Made by a program: the position numbers and the translations under genes
The notes under the pieces: generated by a model
What the model was told of the DNA's origin: nothing
The model's input: only the letters and a program-made list of their open reading frames with translations
The model's database searches: none
Part shown: positions 1 through 54,954 of the stretch, piece after piece
Numbering within the stretch: position 1 is the first letter of the stretch
Layout: each line of letters starts with the position of its first letter
DNA from: Deltaproteobacteria bacterium
GTDB taxonomy: Bacteria > Desulfobacterota > Desulfobaccia > Desulfobaccales > 0-14-0-80-60-11
Length of the DNA stretch: 54,954 nt
Direction: 5' to 3'
Assembly: GCA_030018495.1 (NCBI GenBank)
Contig: JASEFS010000024.1
Span: 1 to 54,954, forward strand

Positions 1-2
1 CC

Positions 3-2582
3 CGCTGCATCAACTGCGGCGTGTGCTCCGAATGCATGCAGTGCGTCATCGCCTGCCAGGCCGGCGCGGTGGCCCACGGCCAGGGTCCGCAAACCCTGGA
101 CCTGAACGTGGGCGCGGTGGTGCTGGCCCCCGGTTTTCAGACTTACGACCCCACCAAATATGCGGCTTATCATTATTCCCAATATCCGGGCGTAGTCACG
201 TCCCTGGAGTTCGAGCGCATTCTGTCCGCCTCCGGCCCCTTTGCCGGCCATCTGGTGCGGCCCAGCGACCACAAGGAGCCCAAAAAGATCGCCTGGCTGC
301 AATGCGTGGGCTCCCGGGACCTGCATCATTGCGACAACAGCTACTGCTCCGCAGTGTGCTGCATGTACGCCATCAAGCAGGCGGTTATCGCCAAGGAGCA
401 CTGCAAGGAATACACTCTGGACACCTCCATCTTTTTCATGGACATGCGCACCCATGGGAAGGATTTTGAGAAGTATTACTGGCGCGCCCAGGATGAGCAC
501 GGTGTGCGCTTCATCCGCTCCCGGGTGCACTCCATCGACCCGGTGCCGGGTTCAGACGATGTTTCTATCCGCTACCTGGACGAAAAAGGTGAATTGCACA
601 CCGAGATATTCGATTTGGTGGTGTTGTCCGTGGGCCTGGAGACTTCCCAGGCCGCTTTGGACCTGGCCAAGACCATGGGCGTCGAGGTTCGCCCGGAGAC
701 CCGCTTCGCCGACACCAAGCTGTTCACCCCGGTGAGCACCAACAAAGACGGCATCTATGTCTGCGGCGTCTTCCAGGCGCCCAAGGACATCCCCCAATCC
801 GTGATGGAAGCCTCCGCCGCGGCAGCCGCAGCCGGCGAACTTCTGGCCAAGGCCCGGGGCACGGAACTCAAAAAGCCCCAACTCCCGCCGGAGAGGGATG
901 TAAGCGGCGAAGAGCCCAGAATCGGCGTTTTCGCCTGCAACTGCGGCATCAATATCGGCGGGGTGATCAATATCCCGGCTCTGACGGAATATGCCAAGAC
1001 CCTGCCCCACGTGGTGCATGTGGATGAAAACCTGTTCACCTGTTCAGCCGACACGCAGCAGAAAATCCTGGATGCCATCGAAGAGCACAAGCTGAACCGG
1101 GTGCTGGTGGCGTCGTGCAGCCCGCGGACGCATGCGCCCATGTTTATGGAGACCATTCAGCAGGCGGGCCTCAACCCCTACCTGTTTGAAATGGCCAACA
1201 TCCGGGACCAGGATTCCTGGGTGCACATGCATGAGCCGGAAGCCGCCCTGGAAAAGGCCAAAGACTTGGTGCGGGGCGTGGCCGCCCGGTTGGCCAATCT
1301 GGAACCCCTCCACAAGATGGAATTTCCGGTTTACAAGTCCGCTCTGGTCATCGGCGGCGGCGTGGCCGGTATGGAAGCCGCCAAATCCATCGCGGACATG
1401 GGTTTCCAGGCGTACCTGGTGGAGCAGACCGATAAGCTGGGCGGCAACGCCTGGAACCTGGTCCTGAAACACAAGGGCAACGATTACCAGGGGTACCTGG
1501 AAAGCCTCATCAAGACGGTCCAGTCGCACCCCAATATCGAGATAATGTTCAATTCCTCGGTTACCGAGACCAGCGGCTTTATCGGCAATTTCAAGTCAAC
1601 CGTGAAAACCCCTGAAGGCGACCGGGACCTGGAGCACGGCGTCACGATTATGGCCACCGGCGGGCAGCCCTATTTGCCGGAGGAATACTTATACGGCAAG
1701 CACCCGCATGTCTACATTTCCCTGGAGTTGGATAAACTTATTGCCGAAAAAGACGCTCGGTTGCAAGAAGCTAAACAGGCGGTCTTTATCCAGTGCGTGG
1801 GCTCTCGGGAGCCCCAGCGGCCCTACTGCAGCCGCCTGTGCTGCACCCATTCTGTGGAGAGCGCCCTGGCCCTGAAAGAACTCAACCCCGACATGGATGT
1901 TTTCATTCTGTACCGGGATTTGCGCACTTACGGGGAAAAGGAGCTGCTTTACAAGGAGGCCCGGGAAAAAGGCGTGATGTTCATCCGCTTTGACCTCGAG
2001 GGCAAGCCTAAGGTGAGAACCAAACCGGACCGCGGCCTCGAGGTGACCGTCACCGACCCTATTCTGGGGCTGCCGGTGGTGTTGCACCCAGATATCCTCA
2101 CTTTGGCCAGCGCCGTTCTGCCTAACCCCACCGAGGAATTGGGCGAGCTCTTCAAGGTTTCCCGGAACGCTGAGGGCTTCTTCAACGAGGCCCATGCCAA
2201 GCTCAGGCCCGTGGACTTTCCGTCCGACGGCATCTTCCTGGCCGGGCTGGCCCACTATCCCAAGCCCATTGACGAGTCCATCGCCCAGGCCAAGGCCGCG
2301 GCGGGCCGGGCCGCCACCTTCCTGGCCCAGGATACGGTCAAGGTGGGCGGCGTGGTGGCCGTGGTGGATCCGGACAAATGCGCGGTGTGCCTGACTTGCG
2401 TGCGGACCTGCCCGTTCAACGTGCCGGTCATCGATTACAAGATAGACGCGGCCTACATCGACCCGGCCAAATGCCAGGGGTGCGGCGTGTGTGTATCTGA
2501 ATGTCCGGCTAAGGCCATTCAGCTCAAGCACTTCACCGACATGCAGATTATTGCCCAGGAACTGGCCTTGGCCGCGGGGTAA
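3..2582 (+). CDS. hdrA: HdrA-like flavoprotein, fused double-HdrA form, 5' end outside window
   Basis: This is the C-terminal ~860 residues of a heterodisulfide-reductase subunit A type protein, the FAD/Fe-S subunit that splits electron pairs (bifurcation) in cytosolic Hdr complexes. The frame is open to the window edge (RCINCG precedes the first GTG at 21), so the start is missing. The first ~290 residues are the back half of one HdrA unit, with a ferredoxin-like cysteine cluster and the typical CVGSRD ... YCSAVCCMYA motif. From about residue 298 a second complete HdrA unit follows: ACNCG, FAD-binding VIGGGVAGMEAA near 441, a second CVGSRE ... CCTHS motif near 590, and two [4Fe-4S] ferredoxin motifs near 785-830. 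The selenoprotein mvhD follows 136 nt later and is its likely partner. Two HdrA units in one chain are longer than the classical ~650-residue protein. Numbering is from the GTG at 21. Confidence 0.9.
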   Translation, partial: RCINCGVCSECMQCVIACQAGAVAHGQGPQTLDLNVGAVVLAPGFQTYDPTKYAAYHYSQYPGVVTSLEFERILSASGPFAGHLVRPSDHKEPKKIAWLQCVGSRDLHHCDNSYCSAVCCMYAIKQAVIAKEHCKEYTLDTSIFFMDMRTHGKDFEKYYWRAQDEHGVRFIRSRVHSIDPVPGSDDVSIRYLDEKGELHTEIFDLVVLSVGLETSQAALDLAKTMGVEVRPETRFADTKLFTPVSTNKDGIYVCGVFQAPKDIPQSVMEASAAAAAAGELLAKARGTELKKPQLPPERDVSGEEPRIGVFACNCGINIGGVINIPALTEYAKTLPHVVHVDENLFTCSADTQQKILDAIEEHKLNRVLVASCSPRTHAPMFMETIQQAGLNPYLFEMANIRDQDSWVHMHEPEAALEKAKDLVRGVAARLANLEPLHKMEFPVYKSALVIGGGVAGMEAAKSIADMGFQAYLVEQTDKLGGNAWNLVLKHKGNDYQGYLESLIKTVQSHPNIEIMFNSSVTETSGFIGNFKSTVKTPEGDRDLEHGVTIMATGGQPYLPEEYLYGKHPHVYISLELDKLIAEKDARLQEAKQAVFIQCVGSREPQRPYCSRLCCTHSVESALALKELNPDMDVFILYRDLRTYGEKELLYKEAREKGVMFIRFDLEGKPKVRTKPDRGLEVTVTDPILGLPVVLHPDILTLASAVLPNPTEELGELFKVSRNAEGFFNEAHAKLRPVDFPSDGIFLAGLAHYPKPIDESIAQAKAAAGRAATFLAQDTVKVGGVVAVVDPDKCAVCLTCVRTCPFNVPVIDYKIDAAYIDPAKCQGCGVCVSECPAKAIQLKHFTDMQIIAQELALAAG

Positions 2583-2584
2583 GG

Positions 2585-2706
2585 AGCTTTACGCTTTAAG
2601 CATTAGGCTTTAAGCTTAAAAAAATAAAATTGAGCGGCATTATCGAATTAACTTCCAAGCTAAAGCTGTTAGCTTAGAGCTTACGGCTTATAGCTTAAAG
2701 CTATAA
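2585..2706. repeat. Two heptamer-period arrays after hdrA
   Basis: Between the hdrA stop and mvhD lie two degenerate arrays with a 7-nt period. The first (2585-2620) repeats units like ACGCTTT, AAGCATT, AGGCTTT. The second (2657-2706) repeats units ending in GCT: TAAAGCT, GTTAGCT, TAGAGCT, TACGGCT, TATAGCT, TAAAGCT. The first starts two bases after the stop codon. Similar arrays with other unit sequences recur through the window at gene 3' ends. Confidence 0.75.
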
Positions 2707-2718
2707 AAAGGAGCTATC

Positions 2719-3180
2719 ATGACGGCTGGATTTTCTCCCAAGATCATCGGTTTCTGCTGCCGGTACTGAGCTTACAGCGCGGCGGACCTGGCAGGTTCGA
2801 TGCGGCTGCAATATCCTCCGGAGATCAAGATCATCATGATGCCTTGCACCGGCCGGGTGGACATTCTGCACCTGCTGAAGGCCTTTGAGGGCGGGGCTGA
2901 TGTGGTTTTCGTGGCGGGGTGTCTGGAAGGCGAGTGCCACTATCTGAGCGGCAATATCCAGGCCCGCAAAAGGGTGGCCAAGCTGAAAAAGGATTTCGAG
3001 CAGATGGGCTTTGAGCCGGAGCGGCTGGAAATGTTCAACCTGTCGTCTTCGGAAGGTCCGAGATGGGCGGCCATTGCCAAGGAAATGGCAGAGCGGGCCT
3101 ATAAGCTGGGCCCCAGCCCGGTGAAGCAAGAGCAGCGCAAAGCTTGGCTGGCGTCCCAGCCTCAGGCCAGCGCCGGGTGA
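2719..3180 (+). CDS. mvhD: Hydrogenase Fe-S (MvhD/FlpD-type) subunit, predicted selenoprotein
   Basis: MvhD/FlpD-type proteins carry a [2Fe-2S] cluster and pass electrons from a hydrogenase or formate dehydrogenase to HdrA. The reading frame starts at ATG 2719 after AAGGAG (2708-2713) and runs 153 residues if UGA at 2767-2769 is read as selenocysteine (residue 17). The family start motif is then FCCRYUAYSAADLAG, where homologues usually have Cys, Ser or Ala at the U position. Downstream the protein is intact: LQYPPEIKIIMMPCTGRVD, then GCLEGECHYLSGN with its cysteines, then a helical C-terminus. A pure frameshift is unlikely because the family motif continues in the same frame on both sides of the UGA. 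Calling the gene from ATG 2800 would drop the N-terminal cysteines. Selenocysteine at this position is known in anaerobic Hdr-linked proteins. No sel genes are in this window. Confidence 0.85.
2767..2808 (+). promoter_or_regulatory. UGA selenocysteine codon with SECIS-like hairpin
   Basis: A hairpin can form just after the in-frame UGA: CAGCGC (2775-2780) with GC-G-GCTG (2802-2808, one bulged G), an internal loop, then ACCT (2786-2789) with AGGT (2793-2796) closing a GGC loop. The tip lies about 21 nt after the UGA, within the range seen for bacterial SECIS elements. Recognition by SelB is an inference. Confidence 0.55.
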
Positions 3181-3215
3181 GCTGTACCTGCGGGGCGGCA
3201 CCAAAAGTCAAGCCG

Positions 3216-3249
3216 GGGAGGGCGCAGGCATGTCTGCCTGTTCCCTCCC
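3216..3249 (+). terminator. Strong nested hairpin after mvhD
   Basis: GGGAGGG (3216-3222) pairs with CCCTCCC (3243-3249) and, inside it, CAGGCA (3225-3230) pairs with TGCCTG (3235-3240). It ends 69 nt after the mvhD stop. It lacks a clear T-tract, so it may protect the mRNA 3' end or be a REP-like palindrome. The CAGGCA/TGCCTG core also occurs at 24275-24289. Confidence 0.5.
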
Positions 3250-3404
3250 TTTGCCGCTAAAACGAAGGCCCTTTCAGCATAAGCTTCCGGTGCGGAAGGA
3301 AGCCGTGGTAGGTTAAAAGTTTCCCGCCTCAAAAAAACTTCTTATTTTTTTCCGCTATTCTCCCGTGCCAGCCTGCTTTCGACATTTTGCCATTCAACGG
3401 CAAA

Positions 3405-3433
3405 TTGGCGGATGCGCCAGAATGTATTACAAT
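3405..3433 (+). promoter_or_regulatory. Sigma-70-type promoter for the FecR-domain gene
   Basis: TTGGCG (-35, 3405-3410), a 17-bp spacer and TACAAT (-10, 3428-3433) lie just before the FecR-domain gene, whose ribosome site AAAGGAGG and ATG at 3454 follow. Confidence 0.55.
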
Positions 3434-3453
3434 AATTTGGGAAAGGAGGCGGC

Positions 3454-4254
3454 ATGGCTTACAGGACCATAATGGCTTTTGTGCTGGCGGCTCTTATGCT
3501 GGCTGCCGTTAGCGGTGAGGTGTGGGCTGTGCAAGTGGGAACGCTGATCAAGGCCGAAGGCCCGGTGGAGCTTCTCAGGAAAGGCAAACTCCCCGCTTCG
3601 CAGGCCCAAATCCATGATAGTCTCGAACCGGGGGATGTTATCCGCACCAAAACCGGCGGCCGGGCCCAAGTCCGCTTCATTGACGACTCCATTCTCACCA
3701 TCGCGCCCGGATCCATGGTGATCATCAGCTATTATCTTTACGATAGCAGCAGGTGTCTTAGGCGCGCGGTGCTTAAAGTGGTCCGGGGCCTGACGGCCTG
3801 CGTGGTGAGCCAGCTTTTGCAAGCCGAGCAGCCTACTTTCCTGATGCAAACCCATACGGCCTTATTGGGAGTGAGGGGCACCAAATGGTACGCGCTTTTG
3901 GGGGCCACATATACTGCGGCTTTTAATGAAACAGGGGAGCTGGAGGTGAGTTCCCTTAAAAAAGAGATCGGCAAAAAAGTGTTGCTCAAGAGCGGCGAGA
4001 CTTCTACCGTGGCGCTTGACCTGCCGCCTACGGACCCCCAGCCGTATCCCGACATGATGCGACGTTTGTTGGAAAACTGGCTAGTGAACGGCGTCCCCGA
4101 GCGGCTTATCAGCATGAGCCCCTTGGAATTGCCCTGGTTGAAGCTGCCGCAGTTCCCGGAAAAGCCGGAAGACCTTCCCGAGGGGCTCTTTGTGCCGCCT
4201 GCCGTGCCCCCGCCGGGACAATCATTGCCGCCCTCAATTGAGAGAACCAGATGA
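3454..4254 (+). CDS. Secreted FecR-domain protein
   Basis: A 266-residue exported protein. An N-terminal signal peptide (hydrophobic ~7-20, likely cleavage after VWA) is followed by a FecR-type beta-rich domain: a segment around GDVIRTKTGGRAQVRFIDDS, then LTIAPGSMVIIS, then ALLGVRGTKWYA. The C-terminus is proline-rich. FecR domains were first known as periplasmic regulators of iron uptake, but here there is no FecI-type sigma factor or TonB receptor nearby, and the protein has a signal peptide rather than the central membrane anchor of true FecR. It is more like the solitary secreted FecR-domain proteins of Desulfobacterota, whose role is unknown. It has its own promoter and ribosome site (AAAGGAGG) and stands alone between the hdr and pyrG units. 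Confidence 0.8.
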   Translation: MAYRTIMAFVLAALMLAAVSGEVWAVQVGTLIKAEGPVELLRKGKLPASQAQIHDSLEPGDVIRTKTGGRAQVRFIDDSILTIAPGSMVIISYYLYDSSRCLRRAVLKVVRGLTACVVSQLLQAEQPTFLMQTHTALLGVRGTKWYALLGATYTAAFNETGELEVSSLKKEIGKKVLLKSGETSTVALDLPPTDPQPYPDMMRRLLENWLVNGVPERLISMSPLELPWLKLPQFPEKPEDLPEGLFVPPAVPPPGQSLPPSIERTR

Positions 4255-4308
4255 TGACAAGGTCTTTTTCGGTTGTTCGCGGCGCCTTCCGGTTATTTCG
4301 GGCTCAGC

Positions 4309-4336
4309 TTGACAATAGAGGTTGTCTGGGTATATA
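4309..4336 (+). promoter_or_regulatory. Consensus sigma-70 promoter for pyrG
   Basis: A perfect -35 TTGACA (4309-4314), a 16-bp spacer and -10 TATATA (4331-4336) precede pyrG. The leader to the GTG start at 4357 would be only ~15 nt. It may also serve the genes downstream. Confidence 0.7.
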
Positions 4337-4347
4337 GCTTCCTTTGA

Positions 4348-6012
<1,665 letters not shown>

Positions 6013-6026
6013 TTTTTGCTTGTCCA

Positions 6027-6998
6027 ATGGCGCGCCAATTTTCACCGGCAGAAATGCTCATCGGGGGGTACAGGTTTCTCGCCTACCTGATGCGGGGCGG
6101 CCTGTTCAATATCAATCTGGAAGTCACCAAGCGCTGCAACGCACGCTGTGATTTTTGCAATTACTGGCAGGAAGACAGCCCGCCGGAACTTGCCGACTAT
6201 GTGCCGGTGGTCAGGAAACTCAAGCCCCTCTCCGTCAGCCTCACCGGGGGCGAGCCCCTTTTGAGGTCGGACTTGGCCTGCATCATTCTCTCCTTGCGCC
6301 GTAATTTCGGATTTCTGGTCATCGGAATGATCACCAACGGCCTGCTCTTGACCCCGGAGCGGGGCAAGGAGTTGTGGGACGCAGGCTTGGACGAGCTCTC
6401 CATCTCTTTGGATTATCTGGACGAGCGCCACGACCGCGAACGGGGCGTACCCCGTCTGGCGGAGCATATTCTGGCCGTGGTGCCGCCCCTTAGGGAGGCG
6501 GGCGTGGAGGTGTGCTTCAATGTGGTGGTCAAAAAGGGGAATTATCGGGAAATCCCCGCCATCCTGGAGCGGGCCGCGTCTTTGGGGGCCAAGATGTCGC
6601 TCAGCACCTATAACAGCTGGCGCATCAACAATGAGAGCCACATGCTTTCAGAAGAAGATTTGCCAGGCCTGGAGGAAATGCTGGCTCAGCTCAAGGCCCT
6701 AAAAAGGCGGCTGAAGACGCTGACTACCGGAGAATTTTACCTGGACCGCATCCCCGAGTTCTTCCGGCGCAGGCAGGTGCCGGGCTGCACGGCCGGCCTC
6801 AACTGGGTGCAGGTGACCCCGGACGGGAGGATAAAGCGCTGCTCCGACCAGCCCGTTGCCGGCCACTGGAGCCAATGGCGGCCGGGGTTTTTTGACCCCA
6901 CCGAGTGCGGGCGCTGCTGGTATTCCTGCCGCGGCGCGGCGCAGGAACCCTGGACGCTGAAGCGCTTTGTGGAGATGAGCCGGGAGGCGCTGTCGTGA
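6027..6998 (+). CDS. Radical SAM protein with C-terminal cysteine cluster
   Basis: A 323-residue radical SAM enzyme of unknown substrate. The [4Fe-4S]/SAM motif CNARCDFC sits near residue 37, followed by SLTGGEP near 72 (SAM binding) and a TIM-barrel region. The C-terminal part (GCTAGLNWVQVTPDGRIKRC ... CGRCWYSC) looks like a SPASM/twitch-type auxiliary cluster domain with at least five cysteines. The first ~25 residues (GGYRFLAYLMRGG) are hydrophobic/basic and may touch a membrane. It lies 14 nt after pyrG and before kdsA, so it is probably co-transcribed with cell-envelope genes; a role in modifying a lipid or sugar is possible but is only inference. No clear Shine-Dalgarno is seen before ATG 6027. 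Confidence 0.8.
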   Translation: MARQFSPAEMLIGGYRFLAYLMRGGLFNINLEVTKRCNARCDFCNYWQEDSPPELADYVPVVRKLKPLSVSLTGGEPLLRSDLACIILSLRRNFGFLVIGMITNGLLLTPERGKELWDAGLDELSISLDYLDERHDRERGVPRLAEHILAVVPPLREAGVEVCFNVVVKKGNYREIPAILERAASLGAKMSLSTYNSWRINNESHMLSEEDLPGLEEMLAQLKALKRRLKTLTTGEFYLDRIPEFFRRRQVPGCTAGLNWVQVTPDGRIKRCSDQPVAGHWSQWRPGFFDPTECGRCWYSCRGAAQEPWTLKRFVEMSREALS

Positions 6999-7002
6999 AA
7001 AA

Positions 7003-7031
7003 GAGTTTTAAGTTTTCCGTTTTCAGTATAA
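7003..7031. repeat. Heptamer array after the radical SAM gene
   Basis: Units AGTTTTA, AGTTTTC, CGTTTTC, AGTATAA with a 7-nt period begin five bases after the radical SAM stop codon. Same class as the arrays at 9936, 21508 and 22366. Confidence 0.6.
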
Positions 7032-7106
7032 AAGCTCGAATTATCTTGCTGAATTGCCCAGGAATTTGGTAATGGGGAGGAAAGGAGCGTAAAGGCTGAT
7101 CAGCCT

Positions 7107-7115
7107 TGTTATAAT
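7107..7115 (+). promoter_or_regulatory. Extended -10 promoter before kdsA
   Basis: TGTTATAAT (extended -10: TG, one base, TATAAT at 7110-7115) lies 28 nt before the proposed kdsA start. No good -35 is seen, as is usual for extended -10 promoters. Confidence 0.5.
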
Positions 7116-7143
7116 ACCCGGGAATCCGGCGGATTTGATAAAT

Positions 7144-7980
7144 ATGTCTATCACTGTACCGGTAGGAAACCTGAAAATCGGCGACGGCGGCCTGGTCATG
7201 ATCGCCGGGCCCTGCGTTATCGAGTCGGCAGCGCTTACCCTGGAGGTGGCCTGGGCCTTGAAGGAGTTCGCCCGGCAACTTTCGCTTTCCCTGGTTTTTA
7301 AATCTTCGTATGATAAGGCCAACCGGACTTCCGTTGCATCTTTCCGGGGGCCGGGGCTGGGCCCGGGGCTGGAAATCCTGGCCCGGGTGCGCCAGGAGGT
7401 GGGTCTGCCGGTGCTCTCGGATGTGCACCATGTTGACGAAGTGGGTCCTGCGGCCCAGGTGCTGGACGTGTTGCAAATTCCGGCGTTTTTGTGCCGTCAG
7501 ACCGATCTCGTCCTGGCCGCCGCGGCCACCGGCAAGCCGGTGAATATCAAAAAAGGGCAATTTCTGGCCCCCTGGGACATGGCCCCGGTGGTGGCCAAGG
7601 CGGCCAGCGCCGGCCACCGGAAGCTCCTGCTGACGGAACGGGGTGCGTCTTTCGGCTACAATAACCTGGTGGTGGATTTCCGCAGCTTGGCCATTATGAA
7701 AAACCTGGGATATCCGGTGATCCTGGACGTGACGCACAGCGTGCAGTTGCCGGGCGGCCTGGGGAGCAGCTCCGGCGGCCAGCGGGAGTTCATCCCGCTG
7801 CTGGCCCGGGCCGGCGTGGCCGCGGGCGTGGACGGTTTGTTTATGGAAGTGCATCCTGAGCCGGACAAGGCCCTGTGCGACGGGCCCAATTCCCTGCCTC
7901 TCAAGGATGTGCCGGCCCTTTGGCGCAACCTTAAGGCTTTGCATCTTCTCGTGCGGGAGCAGGCGGCGGGGCCGTCATGA
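7144..7980 (+). CDS. kdsA: 3-deoxy-8-phosphooctulonate (Kdo-8-P) synthase
   Basis: Condenses phosphoenolpyruvate with arabinose 5-phosphate to Kdo-8-phosphate, the first committed step of Kdo (inner-core LPS sugar) synthesis. About 278 residues, the normal size. Family motifs: [10 protein letters not shown] near 19, [12 protein letters not shown] near 54, [33 protein letters not shown] and a C-terminal [17 protein letters not shown] chose ATG 7144; a TTG at 7135 is possible and would add three residues. The last codons overlap kdsC by ATGA, so the two are translationally coupled. Its own extended -10 promoter lies just upstream. Confidence 0.96.
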
Positions 7981-8537
7981 CAGGCAGCTATCCGCCGGAG
8001 GTGTGGCAGCGGGCAAGCCTGATTAAACTGCTGCTCCTGGACGTGGACGGGGTCCTGACCGACGGGCGCCTGTTTTTCGACAAAAAAGGCGAGGCCTTTA
8101 AGGTTTTTCACGTGCGCGACGGCCACGGCATCAAGATGCTGCAGCTGGCCGGCGTCGAGGTGGCCTTTTTGTCGGGCCGGAGGTCGGACGCGGCTTACCA
8201 CCGGGCCCGGGAACTCGACATCCAACGGTTTCACGAAGGCCTGCGGGACAAAGCGCCGGTCCTGGAACAGGTGAAAGAAGCGCTGGGGCTGCAATATGAG
8301 GAAATCGCGACGGTGGCCGACGATCTGGTGGATCTGCCGCTCATGTCCAGGGTAGGTCTGGCGGTGGCGGTGGCCGACGCGGTGCCCGAAGTCAAAGACG
8401 CGGCGCATTGGGTTACTACTCTCCCGGGCGGCAGAGGGGCGGTGCGGGAGGTCTGCGATCTCATTCTGAAAGCCAGAGGGCAGTGGGACGATCTGCTCAA
8501 GCGCTGGCAGACAGCCGCACTGATTGAAAAAACATAA
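7977..8537 (+). CDS. kdsC: Kdo-8-phosphate phosphatase (HAD family)
   Basis: Removes phosphate from Kdo-8-phosphate to give Kdo. At 186 residues it is a cap-less HAD phosphatase: the nucleophile motif DVDGVLTDG is near residue 22, motif II is FLSGR, motif III centres on the lysine in RDKAPVLEQ, and motif IV is [11 protein letters not shown]. It overlaps kdsA by four bases (ATGA) and is followed 108 nt later by lptC. kdsD (arabinose-5-phosphate isomerase) and kdsB, which often sit nearby, are not in this window. Confidence 0.93.
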
Positions 8538-8645
8538 ATTTTCAGGATCAACAACCGATTTATGTTAATATGGGGCGATCCTGTCGTCTCAGAATAAAAA
8601 GAGGCAATGCCGCTGGAAGTGCCGTTAATTATATAGGCTTGGCTT

Positions 8646-9239
8646 ATGGCTGTTACTTATATGACCAAATTTAGGGGCAAACTAACCCTGGGGATGACGC
8701 TTATCGCGATTATGCTGGCGTTCGCCCTGGCCTGGAGCCTTCTCGGCAGCCAGGAGCCGGCTCCTGTTCCCCCGGCCCCGGCGCGGCCCGAGACGCCGGC
8801 CCGCCCCAAGATGGAATCCCTGTCTCTCATTGAATTAGAAGACGGCGGCAAACGCTGGACCCTGGACGCCCAGAACGCCGAATATCTGAAAGACCAAGAT
8901 GAAATCCGCATCACCGGCATCAAGGTGGAATTCTTCGGCGAAGGCGGGCGCGTGCTCAAGATCTCCTGCGAGGAAGGACTGATCAATACCAAAACCAGGG
9001 CTTTGACCCTGAAAGGGCAGGTGCTGCTGCAAGAGGGTGATCTCATCATCAGGACCGGGGAAGTGCACTATCAACCCAAGGAGCGCCTCCTTCTGGCCCC
9101 GGAGGGAGTGGTGCTGGAAAGCCCCCGTATCAAGGTCCGGGGCAAGGGGCTTAAGGTGGAACTTGACCAGAAGCGGCTCACGCTGAATGAGCATCAGTCC
9201 ACCCAGGTGCAGATGCAGGGAAGGGATTGGCCTTTATGA
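8646..9239 (+). CDS. lptC: LPS export system protein LptC
   Basis: LptC is the bitopic inner-membrane part of the Lpt bridge; it takes LPS from LptB2FG and hands it to LptA. The 197-residue protein has one N-terminal membrane helix (~14-34), a proline-rich linker (APVPPAPARPETPARP) and then a beta-jellyroll domain with alternating short strands (LDAQNAEYLKDQDEIRITGI and following). Start ATG 8646 or ATG 8661; neither has a strong ribosome site. It overlaps lptA by ATGA, and the set lptC-lptA-lptB is in classical order. Confidence 0.9.
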   Translation: MAVTYMTKFRGKLTLGMTLIAIMLAFALAWSLLGSQEPAPVPPAPARPETPARPKMESLSLIELEDGGKRWTLDAQNAEYLKDQDEIRITGIKVEFFGEGGRVLKISCEEGLINTKTRALTLKGQVLLQEGDLIIRTGEVHYQPKERLLLAPEGVVLESPRIKVRGKGLKVELDQKRLTLNEHQSTQVQMQGRDWPL

Positions 9240-9886
9240 ACGCCCTGGGCGTAAAAAAGCTGGCAGCCGCCGGGGCTGCCTGGCTGGCGTTATGCTGCAG
9301 CGCCTGGGGAGCTTTTGGACAGGCCGCTCCTGAAAAAGGCAAAGAAGTGCCGCTCCATATCACCGCCATGCATCTTGAAGCGGACCAGGCCAAACGGCTC
9401 ATTACTTTCGGCGGCCAGGTCAAGGCCCAGTATGGCGACTCTTTTCTTTATACCGATCAACTCCGGGTGTACTATGAGGCCCCCAAGCCGGGGAAAGCCC
9501 CAGCCGCGCCGGAGGAAGCCGCCGCGGGCCAATCGCCTCTGGGCGATCTCGGCGGAGAAAAAATCGAGCGCATCGAAGCTGAAGGCCACGTGCGCTTTGT
9601 CCAGGAAGATAAGGTGGCCACCGGCCAAAAAGCCATTTACTACCGGGATGAGGAGAAAGTCGTGCTCCTGGGCAATCCCCAGGTCTGGCGCGGGGAAAAC
9701 AATCTGAAAGGCGAAAAAATCACCTTGCACTTGAAAGACAACCGGGTGGTGGTGGAAAGTTCCGTGCAGCAGCGGGTGGAAGCGCATTTGTACCAGGCTC
9801 CGGGGCAAGGCGCCAAAGTGGGCGGCATCCTGCCGGCTTCCCGGCCGAAGAGCGCCAACTCTCAAGAGAAGCAGAAGCGCCCTTAA
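9236..9886 (+). CDS. lptA: LPS transport periplasmic protein LptA
   Basis: Periplasmic bridge protein that polymerises between LptC and LptD and shields the lipid part of LPS. The start ATG 9236 overlaps the lptC stop (ATGA); an upstream in-frame TTG at 9227 exists but is unlikely. The protein has a signal peptide (AAAGAAWLALCCSAWGAFG) and an OstA-like beta-jellyroll: HITAMHLEADQAKRLITFGG, then RIEAEGHVRFVQEDKVATG, YYRDEEKVVLLGNPQVWRG and NLKGEKITLHLKDNRVVVES. A ~20-residue proline/alanine-rich insert (near 83-102) interrupts the repeats. The last ~25 residues are basic and disordered. Confidence 0.9.
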   Translation: MNALGVKKLAAAGAAWLALCCSAWGAFGQAAPEKGKEVPLHITAMHLEADQAKRLITFGGQVKAQYGDSFLYTDQLRVYYEAPKPGKAPAAPEEAAAGQSPLGDLGGEKIERIEAEGHVRFVQEDKVATGQKAIYYRDEEKVVLLGNPQVWRGENNLKGEKITLHLKDNRVVVESSVQQRVEAHLYQAPGQGAKVGGILPASRPKSANSQEKQKRP

Positions 9887-9935
9887 CTTTGAAAATTTGA
9901 AGTTCAAAATGTCCTTCAAGGAAAAATTTTTTTAA

Positions 9936-9964
9936 CCGAAAACCAAAAACCGAAAACGAAAACT
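9936..9964. repeat. Heptamer array before lptB
   Basis: CCGAAAA, CCAAAAA, CCGAAAA, CGAAAAC in register, ending ten bases before the lptB start codon. No Shine-Dalgarno is visible here, so the A-rich array itself may keep the start site unstructured. Confidence 0.65.
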
Positions 9965-9973
9965 GTATTTAAC

Positions 9974-10696
9974 ATGCATCAACTCCTGCTGCAAAACCTC
10001 AGCAAAAGCTATAACGGCCGCAAGGTGGTGGACAACGTCACCATCCGGGTCAACAGCGGGGAAGTGGTGGGGCTTTTGGGGCCCAACGGGGCCGGCAAAA
10101 CCACCACTTTCTTCATGGTGCTGGGGGTTATCAAGCCCGATGCCGGCGGCATTTTTCTAGACGGCGAGGATATCTCCTCCCTGGCCATTTATCTGCGGGC
10201 CCGCAAAGGGCTGCAATATCTGCCCCAGGAATCTTCGGTATTCCGCAAGCTGACGGTGGCCGAAAATATTCTGGCGATTTTGGAAACTCTGGAACCGGAC
10301 CCCCGGCTCCGGGAGGACCGCCTCCAGAAGCTTTTGGGGGAACTGCATCTCACCCATCTGGCCGACCAAAAGGCCTCGGTGCTGTCCGGCGGAGAGCGCC
10401 GACGGGTGGAAATCACCAGGGCCCTGGTGACTTCGCCGCACTTCATCATCCTGGACGAACCGTTCGCCGGCATCGACCCGCTGGCGGTCACCGATATCCA
10501 GCACATTATCCTGCAGTTGCGGGAGCAAGGCCTGGGCGTCCTGATTTCCGACCACAACGTGCGGGAGGCCCTGGAGGTCTGCGACCGCGCCTACATCTTG
10601 AATGAAGGGGTGATCCTGGAGGAAGGGACGCCTGACCATATTGTGAGCAGCGAATTGGCTAAAAGAATTTACTTGGGCGAAGCCTTTAAGTTATAA
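9974..10696 (+). CDS. lptB: LPS export ABC ATPase LptB
   Basis: Cytoplasmic ATPase that powers LPS extraction by LptFG. 240 residues, the usual size. Walker A is GPNGAGKTT (near 36), the Q-loop QYLPQES, the signature LSGGERRRVEITRAL, Walker B FIILDEPFAGIDP and the H-loop residue in ISDHNVREAL; the LptB-type signature LSGGERRR is diagnostic. It follows lptA by 87 nt and precedes rpoN by 161 nt. lptF and lptG are not in the window. Confidence 0.96.
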   Translation: MHQLLLQNLSKSYNGRKVVDNVTIRVNSGEVVGLLGPNGAGKTTTFFMVLGVIKPDAGGIFLDGEDISSLAIYLRARKGLQYLPQESSVFRKLTVAENILAILETLEPDPRLREDRLQKLLGELHLTHLADQKASVLSGGERRRVEITRALVTSPHFIILDEPFAGIDPLAVTDIQHIILQLREQGLGVLISDHNVREALEVCDRAYILNEGVILEEGTPDHIVSSELAKRIYLGEAFKL

Positions 10697-10857
10697 TAAA
10701 ACCATAGCCAACGGCTTTTGGTATGTATTTTGCCAAATTGCCTGAAGCCATATACCCGGTGTTTCAAAACCATCATCCAGGACGGAGGTCAGGTCGGAAC
10801 GTTTTTAGCAACGGCTGGGGACCGGCCAAGAAAAGCGGCGGCTCAAGGTAATGTGAC

Positions 10858-12345
10858 ATGGCACTGGAAATCCGGCAAAACCTGAAATTAGCCCAGACGC
10901 TCATTATGACGCAGAAGCTGCAACAGGCCATCAAGCTGTTGCAGCTCTCCCGCATGGAGCTTTTGGGGGAGATTCACCAGGCGCTGGAAACCAATCCCAT
11001 CCTGGAAGAGCAGCTTTCGGAAGACCGCACGCCCGAAACCACCCCTGAGGAAGAGGACTGGCCGGCTTTCTCCGCCGAACAGGCCGCAGAGGAGCCGAAA
11101 GAGGACGGCGACGCCAAGTCCGCGGCGGAGGAATGGGATTGGGACAGCTTTCTGAAATACCAGCAGATGCCCACACCCACTTTCCAGGAGTACGAAGAGC
11201 GGGAAACCCCTGCTTTTGAAAATCTCAATGCCCAGAAAACCACCCTTAAATCCCATCTCTTGTGGCAATTGCGAATGACCGATCTGGATGCAGAGGGCGA
11301 GCGCATTGCCACGCTCATCATCGGCAACCTGGACAGCGATGGGTATTTGAGGGCCACCGTGGATGAAATCGCCGCGGAAACGGGTTGTGACCCCGCCCGG
11401 GTGGAAAAGATTTTGACGCTGGTACAGAGCCTCGATCCCGTGGGGGTGGCGGCCCGGGACCTAAAGGAATGCCTGCTGCTGCAGCTTGCCGCCCTGGACG
11501 CCGGGGACCCTCTGCTGAACGCCATTGTCGAGCATCATTTGCCGAACTTGGGCAACCGCAATTATCAGGCCATCGCCCGGGATCTCAAGGTTTCTGTGGA
11601 ACAAGTGGCCCAGGCCTGCGAAATTATCGCTACTCTGGACCCCAAACCCGGCCGTCGGTTCGACGCGGAAGATGCGAATTACATCAATCCTGATGTATTT
11701 GTGCAAAAAGTAGGCGATGACTACGTCATTACCTTGAATGAAGACGGCCTCCCCAAGCTGAGGATTAACAGGTTTTATCTTGACGCCATGCGCAATCCCG
11801 AGACCCTCTCGGATGCCGCCAAACAGTATATCCAGAAGCACCTGGATAACGCCTTGTGGTTTATCCGCAGCATCAACCAGCGGCAGAAAACCCTTTACAA
11901 AGTGACGGAAAGCATCGTCCGCTTTCAGCGGGAATTTTTGGATCACGGCCTGTCCCACCTCAAGCCTCTCACTCTGCGCCAGGTGGCCGAAGACGTGCAA
12001 ATGCATGAGTCCACCATCAGCCGGGTCACCACCAGCAAGTACGTCCACACCCCCCAGGGAGTCCTTGACCTCAAGTATTTTTTCAACAGCGGCATAAACC
12101 TGGGACTGGGAGACCAGATTGCGTCTGAAAGCGTCAAAGAAAAAATTCGCCAGATCGTGCAATCGGAGAACCCGGAAAACCCTTTGAGCGACCAGGAGAT
12201 TGCCGATATTTTGCGCAAGGACGACGTGATCATAGCCCGCCGAACCGTGGCCAAGTATCGGGGTATGCTGGGCGTGCTGCCCTCCAGCAAGCGAAAAAAA
12301 CCGAGCCTGCGCTTTAAGGGACTGGCCAACCCCTCCGCACCCTGA
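10858..12345 (+). CDS. rpoN: RNA polymerase sigma-54 factor
   Basis: Sigma factor for -24/-12 promoters, needing an AAA+ activator. 495 residues. Region I is Q/L-rich (MALEIRQNLKLAQTLIMTQK ... LQQAIKLLQLSRMEL), region II is acidic (~60-100), the core-binding region follows, and the C-terminus carries a helix-turn-helix near 380 (STISRVTTSKYV) and the RpoN box ARRTVAKYR near 460. The order lptB-rpoN-hpf-ptsN-rapZ is classical. A matching activator is encoded at 40858-42285. Confidence 0.97.
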   Translation: MALEIRQNLKLAQTLIMTQKLQQAIKLLQLSRMELLGEIHQALETNPILEEQLSEDRTPETTPEEEDWPAFSAEQAAEEPKEDGDAKSAAEEWDWDSFLKYQQMPTPTFQEYEERETPAFENLNAQKTTLKSHLLWQLRMTDLDAEGERIATLIIGNLDSDGYLRATVDEIAAETGCDPARVEKILTLVQSLDPVGVAARDLKECLLLQLAALDAGDPLLNAIVEHHLPNLGNRNYQAIARDLKVSVEQVAQACEIIATLDPKPGRRFDAEDANYINPDVFVQKVGDDYVITLNEDGLPKLRINRFYLDAMRNPETLSDAAKQYIQKHLDNALWFIRSINQRQKTLYKVTESIVRFQREFLDHGLSHLKPLTLRQVAEDVQMHESTISRVTTSKYVHTPQGVLDLKYFFNSGINLGLGDQIASESVKEKIRQIVQSENPENPLSDQEIADILRKDDVIIARRTVAKYRGMLGVLPSSKRKKPSLRFKGLANPSAP

Positions 12346-12380
12346 AATTTCTGACAACTTGCCATAGTAACGGAGAAACC

Positions 12381-12908
12381 ATGCAGATTTCTGTTACCTT
12401 CAGACAACTCGAGCCTTCCGAGGCGTTGAAAAATTACGTCACTGAACGCCTGAGGAAATTCAAGCGCTACCTGGAAGGTCCTCAAGAGGCCCACGTGGTG
12501 CTGGCCCTGGAAAAGTTCCGGCACCTCGCGGATGTAACCATCAACAGCAACGGCCGCATCATCAAAGGTCGGGAAGAGAATGCCGACATGTATGCCGCCA
12601 TTGACCTGGTAATGGACAAAATCGACCAGCAATTGCGGAAAATGCGGGAAAAGCTGCGGGACGTCAAGGGCGACCGCAGCCGCGCCGCCGCGCCGGCCGC
12701 GGCGGGGGCCGAAGAGGCTGCTGCACGGCCCCAAATTCGCCGGCGCAAGATGGAAGTGCCGCCGCTGCAACTGGCCGATGCCCTGGAATTGATGGAGAGC
12801 AAAGGGAATGACCTGCTGGTGTTCACGGACGTGAGCAGCGGCGCCCTGTCCATCCTTTACCGGCGTCCGGACAGCAGTTATATATTGGTGGAGCCCGAAC
12901 TCGGTTAA
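12381..12908 (+). CDS. hpf: Ribosome hibernation promoting factor, long form
   Basis: Binds the decoding region of 30S subunits and, in long form, pairs ribosomes into inactive 100S dimers. The N-terminal ~100 residues are the beta-alpha-beta-beta-beta-alpha HPF/YfiA domain (MQISVTFRQLEPSEALKNYV). An alanine-rich linker (~100-120) joins it to the ~55-residue C-terminal dimerisation domain (RRKMEVPPLQLADALELMES ... GALSILYRRPDSSYILVEPE). At 175 residues it is the long type. It has a GGAG-type ribosome site and sits 35 nt after rpoN. Confidence 0.94.
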   Translation: MQISVTFRQLEPSEALKNYVTERLRKFKRYLEGPQEAHVVLALEKFRHLADVTINSNGRIIKGREENADMYAAIDLVMDKIDQQLRKMREKLRDVKGDRSRAAAPAAAGAEEAAARPQIRRRKMEVPPLQLADALELMESKGNDLLVFTDVSSGALSILYRRPDSSYILVEPELG

Positions 12909-12920
12909 GGCCGACCTTAC

Positions 12921-13382
12921 ATGAAGATTCTCGAGCTCTTGGATCGCGCCTGCATCCTGCCTGATTTAAAGGCCGGCAACAAACAAGAAGTGCTGGAAGA
13001 GTTGGCTGCTCCCCTGGTGCCCGGCCCCGACGGCCTTCAACTGAAGACGGTGGTGGAGGTTCTCATGGATCGGGAACGCCTGGGGAGCACCGGCATCGGC
13101 GACAGTATCGCCATTCCCCACGGCAAGCTGCCAAATCTTTCCAGTCTCAGGCTGGCGTTCGGCCGCAGTCTCAAGGGCGTTGATTTCGATTCCATGGACG
13201 GCAAACCCACCCATCTCTTCTTCCTGCTGTTGGCTCCCATCAATTCGGCCGGACTCCACCTGAAGGCCTTGGCCAAGATTTCCCGTATGCTCATGAGCCA
13301 GCCGTTTCGCGAGAGCCTCATGAAGGCGGCTTCAGTGGAGGAAATTTACCGTCTGCTGGCTGAACGTGATGCAGAATTTTAA
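12921..13382 (+). CDS. ptsN: Nitrogen-type PTS IIA protein
   Basis: EIIA-Ntr domain protein of 153 residues. The phosphorylated histidine is H67 in IAIPHGKL, preceded by the typical RERLGSTGIGDS. In Proteobacteria EIIA-Ntr takes phosphate from PTS proteins and regulates potassium transport and other processes by binding partners. It sits 12 nt after hpf and before rapZ. The phosphoryl donors (EI-Ntr, NPr) are not in this window. Confidence 0.94.
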   Translation: MKILELLDRACILPDLKAGNKQEVLEELAAPLVPGPDGLQLKTVVEVLMDRERLGSTGIGDSIAIPHGKLPNLSSLRLAFGRSLKGVDFDSMDGKPTHLFFLLLAPINSAGLHLKALAKISRMLMSQPFRESLMKAASVEEIYRLLAERDAEF

Positions 13383-13466
13383 GACCGCCGGATGGTGCCT
13401 GACACGCTCCTGCCGGATTGCGGTCGAAGGCTGCTCAAAGCTGAGCAGCCGGCCTGAGTGCCTGCC

Positions 13467-14393
13467 ATGAAATTACTTAAGCCTGCCTCACCGAACCGAT
13501 CCCAAGGGTACGGCTCCCTGCCGTCTTTTTCCGTGCTTATCGTCACGGGCCTGTCCGGGTCCGGCAAGAGCACGGTGCTGCACGCCCTGGAAGACGTGGG
13601 GTTTTTTTGCATCGATAACCTCCCCTTAAGTCTTTTGGCTCCCTTTCTCGAAGAGATCTCCAAATCCCGCCGCGACCGCCGCAATGTCGCGTTGGTGATG
13701 GATGTGCGCACCGAGGGCTTTCTGCAGAATTACGTCCAGGTCTTCAAGGAACTGGAGGCTCAGGGCTATTTTCTGCGCATCCTCTTTTTAGAAGCGGACG
13801 AAGACGCCCTCATCCGCCGCTTCAGCCAGACGCGGCGCCAGCATCCCTTGGCCGACCATGACAGCGTCTCCCACGCCCTGCGCCAGGAGCGGGAATCACT
13901 CAAAGGTCTGAGGGAGATGGCCCACCGCATCATCGACACCACTTCCTTCAATCCTCATCAATTGCGCAAACTCATCATCGCCGAATACACGGATTTGTCC
14001 CCTGAACGGCGCATGGCCCTGCATCTCACCTCCTTTGCCTACAAAAACGGCATTCCCCCGGAGGCGGATTTGGTTATCGATGTGCGGTTTCTTCCCAACC
14101 CTCATTTTATCGATGAACTCCGACCCTTCACCGGCAATGAACCGCGGGTCCGGGAATTTGTCCTGAAGCACGGGGAAACCCGGGCGTTTATCACCCATCT
14201 GTTTGACTTTGTGGATTTCCTCTTGCCCCTTTATCAAAAGGAAGGTAAAACTCACTTGAATATCGCCATCGGCTGCACCGGGGGACAGCACCGTTCAGTG
14301 GTCATCGCCAATTGTCTGGGTGAACATCTGGCCCAGAAAAAATTTTCCTTTTCCCTGACCCATCGCGATTTAGCCGAACAGAGAGGAGAATGA
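13467..14393 (+). CDS. rapZ: RNase adapter / nucleotide-binding protein RapZ
   Basis: RapZ family P-loop protein. Walker A is GLSGSGKST near residue 24; the family motif FCIDNLPLSLL follows, and the C-terminal domain has GCTGGQHRSVVIA. In E. coli RapZ guides RNase E to the GlmZ small RNA and so controls glucosamine-6-P synthesis for the cell envelope; whether that RNA circuit exists here is unknown. I chose ATG 13467; a GTG at 13458 (three residues earlier) is also possible, and neither has a strong ribosome site. Basic residues near the N-terminus precede the P-loop by ~18 positions. Confidence 0.92.
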   Translation: MKLLKPASPNRSQGYGSLPSFSVLIVTGLSGSGKSTVLHALEDVGFFCIDNLPLSLLAPFLEEISKSRRDRRNVALVMDVRTEGFLQNYVQVFKELEAQGYFLRILFLEADEDALIRRFSQTRRQHPLADHDSVSHALRQERESLKGLREMAHRIIDTTSFNPHQLRKLIIAEYTDLSPERRMALHLTSFAYKNGIPPEADLVIDVRFLPNPHFIDELRPFTGNEPRVREFVLKHGETRAFITHLFDFVDFLLPLYQKEGKTHLNIAIGCTGGQHRSVVIANCLGEHLAQKKFSFSLTHRDLAEQRGE

Positions 14394-14397
14394 AAAC

Positions 14398-14799
14398 ATG
14401 GTGGGTGTGCTGATTGTGACGCACAAAGACTTGGCCGAGGCTTTCTTGACCGCCTGTGACTTGATCATGGGCTGCCAGGAGGGTGTTCACGCTTTATCGC
14501 TGGACCCCAACGCCCCTCCTGAGACCCTGGTGCAGCAAATTCAGGACTCCATCTCCCAACTAAACAATGGCGACGGTGTGCTCATTCTTACCGACATGTT
14601 GGGCGGCACCCCCTCCAACCTGAGCCTGTCCTTCCTGCAGGAGGGTAAAGTAGAAGTGGTGACCGGCGTCAACCTCCCCATGCTCATGAAACTGGCCGGC
14701 TTGCGCCGGAGCAAATCCCTGTCGGAAATCGCCCTGAAGCTCAAAGAATCCGGCCAGGCTGGCATTACTGTGGCCAGCGAGGTGCTTAACAAGAAATGA
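14398..14799 (+). CDS. PTS mannose-family EIIA domain protein
   Basis: A 133-residue stand-alone EIIA of the mannose family. It starts MVGVLIVTHKDLA, with H9 as the phosphorylation site, and has the family motif LTDMLGGTPSNLS. Ribosome site AGAGGAG lies just before ATG 14398. In related Desulfobacterota this protein comes before HPr and enzyme I genes; here the next gene is rimI (overlap ATGA at 14796), so it is probably a regulatory EIIA rather than part of a sugar importer. No IIB, IIC or IID components are present. Confidence 0.88.
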   Translation: MVGVLIVTHKDLAEAFLTACDLIMGCQEGVHALSLDPNAPPETLVQQIQDSISQLNNGDGVLILTDMLGGTPSNLSLSFLQEGKVEVVTGVNLPMLMKLAGLRRSKSLSEIALKLKESGQAGITVASEVLNKK

Positions 14800-15278
14800 C
14801 CCCGGACCTGCTCATCCGTCAGGCCCGTCTGACGGATGTGAAGTCCATCTGGGATATCGAACGCCTGTCTTTCCCCGCCCCTTGGTCTTTCTGGTGTTTT
14901 CTATCCGAAATGGGCAATCCCAACAGCACGATCCTGGTGGCCGGGCCTCCTTCACCCAAAAACTGGAAAACCTGGGGTTATATCGTCTACTGGGTGATAG
15001 CCGGGGAAATGCACGTCATGAATCTGGCCGTCCATCCCCGGCACCGCCGCAGGGGCGTCGCCAAGGCCTTGCTCAGGGAAGCCATGCATCGCGCCCGGGA
15101 CCAGGGCGCGGTGGTCGCCTGGCTGGAAGTCAGGCCTTCCAACCAGGCGGCCCAGACCCTCTATAAATCCTTCGGCTTCAGGAAAGTGGGGGTGCGGCCC
15201 CGCTATTATGCTGACAACCAGGAAGACGCGCTGCTCATGGCCTATTATTGGGAGGAAGAAGTGAGCAGCGAGCAGTGA
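14796..15278 (+). CDS. rimI: RimI-type ribosomal-protein alanine N-acetyltransferase
   Basis: A 160-residue GNAT acetyltransferase. The acetyl-CoA loop VHPRHRRRGVAKALLREA (near 73-90) and the closing NQAAQTLYKSFGFRKVGVRP RYY pattern are RimI-like; RimI acetylates the N-terminus of ribosomal protein S18. It overlaps the EIIA gene by ATGA. An odd point: its last codons (VSSEQ and the stop) are written in a heptamer repeat array (15261-15297), so the present C-terminus is repeat-derived. Confidence 0.85.
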   Translation: MTPDLLIRQARLTDVKSIWDIERLSFPAPWSFWCFLSEMGNPNSTILVAGPPSPKNWKTWGYIVYWVIAGEMHVMNLAVHPRHRRRGVAKALLREAMHRARDQGAVVAWLEVRPSNQAAQTLYKSFGFRKVGVRPRYYADNQEDALLMAYYWEEEVSSEQ

Positions 15279-15297
15279 GCAGTCAGCCAGCAGTCAG
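15261..15297. repeat. Heptamer array containing the rimI stop codon
   Basis: GTGAGCA, GCGAGCA, GTGAGCA, GTCAGCC, AGCAGTC in register. The rimI stop TGA (15276-15278) lies inside the third unit. A related array in opposite sense lies at 15386-15411. Confidence 0.7.
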
Positions 15298-15385
15298 AAA
15301 ACACCACCTCATAAAACCATACCAGAAATTTCCCCTGCGGCGGCTTTAATTCAGACCGGCAGCCTGGCTGAAAATATTGCTCACC

Positions 15386-15411
15386 TCTGGCTGCTGACGG
15401 CTGACGGCTCA
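15386..15411. repeat. Heptamer array containing the stop of the PflA-like gene
   Basis: CTGCTGA, CGGCTGA, CGGCTCA in register. On the minus strand it carries the stop codon (15409-15411) of the PflA-like radical SAM gene. Its core is roughly the reverse complement of the array at 15261, so the two could form a stem in a read-through transcript from either side. Confidence 0.6.
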
Positions 15412-16521
15412 ATGCAGCAAGTGCACGTTGCCGATATTGACGTTTTTTACGCCCGCCTCCTGCGCGGTCTTGCGGGCCGCCAGCGCGAAGTCCCGGGAAG
15501 TCACCGGCAGGTCGGGAAGATAGAACTGGGGGTAGAACGCGAGCAGGCTGTAAGGAATGTCCGGGTTTAAGGAAGCGATGAAGCGGGCCAAGCCGTGAAT
15601 CTCCTCCAGGTCCACATAGCCCGGCACCATTAGGGTGCTGGCCGTCAAGAGAGGCACCTCCGGACGCTCCCCGAAACGCGCCGCCAACGCGGCAAAATTC
15701 TTCAGGGTCTGGCTGTTGGACACCCCGCACAAGGCCAGGTGCATTTCCTCGCTGAAGGTCTTCAAGTCGAATTTTATGATGCCGCCGTTTTCCAGACAGC
15801 TGGCCGCCAGGGGCTTGAGCCAGGCTTCCTGCATGGCGCCGTTGGTCTCCCAACAGATGCGGAGCCGGCGCCCGGCCTTTTCGGCCCGGGCCAGGGCCAG
15901 CCTGGAAGTTGCCAAGGCATGCGGCAGCTGAGGGGTGGGGTCGCCCCCGAAATAGCAGATGCACGCGGTGCGGGCATGTGCGGCTTGGGCCAGGTCCGCC
16001 GCCGACATTCTGTCACCGGAAAAAGTCTGGCGCTTGAAGGTCCAGTTCTGGCAAAAAAGGCAGTTGAAATTGCACGCCTGATAAAAAACCGCCAGGTTGA
16101 CGTAACCCCGCTCGGGGCCGTCGACGCGGGCGTATTTGGGGTAGCCCCGGCCCGTGCCCCCGGGACAGAACCAATCGGCCACGCAATTGGTCGGCAGAGG
16201 GTCGTAATAGTAGCTTACTCCCGCGCCGGCAGGGTTGCCGCCGACAAGCTTTCCCCCGGACACCCTTCGGGCCCCGCAATAGCCATAGCCGCCCTCGGGG
16301 ATCCGGCAGGCATGGAAGCATAACGCGCAAACTTTCCCCTCCGGGTCCCGGGGCGGTTTCAGCGGCAGCCCAAAAACCTTGCGGCTCTCGAAGTGATAGG
16401 CCTCGATCTCCGGCCAGACCTGGTCAAAACGGGAGCGGATGCAGGAAGCGCAGTAGCCTAAACGGGAGGAAAAGATGGCCGGCTTTTGGCCGCATAATTT
16501 ACAGGTGTTTTTTTCCGCCAT
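15409..16521 (-). CDS. PflA-like radical SAM protein
   Basis: A 370-residue radical SAM protein related to glycyl-radical activating enzymes and to AmrS-type proteins. Residues 1-30 hold a zinc-ribbon-like CKLCG ... CASC; residues ~62-83 hold a second set CALCFHACRIPEGGYGYCGAR. The radical SAM motif CNFNCLFC is near 148, and FGGDPTPQ and ETNGAM follow. The glycyl-radical substrate or partner is not encoded nearby, so the substrate is unknown. A TATAAT-like -10 (minus strand, 16530-16535) sits only nine bases before ATG 16521, so the mRNA may be almost leaderless. Its stop lies in a heptamer array. Confidence 0.8.
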   Translation of the reverse strand: MAEKNTCKLCGQKPAIFSSRLGYCASCIRSRFDQVWPEIEAYHFESRKVFGLPLKPPRDPEGKVCALCFHACRIPEGGYGYCGARRVSGGKLVGGNPAGAGVSYYYDPLPTNCVADWFCPGGTGRGYPKYARVDGPERGYVNLAVFYQACNFNCLFCQNWTFKRQTFSGDRMSAADLAQAAHARTACICYFGGDPTPQLPHALATSRLALARAEKAGRRLRICWETNGAMQEAWLKPLAASCLENGGIIKFDLKTFSEEMHLALCGVSNSQTLKNFAALAARFGERPEVPLLTASTLMVPGYVDLEEIHGLARFIASLNPDIPYSLLAFYPQFYLPDLPVTSRDFALAARKTAQEAGVKNVNIGNVHLLH

Positions 16522-16552
16522 GTAATCAAATTATACACTAATTAAACTCACT

Positions 16553-16849
16553 CTAACTCAGGGGCGCGCCGCACTTCGAACAGAACCTGATCCAGAAGCT
16601 CCGGCCCAAATACCCGCCGCAGGCCGGGCAGCGCCAGTTGGCCAGGGAGAAAACCAATGCGCCCAGGATGTAGGCCAAAAACCCCCATTGCATAGTCTGC
16701 TTATTCAAGCCGAAAGAAGCGAGGGAGGAAGGGGAAGCCACCGTCAGGATCAAAACGGCGAACAAAGGGATGATAAGGAGAAGCTGCTTTCTTCTCTTTT
16801 GCGCAAACTCGGCTTTAAATCTGCTTATCTGCTCGTCGGAATATTGCAT
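16553..16849 (-). CDS. Small membrane protein with C-terminal zinc ribbon
   Basis: A 98-residue protein not matched to a named family. It has a basic, soluble start (QISRFKAEFAQKRRKQ), two hydrophobic helices (~22-43 and ~54-69) and a C-terminal zinc ribbon CPACGG ... CSKCGAP. The order helix, helix, ribbon suggests an inner-membrane protein with a cytoplasmic metal-binding tail. It lies between ruvB and the PflA-like gene on the same strand, 27 nt after ruvB, so co-transcription is likely. The zinc-ribbon tail resembles those on the two Tat-type proteins at 22947-23565. Confidence 0.65.
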   Translation of the reverse strand: MQYSDEQISRFKAEFAQKRRKQLLLIIPLFAVLILTVASPSSLASFGLNKQTMQWGFLAYILGALVFSLANWRCPACGGYLGRSFWIRFCSKCGAPLS

Positions 16850-16876
16850 CTGCCATTCCTTCAGCCCTGTTTATCA

Positions 16877-17914
16877 TCAGCCGCTTTCTCTAAAGAGCGA
16901 CGGGTGCGAGCCTGCCTTGGCGGTTTTGCCGAAGTATTCCAGGGTCCGGCTGGTCACCACCCGCCCCCGGGAGGTGCGCTGCATAAAGCCGGCCTGAATC
17001 AGGAAGGGCTCGTACACATCCTCTAAAGTGTCCCGCTCCTCGCAGAGCGTCGCGGACAGGGTGTCCAGTCCCACCGGTCCGCCGTCGTATTTTTCCAATA
17101 TAGTGAGCAGAATCTGCCGGTCCATGCGGTCCAGGCCCATCTGGTCGATATCCAATAGGGTGAGGCCGGCATCGGCCAGTTCCTGAGTGATCTTGCCGTC
17201 GCCGTGCACCTGGGCGTAGTCCCGCACCCGCCGCAGCAGCCGGTTGGCGATACGGGGGGTGCCCCGGGAGCGCCGGGCGATCTCCCGGGCCCCGGCCTCG
17301 TCGATCTCCACCCCCAGGACTTTGGCGGCCCGCCGGGTGATGTGCACCAGTTCCTCCGGCTGATAGAAATCCACCCTGAGCATCAACCCGAAGCGGTCCC
17401 GCAAGGCCGGCGTCAGCAAGCCGGCCCGGGTGGTGGCTCCCACCAGCGTAAAGCGCGGCAGTTCCAGCTTTACGGTGCGGGCCCCGGGGCCTTGGCCGAT
17501 GAGCAGGTCCAGGCGGAAGTCCTCCATGGCCGGGTAAAGTATTTCCTCCACCACGGTGGGCAGGCGGTGCACCTCGTCAATGAACAATACGTCCCGGGGC
17601 TGGAGATTGGTGAGAATGGCCGCGAGGTCGCCGGAGCGCTCGATCACCGGCCCGGAGGTGGACTTGATGCCGGAGCCCATCTCATTGGCAATGATGTAGG
17701 CCAGGGTGGTCTTGCCCAAACCGGGCGGGCCGTGCACCAGGATATGGTCCAGGGCCTCGCCCCGGCCTTTGGCCGCTTCGATGGCAATGGCGAGATTCCG
17801 GCGCACCTCGTCCTGGCCCACGAACTCCTTCAGCGTCCGGGGCCGCAGCCCCACCTCCAATCCCTGGTCCTCCACCTGACGCCGGGGGTTGACAATGCGC
17901 TCTTCCTGGCTCAT
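16877..17914 (-). CDS. ruvB: Holliday junction branch migration helicase RuvB
   Basis: AAA+ motor that drives branch migration with RuvA at Holliday junctions. Walker A is GPPGLGKTT, Walker B FIDEVHRL, sensor 1 VGATTRAG, the arginine finger region LRDRFG, and the C-terminal winged helix ends [18 protein letters not shown] start it at ATG 17914 ([10 protein letters not shown]), giving 345 residues, the family size; the open frame reaches 17950 but adds a doubtful 12 residues. ruvA and ruvC are not adjacent, which is unusual but not rare in this lineage. Confidence 0.95.
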
Positions 17915-17972
17915 TGCCGCCAATGTACCGCACCTCAGGCAACTTTGCAAGCCGCCGCGGTTTTGATACAGT

Positions 17973-18037
17973 TTTGGGGGAGGGGGTCAGGGGCCGACGG
18001 CCCCTCGGGGGATTTTCCATCCCCCGGCCCTCCCCTC
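17973..18037. repeat. GC-rich double palindrome between ruvB and ABC gene
   Basis: AGGGGCCG (17989-17996) pairs with CGGCCCCT (17998-18005), followed directly by CGGGGGAT (18006-18013) pairing with ATCCCCCG (18019-18026). Outer G- and C-runs can pair too. It lies in the divergent space upstream of both ruvB and the ABC ATPase and looks like a REP/BIME-type repeat rather than a terminator. Confidence 0.5.
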
Positions 18038-18052
18038 AAAAGAGGCAATCTC

Positions 18053-18991
18053 ATGCCGGCGGCCATTGAAGCTCAGGGACTTTGCAAGTCTTTTCGCACC
18101 GGGTTTTTCAAGCCTGGCAAGACGGTGCTCCATGACGTTGATCTGGAAGTGCCGGGCGGGGCCGTATTCGGGGTGTTGGGGCCTAACGGCGCCGGCAAGA
18201 CCACCCTTCTTTCCATTCTCACGACTTTGTTGCTCCCGGACGGCGGCAACGCCAGCGTTCTGGGCCTTGATGTAGTCAACGACGCGCATCGCATCCGGGA
18301 GCGCATCAATCTGGCGGCCAGCAGCGCGCATTTTCTCTGGTATCTGTCGGTGGAGGAGTGTCTGCGTTTTTACGGCCGCCTCTATGGCCTGGGAGGCAGG
18401 GACCTGGAGGCCCGCATCTCTGAATTGATGGAAACCTTCGATATTTTGCCTTATCGAAAAGAAAAGTTTGAAAATCTCTCCACCGGTCTCAAGCAGCGCC
18501 TGGCTCTGGCTAAAACCTTGATCAATGATCCTGAGCTCCTTTTTCTGGATGAACCCACCACGGGGCTTGACCCCGTCATGGCCCAGCATATCCGCGAGGA
18601 GGTGGCGCGCCTGAATCGGGAGACGGGCCTCACTATTCTCATTACCACTCACAACCTCCGGGAAGCCGAGATGCTGTGCAGCGAGGTGTCTTTTTTGAAG
18701 GAGGGCCGCCTTCTGGCGCATGGCAGAATTACCGACCTGCAGGCCCGCTTCGGCTTGGGTGACCATGTCAGCTTGGTTTTCAAGGACAGCCCGGCCGCGC
18801 TGGATTACGGCCGCCTGCCGGGGGTTCTGAACCACCGGGTGGAGGACTCCCGGGTGCACCTGGTGGTGGATCGGGCCGAAGTGCGGCTGGCCGGCATTAT
18901 GGCGGCGCTTTCCCAATCGCCCCAGGAGGTGAGGGAGGTCAAGCTGAAAGAAGTTGATTTGGAAGAATTGTACCGTGAAATTACCCACTGA
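18053..18991 (+). CDS. ABC transporter ATP-binding protein (ABC-2 exporter type)
   Basis: A 312-residue ATPase of the drug/polysaccharide exporter type. Walker A is GPNGAGKTT near 42, the signature is LSTGLKQRLALAKTL (degenerate LSGGQ, common in this subfamily), Walker B LLFLDEPTTGLDP and H-loop ITTHNLREAE. About 80 residues after the ATPase core form a small C-terminal domain. The start is ATG 18053, with AGAGG upstream; the same frame is open from 17204 but that stretch is antisense to ruvB. It overlaps the permease gene by 17 nt. Substrate unknown. Confidence 0.88.
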   Translation: MPAAIEAQGLCKSFRTGFFKPGKTVLHDVDLEVPGGAVFGVLGPNGAGKTTLLSILTTLLLPDGGNASVLGLDVVNDAHRIRERINLAASSAHFLWYLSVEECLRFYGRLYGLGGRDLEARISELMETFDILPYRKEKFENLSTGLKQRLALAKTLINDPELLFLDEPTTGLDPVMAQHIREEVARLNRETGLTILITTHNLREAEMLCSEVSFLKEGRLLAHGRITDLQARFGLGDHVSLVFKDSPAALDYGRLPGVLNHRVEDSRVHLVVDRAEVRLAGIMAALSQSPQEVREVKLKEVDLEELYREITH

Positions 18992-19769
18992 CTTTTACAA
19001 AATATATGCCTTCGCCTACCGGAGCTGGCTTCTCAACATGCGCAACGTGTTTGCGGTTTTTGAGATGCTTTTTTGGCCGGGGGTGGCCATTTTTTCGGTG
19101 GGGCTCCTCACCCGCTTCCTCCAACTGGACCCGGAAACAGTGAGCTTCATCCTCATCGGCGCGGTGACCATGAACACCGTCCAGATCACCCAATTGGACA
19201 TCTCCTATTCACTCCTTTATGATGTCTGGTCCAAGAGCCTCAAGCATCCCTTCATCGCCCCCGTCCACATGAGCCACTTGCTCCTGGGGGCTTCGGCGGT
19301 GGGTTTTATCCGGGGACTTCTGATATTCGCCGTCATGGGGTTCCTCAGCATGTGGCTTTTCGGCATGGACCTGAGCCGTCCCGGCTTATTGGGGCTGGTG
19401 TTTTTTATGGCGGGATTGTTCTTCAACGCGGTCATCATCGGCATGCTGGTCCTGACCCTGGTGCTGCGCTTCGGGCACCGGGCCGAAGTGGCCGCCTGGG
19501 CTTTCTCCTATCTTATTTTGCTGTTGTGCGGCATGTACTATCCCGTCAGCATCCTGCCCCCGGGGGCCCGGCAGGCGGCGCAGCTCATCCCCCTTACCTA
19601 TTTCCTGGATCACTTCCGGCATTTTTATGGTTTTCCCTTGCTCTCGCCGCATCCCCTGATGTATGGCTTTTCTCAATGCGCCGTCTATCTGGTGGCCAGC
19701 TATGCCCTGCTGAACCGCACCCTGAAAGGGGCGCTCAAGCGGGGTGCCTTGTTGAAGTTGTCAGAGTGA
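18975..19769 (+). CDS. ABC-2 type permease
   Basis: A ~264-residue membrane protein with about six helices (first ~20-45, last ~235-255), the partner of the preceding ATPase. The motif region LLLCGMYYPVSILPPGARQA and then LIPLTYFLDHFR is typical for ABC-2 permeases. I chose GTG 18975, inside the ATPase gene end and after GGAAGAA; a TTG at 18954 is the other in-frame option. The pair forms a minimal exporter of unknown substrate. The cyclase gene follows 15 nt later. Confidence 0.87.
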   Translation: MKLPTDFYKIYAFAYRSWLLNMRNVFAVFEMLFWPGVAIFSVGLLTRFLQLDPETVSFILIGAVTMNTVQITQLDISYSLLYDVWSKSLKHPFIAPVHMSHLLLGASAVGFIRGLLIFAVMGFLSMWLFGMDLSRPGLLGLVFFMAGLFFNAVIIGMLVLTLVLRFGHRAEVAAWAFSYLILLLCGMYYPVSILPPGARQAAQLIPLTYFLDHFRHFYGFPLLSPHPLMYGFSQCAVYLVASYALLNRTLKGALKRGALLKLSE

Positions 19770-19784
19770 GATAAAAGAGAACAG

Positions 19785-21488
19785 ATGTTTCGGTTCACCT
19801 GCCTCCGCCACAAACTGATGTTTTACGTCTTGCTGCCCACCGCCCTCCTCCTCCTGGGCTTTGGCATTGCGGGATTTATATACACCCGGCATAATCTGTT
19901 AGAAGAATGGCAGGAAGCAGCCATCCTGCGGTTGGAGCGGGCGGCCCACCAACTGGACATGCGCCTCAGCACCCCCCTGAACTGGATTGATATATTTGTC
20001 AAGAATGCGGTCGCGGGCAATCCCGGGGACACCCAGGAATGGATTTTAGGACAGCTCCGAGGCCTTGAGGGAGTAAAAGAGGCTGAGATTGTCTGGCAAG
20101 AGGAGCAGGGTGGGAAGCCCAACGCGTCGCCTCCTTGCTGCCCGGTGGGAGCCGCCGCGACCCGATTTCTTTATGAAAAAGGGCAGGAAGCCGTCACCCT
20201 GGAAACCAGCCTCCTGGACCAGGGCGGCGGGTCTCTGGGGCGGCTCCGGGTGAATATCAGTTTTGCCTATCTCATGCAGGACATCCTCTCCTTCGGGTGG
20301 CAAGCAAGCTATCTGGCCTGCCTGGTGGATGAGGACGGACGCTATCTGGCCCATACTGATCCGCATATGAAGGGGATGGGAAGCCTGGGAGAAACCGGCG
20401 ACCCCCTGGATAGGGCTATCCTTAAAGCCATGCAGACTCAGCACTCCGGCACCTTGTTGGGTCCGGGGCATCCCCCTGAACGGGTGGCGGGGTTCTATCA
20501 TCTGCACACCGCTCCCTGGGTGATCGTCCTGTATGCCCGGGGGGATCAGATCCTGGCGCCCATCATCCGCTTCCGGTTCTATTACGCCCTGGCCGGCTTC
20601 GCCTGCATCATCATCATCTTAGGCCTTATCCGGCTAGGCACCAGGCCCATGATCCGGTCAATTCAGAAAATCGCTCAGGCTGCCGGCCAGGTGGCCCAGG
20701 GCCACTACGGCGAGCCCCTGCCAGTCAAATGCCCCGATGAAATCGGCCGCCTTACCCAGAGCTTTAATGAAATGGTGGCCGGCCTCAAGGAGCGGGACTA
20801 CATCAGCAACACCTTCGGCCGCTACATGGACCCCAAGATCGCCCGGGAGCTTCTTAAGAAGCCGGAAGCCGCGGTGCTCGGGGGGGAAAAGCGGGCGGTG
20901 GCCATCTTGTTTGCGGACTTGCGGGCCTTTACGCCCATTGCCGAGAACCTGACCCCGGAAGAGACCATCCGCCTGGTCAACCGCTTTTTTTCGGAAATGA
21001 TCGAGGTTATCCAGCAGCACCGGGGCATCATTGTGGATTTTTTCGGGGACGGCATCCTGGCCTTCTTCGATCCCCTGGACGGGCCGCTGGCGCCGGAGGC
21101 GCACCAGGCTGCGGCCTGCGCCCTGGCTATGCAGGAAGCCATGGGGGATATCAACACCTATGGCCGATACATCGGTCTGCCCACCCTGCATCTGGCCGTG
21201 GGGGTGCATGTCGGAGATGTGGTGGTAGGCAATATCGGCTCGGAAACTCGGGCCAAATATGGTATCGTGGGCGCGGCGGTGAACCTCACCCACCGCATTC
21301 AGGGAGAGCTGAAGGGCGGTGAGGTGGGTTTGTCCGAAGACGCGTACCGGCTTTTCTCCGAACCCCCGGCGGTCAAGCGGTCCTTTTATGCGTCTCTCAA
21401 AGGCATCCAGGAGCCCGTGACCCTGTTTGTAATCGACAAGTTGGGTGAAGAACCTCAATTGGGAGAAATATCCAGTGCTTCTGATTAG
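19785..21488 (+). CDS. Membrane-bound class III adenylate/guanylate cyclase
   Basis: A 567-residue nucleotide cyclase. N-terminal helix (~12-34), a ~225-residue extracytoplasmic sensor region (Cache-like by position, not proven), a second helix (~262-285), a HAMP linker (TRPMIRSIQKIAQAAGQV), then the catalytic domain. Metal-binding aspartates are D378 in LFADLRAFTP and D422 in FFGDGILAFF. YGIVGAAVNLTHRIQ carries the conserved Asn and Arg, and a lysine (AKYG) fits adenylate specificity. Output would be cAMP (or cGMP). It sits 15 nt after the ABC permease, so export and second-messenger signalling may share a transcript. Confidence 0.87.
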   Translation: MFRFTCLRHKLMFYVLLPTALLLLGFGIAGFIYTRHNLLEEWQEAAILRLERAAHQLDMRLSTPLNWIDIFVKNAVAGNPGDTQEWILGQLRGLEGVKEAEIVWQEEQGGKPNASPPCCPVGAAATRFLYEKGQEAVTLETSLLDQGGGSLGRLRVNISFAYLMQDILSFGWQASYLACLVDEDGRYLAHTDPHMKGMGSLGETGDPLDRAILKAMQTQHSGTLLGPGHPPERVAGFYHLHTAPWVIVLYARGDQILAPIIRFRFYYALAGFACIIIILGLIRLGTRPMIRSIQKIAQAAGQVAQGHYGEPLPVKCPDEIGRLTQSFNEMVAGLKERDYISNTFGRYMDPKIARELLKKPEAAVLGGEKRAVAILFADLRAFTPIAENLTPEETIRLVNRFFSEMIEVIQQHRGIIVDFFGDGILAFFDPLDGPLAPEAHQAAACALAMQEAMGDINTYGRYIGLPTLHLAVGVHVGDVVVGNIGSETRAKYGIVGAAVNLTHRIQGELKGGEVGLSEDAYRLFSEPPAVKRSFYASLKGIQEPVTLFVIDKLGEEPQLGEISSASD

Positions 21489-21507
21489 CGCCTGAATTCT
21501 TGCTATT

Positions 21508-21548
21508 CAAAACCAAAACTGAAAACCAAAACTGAAAACTGAAAACTT
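21508..21548. repeat. A-rich 6/7-nt array before murI
   Basis: AAAACC and AAAACTG units alternate with a 6-7 nt period and end five bases before the murI start. No ribosome site is seen; the array fills the place where it would be. It starts 20 nt after the cyclase stop. Confidence 0.6.
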
Positions 21549-21552
21549 ATAT

Positions 21553-22356
21553 ATGATCGGCGTCTTTGATTCCGGCTTCGGCGGCTTGGTGGTGCTTAGG
21601 GAATTTTTGCAGGTGCTCCCGCAATACGACTATTTATACCTGGGAGACAACGCCCGCATCCCCTACGGCACCCGTTCGGACCGCGTGGTGTTGCGTTTCA
21701 CCGAGCAGGCGGTGGACTATCTTTTCCGGCAGGGCTGCCAACTCATCATTTTGGCCTGCCACACCGCGTCGGCCAAGGCCCTGCGCACCATCCAGCAGGT
21801 CTACCTGCCGGTCCACTATCCCGACCTTCGGGTGCTGGGAGTGGTGATCCCCACCGTGGAAGAAGCCTTGGCGCGCTCCCGGCGCGGCTCGATCGGGGTC
21901 ATTGCCACCGAAGGCACGGTGGCCTCCCGTTCCTTTGAGCTGGAGCTTCACAAACTGGACCCCGGGGTCGAAGTGGTGCAGCAGGCCTGTCCGCTCCTGG
22001 TGCCGCTTATTGAATCCGGGGAGCAGGATTGGGAAGGCACCGACATGATCCTGCGCCGCTATCTGGCCCCCCTCAAAGCCGCGCAGGTGGACACCCTGAT
22101 TCTGGGCTGCACCCACTACTCCATCCTGAAAGACAAGGTCGCCGCCATTATGGGAGACGGCATCACCCTGGTGTGCTCCGGGCAGGTGGCCGCGGCCAAA
22201 CTGGTGGATTACCTTAAGCGCCACCCGGAAATTGAGAGCCGCCTGAGCCGGGGCGGCACCCGCCGCTTTTTGACCACCGACCTGACGCCGCGCTTTCAGA
22301 TGCTGGCCAGTCTTTTTATGGGGAACGCCGTAGATTCTGAGGTGGTGGAGTTGTAA
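21553..22356 (+). CDS. murI: Glutamate racemase
   Basis: Supplies D-glutamate for peptidoglycan by interconverting L- and D-glutamate. 267 residues. Opening motif FDSGFGGLVVLREF, then LGDNARIPYGTRS. The first catalytic cysteine is C69, in LACHTASA, where most family members have ACNTASA; the residue after the cysteine is thus His instead of Asn. The second catalytic cysteine lies in LGCTHYSIL. The rest fits the family well. ATG 21553 starts directly with MIGVFDSG, the usual N-terminus, and is preceded by the A-rich repeat array. Confidence 0.93.
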   Translation: MIGVFDSGFGGLVVLREFLQVLPQYDYLYLGDNARIPYGTRSDRVVLRFTEQAVDYLFRQGCQLIILACHTASAKALRTIQQVYLPVHYPDLRVLGVVIPTVEEALARSRRGSIGVIATEGTVASRSFELELHKLDPGVEVVQQACPLLVPLIESGEQDWEGTDMILRRYLAPLKAAQVDTLILGCTHYSILKDKVAAIMGDGITLVCSGQVAAAKLVDYLKRHPEIESRLSRGGTRRFLTTDLTPRFQMLASLFMGNAVDSEVVEL

Positions 22357-22365
22357 GAAAGGACG

Positions 22366-22393
22366 GTTTTCAGTTTTCAGTTTTCAGTTTACG
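22366..22393. repeat. Perfect GTTTTCA heptamer array after murI
   Basis: GTTTTCA three times followed by GTTTACG, starting ten bases after the murI stop. On the minus strand it encodes the last residues (KLKTEN) and the stop codon (22370-22372) of the GNAT gene. Confidence 0.8.
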
Positions 22394-22909
22394 GTGGGAA
22401 GAGAGAAAATTAGCTGAGAAGAATTTGGCATCAGCCAAGACTACAGAAGTTTCCACCTGCCGTGCTGAAATAGTCCAGTAGGTTTTAAGCAGCCTGTCCT
22501 TTTCAGCCGGGGTCACCAGACGGAAGCCGTGCTTCTCATAAAAACTTACGGCCCAGTCCGCCGCGGCCCAGGTGCCCACCAGCATGGGCTTTGTCTCGTT
22601 TTTCAGGATGTGCTGCAATAATCTTGACCCCACGCCCCGGCGCTGGGCGGCTGGCTGGACATAGGCGTGCCGGATCAGCACCACTTCACCCTTGTCCTGG
22701 CGGCCCATGACCCCCAGCAGACTTCTGTCCTCCTCATAACCGTAAAACACCACCCCGGCCGTCAACTCTCCGACCAGCTCCTCCCTCGGCATATACGGCT
22801 CATGCCAGCAGTCCTGAGGAATCACCCCTTTGTAAGCCTGGGCGGCTTCGTTGATGATGCGCCAGATTGCCTCGATATCTTGAGGGCTCAGCAAGCAAAT
22901 CATAACCAT
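22370..22909 (-). CDS. GNAT family acetyltransferase
   Basis: A 179-residue GNAT protein of unknown substrate. The acetyl-CoA-binding segment AYVQPAAQRRGVGSRLLQHI is near 85-105, followed by a motif-B pattern WAVSFYEKHGFRLV. The start MVMICLLSPQD has an ATG two codons further in as an alternative. It lies 37 nt after the second Tat-type gene on the same strand. The C-terminal KLKTEN tail is encoded by a heptamer repeat, so the original end was probably different. Confidence 0.83.
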   Translation of the reverse strand: MVMICLLSPQDIEAIWRIINEAAQAYKGVIPQDCWHEPYMPREELVGELTAGVVFYGYEEDRSLLGVMGRQDKGEVVLIRHAYVQPAAQRRGVGSRLLQHILKNETKPMLVGTWAAADWAVSFYEKHGFRLVTPAEKDRLLKTYWTISARQVETSVVLADAKFFSANFLSSHRKLKTEN

Positions 22910-22946
22910 TCTCAGAAGCTTGTTTAATTATTAAAGTTTGAAAAAC

Positions 22947-23264
22947 TTAAGGACCCACCGGCTGATCATAATGCGACTCCGCCTTCAGCCGTTGGCCGCA
23001 CCTTGGACAGAAGGCAAACTCCTGCTCCAACCGCTGGCCGCAATGGCTGCAAAATGAGCGGGGCGGGGGTTCCTCCAAAGGATTAGGGAGCTTGTAGTCG
23101 TGATAGGCCTCGTGAAACTGCTGGGTGACCTCCTGGGAAGTCTGGCGCAACTTGGCTACCAGCCGCCCCAGCTTTTCGGCGTATTCCGGGAGCTTTTCGG
23201 GCCCGAACAGAATCAAAGCCAGAACCAGAAGAACGATCAGTTCTTCAAAGGAGATGCCAAACAC
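22947..23264 (-). CDS. TatA/TatB-type protein with C-terminal zinc ribbon
   Basis: A 105-residue protein. Residues 1-60 are Tat-like: a short N-terminal membrane helix (ELIVLLVLALILFGPEKLPE, with the family FGP at its end) and an amphipathic helix (YAEKLGRLVAKLRQTSQEV), as in TatB. The tail then has a zinc ribbon CSHCGQRL ... CPRCGQRL, which is not part of ordinary Tat proteins. It follows the tatA-like gene by 19 nt. TatC is not in the window. The function of the ribbon is unknown. Confidence 0.82.
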   Translation of the reverse strand: MFGISFEELIVLLVLALILFGPEKLPEYAEKLGRLVAKLRQTSQEVTQQFHEAYHDYKLPNPLEEPPPRSFCSHCGQRLEQEFAFCPRCGQRLKAESHYDQPVGP

Positions 23265-23283
23265 AGGGGCTTCCTAGCGCTTC

Positions 23284-23565
23284 TCAGGCCTTCAATTTGT
23301 GCCCGCAATTGGGGCAGAAAGCAAAGTCGCCGACGAGTTCCTTTTGGCAGGCGGGGCAGGTGGCGGGCTGATTCGCCCCCGGGCCGCCGGCGCCGCTGCT
23401 GCCGGCTTCTTGTTTCGGTAAATTTTCCGGCTCATCATGAGCCTTTTTGAAGCTTTTGATGGCCTTGCCGATGCCTTCCGCCAATTCCGGGAGGCGTTTC
23501 GGCCCGAACAGGATCAACACGATCAACAAAATGATGAGGATGGGTCCCCAACTGTAACCGAACAT
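23284..23565 (-). CDS. tatA: TatA-type protein with C-terminal zinc ribbon
   Basis: A 93-residue TatA-like subunit of the twin-arginine translocase pore. Membrane helix PILIILLIVLILFGPKRLPE, then the amphipathic helix LAEGIGKAIKSFKKA with the typical F-K-K run, then a short acidic/Gly linker (NLPKQEAGSSGAGGPGANQP) and a zinc ribbon CPACQKEL ... CPNCGHKL. Ordinary TatA ends in a disordered tail. The ribbons of the two neighbouring Tat proteins are alike (FAFCPxCG), pointing to duplication of one fusion gene or a shared role. Confidence 0.83.
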   Translation of the reverse strand: MFGYSWGPILIILLIVLILFGPKRLPELAEGIGKAIKSFKKAHDEPENLPKQEAGSSGAGGPGANQPATCPACQKELVGDFAFCPNCGHKLKA

Positions 23566-23643
23566 AGGCGCCTCTTGGTTGCGTAATTATTTGATGTTAC
23601 TATATCAAAAGAATATAAAGCGGGCAAACATAAGGCGGTTGCC

Positions 23644-24180
23644 ATGAAAGATTGGAATGTCGTGCTCACCAGCCATATGGGAGAGGAACACCGCCTCCTG
23701 CAGGAGGTGGCGGATTACGGTGAATTTCATCGCAGCGGTTTTCGGGAAGTGCTCATCGGCAAAGTGCCTGACCCTGCTGAGTTTATGGAAATCCTCAAGC
23801 ACAGTTGGGAGACGCAGCCCTTTTTGTCCGGGATACTGAGCACCGCCACACCGGTGGACCGCCTTTTTTCCTTCTCTACTGAAGAACTCATGGACCGTCT
23901 CCGGCAGGAATCCTTGGCCTTCCTGCCCCGCCTGGAAGGCAAGGCCTTTTATGTACGGGTAAAACGCCGGGGACACAAGGGCGAGATTTCCAGCCAGGAA
24001 GTGGAACAGGCCCTGGACCGCTTCCTGTTGGATGAACTGGCGGCCCGAGGCCGGGAAGGCCGCATAGACTTCCATAACCCCGATGCCATATTGTTCGTGG
24101 AAATTATTCACAACCAGTGCGGCCTGACCGTCATCACCCCGGAAATGAAGCAGCGGTATCCGTTTATCAAAGTGAAATAA
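23644..24180 (+). CDS. Stand-alone THUMP domain protein
   Basis: A 178-residue protein that ends in a THUMP domain (RNA-binding fold of tRNA-modifying enzymes): FYVRVKRRGHKGEISSQEVE ... NPDAILFVEIIHNQCGLTVI and TPEMKQRYPFIKVK. No methyltransferase, pseudouridine synthase or ThiI-type domain is attached. THUMP proteins normally bring a catalytic domain to tRNA, so this one probably works with a partner, as Tan1-like proteins do with acetyltransferases. A GNAT gene lies nearby on the other strand (22370-22909), but a link is only speculative. The ribosome site AAGGCGG precedes ATG 23644. Confidence 0.75.
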   Translation: MKDWNVVLTSHMGEEHRLLQEVADYGEFHRSGFREVLIGKVPDPAEFMEILKHSWETQPFLSGILSTATPVDRLFSFSTEELMDRLRQESLAFLPRLEGKAFYVRVKRRGHKGEISSQEVEQALDRFLLDELAARGREGRIDFHNPDAILFVEIIHNQCGLTVITPEMKQRYPFIKVK

Positions 24181-24246
24181 CCTTGCTGAGCAGTAGATTA
24201 AGAGGTGTGAACCGCCTGCCTTACCTTGAACCCCCGCCCATAGAGC

Positions 24247-24296
24247 GGGAGCACAGGCTTCCAGCCTGTGCACCCAGGCAAGATGCCTGTGCTCCC
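24247..24296. repeat. Cloverleaf-like palindromic repeat
   Basis: Outer stem GGGAGCA (24247-24253) with TGCTCCC (24290-24296), enclosing two hairpins: GCACAGGC/GCCTGTGC (24251-24258 with 24264-24271) and CAGGCA/TGCCTG (24275-24280 with 24284-24289). It is a compact REP-type element between the THUMP gene and rarA; its core matches the hairpin after mvhD (3216-3249). Confidence 0.75.
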
Positions 24297-24371
24297 ATTA
24301 ACAAGATGTTTGGAGACGAATTCAGAGCAAAAAGAACCGAGTACTTCCAGACCTGAGCCCAATAGATTTTT

Positions 24372-25688
24372 ATGCACAAAACCGCTTCTCTCTTTACTCC
24401 CGAGCAGCCGCTGGCCGCCAGGATGCGGCCCCGCAACCTGGCCGAGTTTGTGGGCCAGACCCACCTGGTGGGGGAAGGCCGCCTCTTGTGGCGGGCCATC
24501 AAAGCCCGGCGTCTCTTTTCTTCCATGATCTTTTGGGGGCCGCCCGGCTCCGGCAAGACTACTCTGGCCCGCCTCATGGCCGATGAGCTGGACTGCGAAT
24601 TTTTCAGCTTGAGCGCGGTGATGAGCGGTGTGGCCGACTTGAGGAAACTCGTGGACGAGGCCCGGCGGCTCAGGGACGCGGGCCGCCGCAGCGTGGTCCT
24701 AATCGACGAAATCCACCGCTTTAACAAGGCTCAGCAGGACGCGCTGCTGCCTCACGTGGAGGAGGGCCTCATCACTCTCATCGGCGCCACCACCGAGAAC
24801 CCGTATTTCGAGGTCATCGGGCCGCTGTTGTCCCGGGCCAAAATCTTCATCTTCGAACCGCTCGCAGCCACAGAAATGGCGACCATTATAAAGCGCGCGC
24901 TGGCGGACCGGGAGCGGGGCCTGGGGGACAAACAGGTGGATTTGACTGACGAGGCCCTGGACTATATGGTGCACATGTCCGGGGGCGACGCCCGCCGGGC
25001 CCTGAACACCCTGGAACTGGCGGTTCTGAGCACCCCCGCCGACCCTCAGGGGGTTATTCGGATTGATCCGGCCGTGGTGCAGGAATGCCTGCCCAGGCGG
25101 GAACTGGCCTATGACAAGGGAGGTGACGCCCACTACGACACCGTCTCCGCGTTCATCAAGAGCATCAGGGGCTCGGACGTGGACGCGGCCCTTTATTGGC
25201 TGGCCCGCATGGTCAAGGCCGGCGAAGACCCGCGGTTTATCATGCGCCGCCTCTTTGTTCTGGCCTCCGAAGACATCGGCCTGGCCGACCCCCGGGCTCT
25301 GGAGCAGGTGGCCGCGGCTTCCCGGGCCTTGGAATGGGTGGGGCTCCCGGAGGCCGAGTATCATCTGGCCCAAGCTACCATATATCTGGCCCTGGCGCCC
25401 AAGAGCAATTCCACCCAGGCCTACTTCAAGGCCAAGGCCGTCCTGGAAGAAAAAGGCCTCACCGCGGTGCCCGTCCATTTGCAGGATTCTTCCCGAAACG
25501 GCGCGGCCCTGGGGCATGGACAGGGGTATGAATATCCCCATAATTATCCCGGCCACTGGGTACAACAGGAATACCTTCCCAAAGAATTATCCGGGCAGAG
25601 TTTTTATGAGCCCGGCGGGGAAGGAGCAGAAGAGGAACTGGCCGAGGCTTGGCGCCGCCGGCGGCAGGAAAACGTCAAACCTGACTAG
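24372..25688 (+). CDS. rarA: Replication-associated recombination protein A (MgsA/RarA)
   Basis: AAA+ ATPase acting at stalled forks and gaps. 438 residues, the family size. It starts with RMRPRNLAEFVGQTHLV, Walker A is GPPGSGKTT near 57, Walker B VVLIDEIHRFN, sensor 1 IGATTENP, and arginine finger region LLSRAKIFIF. The C-terminal tetramerisation region includes the conserved HLQDSSRNGAALGHGQGYEYPH NY segment. No Shine-Dalgarno precedes ATG 24372. Its stop TAG (25686-25688) coincides with the left end of a MITE-like element. Confidence 0.94.
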   Translation: MHKTASLFTPEQPLAARMRPRNLAEFVGQTHLVGEGRLLWRAIKARRLFSSMIFWGPPGSGKTTLARLMADELDCEFFSLSAVMSGVADLRKLVDEARRLRDAGRRSVVLIDEIHRFNKAQQDALLPHVEEGLITLIGATTENPYFEVIGPLLSRAKIFIFEPLAATEMATIIKRALADRERGLGDKQVDLTDEALDYMVHMSGGDARRALNTLELAVLSTPADPQGVIRIDPAVVQECLPRRELAYDKGGDAHYDTVSAFIKSIRGSDVDAALYWLARMVKAGEDPRFIMRRLFVLASEDIGLADPRALEQVAAASRALEWVGLPEAEYHLAQATIYLALAPKSNSTQAYFKAKAVLEEKGLTAVPVHLQDSSRNGAALGHGQGYEYPHNYPGHWVQQEYLPKELSGQSFYEPGGEGAEEELAEAWRRRRQENVKPD

Positions 25689-25921
25689 AAGACATTTCAA
25701 AACCCCCTCACCTCAAATCCTCTCCCCCCATTTATGGGGTAGAGGAAGGAAAACGATGATCACGGAAGTTTTCCTTAAAAGGCCTCGCAGTTCTCTATCA
25801 CCTTGAATTTTGCCATATCCCGGCGGTTTTTTTTCCCTCTCCCCTTTGGGGGGAGGGCAGGGTGAGGGGGAGTAAATGACCGACAATCTCCACTGCATAC
25901 AAGGTTTTGAAATAGCTTCTG
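25686..25921. mobile_element. MITE-like element, copy 1 (~235 bp)
   Basis: A ~235-bp element ~95% identical to 44669-44903. Its ends are inverted repeats of ~18 bp: AGAAGACATTTCAAAACC on the left and the near reverse complement GGTTTTGAAATAGCTTCT on the right. Inside are G/C-run palindromes and no coding gene. Copy 2 is bounded by TA on both sides, which fits a TA target (IS630/mariner type). The left end supplies the rarA stop codon. The rest of the 366-nt gap (25922-26054) holds no feature I can name. Confidence 0.85.
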
Positions 25922-26054
25922 GTATCGAGTCCAGGACACGTTAACCTTGCCGCTGCTTTCTTACCGCAGAAACTCAAAACCCCCGCTAGCGCGGCCGTCC
26001 CTGACCGCCTTGGATAAAGGCCGGCGGCCCCCCCGCCTCGAGTTACTGTAGCCG

Positions 26055-27440
26055 CTACCTGGTCAACCAGCGGCGATCGCGCACCGTGACCACGGCATAG
26101 GGGTAAATCCACTGGAGCAGGAAGAAGGCGTAATAGCTGTAAATGACGCCGTAAATAAAGTCATAATCCCGTTCCAGCCAGAGATAATACACCTGGTTGA
26201 GCAGGGAAATCAAAGCCAGAGCCGCCAGGCATTTAAAGAAAATGACCGGATAGGCCGCCAGGGAGGCGGCTAAGACGCCGAAGAAAAAAAGGGTCATGGG
26301 ATATTCCAGTTGACTCAGGAAAAATTCCACGATGGGCATGAGCCGGTGTTTCAGCCTATAGCGGGTGAACAGATAGCCCAGCATGACGCAGGATTCCCGG
26401 ACGTTGCCGCGTTCCCAGCGCAGGTACATTCTGCACAGGCCCGCATAGTTTTCGGGCACCAGGGTATAGACTACGGCGGTGCGCTGGTAGCAGGTGTAAT
26501 ACCCCGCCCTCAGGATAAAATTGGTGAGGGCCCGGTCCTCGCTGTGTTGGCAGGGAGCCCCCAGAAAGGTCTGGTTCCGCCAGGCCTCCAGATGCGGCAG
26601 GAGGGCGGCCCGCCGGTATGCGGAGAGCGACCCGGGGGTGCAGATGACGGTGCGGTAAACGGATTGGGAGGCCCTGAGATAATCAAGATTAACAAAGCGC
26701 ACGCCCTGCATTTTGCCGATAAGGCTGTCATGGCGGTTGTAAACCTTGACATTGCCCGCCACGGCTCCGATCCGGGCATCCTTGAGCAGGGGCGCCACTA
26801 GATGCCGCAAGGCCTCTTTGGTTATTAAGCTGTCCGAATCAACGGTCACCACGACCTCGCCTCGGGCCTCGCGAAAACCCTGATACAGGGCTTCTTTTTT
26901 GCCCCGGTTATGAGGAAAACGGATGGTTTTGATCAGGTCGGGGCGGCGGTTTCGGGCCAGACCGATATATTCCCAGGAGTCGTCCGTGGAACCGTCGTCA
27001 ATGCAAATGATTTCCAGACGCTCCCGCGGATAATCCGCGGACCCTATGGACTCGAGGCAGGCTTCCACCATGGGGCCTTCATTGAAAACCGGGACAATGA
27101 CGGATAGATGAGGCAGGGGGCCGTTCTGCAAGGGGCACGGCCGGTAGAGAGCCCAAAGTACAGTGCGCATTATCTGAAACAACACCATAGCCAGGAAGTA
27201 GCCGGCCCCCAAAGCGGGCAGGAAGGCGGTGCAGCCCTGTCGGCTGAATAAACTCAGATAAGCCCCGAACGATCCCAGCTTTAGGCCGACGGCAATCAAG
27301 GCGGCCAGGAGGAAAGGGAAAAGGGCTTTGAGGCTTAAATCAACCCACTGAAACCGCGCTCTCCGGGGTGGGGAAGGCCGGCTGTATCCAGGCCCATGCC
27401 AGGAGGAGAGAGTAGGGACCGCGTTGCGCATGGCTCTCAA
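26055..27440 (-). CDS. Membrane glycosyltransferase family 2 (NodC/hyaluronan-synthase-like)
   Basis: A 461-residue membrane glycosyltransferase likely to polymerise a beta-linked polysaccharide at the inner membrane. Two N-terminal helices (~36-58, ~75-98) precede a GT-A domain: VIVPVFNEG, IDDGSTDDSW, DSDSLI (metal-binding), SEDRALTNFI (catalytic base region) and RWERGNVRES (the R/QxxRW position). The motif CTPGSLSAYRRAAL is like that of chitin/hyaluronan synthases. Three or four helices close the protein. Start ATG 27431 or the earlier ATG 27440. It stands alone, so the sugar is unknown. Confidence 0.85.
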   Translation of the reverse strand: MRAMRNAVPTLSSWHGPGYSRPSPPRRARFQWVDLSLKALFPFLLAALIAVGLKLGSFGAYLSLFSRQGCTAFLPALGAGYFLAMVLFQIMRTVLWALYRPCPLQNGPLPHLSVIVPVFNEGPMVEACLESIGSADYPRERLEIICIDDGSTDDSWEYIGLARNRRPDLIKTIRFPHNRGKKEALYQGFREARGEVVVTVDSDSLITKEALRHLVAPLLKDARIGAVAGNVKVYNRHDSLIGKMQGVRFVNLDYLRASQSVYRTVICTPGSLSAYRRAALLPHLEAWRNQTFLGAPCQHSEDRALTNFILRAGYYTCYQRTAVVYTLVPENYAGLCRMYLRWERGNVRESCVMLGYLFTRYRLKHRLMPIVEFFLSQLEYPMTLFFFGVLAASLAAYPVIFFKCLAALALISLLNQVYYLWLERDYDFIYGVIYSYYAFFLLQWIYPYAVVTVRDRRWLTR

Positions 27441-27727
27441 AAACCTTGCTGCCGCCGGGGGAAGGTTTCGGGCATCATCAATCTGCAGCGCATCTGAAGT
27501 TGAATCCAGCGGATTTTTTACCAGAAATATGCCTATTTGGAAACGGGATTTTCTTTATGAGGAATAAACCGGCGGCGCACCCGCCCTTGTATTCCTTCAT
27601 TATCCGACTATCTGAATGGAAAGGCCGGGTCTTCAGGCCCACTGATTTCCCCGAATGGGTATGCAGGTGAGATTAATTTTCCAGCGGTCATCCCGCGCCG
27701 CATCAAGGCGAAGCCGGTAGAAAGACC

Positions 27728-28117
27728 ATGGAGTTGCTGCTGTTTTACCAGAGCGCGGGTCAGGCCGCGGGATGCCGATTGGAAAGCGGTCTGGCGCAAC
27801 TCAGCTTCACCAAAAAGGTGGAGGTGTTTCGGAACATCGCCGGTCTGGCCGCCAGGCTGCGCCACCCCGCCGACGGCCTGACGGCCATTATCCTGGCTGC
27901 CTCCCGACAGGAGCTGCAAGAACTCCAAACCATCCGAAGCCTGCTGAGCAAGGCCAGAGTTTTTCTTCTGGTCGGTGATGAAGAAGAAGAAACCATTGCT
28001 CTGGCGCATCGCCTGAGGCCGCGGTTTTTGGGGTATTTAAACGCCAACTACCGCGAAATATTCGCAGTTTTGGTGAAGTTGCTGGAGCAGCATATTAACC
28101 TGCCTTACCAGGTTTGA
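27728..28117 (+). CDS. Small protein of unknown function, receiver-like fold possible
   Basis: I do not recognise this 129-residue protein. It alternates beta-like and helical stretches (MELLLFYQS, TAIILAASRQELQEL, KARVFLLVGDEEEETIALAH, PRFLGYLNANYREIFAVLVK), in the rough order of a CheY-like receiver, but the conserved aspartates are absent, so if it is a receiver fold it cannot be phosphorylated in the normal way. No signal peptide. It has no ribosome site better than a weak GTAG. It lies before the sigma-32-like gene, separated by 257 nt, on the same strand. Confidence 0.6.
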   Translation: MELLLFYQSAGQAAGCRLESGLAQLSFTKKVEVFRNIAGLAARLRHPADGLTAIILAASRQELQELQTIRSLLSKARVFLLVGDEEEETIALAHRLRPRFLGYLNANYREIFAVLVKLLEQHINLPYQV

Positions 28118-28374
28118 GTCTCCCCTCTCTGCCGGGAAGGCTTGGTCCCGGCCCCCTCATCAATCCACCCCGGCTTATCCCGACTAACCAGAGAAGTCCT
28201 CCCATACAGGATGAATTCCAGCCCGACAGGACGGGAATACTCCTTCGTGGATTAAATTTTAACTTTAATTACAAGTACATATGTTTTTCTGCGGATGGCA
28301 CGCCTTTTGGATTTTAGGGGGGCACCTTGGGCCATACCTCGACCCCAATAGGAATTCCGGAGGGCGATTGAGTC

Positions 28375-29355
28375 ATGATAGACAAAACCGTACCGCCAGA
28401 GCAACATGCTCCGGTGAAACCCCCTATAGGATTGGAATCATCCGAACAGGCGCAGGCCGCGTTCGCCGCGTCACCTCCTTCTGAGGATGCTCTGCGCAGC
28501 TACCTTAGAGAGATCTCCCAACATCCCGTTCTTACCATGGAGGAAGAAAGGAGCCTGACCCGGCTTTTCCGGGAAACCGGGGACCAGGAAGCGCAGCATA
28601 AGTTGATCACTGCCAATCTCCGCCTGGTGGTGAAAATAGCGTCCCGATTTCAGAACCGCTCCCTGAAAAATCTGGCCGATCTCATCCAGGAAGGCAATCT
28701 GGGGCTGCTCCGCGCCACCGCGCTTTATGACCCCTATCGCGGCGTGAAATTCTCCTATTATGCCTCCTATTGGATCAAGGCCTATATCTACAAATTCATC
28801 CTGGACAACTGGAGGCTTGTCCGCATCGGCAACACTGAAACCCAGCGCAAGCTCTTTTTCAATCTGGTGAAAGAGAAACAAAAACTGCGAGCCATGGGCC
28901 TTGCCATTGATCATGAAATCCTGGCCCAGAGGCTCAATGTGAAAGAGACGGACATCGCGGAGATGGAGCAGTGTTTGGAGTCCAGCGATCTATCGCTGCA
29001 AGCCCCCATTGACAACGGCTCCGATGAAGTCCATCTCAACTTCCTTTCCATGGATCGACCCTCGGTGGAAGACCGCCTGATGGAAAAGGAAGAAAAAAAG
29101 ATCCTGCACCAAAATCTGAAAAAATTCCGCCGGCGGCTGAATGCCCGGGAGCGCGACATTCTGGATATGCGGCTGTTGGCTGAAAAGCCCTTAACTTTGC
29201 AGGAATTAGGGGAATTTCACCGCGTTTCCCGGGAGCGCATCCGGCAAGTGGAAAAGCGCCTCTTAAAGAGGATGCGCAAATTCTTTGAATCAGAGGTCCC
29301 GGAATTCGCCTTCCGGGATTACATGGTGAGAGAGTCTATTGCTTTCGACAGCTGA
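28375..29355 (+). CDS. rpoH: RNA polymerase sigma-32-like (RpoH family) factor
   Basis: A 326-residue sigma-70-class factor. Region 1.2-2.1 (LRSYLREISQHPVLTMEEER), region 2 with NLRLVVKIASRFQN and LIQEGNLGLLRA, region 2.4 FSYYASYWIKAYIYKFI followed by the sigma-32-like LDNWRLVRIGNTETQRKLFF, region 4 LTLQELGEFHRVSRERIRQV EKR. This is the RpoH heat-shock group in Desulfobacterota. The ribosome site GGAGGGCG lies ~10 nt before ATG 28375, and CCTCG at ~28338 could pair with it; a thermosensor is possible but unproven. An N-terminal ~35 residues rich in Pro/Ala/Glu is extra. Confidence 0.85.
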   Translation: MIDKTVPPEQHAPVKPPIGLESSEQAQAAFAASPPSEDALRSYLREISQHPVLTMEEERSLTRLFRETGDQEAQHKLITANLRLVVKIASRFQNRSLKNLADLIQEGNLGLLRATALYDPYRGVKFSYYASYWIKAYIYKFILDNWRLVRIGNTETQRKLFFNLVKEKQKLRAMGLAIDHEILAQRLNVKETDIAEMEQCLESSDLSLQAPIDNGSDEVHLNFLSMDRPSVEDRLMEKEEKKILHQNLKKFRRRLNARERDILDMRLLAEKPLTLQELGEFHRVSRERIRQVEKRLLKRMRKFFESEVPEFAFRDYMVRESIAFDS

Positions 29356-29419
29356 TACTGATTGCCCGTCAGACATAGAGCATTCTTCTGGAATTGTGAT
29401 TGCCCGAATCAGTAATTTG

Positions 29420-29520
29420 TCACCCTCACCCTAACCTTGTCCCTCACGGGAGAGGAAATTTACCGCAGCAACTTAACTTCCGCTCCCCCGAGGGGGGAGA
29501 GGGTTGGGGTGAGGGGGGTT
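29420..29520. repeat. Palindromic CCCTCACCC/GGGTGAGGG element
   Basis: CCCTCACCCTAACC (29423-29436) faces GGTTGGGGTGAGGG (29502-29515) as an imperfect inverted repeat with a second G/C-run pair inside. This ~100-bp element lies between the 3' ends of the sigma gene and the next minus-strand gene. It shares G-run ends with the MITE-like elements but not their terminal repeats. Confidence 0.65.
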
Positions 29521-29570
29521 GGATTGATCACTCAACCTTTGATGTCAAACTGGCAGGTTGTGCCGGCTGT

Positions 29571-30443
29571 TCAGCGGCCGGAGCCGGCTTTTCCTTTAAG
29601 CAAATCCGGCAGCTCGGGGGCCGCAGTGGGATGGCCGGGCGCGGCGGTGAGATCCGCAATGCCGGAACTTGCTTCGCCGCGGGGAGTATCGGACTTGATC
29701 ATACCGGGTATCACCCCTTCGGTCGTGAAGGGATACCCCACTACCGGGGAGGCATAGGAGCGATTGTCCACAGCCACAAACAGCCATTCTTTCTCAGCAA
29801 AGGGTCTGGCTGCCGCAATATATTGCAGCGTATACAACCCGTTGGGGTAATCCCGGGACTCTGGAGGCACCGGAGCCGGGGGAGAAAAAATGAACACCTG
29901 CCGGGTCTTGAGGTTTATGCCGATGACCTGGTAGGAAAGATTGTTGTTGGGATCATTGACTGTCAAGCTGATAGTCACGCGCTTGCCGTTTTCCGTGGGG
30001 ACGAAATTCACTCCGGAAATCCGAGGCGAATCCGGCTCCGCGGCATTGGGGGAAAGGGTGAAAGAAAAGACGTTGATTTTTCCGGTCTTCAGCGCCACCT
30101 CCGCAGAATGGCAAATATAGCCGGTGGCGCATAGGTGCAGGCCGTAACTTCCGCCTTCGGGCACGTCTATGGAAAACCGTCCGTTATCATCCACCCTGCC
30201 GCCCCAAAGGTAGTCTCTGCTGAAAGGCCGGCTTTTTTCGATGAGAAAAACGCCTGCCAGCGGCCGTCTTTGGGGATCCTGCACCATCCCGCTGATATGG
30301 GTTTCTTTGCCGGCTTTGAGCAGGATGGCCGCGGCCAACCCCACCAAAATGGTAATAATGCCCAATATGATATGAATTCCCCAGGAACCAGCCAGAAATC
30401 CTGGGCTTTTGTGACATTTGCCCTCTTTCTGCAAGCCCGGCAC
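29571..30443 (-). CDS. Membrane-anchored protein with carboxypeptidase-regulatory-like domain
   Basis: A 290-residue protein of unknown function. A membrane helix (~22-43, WGIHIILGIITILVGLAAAI) anchors it, and the next ~80 residues look like a carboxypeptidase-regulatory-like beta-sandwich (ISGMVQDPQRRPLAGVFLIE ... GRFSIDVPEGGSYGLHLCAT). A second beta-rich part (~140-245) and a Pro/Ala-rich tail follow. The bulk is probably periplasmic. The tail may be disordered. No operon partner is obvious; the two-component genes begin 197 nt further on the same strand. Confidence 0.65.
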   Translation of the reverse strand: MPGLQKEGKCHKSPGFLAGSWGIHIILGIITILVGLAAAILLKAGKETHISGMVQDPQRRPLAGVFLIEKSRPFSRDYLWGGRVDDNGRFSIDVPEGGSYGLHLCATGYICHSAEVALKTGKINVFSFTLSPNAAEPDSPRISGVNFVPTENGKRVTISLTVNDPNNNLSYQVIGINLKTRQVFIFSPPAPVPPESRDYPNGLYTLQYIAAARPFAEKEWLFVAVDNRSYASPVVGYPFTTEGVIPGMIKSDTPRGEASSGIADLTAAPGHPTAAPELPDLLKGKAGSGR

Positions 30444-30640
30444 CTCCCTGATTATTCACTATAGATGGTAACCCAGATGGAGGCGGGAGAAAATCAGCAG
30501 AAGTGATGATTTATTCCCGGCGCATATTTTCTTGCCCCGACCATCCCCGCCCCACGGGGCCAAGGTAGGTTGGGAAAACGACGCAAAATAAATAGCTGTG
30601 TCAGCGGCGGGAAAGAGGCCGGACAACCGGGGAGTCAGGG

Positions 30641-31294
30641 TCAGGCGTCAGAGCCGGTGTAACCCTTGCGGATGGCATACTTGACCAAATCGGCCTGCTT
30701 TTTGATGTTTAATTTGCGTTTGATGTTATGGCGATGGGTTCTCACGGTGGCAATGCTGATATTGAGAAGTTCGCCGATTTCCCTGGCCGACCTGCCTTCG
30801 GCAATCAGCTTGGTCACCTCGATCTCCCTCAAAGTGAGAGGCTCCTGCTCCTGGACTTTCCCCGCTGACAAGTCCCGCATGACATCGGTGACTTCGTCCA
30901 GGAGGAGAGACGAAATGTAGGTCTTGTCCTGCCGGACGGTCTCGATTGCGGCTAAAAGGTCGCTGAAGGCGTTTTCCTTCAGGAGATACCCGTCTGCTCC
31001 GCTTTGCAGGGCGCTGAGCAGGTGCTCCCGGGATTTGTGCATGGTAAGCATCAGCACGTGAGTATCCGGATAAAGCTGTTTGATCTCCCGGGTGGCTTCA
31101 ATGCCTCTCAGGTTCGGCATGGAGATGTCGGCGATGATGAGGTCTGCGGGGACATCTTTCAACAGCTCCAAAAGCTCCAATCCGTCGCTTGCCTCCCCCA
31201 CCACTTTCAACCCCGGCATTTTTTCGATGCTGCGCTTGATCGCGTTGCGAAACAGGGTATGATCATCGGCCAACACTATCTTATAGGGGGGCAT
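30641..31294 (-). CDS. NarL/FixJ-type response regulator
   Basis: A 217-residue regulator. The receiver has the acidic pair in VLADDHTLF, phospho-site aspartate in IIADISMPN, the conserved threonine in LMLTMHK and lysine in YLLKENA. The C-terminal LuxR-type helix-turn-helix is LTLREIEVTKLIAEGRSARE ... ISIATVRTHRHNIKRKL. It follows the giant kinase by three bases on the same strand, so it is its likely cognate partner (NarL-type kinases pair with LuxR-type regulators). Confidence 0.93.
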   Translation of the reverse strand: MPPYKIVLADDHTLFRNAIKRSIEKMPGLKVVGEASDGLELLELLKDVPADLIIADISMPNLRGIEATREIKQLYPDTHVLMLTMHKSREHLLSALQSGADGYLLKENAFSDLLAAIETVRQDKTYISSLLLDEVTDVMRDLSAGKVQEQEPLTLREIEVTKLIAEGRSAREIGELLNISIATVRTHRHNIKRKLNIKKQADLVKYAIRKGYTGSDA

Positions 31295-31297
31295 CTC

Positions 31298-34200
31298 TTA
31301 CTCCGGCTTTTTGGGAATGGTGAAGGTTATCCTGGTGCCTTTGCCTTCTCGGCTCCAAATATCCATGGTTCCCCCCATCATCCTCACCCGCTCCTGCATG
31401 GAGGCCAGACCGATGCCGCGTTCACCGGGCTGCCTGGCCAAGGCTTCCGATACTCTGAACCCCCGGCCGTTATCCCGCACCGTGAAAGATACCCGGTTGG
31501 CTTGCTTCTTAACACTTGCAGATATTCTGGTGGCCCCGGCATGTTTGCCGATGTTGCTCAGGGTTTCCTGGAAGATGCGATAAATGTTGCTTTCAACCAT
31601 CGGTGCAAAAATCCCGTCCACCTCATCTATTCTAATGGATTGGGATAAAATTTTATAGTGTTTGCGAGATTCATCGCATAGATATTTCAGGGCCGCGGTG
31701 AGTCCCAATTCCTCCAGGGGGCCGGGGCTCAAATCCCTGGACAAGCGCCTTATTTCATTAATCAATGAATCCATGTATTGAAGGGCTTCCAGACATTCCA
31801 GGCGCGCTTCCTCCTGACCCGTGGAGAGCTCGGCGTGGATAGCGCTCAGCTTGAATTTCAACACCAGGAGGGACTGCCCCAGCCCGTCGTGCAGTTCTCG
31901 CGAGAGACGGCGGCGTTCCGTTTCCTGGACCTCCAAGAGTTGGCCGGCCAGAAAATGCAGGCTTTCCTCTGATTCCTGGAGGGCGTCGGCCGCCTGCTTG
32001 TGCAGGATGGCCTCCGCAATGGGAACGGCCAGGGCTTCAATAGCCTCCAGTTCGCGGGGTCGGTAGCCGCCTTCCCGGTTGCCCAAGCCTATGTGGCCAA
32101 AAACTTGCCGGCCTTTTTTCAAAGGCACTCCACAATAAGAAGTAATGGGCGGATGGCCTTTGGGCAAGCCATGCCAGTCCGGGTGCGAGGCGGGCTCGTT
32201 GACTATCAGGGAGATTCCGCCTTCAACGACGCGGCGGTAAATCCCCCTGACCGGCACATGCGCAGGCAGCTTGAATTTCTTTTTGCCGGCTTGGCGGCAG
32301 GCTTGCCGGCTTGCATCGCTGACAGCCATCAAATCCAGAGTGCCGTCTTCGTTCAGCAGGTCAATAAAGCCTACACGGGAATCGGACAATCCTTCGGCCG
32401 CGCGCAAGCAGACTCGCCCCAGGTCTTCCAAGGTTTCGCAGGTAAGTGCTTCCCGGAAAATGCGGTTGATTCCTTCCACGATTGCGGCCTGACGCCGGGC
32501 CGTGGTTTCGGCCCGCTTGCGCATCCACGCCTCCACGATAGCCCCGGCCAGATTTTCCATGTCCTCCAGGTCCCGGTATTCATAGCCGCCCTGCTTATTG
32601 CCCAGGCGCAGGAGGCCGATAACCCTGTCGCCGCGCTTGAGCGGCACTCCCAGATATGACGTCAGCGGCGGGTGGCCCGGCGGCAAACCCCTGGCATCGG
32701 GATGGTTGGCCGGATCGTTGGCTATAATGGATTCTCCTGTTTCAAGGGGTTTGGCGAGCAGCCCTCTCGCTTCTTGATTCTGCAGCGCGGAGACGTCCCC
32801 AGGCGCTGCCAGGCTGCATTGCTTCAGGGCGGCGCCGCTGAAGGCCAGAGCATCCAAATTGCCTGCTTCGTTCAACTCGTCTATAAAGCCGAATTCACTG
32901 CCGGTCAGTTCCTCGGCCACGGCCAGGCAGGTGGCCGCCAGCTCCTCTTCGGTTTCGCACCTCAGGGCTTCCCGGAAAATGCCGTTAATACCCGCGATGA
33001 GGGCGTTCTGCCGTTCGGCTTCAAGTTCGGCCCGCTTGCGTTCGGTCACGTCGTTTAAAGAAAAGACCAGAAAATCCACCTCTCCGACTTCGTCCAGGAT
33101 GGGCGCCAGGCTCCAGTCCCAATAAGTCACGCCCCATTCTGGGTGGTCGGGAAACTCGAACGGCTTGGCCAAAGCCACATACGAAGACTTGGTCTCCACC
33201 ACTCTCCGAAAAATGGCTTCGACTTCCGGATCGGGATAAAGCTCGAAATGGTTGCGTCCGATGAACTCCTGGGCATCCCGCTGACAAGCGCGGGCATAGG
33301 CTTCATTGACCCTCAGGAAGTTGAACTCCGGGTCCAAAAAGACCAGAGGGGTGATGTTATGGGAGAAAAAGGCTTCCAACTGGCGGGCCTGCTGCAACAT
33401 GACTTTTTCCGCCCGCTTCAGGTCGGTGATGTCCTCGTTCACCACGATGGCGCCCAGAATTTCTTGATTTTTGCCGAACAGGGGCGCCGCGGAATTGAGG
33501 ATGGTCTTACGGCTGCCGTCGAAGCATTCGATATTGATGACCTCGCCCAGGGAGGTCTCGCCCTTCTGCACGGCCCGTACCGCGGCCCAGTCGGCGGAGG
33601 TGAGGCGCTGGCCGGTGTCCGCCCACCATGCTTTGTATTCCCCATATTGCTCACCGTCCATATAGAGGGCGCCGCCCCATATGGACCGGGCCGCGGGATT
33701 GCTTTGCACGATCCGGCCGTCCTTGTCCACCACCCAGACACCCACCGGCAGGGTGTCCAAAATCAGACGCAGCATGGCTTCATTTTTCATTAATGCTTCT
33801 TGGGCCTGTTTGCGCTCGGTGTTGTCAAAGACTGAAGACCGGGTCATGAGAAATTTGCCGGCTTCATCTTTTATGGCCGACGCGCTCAGTACCACGGGCA
33901 GAACGCTCCCGTCCTTGCGGACCAGCTCGAACTCGAGGTCGCTCACCCACCCTCTCTCTTTGAACAGCGGATAATTTTCCTGAAAGGTCTTCAAGCCCTC
34001 AGGTGTGAGCAGGTCGGAAAATTTCATTCTGCCAAGCACTTCCTGGCGCGTATAACCCAGCCAGTTCAGCTCGGTATCGTTGATTTGAACAAACACGCCG
34101 TCCTCGTCCAGGGAATGATAGCCGCACGGGGCGTTGTTGTAGAGATCATTCACCAGCGCGGCGTGCTCCGCCAGAGCTTCTTCGGCCCGCTTGCGCCTGG

Positions 34201-37200
34201 TTATGTCCACCCCCATTTCCAGGACCAGCGGCGAGCCGTCCGTATCGGTGAAGGGGTAGTCATAGACGGCATAGGTCCGCCCGTCGGGGCCGAGCCACTC
34301 CCATTCCTGGGGCTGGTTGGTCTCCAGGACCTGGAAGGTTCTGCAATCGGGGCAGGGTTCGGTGCGGCCGAAGAGTCCGAGATAACATGGCTTTCCAGCT
34401 TCAGGTTCCCCGAAGCGTCGCACGAACTCCTGGTTGGCGAAAGGCATCGAGTAATCCGGCGCAAGCAGGGCCACGAAAGCGGGCATGGTTTCCAGCAAGG
34501 AAAACAAGCGCTGGCGCTCCTCAGCCCGGGCCTCCTCGGCCCGCCGGCGCTCGGTAATGTCGATGCCGATGGCGCCGACCATGTAAGGCAGGCCGCTGTC
34601 ATCCAGGATTGGGAAATTATAGGTCAGATACAATTTCCGCCCTTCTGCCAGATCCAACTCCTTGATGCTCTCAGAGGATTGTCCGGTGGCCAGGGTATGG
34701 TGGTCCTGACCGCTGAATTCCCGGGCCAGGTCCGCCGGCCAGATTTCCGAAACGGTCTTCCCCAGCCAGTCCTCTTTGGTTTTGCCCAAAAGGCGCTCCC
34801 AGGTATCATTGGCGAACAGGTAGCGGCCCTGGGTATCGCGCATCACCGCGATGCCCGGCAGGTGCCGCATAAAGGCCGAGAAGCGGGCCTCGCTCTCCCG
34901 GAGCCGGTCTGCGGTTCTCTGGTGCTTCTCCATCTCCGACCTCAGGGAATCGTAAGCCAGTTGCAGCTCCCGGGTGCGCTCCTCAACCCGCCTTTCCAGT
35001 TCGTCCCGAGCCCGCCGCAATTCCTCCTCCATCGCCTTGCGCTCGGTGATGTCCAGATTGATGCCCACCCAGGAGGTGATGCGGCCCTGGTCGTCGGTCA
35101 GAGGCACGCCCCGGCTCAAGATGGTGCGATAACCGCCATCCTTGCTCCGGACCTTGTGCTCATAGTCCCAAAACCCCCCGGAATTCAGGTTATGCTGCCA
35201 GTCTGCCAAAGTGGGTTCGATGTCCTCCTCGGGCAAAAGATACATCCAGCCGTATCTTTGGCATTCCTCCAGGGTTTTGCCCGTCATCTGGAGGAAAGAC
35301 TTGCTTATATACTCAATGCCGCCGTGGGCATTGGCCGTCCAGATGCCGTAGGGGATGAGCTCGCCCACGGCCCGGTAGCGGGCCTCGCTCTCTCTCAAGG
35401 CCTCCTCGGCCCGCTTGCGCTCTCGGATGTCGATGCCGATGCCGATGAAGGTATTGTCCGTGAGGCGGATGTTAGCCCAGGTGCTGTCCACGGCGCTGCC
35501 GTCTTTGGCAGTCACGTGTAAATCCCGCCACCCGGGCTCCAGAGATTGCATATACTGCCGCACTTGTTTGCGGTAATCGAGGTCGGGATAAAACGGCGCC
35601 AGAGGATCGTCTGCGGGCAGGTCTTCTTCGGTCCAGCCCAGCACTTTGCGCAACTCCTGGTTTAACCGGATAGTTTTTAGCTCCGGGTCATAGATGGTCA
35701 GCATCACCGGGATATTGTCGATGATGGCTTGCAAGAGTTCCTTTTGCCGGGCCAGTTCTTCCTCGGCCCACTTGCGTGGGGTGATGTCGGCCGCCGAGCC
35801 CGCCATGCGGACCACTCGGCCCAGGGCATCGCGTTGGGCGATACCGCGGTCCATCACCCATTTTATCGAGCCGTCCGGGCAAATTATGCGGTACTCTGCA
35901 ACAAATACCGGGGTGGTCCCGGCAAAGTGCTCCTGCAAGGCGATGAAGACGCAGGGTGCGTCATCCGGGTGAATGCGTTCGCTCCACTTTTCCGGGCGGT
36001 CAACCACCTCATCTTCGTCAAAGCCATACAGCGATTTCCATTGAGGGGAATAAAAGACCCGATGGTTAAGCACATCCCAATCCCAAATGCCGGCGTGCGC
36101 TCCGGCGACCACCAGTTCATAGCGTTCGGTGCGCTCCTTGAGGGCATCCTCGGTGCGCTTGCGCGCCGTGATGTCATCAAAGATAACGGCGACTTGCCGG
36201 TCTTGCGGCTGGCCGAAACGGAAGGCGTACACGTCAAACCAGCGATGCAACGGTTTGGCCCGAGCCTGGAAGCGAGCCGACTCCCCCGTCAACGCCACCC
36301 GCCCATAAATTTCAAACCAATGCTCTTCAAGGTCCGGCACCAGGTCGCGCATTCGCTTGCCCTGGGCATCGGCAAGTCCGGTTTGCCGTGCGAATGACGG
36401 ATTAACCTCAAGGAAACGGTAGTCGATGGGATTTTGGTTGTCATCGAGAATGACTTCGATGATGCAGAAGCCTTCATCAATGGAATTAAACAAGGTGCGG
36501 TACTTTTCTTCCGATCTGCGCAGCGCCTCCTCGGCTTGCTTGCGTGCCGTAATATCGATGAACGCGGAAACCGCCCCCCGGGGGTTCCCGGAATCGTCCC
36601 GCAATGGGATGGCATTGCCTAAGATGCTGTGCCTGTCGCCGCTGGTGAACACGATATCCAATTCATAATTTCGCACCGGCTCGCCTCTGGCGGCCCTTCG
36701 CACCGGCAATTTCTCGGGCGGAATCTCCAAGCCGTCTTTAAAAACTCTGAAATTCCCAGGCCGCTCTTCCTCCGGCGCGGACTTGGATATATTGCCTCCG
36801 GGAGGTACGCCAAAAAATTCATGGGCCAGGGAGTTGCCGGTTACATTACGGGCTTCGGGGTCATGGGCCAGCAGCACCAAGGCTGGCACGGCATCGAACA
36901 ACGCCTGCAGCTCAGCGGCCCTGGCGCGCTCACGCGCCTCGCTCTCCTTGAGTGCTTGCTCCGCCAGCTTGCGTTCGGTGGTATCGGTGATAAGGCCCAA
37001 CAGGTGGGAAGGTTTCCCCGCGGCATCCGTCAGAACCGAGATGAACTTGTGAACCCAGACCGACCGGCCGTCTTTGCGGATCAGGCGGTTTTCCGTCTCA
37101 AAGAACGGCAGCTCTCCGGCCTTGAGGCGGCGAAACTCCGCCAGGTTCGCTTCCCGGTCTTCCGGATGGACGAGAGAAGCAAAATTCAGTTCAAGGAGTT

Positions 37201-39451
37201 CCTCCCCGGTATAGCCGGTCAGGTTGCAATAGGCAGGGTTAAACTGCTGATAACGCCCCTCCCGATCCACAATGGCGATGCCGGTGGCGGCGTTCTCGAA
37301 GATTTTGCGGAAGCGCATTTCGCTCTCCCGCAGGGCCTCCTCGGCCCGCTGGCGTTCTGTTATATCGGTGTTTATGACCAGGATGGATTGGGGCCTGCCC
37401 TTCTCGTCCCGGCGCAGAGTCCGGCTGCTGCTGATCACCAGCCGGCGCCCGTCCTTGGTCGTCTGCCGGAGCACTCCCTGCCAGGAGCCTTCTTTGAGAA
37501 TTTGAGCTTCGATATCCGCCAGCGGTACAGGAAATTTCGTTTGCAGCAGCTCGAAGGTGAGCTGCCCCAGGGCCTCTTCCGGTGTAAAGCCGTAGAGTTC
37601 TGTGGCCCCTTGATTCCAGAAGATAATGCGGCCCGTCAGATCCCGCACCAGGATGGCGTCATGAGCCAGGTCCAGCAATTCCGCCTGGCGGCGCAGCACA
37701 TCCTCGGCCTGCTGGCGCTCAGTGATGTCCTCCAGCACCCCGATGAACCCGGTGATAGTACCCTGGGAATTCCGCAACGGCGCGCTGTACAGTCTGACCT
37801 CTACAGGGGTGCCGTCGCGCTTCAAACGGCGCAGTTCCTTACCCTGGAGGAATTTTCCCTCGCGCTGCATCCGGAGCAAATCTTCAAGCTCTTCCTTGGC
37901 ATCCTCCGGCACGGTGGGCAGAGGGCGCCCGAGAACCTCCTGTTCCCGCCACCCGAACAAGCGTTCCGCGGCCGGATTCCAGGCGGTGACCAGACCGTTG
38001 GTGTCCAGGGACATGATGGCCAGGGGGCAGGCATTGATCAGGGCCTGGAGGCGTTCGTTGGCCGCCCTGAGCGCCTCTTCGCCCGCTTTCCTGGCAGTGA
38101 TGTCTTCCTGCACTGAAATAAACAGGTTTTTGCCGCCGACCTTTATGGCGCTGATGCGTGATGCGGTCAACAGGAGGCTGCCGTCTTTTCTGCGGTTGTG
38201 AAACTCCCCCGACCAAACGCCGGCGGTGTCCACCCTCCGGAGAATCTCTTTGACGACCCGGGTGTTTTCTTCCGGCGGATAGTGGCTCAGGATGTGGCTG
38301 TGGCGCCCCAGCAATTCTCCGGGCTCATAGCCGAACATCGCGTCAAAGGCCGGGTTGGTGTAGAGAATGTTGCCGCGGTCGTCGGTGACGATGACTCCTT
38401 CGGCCATGCTCGCAAGGACCATGGCCTGGGTCTTGAGGGTCTCCTCGGCCCGCTTGCGCTCGGTGATATCCTCTAAAATGCCCACCAGGCCGGAAACCTT
38501 TCCCTGCTCGTCCCGCAGGGGCGCCACCGAAAGGCTTACATCGATCCAGGTTCCGTCCTTTCTTTGGCGCCGCAATTCCATGCCGGTGATTTGTTCGCCT
38601 TGCAGGCTTCTCCGGAGAATTTCAGCTCGCTCTTCCTGTTTTTCCTCCGGCACCATGGGCGGGAACCCGCCTATCGCTTCATCGGCGCGCCAGCCGAACA
38701 TGCGCTCCGCCGCCGGGTTCCATCCCTGAACCAAGCCATGGGTGTCCAGGGGCACGACCGCGAGAGGACAATGATGGATCACGGCCTGGAGCTTTTCGTG
38801 GCTCTGCCGGAGCTGATAATTCACTTCGATCAACTCCACCACCCGCTGGGCCACCAAGTCTTCCAGGCCCTCCGTATGGAGCCGCAGCTCCTCCTGGGTG
38901 CGCTTGAGTTCGGTGATGTCCGTCAGGGTGAGGCGGCGCTGTTCCCGGCCTTGAGCGTCCTTAGCCGACAAGATGTCCAGGAGTATGATGCGCTCGCCGC
39001 CGTTGCCCCCGTGGAGCCGGACTTCAAGACGCTGTTCCGGTCTGTCCCATTCATCGGTCATTAAACGGTGTAATGCGAGCCGGTCGGCCTGCTCCAGGAA
39101 ATGTGTAAAACAGCGTCCCGTAAGGTGTTCCCGCACCTCCCCCAACATCCCGGCGGCGGTGAGGTTGGCCTCCGCGATCCGTCCCTGCTGATCCAGGGTG
39201 AGGTAGCCCACCGGAGAGTGGTCGTAGAGAGCGGCGTATTTACTGCGGGACTCCTCCAAGCGGGCCCGGGTCAATCGGAGCTCTTCATGCTGAATTTCCA
39301 ATTCGATCCGGCTGATCTTGAGCTCGCGGATCAACCTGGCGGCCTGGGCCGGGGAAAGCTCTTCTTGGGGGAAATCGTCCGCCTTGAGGCGTTCCTCAGC
39401 CCGCCGGCGCAGGTCCGCAAATTCGGGGGATCGGTTGCTGCAGTCGGTCAT
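31298..39451 (-). CDS. Giant soluble hybrid-sensor histidine kinase: 16 PAS, 2 GAF, NarL-type kinase
   Basis: A 2717-residue kinase with no membrane helix seen. After a ~70-residue coiled N-terminus come 16 PAS units (about residues 71-180, 225-333, 345-455, 471-580, 592-701, 713-826, 850-971, 984-1098, 1112-1226, 1243-1345, 1359-1472, 1524-1635, 1650-1753, 1768-1880, 1894-2012, 2026-2138), joined by the usual DITERKRAEE linkers. Two similar GAF domains follow (~2155-2310 and 2328-2485). The kinase is the HisKA_3 type: H2521 in RELHDGLGQS, then HATPase_c with DNGRGF and GIGLASMQERV. The start ATG 39451 has GAGGA upstream. It has no receiver of its own; the NarL-type regulator is the next gene. 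The many PAS domains suggest cytoplasmic sensing of several redox or small-molecule signals. Confidence 0.93.
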   Translation of the reverse strand: MTDCSNRSPEFADLRRRAEERLKADDFPQEELSPAQAARLIRELKISRIELEIQHEELRLTRARLEESRSKYAALYDHSPVGYLTLDQQGRIAEANLTAAGMLGEVREHLTGRCFTHFLEQADRLALHRLMTDEWDRPEQRLEVRLHGGNGGERIILLDILSAKDAQGREQRRLTLTDITELKRTQEELRLHTEGLEDLVAQRVVELIEVNYQLRQSHEKLQAVIHHCPLAVVPLDTHGLVQGWNPAAERMFGWRADEAIGGFPPMVPEEKQEERAEILRRSLQGEQITGMELRRQRKDGTWIDVSLSVAPLRDEQGKVSGLVGILEDITERKRAEETLKTQAMVLASMAEGVIVTDDRGNILYTNPAFDAMFGYEPGELLGRHSHILSHYPPEENTRVVKEILRRVDTAGVWSGEFHNRRKDGSLLLTASRISAIKVGGKNLFISVQEDITARKAGEEALRAANERLQALINACPLAIMSLDTNGLVTAWNPAAERLFGWREQEVLGRPLPTVPEDAKEELEDLLRMQREGKFLQGKELRRLKRDGTPVEVRLYSAPLRNSQGTITGFIGVLEDITERQQAEDVLRRQAELLDLAHDAILVRDLTGRIIFWNQGATELYGFTPEEALGQLTFELLQTKFPVPLADIEAQILKEGSWQGVLRQTTKDGRRLVISSSRTLRRDEKGRPQSILVINTDITERQRAEEALRESEMRFRKIFENAATGIAIVDREGRYQQFNPAYCNLTGYTGEELLELNFASLVHPEDREANLAEFRRLKAGELPFFETENRLIRKDGRSVWVHKFISVLTDAAGKPSHLLGLITDTTERKLAEQALKESEARERARAAELQALFDAVPALVLLAHDPEARNVTGNSLAHEFFGVPPGGNISKSAPEEERPGNFRVFKDGLEIPPEKLPVRRAARGEPVRNYELDIVFTSGDRHSILGNAIPLRDDSGNPRGAVSAFIDITARKQAEEALRRSEEKYRTLFNSIDEGFCIIEVILDDNQNPIDYRFLEVNPSFARQTGLADAQGKRMRDLVPDLEEHWFEIYGRVALTGESARFQARAKPLHRWFDVYAFRFGQPQDRQVAVIFDDITARKRTEDALKERTERYELVVAGAHAGIWDWDVLNHRVFYSPQWKSLYGFDEDEVVDRPEKWSERIHPDDAPCVFIALQEHFAGTTPVFVAEYRIICPDGSIKWVMDRGIAQRDALGRVVRMAGSAADITPRKWAEEELARQKELLQAIIDNIPVMLTIYDPELKTIRLNQELRKVLGWTEEDLPADDPLAPFYPDLDYRKQVRQYMQSLEPGWRDLHVTAKDGSAVDSTWANIRLTDNTFIGIGIDIRERKRAEEALRESEARYRAVGELIPYGIWTANAHGGIEYISKSFLQMTGKTLEECQRYGWMYLLPEEDIEPTLADWQHNLNSGGFWDYEHKVRSKDGGYRTILSRGVPLTDDQGRITSWVGINLDITERKAMEEELRRARDELERRVEERTRELQLAYDSLRSEMEKHQRTADRLRESEARFSAFMRHLPGIAVMRDTQGRYLFANDTWERLLGKTKEDWLGKTVSEIWPADLAREFSGQDHHTLATGQSSESIKELDLAEGRKLYLTYNFPILDDSGLPYMVGAIGIDITERRRAEEARAEERQRLFSLLETMPAFVALLAPDYSMPFANQEFVRRFGEPEAGKPCYLGLFGRTEPCPDCRTFQVLETNQPQEWEWLGPDGRTYAVYDYPFTDTDGSPLVLEMGVDITRRKRAEEALAEHAALVNDLYNNAPCGYHSLDEDGVFVQINDTELNWLGYTRQEVLGRMKFSDLLTPEGLKTFQENYPLFKERGWVSDLEFELVRKDGSVLPVVLSASAIKDEAGKFLMTRSSVFDNTERKQAQEALMKNEAMLRLILDTLPVGVWVVDKDGRIVQSNPAARSIWGGALYMDGEQYGEYKAWWADTGQRLTSADWAAVRAVQKGETSLGEVINIECFDGSRKTILNSAAPLFGKNQEILGAIVVNEDITDLKRAEKVMLQQARQLEAFFSHNITPLVFLDPEFNFLRVNEAYARACQRDAQEFIGRNHFELYPDPEVEAIFRRVVETKSSYVALAKPFEFPDHPEWGVTYWDWSLAPILDEVGEVDFLVFSLNDVTERKRAELEAERQNALIAGINGIFREALRCETEEELAATCLAVAEELTGSEFGFIDELNEAGNLDALAFSGAALKQCSLAAPGDVSALQNQEARGLLAKPLETGESIIANDPANHPDARGLPPGHPPLTSYLGVPLKRGDRVIGLLRLGNKQGGYEYRDLEDMENLAGAIVEAWMRKRAETTARRQAAIVEGINRIFREALTCETLEDLGRVCLRAAEGLSDSRVGFIDLLNEDGTLDLMAVSDASRQACRQAGKKKFKLPAHVPVRGIYRRVVEGGISLIVNEPASHPDWHGLPKGHPPITSYCGVPLKKGRQVFGHIGLGNREGGYRPRELEAIEALAVPIAEAILHKQAADALQESEESLHFLAGQLLEVQETERRRLSRELHDGLGQSLLVLKFKLSAIHAELSTGQEEARLECLEALQYMDSLINEIRRLSRDLSPGPLEELGLTAALKYLCDESRKHYKILSQSIRIDEVDGIFAPMVESNIYRIFQETLSNIGKHAGATRISASVKKQANRVSFTVRDNGRGFRVSEALARQPGERGIGLASMQERVRMMGGTMDIWSREGKGTRITFTIPKKPE

Positions 39452-40117
39452 AGGTTATCCGTCCTCACTTACCCTCTCCTCAAGGGAGCGGGGACTCCAA
39501 GGATGCTGTCTTTTTTGTTAAGCCGCTGAAGCAATGATACAACTTTAGCGCCACCGGTTTCCAAGCTTCGGGGGAAAACGCCCTGTCATATCACTCAGAC
39601 TTGGTGCTGCCAGCCTGGAGAAGATTCGCATATGTAAAAGGCCTGAACCTCTTGCTTGCTTCTCCTTTCACAGGGTTAGAGGACCGGGCAATTGAGAGCG
39701 CACTTCAGCCGATTTTGAGGCCGGATTCCTGGGGAAGTTCAGAGTGGTGCTTTTAAATGGGGGCACAAATGCAGCTAATAAGCTGGACCGGAAAAATTTC
39801 ACGCGAATCGGCGGACAGATTAGTCCTGTCAATGCTGCAGCCTGATGAACAAGTAAACTTCGCCCTGCGTAAATTTAAAGAATACAGTTTACCCTGAATT
39901 ATGCAAGATCATATTTACCTTTAGGTACCTCTTTCACCTTAGCTGAAGCTATCCGGCCCAAGAATCTATGCCCGTTTCATCACAAGTGATGATATGAAAA
40001 TCATCACTTGTGGCCATTGCGCCAGCATTTGCAAAGCTACATACTTAGCACATGCTCACGTCAATATCGGCCATGGATGGTGCACGGGGGAAGCACCGCC
40101 AGGTAAGGGAGGCTTCC
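39452..40117. other. Long divergent intergenic region of the signalling island
   Basis: These 666 bp separate the giant kinase from the receiver-only gene. There is no convincing gene. The only clear structure is the interleaved inverted repeat at 39975-40012; the rest shows no promoter motif I can trust, although two divergent promoters are expected. The final ~15 bases hold the ribosome site AGGGAGG for the gene at 40118. Confidence 0.6.
39975..40012. promoter_or_regulatory. Interleaved inverted repeats (candidate operator or RNA switch)
   Basis: Two inverted repeats overlap in the order A-B-A'-B': TTTCAT (39975-39980) with ATGAAA (39994-39999), and CACAAGTGATGAT (39981-39993) with ATCATCACTTGTG (40000-40012, 13 perfect pairs, 6-nt loop). 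Because each loop contains half of the other stem, only one can form at once. It lies 106 nt before the receiver-only gene. Confidence 0.6.
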
Positions 40118-40558
40118 ATGATCCGTGTTTTAATGGTAGACGGCGAGCCCAATATACGCAGGTTGTGCGCCGAGGAACTGGAAGAGGAAGGTTATTTGGT
40201 GCGCATGGCCAGCACGGGTGAAGAAGTAGTGCAGCTCATTGACACCTTTCGGCCTGAGGTGGTCATCCTGGACGTGCAACTGCCGGATATGTCAGGCCTG
40301 GAAGCCGGCAGGATTATTAAGGGCAGCAACCGCACGACCCGGGTCATTTTTCACGCCTTCGGAACTCCGCCGGACAGGCTGGAGTATTGGGGCGGCGATG
40401 CCTTTGTGGAAAAGTCTTTCGATCTCTCTGAGCTCAAGAACACCGTGAACAGCCTTTCCGGACTGAAAGAACCCTGGCTCCTTCCTCTTAAGGAATTGGC
40501 GCCTGATTTGCCGCCGACTCCACACCGAAGGTCGCGCAAAGCCGGAGCTTATTCATGA
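40118..40558 (+). CDS. Single-domain receiver (response regulator) protein
   Basis: A 146-residue CheY-like protein. IRVLMVDGEPN gives the acidic residues, the phospho-site is D52 in VVILDVQLPD, and the lysine lies in FVEKSFD. The conserved Thr/Ser position holds HAF, slightly unusual. A short C-terminal tail is basic and proline-rich (PPTPHRRSRKA), with no DNA-binding domain. I start it at ATG 40118 after AGGGAGG; an earlier in-frame ATG at 40052 lacks a ribosome site. It may be a phosphate relay or sink for the kinases around it, or act by protein contacts. Confidence 0.85.
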   Translation: MIRVLMVDGEPNIRRLCAEELEEEGYLVRMASTGEEVVQLIDTFRPEVVILDVQLPDMSGLEAGRIIKGSNRTTRVIFHAFGTPPDRLEYWGGDAFVEKSFDLSELKNTVNSLSGLKEPWLLPLKELAPDLPPTPHRRSRKAGAYS

Positions 40559-40857
40559 AGCTAGGTCTGGGCAACAATCAGCCGACAGGAAGGATAAGTT
40601 GCCATCGCTGGTGCTTCCTGACCCCCTTCGCTTATCAAGTAAAGCCGACGCTAAAAACCGGCGAACGGACGATTTTTTCATTATCCCCTGTCACCAGAAA
40701 ACCCACACTACAGCCGAAGTTGTCCAGGTCAAAGCTTCACTAGTGTTTAAGTGTCAAGCAGCAAGTGCAAAGAACGGGCCCTTGTGCCGCGGTACCTCAA
40801 GATGCTGCCGGATACGGAAAGCACCGGGCCGCGACAGATAAGCAAACGGAGTGCAAT

Positions 40858-42285
40858 ATGGGCACCATCCTCATAATCGATCGAATTACGGAACGCGGCG
40901 CTGAGCTGCACAATGTCCTGGCGCCTTCAGGCCATGCGGTGACCCTGGTTCATAGCCTGGAAGAGGGTCTGGCAAAAATGGAGCGCGGCGCCTGCGACCT
41001 GGTTTTGTTGAACGCACGCTTAAACGGCGGGCAGACCCTGGAGGTACTGCCCAGAATCCTGGATGCGCCTTGTTCTCCTGAAGCTGTGATAATCACTGAG
41101 ACCGGTGATCCCGAAGAAGCCGAAATTGCCATAAAGAAAGGGGCCTGGGACTATTTGGAACGCTCGGCCCCGCCTGAGGCCATACTCCTGTCCGTGAACC
41201 GGGCCCTGGAGTACCGCACTCAAAGGCTCCAGCCGCAGCCTTTTGCGCATCATGGCCAGGAGGCCTTTGCGGAGATCATCGGGAGCAGCCCTTTAATGAA
41301 AGCCTCCCTGGAAGTGGCGGCCCAGGCCGCGGCCGGCGACGCGCCCGTACTCATCTCCGGGGAGACGGGCACCGGCAAGGAATTGTTCGCCAGCGCCATC
41401 CACGAAGCCGGCAGCCGGGCCCGGAAAAATTTCGTGGTGGTGGACTGCGCCGCGCTCCCGGAAAACCTGGTGGAAAGCATCCTGTTCGGCCACGAAAAGG
41501 GAGCTTTCACCGGCGCCGACCGGGCCCGGGAAGGCCTCATCAAGCATGCCGACGGCGGCACCCTGTTCCTGGATGAGGTAGGGGAACTGCCTCCGGCGGT
41601 GCAAAAATCTTTCCTGAGAGTCCTCCAGGAGAGGCGCTTCCGTCACTTGGGCGGCAAGACGGAGCTGGAGAGCAATTTCCGCATCATCGCCGCCACCAAC
41701 CAGGACCTGGACGCCATGGTGGAGGACGGCCGGTTCCGCCAGGACCTGCTCTTCCGCCTGCGGGCCTTTCATATCGAATTGCCTCCCCTCAGGGAACGCC
41801 TGGAGGACCTGAGAGAGCTTGCCTATAGTCACCTGGAAAAGCTTTGCGCCGAATACCGCCTGCCGCCCAAGGATTTTTCCCCGGAATTTTTGGATACTTT
41901 AAGCCGCTATCCCTGGCCGGGCAATGTCCGAGAACTGTTCAACGCCCTGGAACGGGCGTTGGTGGCGGCCCGGCAGGAGGCGGTGATTTTCCCCAAACAC
42001 TTGCCTACGGGCATCCGGGTGCAGATAACCAAGGCCGCTTTCGACAACAATTCGCCCAACGGCGGCAGGCAGATACGCACCGATTCCTTTTCAGCCTTTC
42101 CCAAACTCCGGGACAGGCGGGAAGAGGCCATTAGGGAAGTGGAAGAGCAATACGTGCAGGACCTCACCGCGCTTGTCGGCGGCGATATTCAGAAAGGCTG
42201 CCAGCTTTCCGGTCTGTCCCGCTCCCGGCTTTATTATCTCATGAAGAAATACCAGAAGTCGCCCGCCGCCGACTGGCTGAAATAA
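40858..42285 (+). CDS. Sigma-54 activator with degenerate receiver domain
   Basis: A 475-residue NtrC-type bacterial enhancer-binding protein. The N-terminal ~120 residues have a receiver fold but lack the phospho-acceptor: the position is N52 in LVLLNARLNG, and the acidic pair is reduced to a single D in ILIIDRITER. The AAA+ domain is complete: GETGTGKE near 168, GAFTGA near 214, LFLDEVGEL and the R-finger region FRQDLLFRLRAFHIELPPLR. The C-terminal Fis-type helix-turn-helix is GDIQKGCQLSGLSRSRLYYL. It must act with RpoN (encoded at 10858). ATG 40858 follows GGAG at 40848. The 299-nt gap before it (40559-40857) holds no clear gene. Confidence 0.93.
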   Translation: MGTILIIDRITERGAELHNVLAPSGHAVTLVHSLEEGLAKMERGACDLVLLNARLNGGQTLEVLPRILDAPCSPEAVIITETGDPEEAEIAIKKGAWDYLERSAPPEAILLSVNRALEYRTQRLQPQPFAHHGQEAFAEIIGSSPLMKASLEVAAQAAAGDAPVLISGETGTGKELFASAIHEAGSRARKNFVVVDCAALPENLVESILFGHEKGAFTGADRAREGLIKHADGGTLFLDEVGELPPAVQKSFLRVLQERRFRHLGGKTELESNFRIIAATNQDLDAMVEDGRFRQDLLFRLRAFHIELPPLRERLEDLRELAYSHLEKLCAEYRLPPKDFSPEFLDTLSRYPWPGNVRELFNALERALVAARQEAVIFPKHLPTGIRVQITKAAFDNNSPNGGRQIRTDSFSAFPKLRDRREEAIREVEEQYVQDLTALVGGDIQKGCQLSGLSRSRLYYLMKKYQKSPAADWLK

Positions 42286-42300
42286 GATTCAGCCCGCCGT

Positions 42301-42340
42301 CGGGCCTGTCTGGCCGGGAATGTGACGGCAGACAGGCCCG
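42301..42340 (+). terminator. Perfect 12-bp stem hairpin after the sigma-54 activator
   Basis: CGGGCCTGTCTG (42301-42312) pairs with CAGACAGGCCCG (42329-42340) around a 16-nt loop, 15 nt after the stop. There is no T-tract, so termination is not certain; it may be an mRNA-stabilising or REP-like palindrome. Confidence 0.5.
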
Positions 42341-42567
42341 ATAGTCAGTGCCAGCAAGCTTTTCCCACCTTAAAAGCCGACGTAATTTTCGGCGTCTTTC
42401 CAAGCCCGACTGCCTTGTTTCCCGGCGCGGCACAAAAGAGGTTTGAGCGCTGAAGAAAGCCGGTCTATGCCGGCCCCAAGCTAGAAAAGATTTTCTTTTT
42501 TTAGAATAAGACGTAAAATTGAGGCGCGGCAAAAACCAGGCTTACCGAATGCCCAAGGAGAAGATTC

Positions 42568-42747
42568 ATGAACATGAAAGAGATCAGGGAAAAGGCCAAA
42601 GGTCTAGGCGTGAAAAATAGCTCCAAAATGAAGAAGGCCGATCTCATTAAAGCTATTCAGGTGGCGGAAGGCAACGCCCCTTGCTTCAAGGAGATCACCG
42701 ATTGCCGGCAATACGACTGCTGCTGGATGGGTGACTGCCAGGTCTGA
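42568..42747 (+). CDS. SAP/Rho-N-like mini-protein with cysteine-rich tail
   Basis: A 59-residue protein too short for usual gene finders. AAGGAG (42555-42560) precedes ATG 42568 by seven bases, good evidence of translation. The first ~35 residues (MNMKEIREKAKGLGVKN ... KADLIKAIQVAEGN) form a SAP/Rho-N-like helix-extended-helix of the kind that binds nucleic acid. The tail has five cysteines (39, 46, 51, 52, 57) and could hold a metal: CFKEITDCRQYDCCWMGDC. Similar small SAP-like proteins occur in anaerobic deltaproteobacteria. It lies between the sigma-54 activator and the convergent glnS. Confidence 0.75.
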   Translation: MNMKEIREKAKGLGVKNSSKMKKADLIKAIQVAEGNAPCFKEITDCRQYDCCWMGDCQV

Positions 42748-42818
42748 TCCAGGAATAAGGGTAAAGCATCCCAGGGACGGTGACCGGATTTTCCGTCCTC
42801 CGCCTAAAATTTCTTCCA

Positions 42819-44501
<1,683 letters not shown>

Positions 44502-44544
44502 AGCAAAATCCTTTCTCAATTTGGCACAGACGGCTGTTGCTGAA

Positions 44545-44562
44545 CAGGCGAGCGTGCGCCTG
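44545..44562. repeat. CAGGCG hairpin upstream of glnS
   Basis: CAGGCG (44545-44550) pairs with CGCCTG (44557-44562) around AGCGTG. A T-run follows on the plus strand but no plus-strand gene ends here, so it is probably another short palindromic repeat of the CAGGC/GCCTG class. Confidence 0.45.
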
Positions 44563-44668
44563 CCTGCAATTTTTTAATATATCCGACTAATCCTTCACAA
44601 CTCAAGCCGCCATTCAAGTAATGCCATAATAAAACCACGGGCTCAAAGGCCCGCCGCTTTTCCGTCAT

Positions 44669-44903
44669 TAGAAGACATTTCAAAACCCCCTCACCTCAAA
44701 TCCTCTCCCCCATTTATGAGGGAGAGGAAGGAAAACGATGATCACGGAAGTTTTCCTTAAAAGGCCTCGCAGTTCTCTATTACCTTGAAGTTTGCCATAT
44801 CCCGGCGGTTTTTTTCCCTCTCCCCTTCGGGGAGAGGGCAGGGTGAGGGGGAGTAAATTACCGATAATCTTCCACTGCATATAAGGTTTTGAAATAGCTT
44901 CTA
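44669..44903. mobile_element. MITE-like element, copy 2 (~235 bp)
   Basis: Near-identical (~95% by eye) to 25686-25921, in the same orientation. Left end TAGAAGACATTTCAAAACC, right end GGTTTTGAAATAGCTTCTA: terminal inverted repeats with TA at both borders. No transposase is inside. It sits between glnS (whose 5' end faces it) and the end of the pst operon; the 500-nt gap (44502-45001) otherwise holds only the two hairpins given here. Confidence 0.88.
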
Positions 44904-44910
44904 GTCCAGC

Positions 44911-44951
44911 GGCTCAAGGTTTCCCCTGAGCCTCGGCGGGGGGACCCCGCC
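44911..44951 (-). terminator. Two hairpins downstream of the pst operon
   Basis: GGCTCA (44911-44916) with TGAGCC (44927-44932), and GGCGGGG (44935-44941) with CCCCGCC (44945-44951, 3-nt loop). They start ~50 nt after the last pst gene on the minus strand. Without a T-run on that strand, they are at best weak intrinsic terminators. Confidence 0.4.
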
Positions 44952-45001
44952 CCTGCGATTTTTATAAGCCGCCCTCTATTTTATAAATTTCGATAACTGG
45001 C

Positions 45002-45799
45002 TTAACCGTACTTCCCGGTGATGTAATCCTCGGTGCGTTTGTCCGCCGGGCGGGTGAAAATCTGGGCGGTGGGGCCGAACTCGATGAGCTCCCCCAGGAG
45101 CATGAAGCCGGTGTCGTCGCTCACCCGCGCCGCCTGCTGCATGTTGTGGGTGACGATGATGATGGTGTAATTCTTCTTGAGCTCCCGCATCAGCTCCTCG
45201 ATGCGCAGGGTGGCCAGAGGGTCCAGGGCCGAGCAGGGCTCGTCCATGAGCAAAATATCCGGCTCCACGGCCAACAGCCGGGCGATGCACAGGCGCTGCT
45301 GCTGCTCTTCGGTGAGTTCCAGGGCCGGCTCGTGGAGGCGGTGGCGCACTTCCTCCCACATATAAACCGCATCAAGGCAGCGTTCCAGAATTTCGTTGAG
45401 TTCCTGTTTGCTCGGCCGGCCGTGCAGCTTAGGGCCGTAAACCACGTTCTCGTATATGGACAAAGGAAAGGGATTGGGCCGCTGGAAGACCATGCCCACT
45501 TTTTTGCGCAGACTGGTCAAATTAGCGCCTGGCCGGTAAATGTTTTCTCCGGCTATGATGACCTCGCCGGTGATGCGCACCCCGTTGATCAGATCGTTCA
45601 TACGGTTCAGGGTGCGCAGCAAAGTGGACTTGCCGCACCCTGAAGGGCCGATGAGGGAAGTAATGGTCCGGGCTTGAAATTCGGCATTGACATCGATGAG
45701 CGCGTGGAAATCCCCGTAATAGAGGTTCAGATTGCGGATGATAATTTCCAGGCAGGCAAAGGCAGGCCCGTTATCCGAAGCGGCCGGAGATGTAGTCAT
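45002..45799 (-). CDS. pstB: Phosphate ABC ATPase PstB, degenerate signature
   Basis: The last gene of the pst operon. 265 residues. Walker A GPSGCGKS (51-58), Q-loop Q106 in VFQRPNPFP, Walker B DILLMDE (181-187), H-loop H218 in VTHNMQQA. The ABC signature is LTEEQ (162-166) instead of LSGGQ, so both glycines and the serine are lost. The flank [18 protein letters not shown] still matches PstB, so this is a real PstB with a changed signature. It overlaps the other pstB by 29 nt. The fault is exactly complementary to the other copy, which suggests the two work as an obligate heterodimer with PstC/PstA. Confidence 0.92.
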
Positions 45800-46535
45800 C
45801 GGTGCGTTTGTCTTTGGGCACGGTAAAGACTTCTGAGGTCTCGCCGATTTCGATGAGCCGGCTCATCAGCAAAAAGGCCACCCGGTCCGTGGCCCGGGCG
45901 ATCTGCTTGGTGTTGTTGCTCACCAGGATAATAGTATAGTCCTTTTTCAATTGAAACAAGGTTTCTTCAATTTTGGCGGTGGAAATGGGGTCCAGACCGC
46001 TGGTGGGCTCATCCAGCAGGATGACCTCGGGTTGCATGGCCAGGACCCGGGCCAGACACAGGCGCTGCTGCTGGCCCCCGGAAAGATTGAGCGCGGAGTC
46101 GTGCAGCCGGTCCCTCACTTCCTCCCAAAGCCGGGCCGCCTCAAGGCTTGATACCACCAGCTCCTCCAACGCGGTTTTGTCTCCCCTGCCGGCCAGCCGG
46201 GGGGCAAGGGCCAGGTTCTCGAAAATGGAGCGGGGCAGGGGCACGGGCTTGCTCAATACCAGCCCCACCCGGCGGCGCAGGCTCACCAGGTCATAAGTGG
46301 GGGCCAGGATATCCTCCCCGTCCAGGGTGACCTTGCCGGTGACTTTGGTGTTGGGGATCAAATCCGACATGCGGTTCAAAACTCTCAACAGGGTGCTCTT
46401 GCCGCTCTTGGCCGGCCCCATGAGGCCGAAAATCTCATTGGCCCGGACATCGAAAGTGACATCGTCCAGGGCTTGAAAGTCCCCGTAAAAAAAGGAGAGG
46501 TGCTTGAGGCTGATTTTTATCTGATCTTGACTCAT
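45771..46535 (-). CDS. pstB: Phosphate ABC ATPase PstB, lost Q-loop and H-loop residues
   Basis: A 254-residue PstB paralogue. The signature LSGGQQQRL (151-159) is perfect and Walker B VILLDE is intact. Walker A is GPAKSGKS (40-47), still a P-loop. The Q-loop glutamine is Ser (S95 in [11 protein letters not shown]; PstB norm GMVFQKPNPFP) and the H-loop histidine is Asn (N207 in LVSNNTKQ; norm VTHNMQQ). The copy thus cannot complete a normal catalytic site by itself. I start at ATG 46535 (MSQDQIKIS); the frame is open to 46589. A transposase remnant separates it from pstA. Confidence 0.9.
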
Positions 46536-46561
46536 ATAAATAATCTTATGCTGCCGCTGTC

Positions 46562-46759
46562 TTAAAAGTCGAAGGCGCGGCCCGCACACCGCCCCTTCAA
46601 ATTTATGGCAGAAGCGGCAATCTGCCGTTCTTCAGAAATTAGCTCGGATTGTGACTGCTCAAGACGCCAGGTAATAAAAAATATTGCGCCGGACAGCCGC
46701 CAATGAGGAAGTCGCCGCTTATAGATATGAATTTCGTCGGCTTTCTGTTTCTTCTCCAT
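46562..46759 (-). pseudogene. Truncated REP-associated tyrosine transposase (RAYT) remnant
   Basis: A 65-codon frame that begins like a RAYT (Y1 transposase of the IS200/REP group): HIYKRRLPHWRLSGAIFFIT, then WRLEQSQSELISEER. Full RAYTs have ~150-250 residues with HUH and tyrosine motifs; those are missing, and the frame stops soon after, so only the N-terminal fragment remains. It lies inside the pst operon between pstA and the first pstB, with a REP-type hairpin ten bases before its ATG, the arrangement typical of RAYT loci. Confidence 0.75.
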
Positions 46760-46769
46760 CGAATACTCC

Positions 46770-46791
46770 GGGCAGGCACGGAGGCCTGCCC
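46770..46791. repeat. REP-type hairpin next to RAYT remnant
   Basis: GGGCAGGC (46770-46777) pairs with GCCTGCCC (46784-46791) around a 6-nt loop. It lies ten bases upstream of the RAYT start. The shared CAGGC/GCCTG core is also found at 3225-3240, 24254-24289 and 44545-44562. Confidence 0.65.
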
Positions 46792-46890
46792 CACCGGCAT
46801 TTTACTGATTTTAGGGCCAATCGAATGGGTTTCCTTTCTTTTGCCAAGGATTACCTGCCCCAGGCTTTGCCTCTGGACCGCCTTTTCACC

Positions 46891-46932
46891 CTATCGCCTA
46901 CTGCTTACTGCTGACAGCCGGCGGCTGACAGC
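46891..46932. repeat. Heptamer array at the pstA 3' end
   Basis: CTATCGC, CTACTGC, TTACTGC, TGACAGC, CGGCGGC, TGACAGC in register, ending six bases before the pstA stop codon complement (46938-46940). Confidence 0.7.
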
Positions 46933-46937
46933 TGTCT

Positions 46938-47774
46938 TCATGAATACCGCTTCATCAACCGCTGCATCAAGGTGTACGCCGCCACATTGATGAGCAGGAT
47001 GGAAATCATCAGGATGGCGGCGGTGCCGTAAGCGTTGGGCATAGAGAGCCCCTCCCGGGCCAGGATGTAAAAATGCACTGCCATGGTGCGCCCGGAGTCG
47101 AACAGGGATAACGGGGTGCGCAGGGCCGCGCCCGCGGTGAACAGCAGCACCGCGGTCTCCCCCAGGGAGCGGCCCACAGAGAGCATGATGCCGGTGGTGA
47201 TGCCGGGCAGCGCGCTGGGCAGCACAATCCGGGTTATGGTCTGCCACTTGGTCAGACCCAGGGAAAAGCACACCAGGCGGTACTCCGGCGGCACCGCCTT
47301 GATGGCTTCCTCGCTCGTCCGGATGATAATGGGCAGCACCATAATGGCCAAAGTCAAGCCCCCGGACAGGATGGACCAGCCGAAGCCCAGTTTCATGACA
47401 AAGAGCACGAACCCGAAAAGACCCAGGATGATGGAGGGGACTCCCGCCAGGCACTCGGCCCCGAAACGGATAATGCGGGTGGTCCAGCCCTCCTTGGTGT
47501 ATTCCGTAAGATAAATAGCGCTGCCCACCCCCAGGGGAGTGGCCAGCAGGATGGCCAGAAAGGTGACGTAAGCCGTGGCCACGATGGCCGAGAAAATCCC
47601 GCCGGCCCGGCCCATGTCGTGAGGCTCCTGCGTAAGAAAAGAAAGGGTCACCTGGGGCAGGCCCTTGACGGATATATTGACGATGATGAAAACCAGGATG
47701 AACAGCGTGAAGCCGGTAAGAGCCCAGAGAAGAGCTTTCATGAAGATCTGGGATAATCTGGGATCCAAGCGCAC
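46938..47774 (-). CDS. pstA: Phosphate ABC permease PstA
   Basis: Six-helix permease subunit of the phosphate importer, 278 residues. The first helix is ~14-33, and the cytoplasmic coupling loop is EEAIKAVPPEYRLVCFSLGL TKWQTI (EAA-type). The start GTG 47774 follows GGAG by seven bases and lies three bases after the pstC stop, so coupling is tight; an ATG at 47741 is a weaker option. The stop sits at a heptamer array. Order on this strand: pstS-pstC-pstA-(RAYT remnant)-pstB-pstB. Confidence 0.94.
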   Translation of the reverse strand: MRLDPRLSQIFMKALLWALTGFTLFILVFIIVNISVKGLPQVTLSFLTQEPHDMGRAGGIFSAIVATAYVTFLAILLATPLGVGSAIYLTEYTKEGWTTRIIRFGAECLAGVPSIILGLFGFVLFVMKLGFGWSILSGGLTLAIMVLPIIIRTSEEAIKAVPPEYRLVCFSLGLTKWQTITRIVLPSALPGITTGIMLSVGRSLGETAVLLFTAGAALRTPLSLFDSGRTMAVHFYILAREGLSMPNAYGTAAILMISILLINVAAYTLMQRLMKRYS

Positions 47775-47777
47775 GCT

Positions 47778-48617
47778 TTATCTCCGCCGCGTGATGGCCG
47801 ACGCGGTGAAATTTAGAATCATAATAATGACAAAAAGCACAATGCCGGTGGCGAACAAGGCTTCGCGGTGACGGCCCGTGGCGTAAGCCAGCTCCAGGGC
47901 GATATTGCTGGTCAGCGTCCGCACCGGGTCAAGCACGGAGGTGGGGATTTTCAGGGCATTGCCGGCCACCATGATAACCGCCATGGTCTCCCCTATGGCC
48001 CGCCCCATACCCAGGATGACTGCCGTAATGATGCCGCTTCTGGCCGCGGGCAGCACCACCCGGCGCACTGTCTGCCAGTTGGTGGCCCCCAGAGCAATGG
48101 ACCCGTCCCGGTAAAGATCGGGCACCGCGGACAAAGCGTCGATGGAAATGCTGATTATGGTGGGCAGAATCATGATGCCCAGGATCACTGAACCGGCCAA
48201 CAGCGACAGACCCGGCCCCCCAAGATAGTCACGTATCAGCGGCACCAGCCAAATGACCCCCAGAAAGCCATAGACCACTGAAGGGATGCCGGCCAGGAGT
48301 TCCAGGGTGGGTTTGAGCAAAGTTTTCACCCGCTCCGGGCTGAATTCCGCCAGAGAAATGGCGCAGGCCAGGCCCAGGGGCACTCCCAGCACCATGGCCC
48401 CCAGAGTGACCAAAATGGAGGAAATGATCATGGCCAGGATGCCGAAATGACCTTTGGTGGGAGCCCAGTGGCTGGTCAGGAGGAATTTTTTGAGCCCGGC
48501 GTGGGCAATCAGGGGAACCCCTTCAAGAAAAATAAAGATGGTGATTAGCAGGAGAGAGCCGATGGAAGAGAGGGCCAGGAAAAGGAGGACCCGCTCAATG
48601 AAGACCTCCCTTTTCAA
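47778..48617 (-). CDS. pstC: Phosphate ABC permease PstC
   Basis: Permease subunit of 279 residues with about six helices. The EAA loop is DALSAVPDLYRDGSIALGAT NWQTVRRVV. The start is TTG 48617, which overlaps the pstS stop (TTGA), fitting translational coupling; the upstream G-rich run can act as ribosome site. Family features: GIPSVVYGFLGVIWL and GRAIGETMAVIMVAGNA. PhoU and PhoBR are not found in the window. Confidence 0.94.
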   Translation of the reverse strand: MKREVFIERVLLFLALSSIGSLLLITIFIFLEGVPLIAHAGLKKFLLTSHWAPTKGHFGILAMIISSILVTLGAMVLGVPLGLACAISLAEFSPERVKTLLKPTLELLAGIPSVVYGFLGVIWLVPLIRDYLGGPGLSLLAGSVILGIMILPTIISISIDALSAVPDLYRDGSIALGATNWQTVRRVVLPAARSGIITAVILGMGRAIGETMAVIMVAGNALKIPTSVLDPVRTLTSNIALELAYATGRHREALFATGIVLFVIIMILNFTASAITRRR

Positions 48618-49495
48618 TCCGCCACCCCCACCAAGCCTTCAGTTTCCAGTAAACTTTGTCCCTTCGGGCTCAAAATGAAATTCACAAAATCTTGACAGGG
48701 GCCGGGCTTCAATTCCTGAGTCACCAGCAGAAAGCGCCGCACCAATTTATAGCTATGGTTCTTGACGTTCTCCCGGGTAGGGAGAACGCCGTCCACGGCT
48801 ATGGCCCTGACCCGCGGCTCGACGAGGCCCATGGAAATATAGCCCAGGGCATGCGGGTCATTGGCCACTATTTCACGCACCGAACCGTTGCTGTCCTGAA
48901 CCAAAGCGGCCGGAGTGATGTAGGCCTCCTTGCCCATTGCCAGCTCTTCGAAGGCATTCCGGGTGCCGGAGCCCTCCTCCCGGGTGATGAGATGGATGGA
49001 GTGGGACGGCAGCCCCAACTCCGCCCAATCAGTAATTTTACCTTGATAGATCTGTCGGATTTGTTCCAGACTGAGGTTTTCTAAGGGGTTATCCTTATTG
49101 ACGATAATGGCGATGCCGTCGTAGGCGATGGGGATTTCCATCAATTCCTTCTCAGCCTTCACCAGTTCCCGGGACGAGGCCCCCAAATCCGCCACGCCCT
49201 GCTGGGCCGCATAGATTCCGGCGCTGGATCCGCCGCCCTGAATGTCAATGCGCACCTCTGAATGCCTGCGCATGTACTCTTCGGCCAGTTTTTCCGCGAA
49301 AGGCTGAACCGAGGTGGACCCCGCGATAGTGATGGCGCGGACTGCGCCCGGGGAGTCCGGGCCTCGCCAGCACCCGGCCAAAACAAGACCGCACAGGCAA
49401 CCCAGAAACAGGCAAAGCACTGCCGGGCGGCCGGCTCTGTAAAAAAGGGCCGGTTTCAGATGCCTTGCGGATCGAAAAATATCTTGGTTCGACAT
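48614..49495 (-). CDS. pstS: Phosphate-binding lipoprotein PstS
   Basis: Substrate-binding protein of the Pst importer, 293 residues. The N-terminal signal ends in a lipobox (LVLAGC), so the mature protein is a lipoprotein anchored in the outer face of the inner membrane or the outer membrane. Phosphate-binding motifs: AGSTSVQPFAEKL, GGGSSAGI, and REEGSGTRNAFEEL. It opens the operon. The start ATG 49495 lacks a clear Shine-Dalgarno and the upstream signal portion (~20 residues) is long before the hydrophobic core. Confidence 0.93.
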   Translation of the reverse strand: MSNQDIFRSARHLKPALFYRAGRPAVLCLFLGCLCGLVLAGCWRGPDSPGAVRAITIAGSTSVQPFAEKLAEEYMRRHSEVRIDIQGGGSSAGIYAAQQGVADLGASSRELVKAEKELMEIPIAYDGIAIIVNKDNPLENLSLEQIRQIYQGKITDWAELGLPSHSIHLITREEGSGTRNAFEELAMGKEAYITPAALVQDSNGSVREIVANDPHALGYISMGLVEPRVRAIAVDGVLPTRENVKNHSYKLVRRFLLVTQELKPGPCQDFVNFILSPKGQSLLETEGLVGVAD

Positions 49496-49674
49496 GGAGT
49501 CGACGAGTTTCAGGGATGTTTACCAAGGCTGGCGCCATGGTAATTGCCCTGCGTCCTCAGCGGTTTGGGCTCAGGATGATTTCCGGGCAGGTTCGGCTGC
49601 TATTATGGCAAATATGGCAGAAACTGCAACCCCAAACGCCGGAATAAGCAAGGCAGGATGGCTGTCTGGAATCC

Positions 49675-50598
49675 TCAAGGCAGGCTCTTCGGCGCAGTCC
49701 TTTTCACTACCGGAAGATCGGGGTGGATGATCTGCATGGTGGCGGAGGCAATGGAGACCCGATCGGAAACTTTGTCCAACTCCTCGAGAATACGGGTGGA
49801 AAGGCGATGCCTGGTAGAGCGGCGCTGCCGAATATCCACCACGTAGCGCAGACTCAGTTCTATCCAATTGTCATTGAAAGCAAGCCAAATCGTGGGGTCG
49901 ATCATGGCCTCTTCCACCCTGTATTTTTTGGCCACTTCTCTCCAGGATTTTTTGGCTTCGGTCGCGTAGTCTTGCACCACTTCGGTCATGACCTTTTCCA
50001 GAATCCCCCGGGCCAGCACGTAATCGCTGGTGTGCGTCACGGGAACCTTGATTTCGTCCCAAATAAAGGGAAAGTCGACGGAGTAGTTGAACACCGGCTC
50101 TTTGAATACAAAGCTGTTGGCGACCCTGACGATGCGGCCGGTGTACTGGTCGGCCCCGATCCAGTCGCCCATCTCCATGATGGTGGTGCGCAGGACGCCG
50201 ATGTCGATGACGTCCCCCTGAATGCCGCCCAATTGCACCCGGTCCCCGGTGGAGTAAAAATTGGCGAAGATGATGGCCACCCAGCCCGCCACGCTGACGA
50301 TGACCTCCTGCAGGGCGAAGGCGACGCCGGCGCCGGCCACCCCTACCGCCACAGTCAGCCCTCCCAACCGGTCTTTAAAAACAATGGCCAGAAAAAGGAT
50401 AACAAAAAAATACCCGAACAAGGTAATGAGTTTGCGCACCCGGTAGCGGGTCTCGTTATCGGCAATATAGCGGGACAACGAACGTTGGGTTAGACTGACG
50501 AGTCCCCTTAGAATCAATAACCCTATGAAGGCTACGATAAACTTGATAATCCAGGGGTTCCTTAAAAAGTCTCCGATTCCTTTCGACAGAAAGTCCAT
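49675..50598 (-). CDS. Small-conductance mechanosensitive channel (MscS family)
   Basis: A 307-residue MscS-type protein. Helix 1 ~17-34, then ~57-75, and the pore-lining third helix GGLTVAVGVAGAGVAFALQE (glycine/alanine-rich, as in MscS TM3). The beta domain follows with FYSTGDRVQLGGIQGDVIDI and TTIMEMGDW. The C-terminal ~120 residues are alpha/beta. It gates in response to membrane tension or small solutes. It is on the pst strand but 179 nt away. Confidence 0.88.
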   Translation of the reverse strand: MDFLSKGIGDFLRNPWIIKFIVAFIGLLILRGLVSLTQRSLSRYIADNETRYRVRKLITLFGYFFVILFLAIVFKDRLGGLTVAVGVAGAGVAFALQEVIVSVAGWVAIIFANFYSTGDRVQLGGIQGDVIDIGVLRTTIMEMGDWIGADQYTGRIVRVANSFVFKEPVFNYSVDFPFIWDEIKVPVTHTSDYVLARGILEKVMTEVVQDYATEAKKSWREVAKKYRVEEAMIDPTIWLAFNDNWIELSLRYVVDIRQRRSTRHRLSTRILEELDKVSDRVSIASATMQIIHPDLPVVKRTAPKSLP

Positions 50599-50662
50599 GG
50601 TTGTGCAATTCCTTTATGCTGCTCTTCATCTTTCTCAGCCGCAGCAGAAGCCGTGCTTTTGC

Positions 50663-52534
50663 TCAGCATTTGAACAGCAATGACACCTTGGTGCCGGTGC
50701 CCGGTTTACTGTCGATGGTGATTTTCCCCCCGTGCGCTTCCATAATCTTTTTGGAGATGGCCAGCCCCAAGCCGCTGCCTTTGGGCTTGCTGGAAAAGAA
50801 CGGTTGAAATAATTTGTCCATGACCTCGGGAGGAATGCCTCCGCCAGTGTCGGTAATGGTGGCGAACACCCCTTCCGCACTGCGGCCGGTGGTGACCGTC
50901 AGCTCTCCCCCCTTGTCCATGGCCTCAATGGCATTTTTGATGATATTCAAAAGGACCTGCCGGATGTGGTCCGGGTCAAAAGACGCCTCCGGCAACGCCT
51001 GGTCAAGTTCCAGTTTCACCGCAATATTGTTTTCTTTCAGACTGGGTTCCAGCAGGCGGCTGGTTTCCACCACCAGGTCATTCAAGTTGCCTGGTATCTT
51101 TTTCGGTTCTGAAAATTTGGCGTAACTCCCTACCTCTGAGAGGAAGGTTTCCAGCCTTTTTACCTCCCCGATAATGATGTCCAATTTTTCGAGATTCTTT
51201 TGGGGCTCCGCCTCAAAATTGTCTCGGATCTGCCGGGCGAACCCGCCGACTATCATCAAGGGGTTTTTAATTTCATGGCCGATATGGGCCGCCATTTTAC
51301 CCAACATTACCAGGCGGTCATGGCGAAGCAGTTCTTCCTCCATCCGCTTGCGCTCCCGAAGATCGCGAAAATGGCCGATAACCCCGATTTCCCGGCCGTT
51401 ATCATAGAGGAGACGGGCGGATAGCCACACCGGAATCAGGCTCCCATCTTTATGGCGCACCACTGTTTCATAGTTTTCCAGAATGCCGATCTCGCCGTAG
51501 GCCGGATCGTAGATTTTCTTTTTGATGTCGTGGGCCAGGCCTTCCGGATATATTTCTCTGACATTCAGCTTGCCGATAACTTCCTCAGAGCTGTACCCCA
51601 AAATTTTGGCCGCATTTTCATTAAAAATGATGATATTTCCATTTCGGTCGTTGGCAATGATAGCGTCCATGCAGGTGTCAATCAGGCGGGCCTGGATAAG
51701 CTTGCCGCGCTGGATGGCGGTGGCCAGGACCTGCTCGGCCTTCCTGCGCTGGAGCAGCCACCACATGCCGGTCATAAGCAAAGTCAACTGGCGTACATCC
51801 GAATCATCATACGGTTCCGCTTTATTGGCCACCCCGGCCACCGCCACGATGCGCTCGCCGTCAAAAACCGGGATGTTCAGGTGACGTTTGATGTCCATGT
51901 GGCCTTTAGGGTAGCCTTTCTTGTAGGGATTGGGAGCCCCATAATTGTTGGTGACTATGGGCCGCCGCTGCCGCACGGCTTCGCCCCAAAGGCCGGCCTT
52001 TTCCAGCGGGTAATGAATGGGCATGTCAATAACGGAGCATTGCGGCATGACTTCCTTCGACCAGGATTGAATAGTGAGCACGGTTTCATCCGGATTCAAA
52101 AAGCCCAGATAGCCTATTTTGCTCCTGGTGAGCCTGACAGCAGCCTCAATGGTGAAGTCGGTAACCTGCTTCAGGCTTGCATCTGTCATTTGGCTGAGCT
52201 GCCAGAGCGCCTCCAGGCGGGATTCGTTCAGACGCAGAGCCCCTTCCGAGTTTCTCATGGCCCTAAACAGAGGGGCTATCCAGGCGATTCCAGCCACCAT
52301 GAGCACGGAAATAATCAGGGCTATCAGTTCTGCAGTAAGGTCCAGGGGGGTGGGGCTGCCCCAAAACACGATTTCATAAAGAGTGACGCCCCGCCGCAAG
52401 GCCATAAGCACGATGGCGCCGGCTATGAAAAGCCAGGCAGGGGTACGCTTGGTGACGAAAATCAGCCTTAAGGCCAATACCGCCGCAGTAAGCTGAAGAA
52501 AGACGGAAAGCAATAAAATGATTTGGATATCCAT
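50663..52534 (-). CDS. Membrane histidine kinase with GAF and PAS domains (orphan)
   Basis: A 623-residue kinase. Three or so N-terminal helices (~4-26, 33-52, 68-91), a GAF domain (~105-265, with GYLGFLNPDE and IPVFDGERIVAVAGVANKAE), a PAS domain (~280-395), HisKA with H420 in GHEIKNPL, and HATPase_c (DTGGGIP, GSGLGLAISKKI). No response regulator lies next to it. The GAF region is like those in sensors of the same genome region. Start ATG 52534. Confidence 0.9.
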   Translation of the reverse strand: MDIQIILLLSVFLQLTAAVLALRLIFVTKRTPAWLFIAGAIVLMALRRGVTLYEIVFWGSPTPLDLTAELIALIISVLMVAGIAWIAPLFRAMRNSEGALRLNESRLEALWQLSQMTDASLKQVTDFTIEAAVRLTRSKIGYLGFLNPDETVLTIQSWSKEVMPQCSVIDMPIHYPLEKAGLWGEAVRQRRPIVTNNYGAPNPYKKGYPKGHMDIKRHLNIPVFDGERIVAVAGVANKAEPYDDSDVRQLTLLMTGMWWLLQRRKAEQVLATAIQRGKLIQARLIDTCMDAIIANDRNGNIIIFNENAAKILGYSSEEVIGKLNVREIYPEGLAHDIKKKIYDPAYGEIGILENYETVVRHKDGSLIPVWLSARLLYDNGREIGVIGHFRDLRERKRMEEELLRHDRLVMLGKMAAHIGHEIKNPLMIVGGFARQIRDNFEAEPQKNLEKLDIIIGEVKRLETFLSEVGSYAKFSEPKKIPGNLNDLVVETSRLLEPSLKENNIAVKLELDQALPEASFDPDHIRQVLLNIIKNAIEAMDKGGELTVTTGRSAEGVFATITDTGGGIPPEVMDKLFQPFFSSKPKGSGLGLAISKKIMEAHGGKITIDSKPGTGTKVSLLFKC

Positions 52535-52960
52535 GGCCCGGCGATTTTCCCTGCTTCTAAATCAGAGCCTTTTCCTTGGCTGTTTCTGCTTTACTCACTG
52601 GCTGCCGCATGGTGTTTTCCATATTCGCCTGATTTTCTCTTAAGATCCCGGCCATGATATTGGGTAATAAAAGCGGTTGATGATAAGCAACCCCAGGCTT
52701 GGTCCCGCTTGATTGGTGGAAAGGCATCTTAAGGCCCTACTTTTAAAATAGACAATTTTTGAGTTATTCACAAGGGTCTGAAACCAGAGGTTTTCAGCCC
52801 CCGGAGGCTATTCTCCTCACGGGCCCTTCATCGATAGCATTTAAGCAAGGGAAAATGATAATAAACAAATGCTATTTTTAAAAAAACATGGTATATTATT
52901 AAGCGTTTTTCTTTACCTGTTCATGTTTATAATGTAAATTGTATATATCAGGTTGCGCAT
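52535..52960. other. AT-rich intergenic region before hdrC
   Basis: A 426-nt region, notably AT-rich near the right end (52850-52950) against a GC-rich surrounding. No gene is seen. It is the divergent control region for the orphan kinase (minus) and hdrCBA (plus). A TATAAT (52928-52933) lies ~30 nt before the hdrC start; no convincing -35 goes with it. Confidence 0.6.
52928..52933 (+). promoter_or_regulatory. -10-like element before hdrC
   Basis: A perfect TATAAT within an AT-rich tract, ~28 bases before ATG 52961. The -35 position is T-rich without consensus, so an activator may be needed. Confidence 0.4.
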
Positions 52961-53545
52961 ATGTCGCTTGAAAAACAGATTGCGATAAGTCCTGCGGGAG
53001 AATTAGCGGCGAAGTTGAATTCGGCCCAATTGCCGGTGGACGCCTGCTATCAGTGCAAAAAATGCTCCAGCGGCTGTCCCCTGACTTTTGCCATGGACCT
53101 GCTCCCTGACCAGGTGATCCGGCTGGCGCTGTTGGGGCAGGAAGAGCAGGTTCTGGGGGCCGTCACCCCGTGGGTGTGCTCGTCCTGCGAAACCTGCACC
53201 ACCCGCTGCCCCAACGGCATCGATATCGCCGGCGTTATGGACTGGCTCAAGGAGGAGGCCTTAAGGCGGGGCTACAGCATCCCCCAGGTCCAGATCAGCC
53301 GTTTCCATCAGAGCTTTCTGGAAACCGTGCGCCTGGGAGGCGGGCGCCTGTCCGAACCTTTGCTCCTGGGCCTTTACTCCCTGAGAAGCGGCAAGACCCT
53401 GGAAAAACTCAAGTCCGGCGAACTCAAGGATGAACTGCTGCTGGGATGGGAACTGGTCCGCCGGGGGCGCCTCAAGCCCAAGCTGCCGAAAAAGCTCAAA
53501 GGCGCCGGGGAAATCGCCGCATTCTTCGCCAAAAGCGAAAGATAA
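52961..53545 (+). CDS. hdrC: Heterodisulfide reductase subunit C
   Basis: Small Fe-S subunit, 194 residues, that carries electrons from HdrA to HdrB. Two [4Fe-4S] sites: CYQCKKCSSGCP (C29, 32, 35, 39) and CSSCETCTTRCPN (C73, 76, 79, 83). The C-terminal half is helical and basic. It starts the plus-strand set hdrC-hdrB-hdrA, with seven bases between its end and hdrB. In sulfate reducers such complexes link H2, formate or ferredoxin to thiol/disulfide (or sulfite-related DsrC) chemistry; the true electron acceptor is not shown by sequence. Confidence 0.93.
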   Translation: MSLEKQIAISPAGELAAKLNSAQLPVDACYQCKKCSSGCPLTFAMDLLPDQVIRLALLGQEEQVLGAVTPWVCSSCETCTTRCPNGIDIAGVMDWLKEEALRRGYSIPQVQISRFHQSFLETVRLGGGRLSEPLLLGLYSLRSGKTLEKLKSGELKDELLLGWELVRRGRLKPKLPKKLKGAGEIAAFFAKSER

Positions 53546-53551
53546 TCGCCT

Positions 53552-54409
53552 ATGAAAGTTTCATATTATCCCGGCTGCTCTCTGGAAGAGACCGCCATCG
53601 ATTACGCCGAGTCCATCGCGGCGGTCGCCCCCCTCCTGGACTTGGAGCTGGCCGAACTGGAAGATTGGAACTGCTGCGGGGCCAGCGCCGCGCACAGCAT
53701 CAACCACACCCTGGCCCTGGACCTGTCGGCGCGCAATCTCCTCATCGCCCGGCAAGCGGGGCTGGACCTGGTGGTGCCCTGCGCCTTGTGCTTCAACCGC
53801 CTGAAGGTGGCGGAAAAGGCCCTGCCTGTCCCCCAAGAAAACAAAGGCAAGACTCAACCGCCGGTAAAGGTCTGGGACCTTCTGGACTATCTGACTCAGC
53901 CGGAATTCCTGAAATCGCTGGCCGGGAAAGTGGTCCGGCCCCTGGCAGGCCTTAAGGCCGTATGCTATTACGGTTGTCTGGCGGCCAGGCCTCCCAAAGT
54001 GACGGACAAAGAGGCTTACGAAAATCCCGGCAATATGGAGGCCCTGCTCCGGGCTCTAGGGGCGGAGCCCCTGGACTGGTCCTATAAGACGGATTGCTGC
54101 GGCGCGGGGCTGGCCCTTGCCCGGCCGGATATCATCGACACCCTGGTCAAGCGGCTTTATGACCGGGCCCTGGCCGCGGGGGCCGAGTGTTTCGTGGTCT
54201 CCTGCCAGATGTGCCAGGCCAACCTCGACCTGCCGCAAAAGCGCATCGCCAAGAAGGCCGGCCGGGATTACTACCTGCCGGTGCTCTATTTCACCGAACT
54301 CATCGGCCTGGCTTTGGCGCACCCGGAGGTGGACAAATGGCTGGCCAGGCATTTGGTGGATCCTCGGCCTTTATTGAAAAAGCTTGGTGCCCTTAGCGCC
54401 TTTGCGTGA
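53552..54409 (+). CDS. hdrB: Heterodisulfide reductase subunit B
   Basis: Catalytic subunit with two CCG domains (285 residues) that bind noncubane [4Fe-4S] clusters. First set: C9, C41-C42 (NCCGA), C77, C80 (PCALC). Second set: C138/C142, C182-C183 (DCCGAG), C218, C221 (CQMC). Both are complete, unlike homologues that lost one. The last codons (SAFA and the stop, 54407-54409) lie in a short repeat/hairpin that continues into the gap to hdrA. Confidence 0.93.
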   Translation: MKVSYYPGCSLEETAIDYAESIAAVAPLLDLELAELEDWNCCGASAAHSINHTLALDLSARNLLIARQAGLDLVVPCALCFNRLKVAEKALPVPQENKGKTQPPVKVWDLLDYLTQPEFLKSLAGKVVRPLAGLKAVCYYGCLAARPPKVTDKEAYENPGNMEALLRALGAEPLDWSYKTDCCGAGLALARPDIIDTLVKRLYDRALAAGAECFVVSCQMCQANLDLPQKRIAKKAGRDYYLPVLYFTELIGLALAHPEVDKWLARHLVDPRPLLKKLGALSAFA

Positions 54410-54430
54410 GTTACTCACGCAAAGACGCAA
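54391..54430. repeat. Hairpin and 8-nt repeat across the hdrB stop codon
   Basis: CTTTGCGTGAG (54400-54410) pairs perfectly (11 bp) with CTCACGCAAAG (54414-54424) around TTA, and the unit CGCAAAGA is then repeated. The hairpin contains the hdrB stop and may limit read-through or protect the upstream mRNA, balancing hdrC/B against hdrA. Confidence 0.65.
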
Positions 54431-54447
54431 AGAGGTGAAGAAGTAAA

Positions 54448-54954
54448 ATGACTCAGAAAACCCAGAAAATAGGCGCGGTGATGGTGGTCGGCGGCGGCAT
54501 CGCCGGCATGCAGGCCGCCCTCGACAGCGCCAAGGCAGGCTTCAAGGTCTATCTGGTGGAGCGGGACATCTCCATCGGCGGAGTCATGGCCCAATTGGAC
54601 AAGACCTTCCCCACCAATGACTGCTCCACCTGCCTGATTTCGCCCAAACTCATTGAAGTGGCCCAGCACCCGGATATCGAAATCATTACACAGGCTGAGG
54701 TTACTGCCCTGGAAGGCGAGCCTGGCCGCTTCACGGCGACGCTGCGCCAGGAGCCCCGCTACATTGATAAAGCCAAATGCAGCGCCTGCGGGGCCTGCGC
54801 CGAAGTCTGCCCGGTCACCATGCCCTCAACCTTTGACGAGGGCCTGGGAGTCAGGCACGCGGCTTACCGCCATTTCCCCCAGGCCATCCCGGGTTCTTAT
54901 GCCATCAAGAAGTACGACCGGGCGCCGTGTGTGAGGGCCTGTCCGGCCAATTTG
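54448..54954 (+). CDS. hdrA: HdrA-type flavoprotein, N-terminal part, runs off the window
   Basis: The first 169 residues of an HdrA family protein. FAD-binding VVGGGIAGMQAA near 13-24, then a cysteine pair (C59, C62, NDCSTC) and a [4Fe-4S] motif CSACGACAEVCP (C111, 114, 117, 121). It ends with CVRAC (C161, C165), the start of a further segment seen in the long HdrA forms. The residue homologous to some selenocysteine positions is Cys here. GAGG/AAG (54433-54442) is the ribosome site. The remainder lies beyond the window. Confidence 0.92.
   Translation, partial: MTQKTQKIGAVMVVGGGIAGMQAALDSAKAGFKVYLVERDISIGGVMAQLDKTFPTNDCSTCLISPKLIEVAQHPDIEIITQAEVTALEGEPGRFTATLRQEPRYIDKAKCSACGACAEVCPVTMPSTFDEGLGVRHAAYRHFPQAIPGSYAIKKYDRAPCVRACPANL

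Follow-up and report, generated by a model that had tools for sequence, protein, structure and literature searches.

Near-certain selenocysteine decoding of an in-frame UGA in an FlpD/MvhD-type electron-transfer subunit of a deltaproteobacterium

Does the TGA that falls early in a small iron-sulfur protein gene of this deltaproteobacterium end the protein, or is it read as selenocysteine? The gene, flpD/mvhD, occupies positions 2719 to 3180 on the forward strand of the window, by which we mean the whole 54,954-nt stretch of DNA analyzed here (contig C27 of genome G000, a 3.46-Mb draft assembly in 63 contigs). Its frame opens at ATG 2719, 5 nt downstream of a forward-strand Shine-Dalgarno-like GGAG (2710–2713) read directly from the sequence, meets an in-frame TGA at codon 17 (2767–2769, forward strand), and then stays open up to the TGA at 3178–3180, which is included in the gene coordinates. 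Translated with TGA as U, the product has 153 amino acids with one selenocysteine and begins MTAGFSPKIIGFCCRYUAYSAADLAG. As the first-pass annotation had stated, the UGA lies within the cysteine motif (FCCRYUAYSAADLAG), where Sec17 replaces the second cysteine of a CxxC (here CCRYU). Its warning that standard gene calling would cut the gene to residue 28 onward was equally accurate: the longest open reading frame under translation table 11 runs from M28 (2800–3180) and encodes 126 amino acids.

The FlpD/MvhD-type identity proposed at the outset was confirmed by a match to PF02662 (E 5e-47; 159 bits against a cut-off of 22.3 bits) that extends over residues 9–131 of the product and positions 1–123 of the 123-position model. 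Orthologues share 77–88% identity with the product. The cluster-site cysteines align as C14, Sec17 (Cys in homologues), C43, C68, and C73. MvhD-type subunits of solved structure align with the product over nearly the whole length and carry Cys at the position of Sec17. One solved homologue, 9sfi_K, has X at exactly both positions that bear UGA in FlpD genes, and this X is likely selenocysteine.

The genome also encodes the machinery that had been predicted from the UGA, namely SelA (C3:66650, 604 bits), a full-length SelB (C30:6563, 373 bits), SelD (C55:29319, 386 bits), and tRNA-Sec (SelC; C49:24246, 73 bits), whose anticodon is UCA (tca in the ARAGORN output). The SelD gene has an in-frame UGA of its own, followed by a strong hairpin.

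We detected 12 FlpD domains in the genome, and four FlpD genes contain one internal UGA. It lies at codon 17 (site 1) in the window gene and in C1:42681, and at codon 68 (site 2), within GG-U-xxGxCH, in C36:55931 and C2:10451. Among 94 FlpD genes from genomes of the same GTDB family (95 rows, with one gene present twice), TGA was found at site 1 in 26 and at site 2 in 30, while none of the 94 had UGA at both. All internal TGA codons in these genes fell on the two Cys columns, with the exception of one truncated gene. In that gene (L078, G020:C256:3130-3590), the UGA is at codon 73, a third cysteine, and no hairpin accompanies it; we rejected it as a third selenocysteine position, a sequencing error or pseudogene being the likely explanation. 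With few exceptions, homologues have TGA or Cys in the codon-17 column. The first-pass annotation had listed Cys, Ser, or Ala there; the cysteine held up (65 of 68 non-UGA rows), but serine and alanine did not.

Orthologues with the same UGA, 71–88% identical to the window gene, occur in 16 other genomes of the family. A wider scan of genome contigs yielded 80 further loci, the closest of which overlap with the family survey; they came mostly from metagenome-assembled genomes (MAGs) of sulfate reducers and other deltaproteobacteria, plus Desulfospira joergensenii DSM 10085 (L174), which has the same UGA and SECIS. UGA was present at site 1 in 73 of them, at site 2 in one, and at neither site in six. 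The scan was not biased towards UGA or a SECIS element, since its patterns had Cys at position 17 and left out the hairpin. In a phylogenetic tree, the site-1 genes came together in a single large group that also contained some Cys and site-2 rows, and 11 state changes were needed compared to 62 in shuffles, on a topology with many unresolved forks. In one contig (L136 5001–6399, the contig of G014:C89), a Sec-type gene is immediately followed by a Cys-type flpD with about 70% identity, and it is possible that this second copy serves as a backup under low selenium.

A bacterial-type SECIS hairpin, recognized from its fold and conservation, follows the UGA on the forward strand (extended hairpin 2775–2808, core 2783–2799). 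The core, CGGACCUGGCAGGUUCG, consists of 7 bp and a 3-nt loop, GGC (2790–2792). The loop is formed by the 21st to 23rd bases after the UGA, which agrees with the tip noted about 21 nt downstream in the first-pass annotation. In the published bacterial SECIS model, the loop has 3–9 nt with a G among its first two bases and lies 16–37 nt from the UGA, the upper stem has 4–16 bp, and the minimum free energy is ≤ -7.5 (PMC13188914). The flpD hairpin fits this model with a 3-nt loop starting GG, a spacing of 20 nt, a 7-bp upper stem, and a folding energy of -16.4 kcal/mol for 2775–2808 (-6.9 for the 17-nt core alone). An Rfam search returned no meaningful match. Taken alone, the hairpin is unremarkable against synonymous-codon shuffles (z about -1.2); its significance comes from its conservation across relatives.

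Since minimum free energy relative to synonymous shuffles is a weak discriminator between Sec and Cys genes, we counted stems in register and exact codons instead, with the Cys genes of the same genomes as the control; the sequences counted are related, and the events are accordingly not independent. All 26 site-1 Sec genes of the family have the 7-bp stem, and in all 26 codons 22–27 read GCG GAC CTG GCA GGT TCG, while most other conserved codons vary. Across both surveys, all 74 distinct Sec sequences contain GGACCTGGCAGGT, which none of the 72 distinct Cys sequences has, and the six inner stem pairs form in 72 of the 74 but in none of the 72. The outermost core pair, made up of the bases at offsets 16 and 32 from the first base of the UGA, is G-C in 38 sequences, C-G in 29, and C-C in seven. 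Judged by these sequence patterns, the hairpin behaves as a selected SECIS element.

Could the hairpin nevertheless be a by-product of encoding Asp-Leu-Ala-Gly? Most Cys genes encode the same four residues (58 of the 72 distinct sequences), and folding energies overlap. However, all 58 lack GGACCTGGCAGGT, and GACCTGGCAGGT was found in none of them, as opposed to all 74 distinct Sec sequences. The same holds at site 2, where an in-register stem of 6 bp or more was present in 24 of 24 distinct Sec2 sequences but in only 7 of 126 others. We therefore consider a coding by-product extremely improbable. Those seven include three Cys-type genes (L161, L195, and L116; a Chloroflexi MAG, a Spirochaetes MAG, and a member of the family) in which the SECIS-like stem at site 2 is still whole or almost so; these stems are probably remnants of a lost selenocysteine.

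The UGA itself could be a true stop, with translation restarting at M28 (ATG 2800) to give a shorter FlpD without the N-terminal cysteine motif. That protein is what table 11 gives, and an ATG follows the Ser27 codon in nearly all site-1 Sec sequences. Yet CCRY before the UGA and AYSAADLAG after it show protein-level conservation, other genes have Cys in the UGA column, and the GGACCTGGCAGGT codons are invariant in UGA genes only, which makes a stop with restart very unlikely. An open frame alone would also permit decoding of the UGA as Cys or Trp, through a changed genetic code or plain read-through, but the terminal stop of flpD is itself UGA, and the genome has a complete sel machinery alongside the SECIS element; we give such decoding next to no credence. 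Finally, a draft assembly in 63 contigs might contain a sequencing error, or the gene might be a Cys-type flpD with a pseudogene mutation. Against both stand the recurrence of the UGA in the family orthologues and in most loci of the wider scan, and the invariance of codons 22–27 in the 26 site-1 genes while other codons drift. The alignment with UGA-containing homologues, suggested along with the original claim, thus excludes a sequencing error, given that the UGA is kept in many independently assembled genomes, and the probability of error or pseudogene mutation taken together is negligible. The in-frame UGA of flpD is almost certainly read as selenocysteine, with selenium insertion predicted from sequence.

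Immediately upstream of flpD, on the same strand, is the 3′ part of hdrL (21–2582), which encodes the 853 C-terminal amino acids of an HdrA-type protein, the likely FlpD partner. The contig begins inside this gene: the encoded part is 81% identical to residues 642–1493 of the 1493-aa HdrL of a relative (L130), and complete HdrL orthologues in relatives consist of HdrA fused to an N-terminal GltD-like part. The order hdrL then flpD is kept in relatives, and the flpD of the other site-1 copy (C1) is likewise preceded by an HdrL, of 1480 aa. We found no in-frame UGA in the HdrL of two relatives (L129 and L130). Downstream of flpD are a gene with a FecR domain and one whose sequence reads as CTP synthase (pyrG), so that the unit, as far as the contig extends, appears to be hdrL-flpD.

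Several further observations concern hdrL sequences and contig ends. Positions 1–55 of the window are identical to a 55-base stretch at the end of contig G000:C2 (L031 13465–13519), inside hdrA/hdrL (RCINCGVCSEC...), a pattern that an assembly break at a shared stretch would produce. Positions 1–528 of contig C63 match the N-terminal portion of the HdrL of a relative with 86% identity, and the right end of the window (54451–54954) encodes the N-terminal part (residues 14–181) of another HdrA/HdrL, cut by the contig end. The hdrL-flpD gap (2585–2702) contains an imperfect 32-nt inverted repeat of the GCTTTAAGC type, which has about 35 matches elsewhere in the genome, including one between hdrA and flpD of C2.

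Taken as a whole, the gene can be read with very high confidence as encoding a [2Fe-2S] electron-transfer subunit of the FlpD/MvhD type in which a SECIS-directed selenocysteine takes the place of the second CxxC cysteine, with HdrL as the likely partner. SelB would deliver Sec-tRNA(Sec) to the UGA, with insertion directed by the hairpin within the coding sequence. The most likely docking partner of FlpD is the product of the adjacent upstream hdrL; FlpD would shuttle electrons between the FlpD cluster and the flavin/Fe-S chain of this HdrL, in the manner of MvhD in the Hdr complexes of methanogens. By homology, FlpD would link HdrL to the electron partner of HdrL, in whichever direction the electrons may flow. 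MvhD has been described as a [2Fe-2S] connector to HdrA, and [2Fe-2S] binding is known for MvhD/ElpC (PMC12350162). Sec17 may be a ligand or near neighbor of the FlpD cluster, and its most likely place of action is the [2Fe-2S] site in electron exchange with HdrA; selenium at the CxxC would alter the potential or reactivity of this site.

The Sec-containing FlpD family is already known in related bacteria. Sec-FrhD/MvhD/VhuD, with the motif CxxU, appears in the published list of selenoprotein families (PMC13188914), and 19 bacterial Sec-FrhD genes were known in 2006 (PMC1794560); the window gene consequently adds a well-supported further member rather than a new family. Desulfobacterium autotrophicum HRM2, an anaerobic deltaproteobacterium with selABCD, has four Sec-MvhD proteins (MvhD1, 2, 3, and 5) encoded in the order hdrA/hdrL then mvhD (PMC2702500), a likeness in Sec-MvhD presence and gene order. 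Its HdrL1 and HdrL3 also contain selenocysteine, in contrast to the UGA-free HdrL of the two relatives studied here. The same family, with several Sec copies per genome and adjoining hdrA, is seen in Syntrophobacter fumaroxidans (eight copies), Syntrophus, and others (PMC1794560); in these bacteria Sec-FrhD also occurs in hdrA-frhD-frhG-frhA hydrogenase operons, whereas the window flpD has no adjoining hydrogenase genes. VhuD/MvhD of Methanococcus and relatives shares PF02662, CxxU, and the HdrA partner, but the archaeal proteins can have more than one selenocysteine and their SECIS is in the 3′ UTR (PMC13188914, PMC2933860), unlike the single selenocysteine and the SECIS inside the coding sequence found here. 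MvhD of the Methanothermococcus thermolithotrophicus Mvh-Hdr complex (PDB 5odc/5odh) aligns over nearly the whole length, carries Cys instead of Sec, and is complexed with the hydrogenase MvhAG and HdrABC.

The least familiar part of the finding is that selenocysteine can occur at one of two alternative sites, each followed by a dedicated SECIS; the literature that we covered, in part, contained no discussion of such alternation in bacteria. We propose tentatively, with slightly more doubt than confidence, that selenocysteine can replace the cluster-site cysteine at codon 17 or the one at codon 68, though in no surveyed gene both, each with a conserved SECIS of its own (CCUGGNAGG-type core) in the codons just downstream. 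On this view, selenium would tune a single [2Fe-2S] site from one side or the other, and which of the two codons is used would track the HdrA-type partner. The window flpD is a clear selenoprotein case in which standard gene calling would truncate the protein and lose its cysteine motif. Two selenocysteine positions in one small iron-sulfur protein, together with the Cys versions, provide a natural test set for the role of selenocysteine near a [2Fe-2S] cluster.
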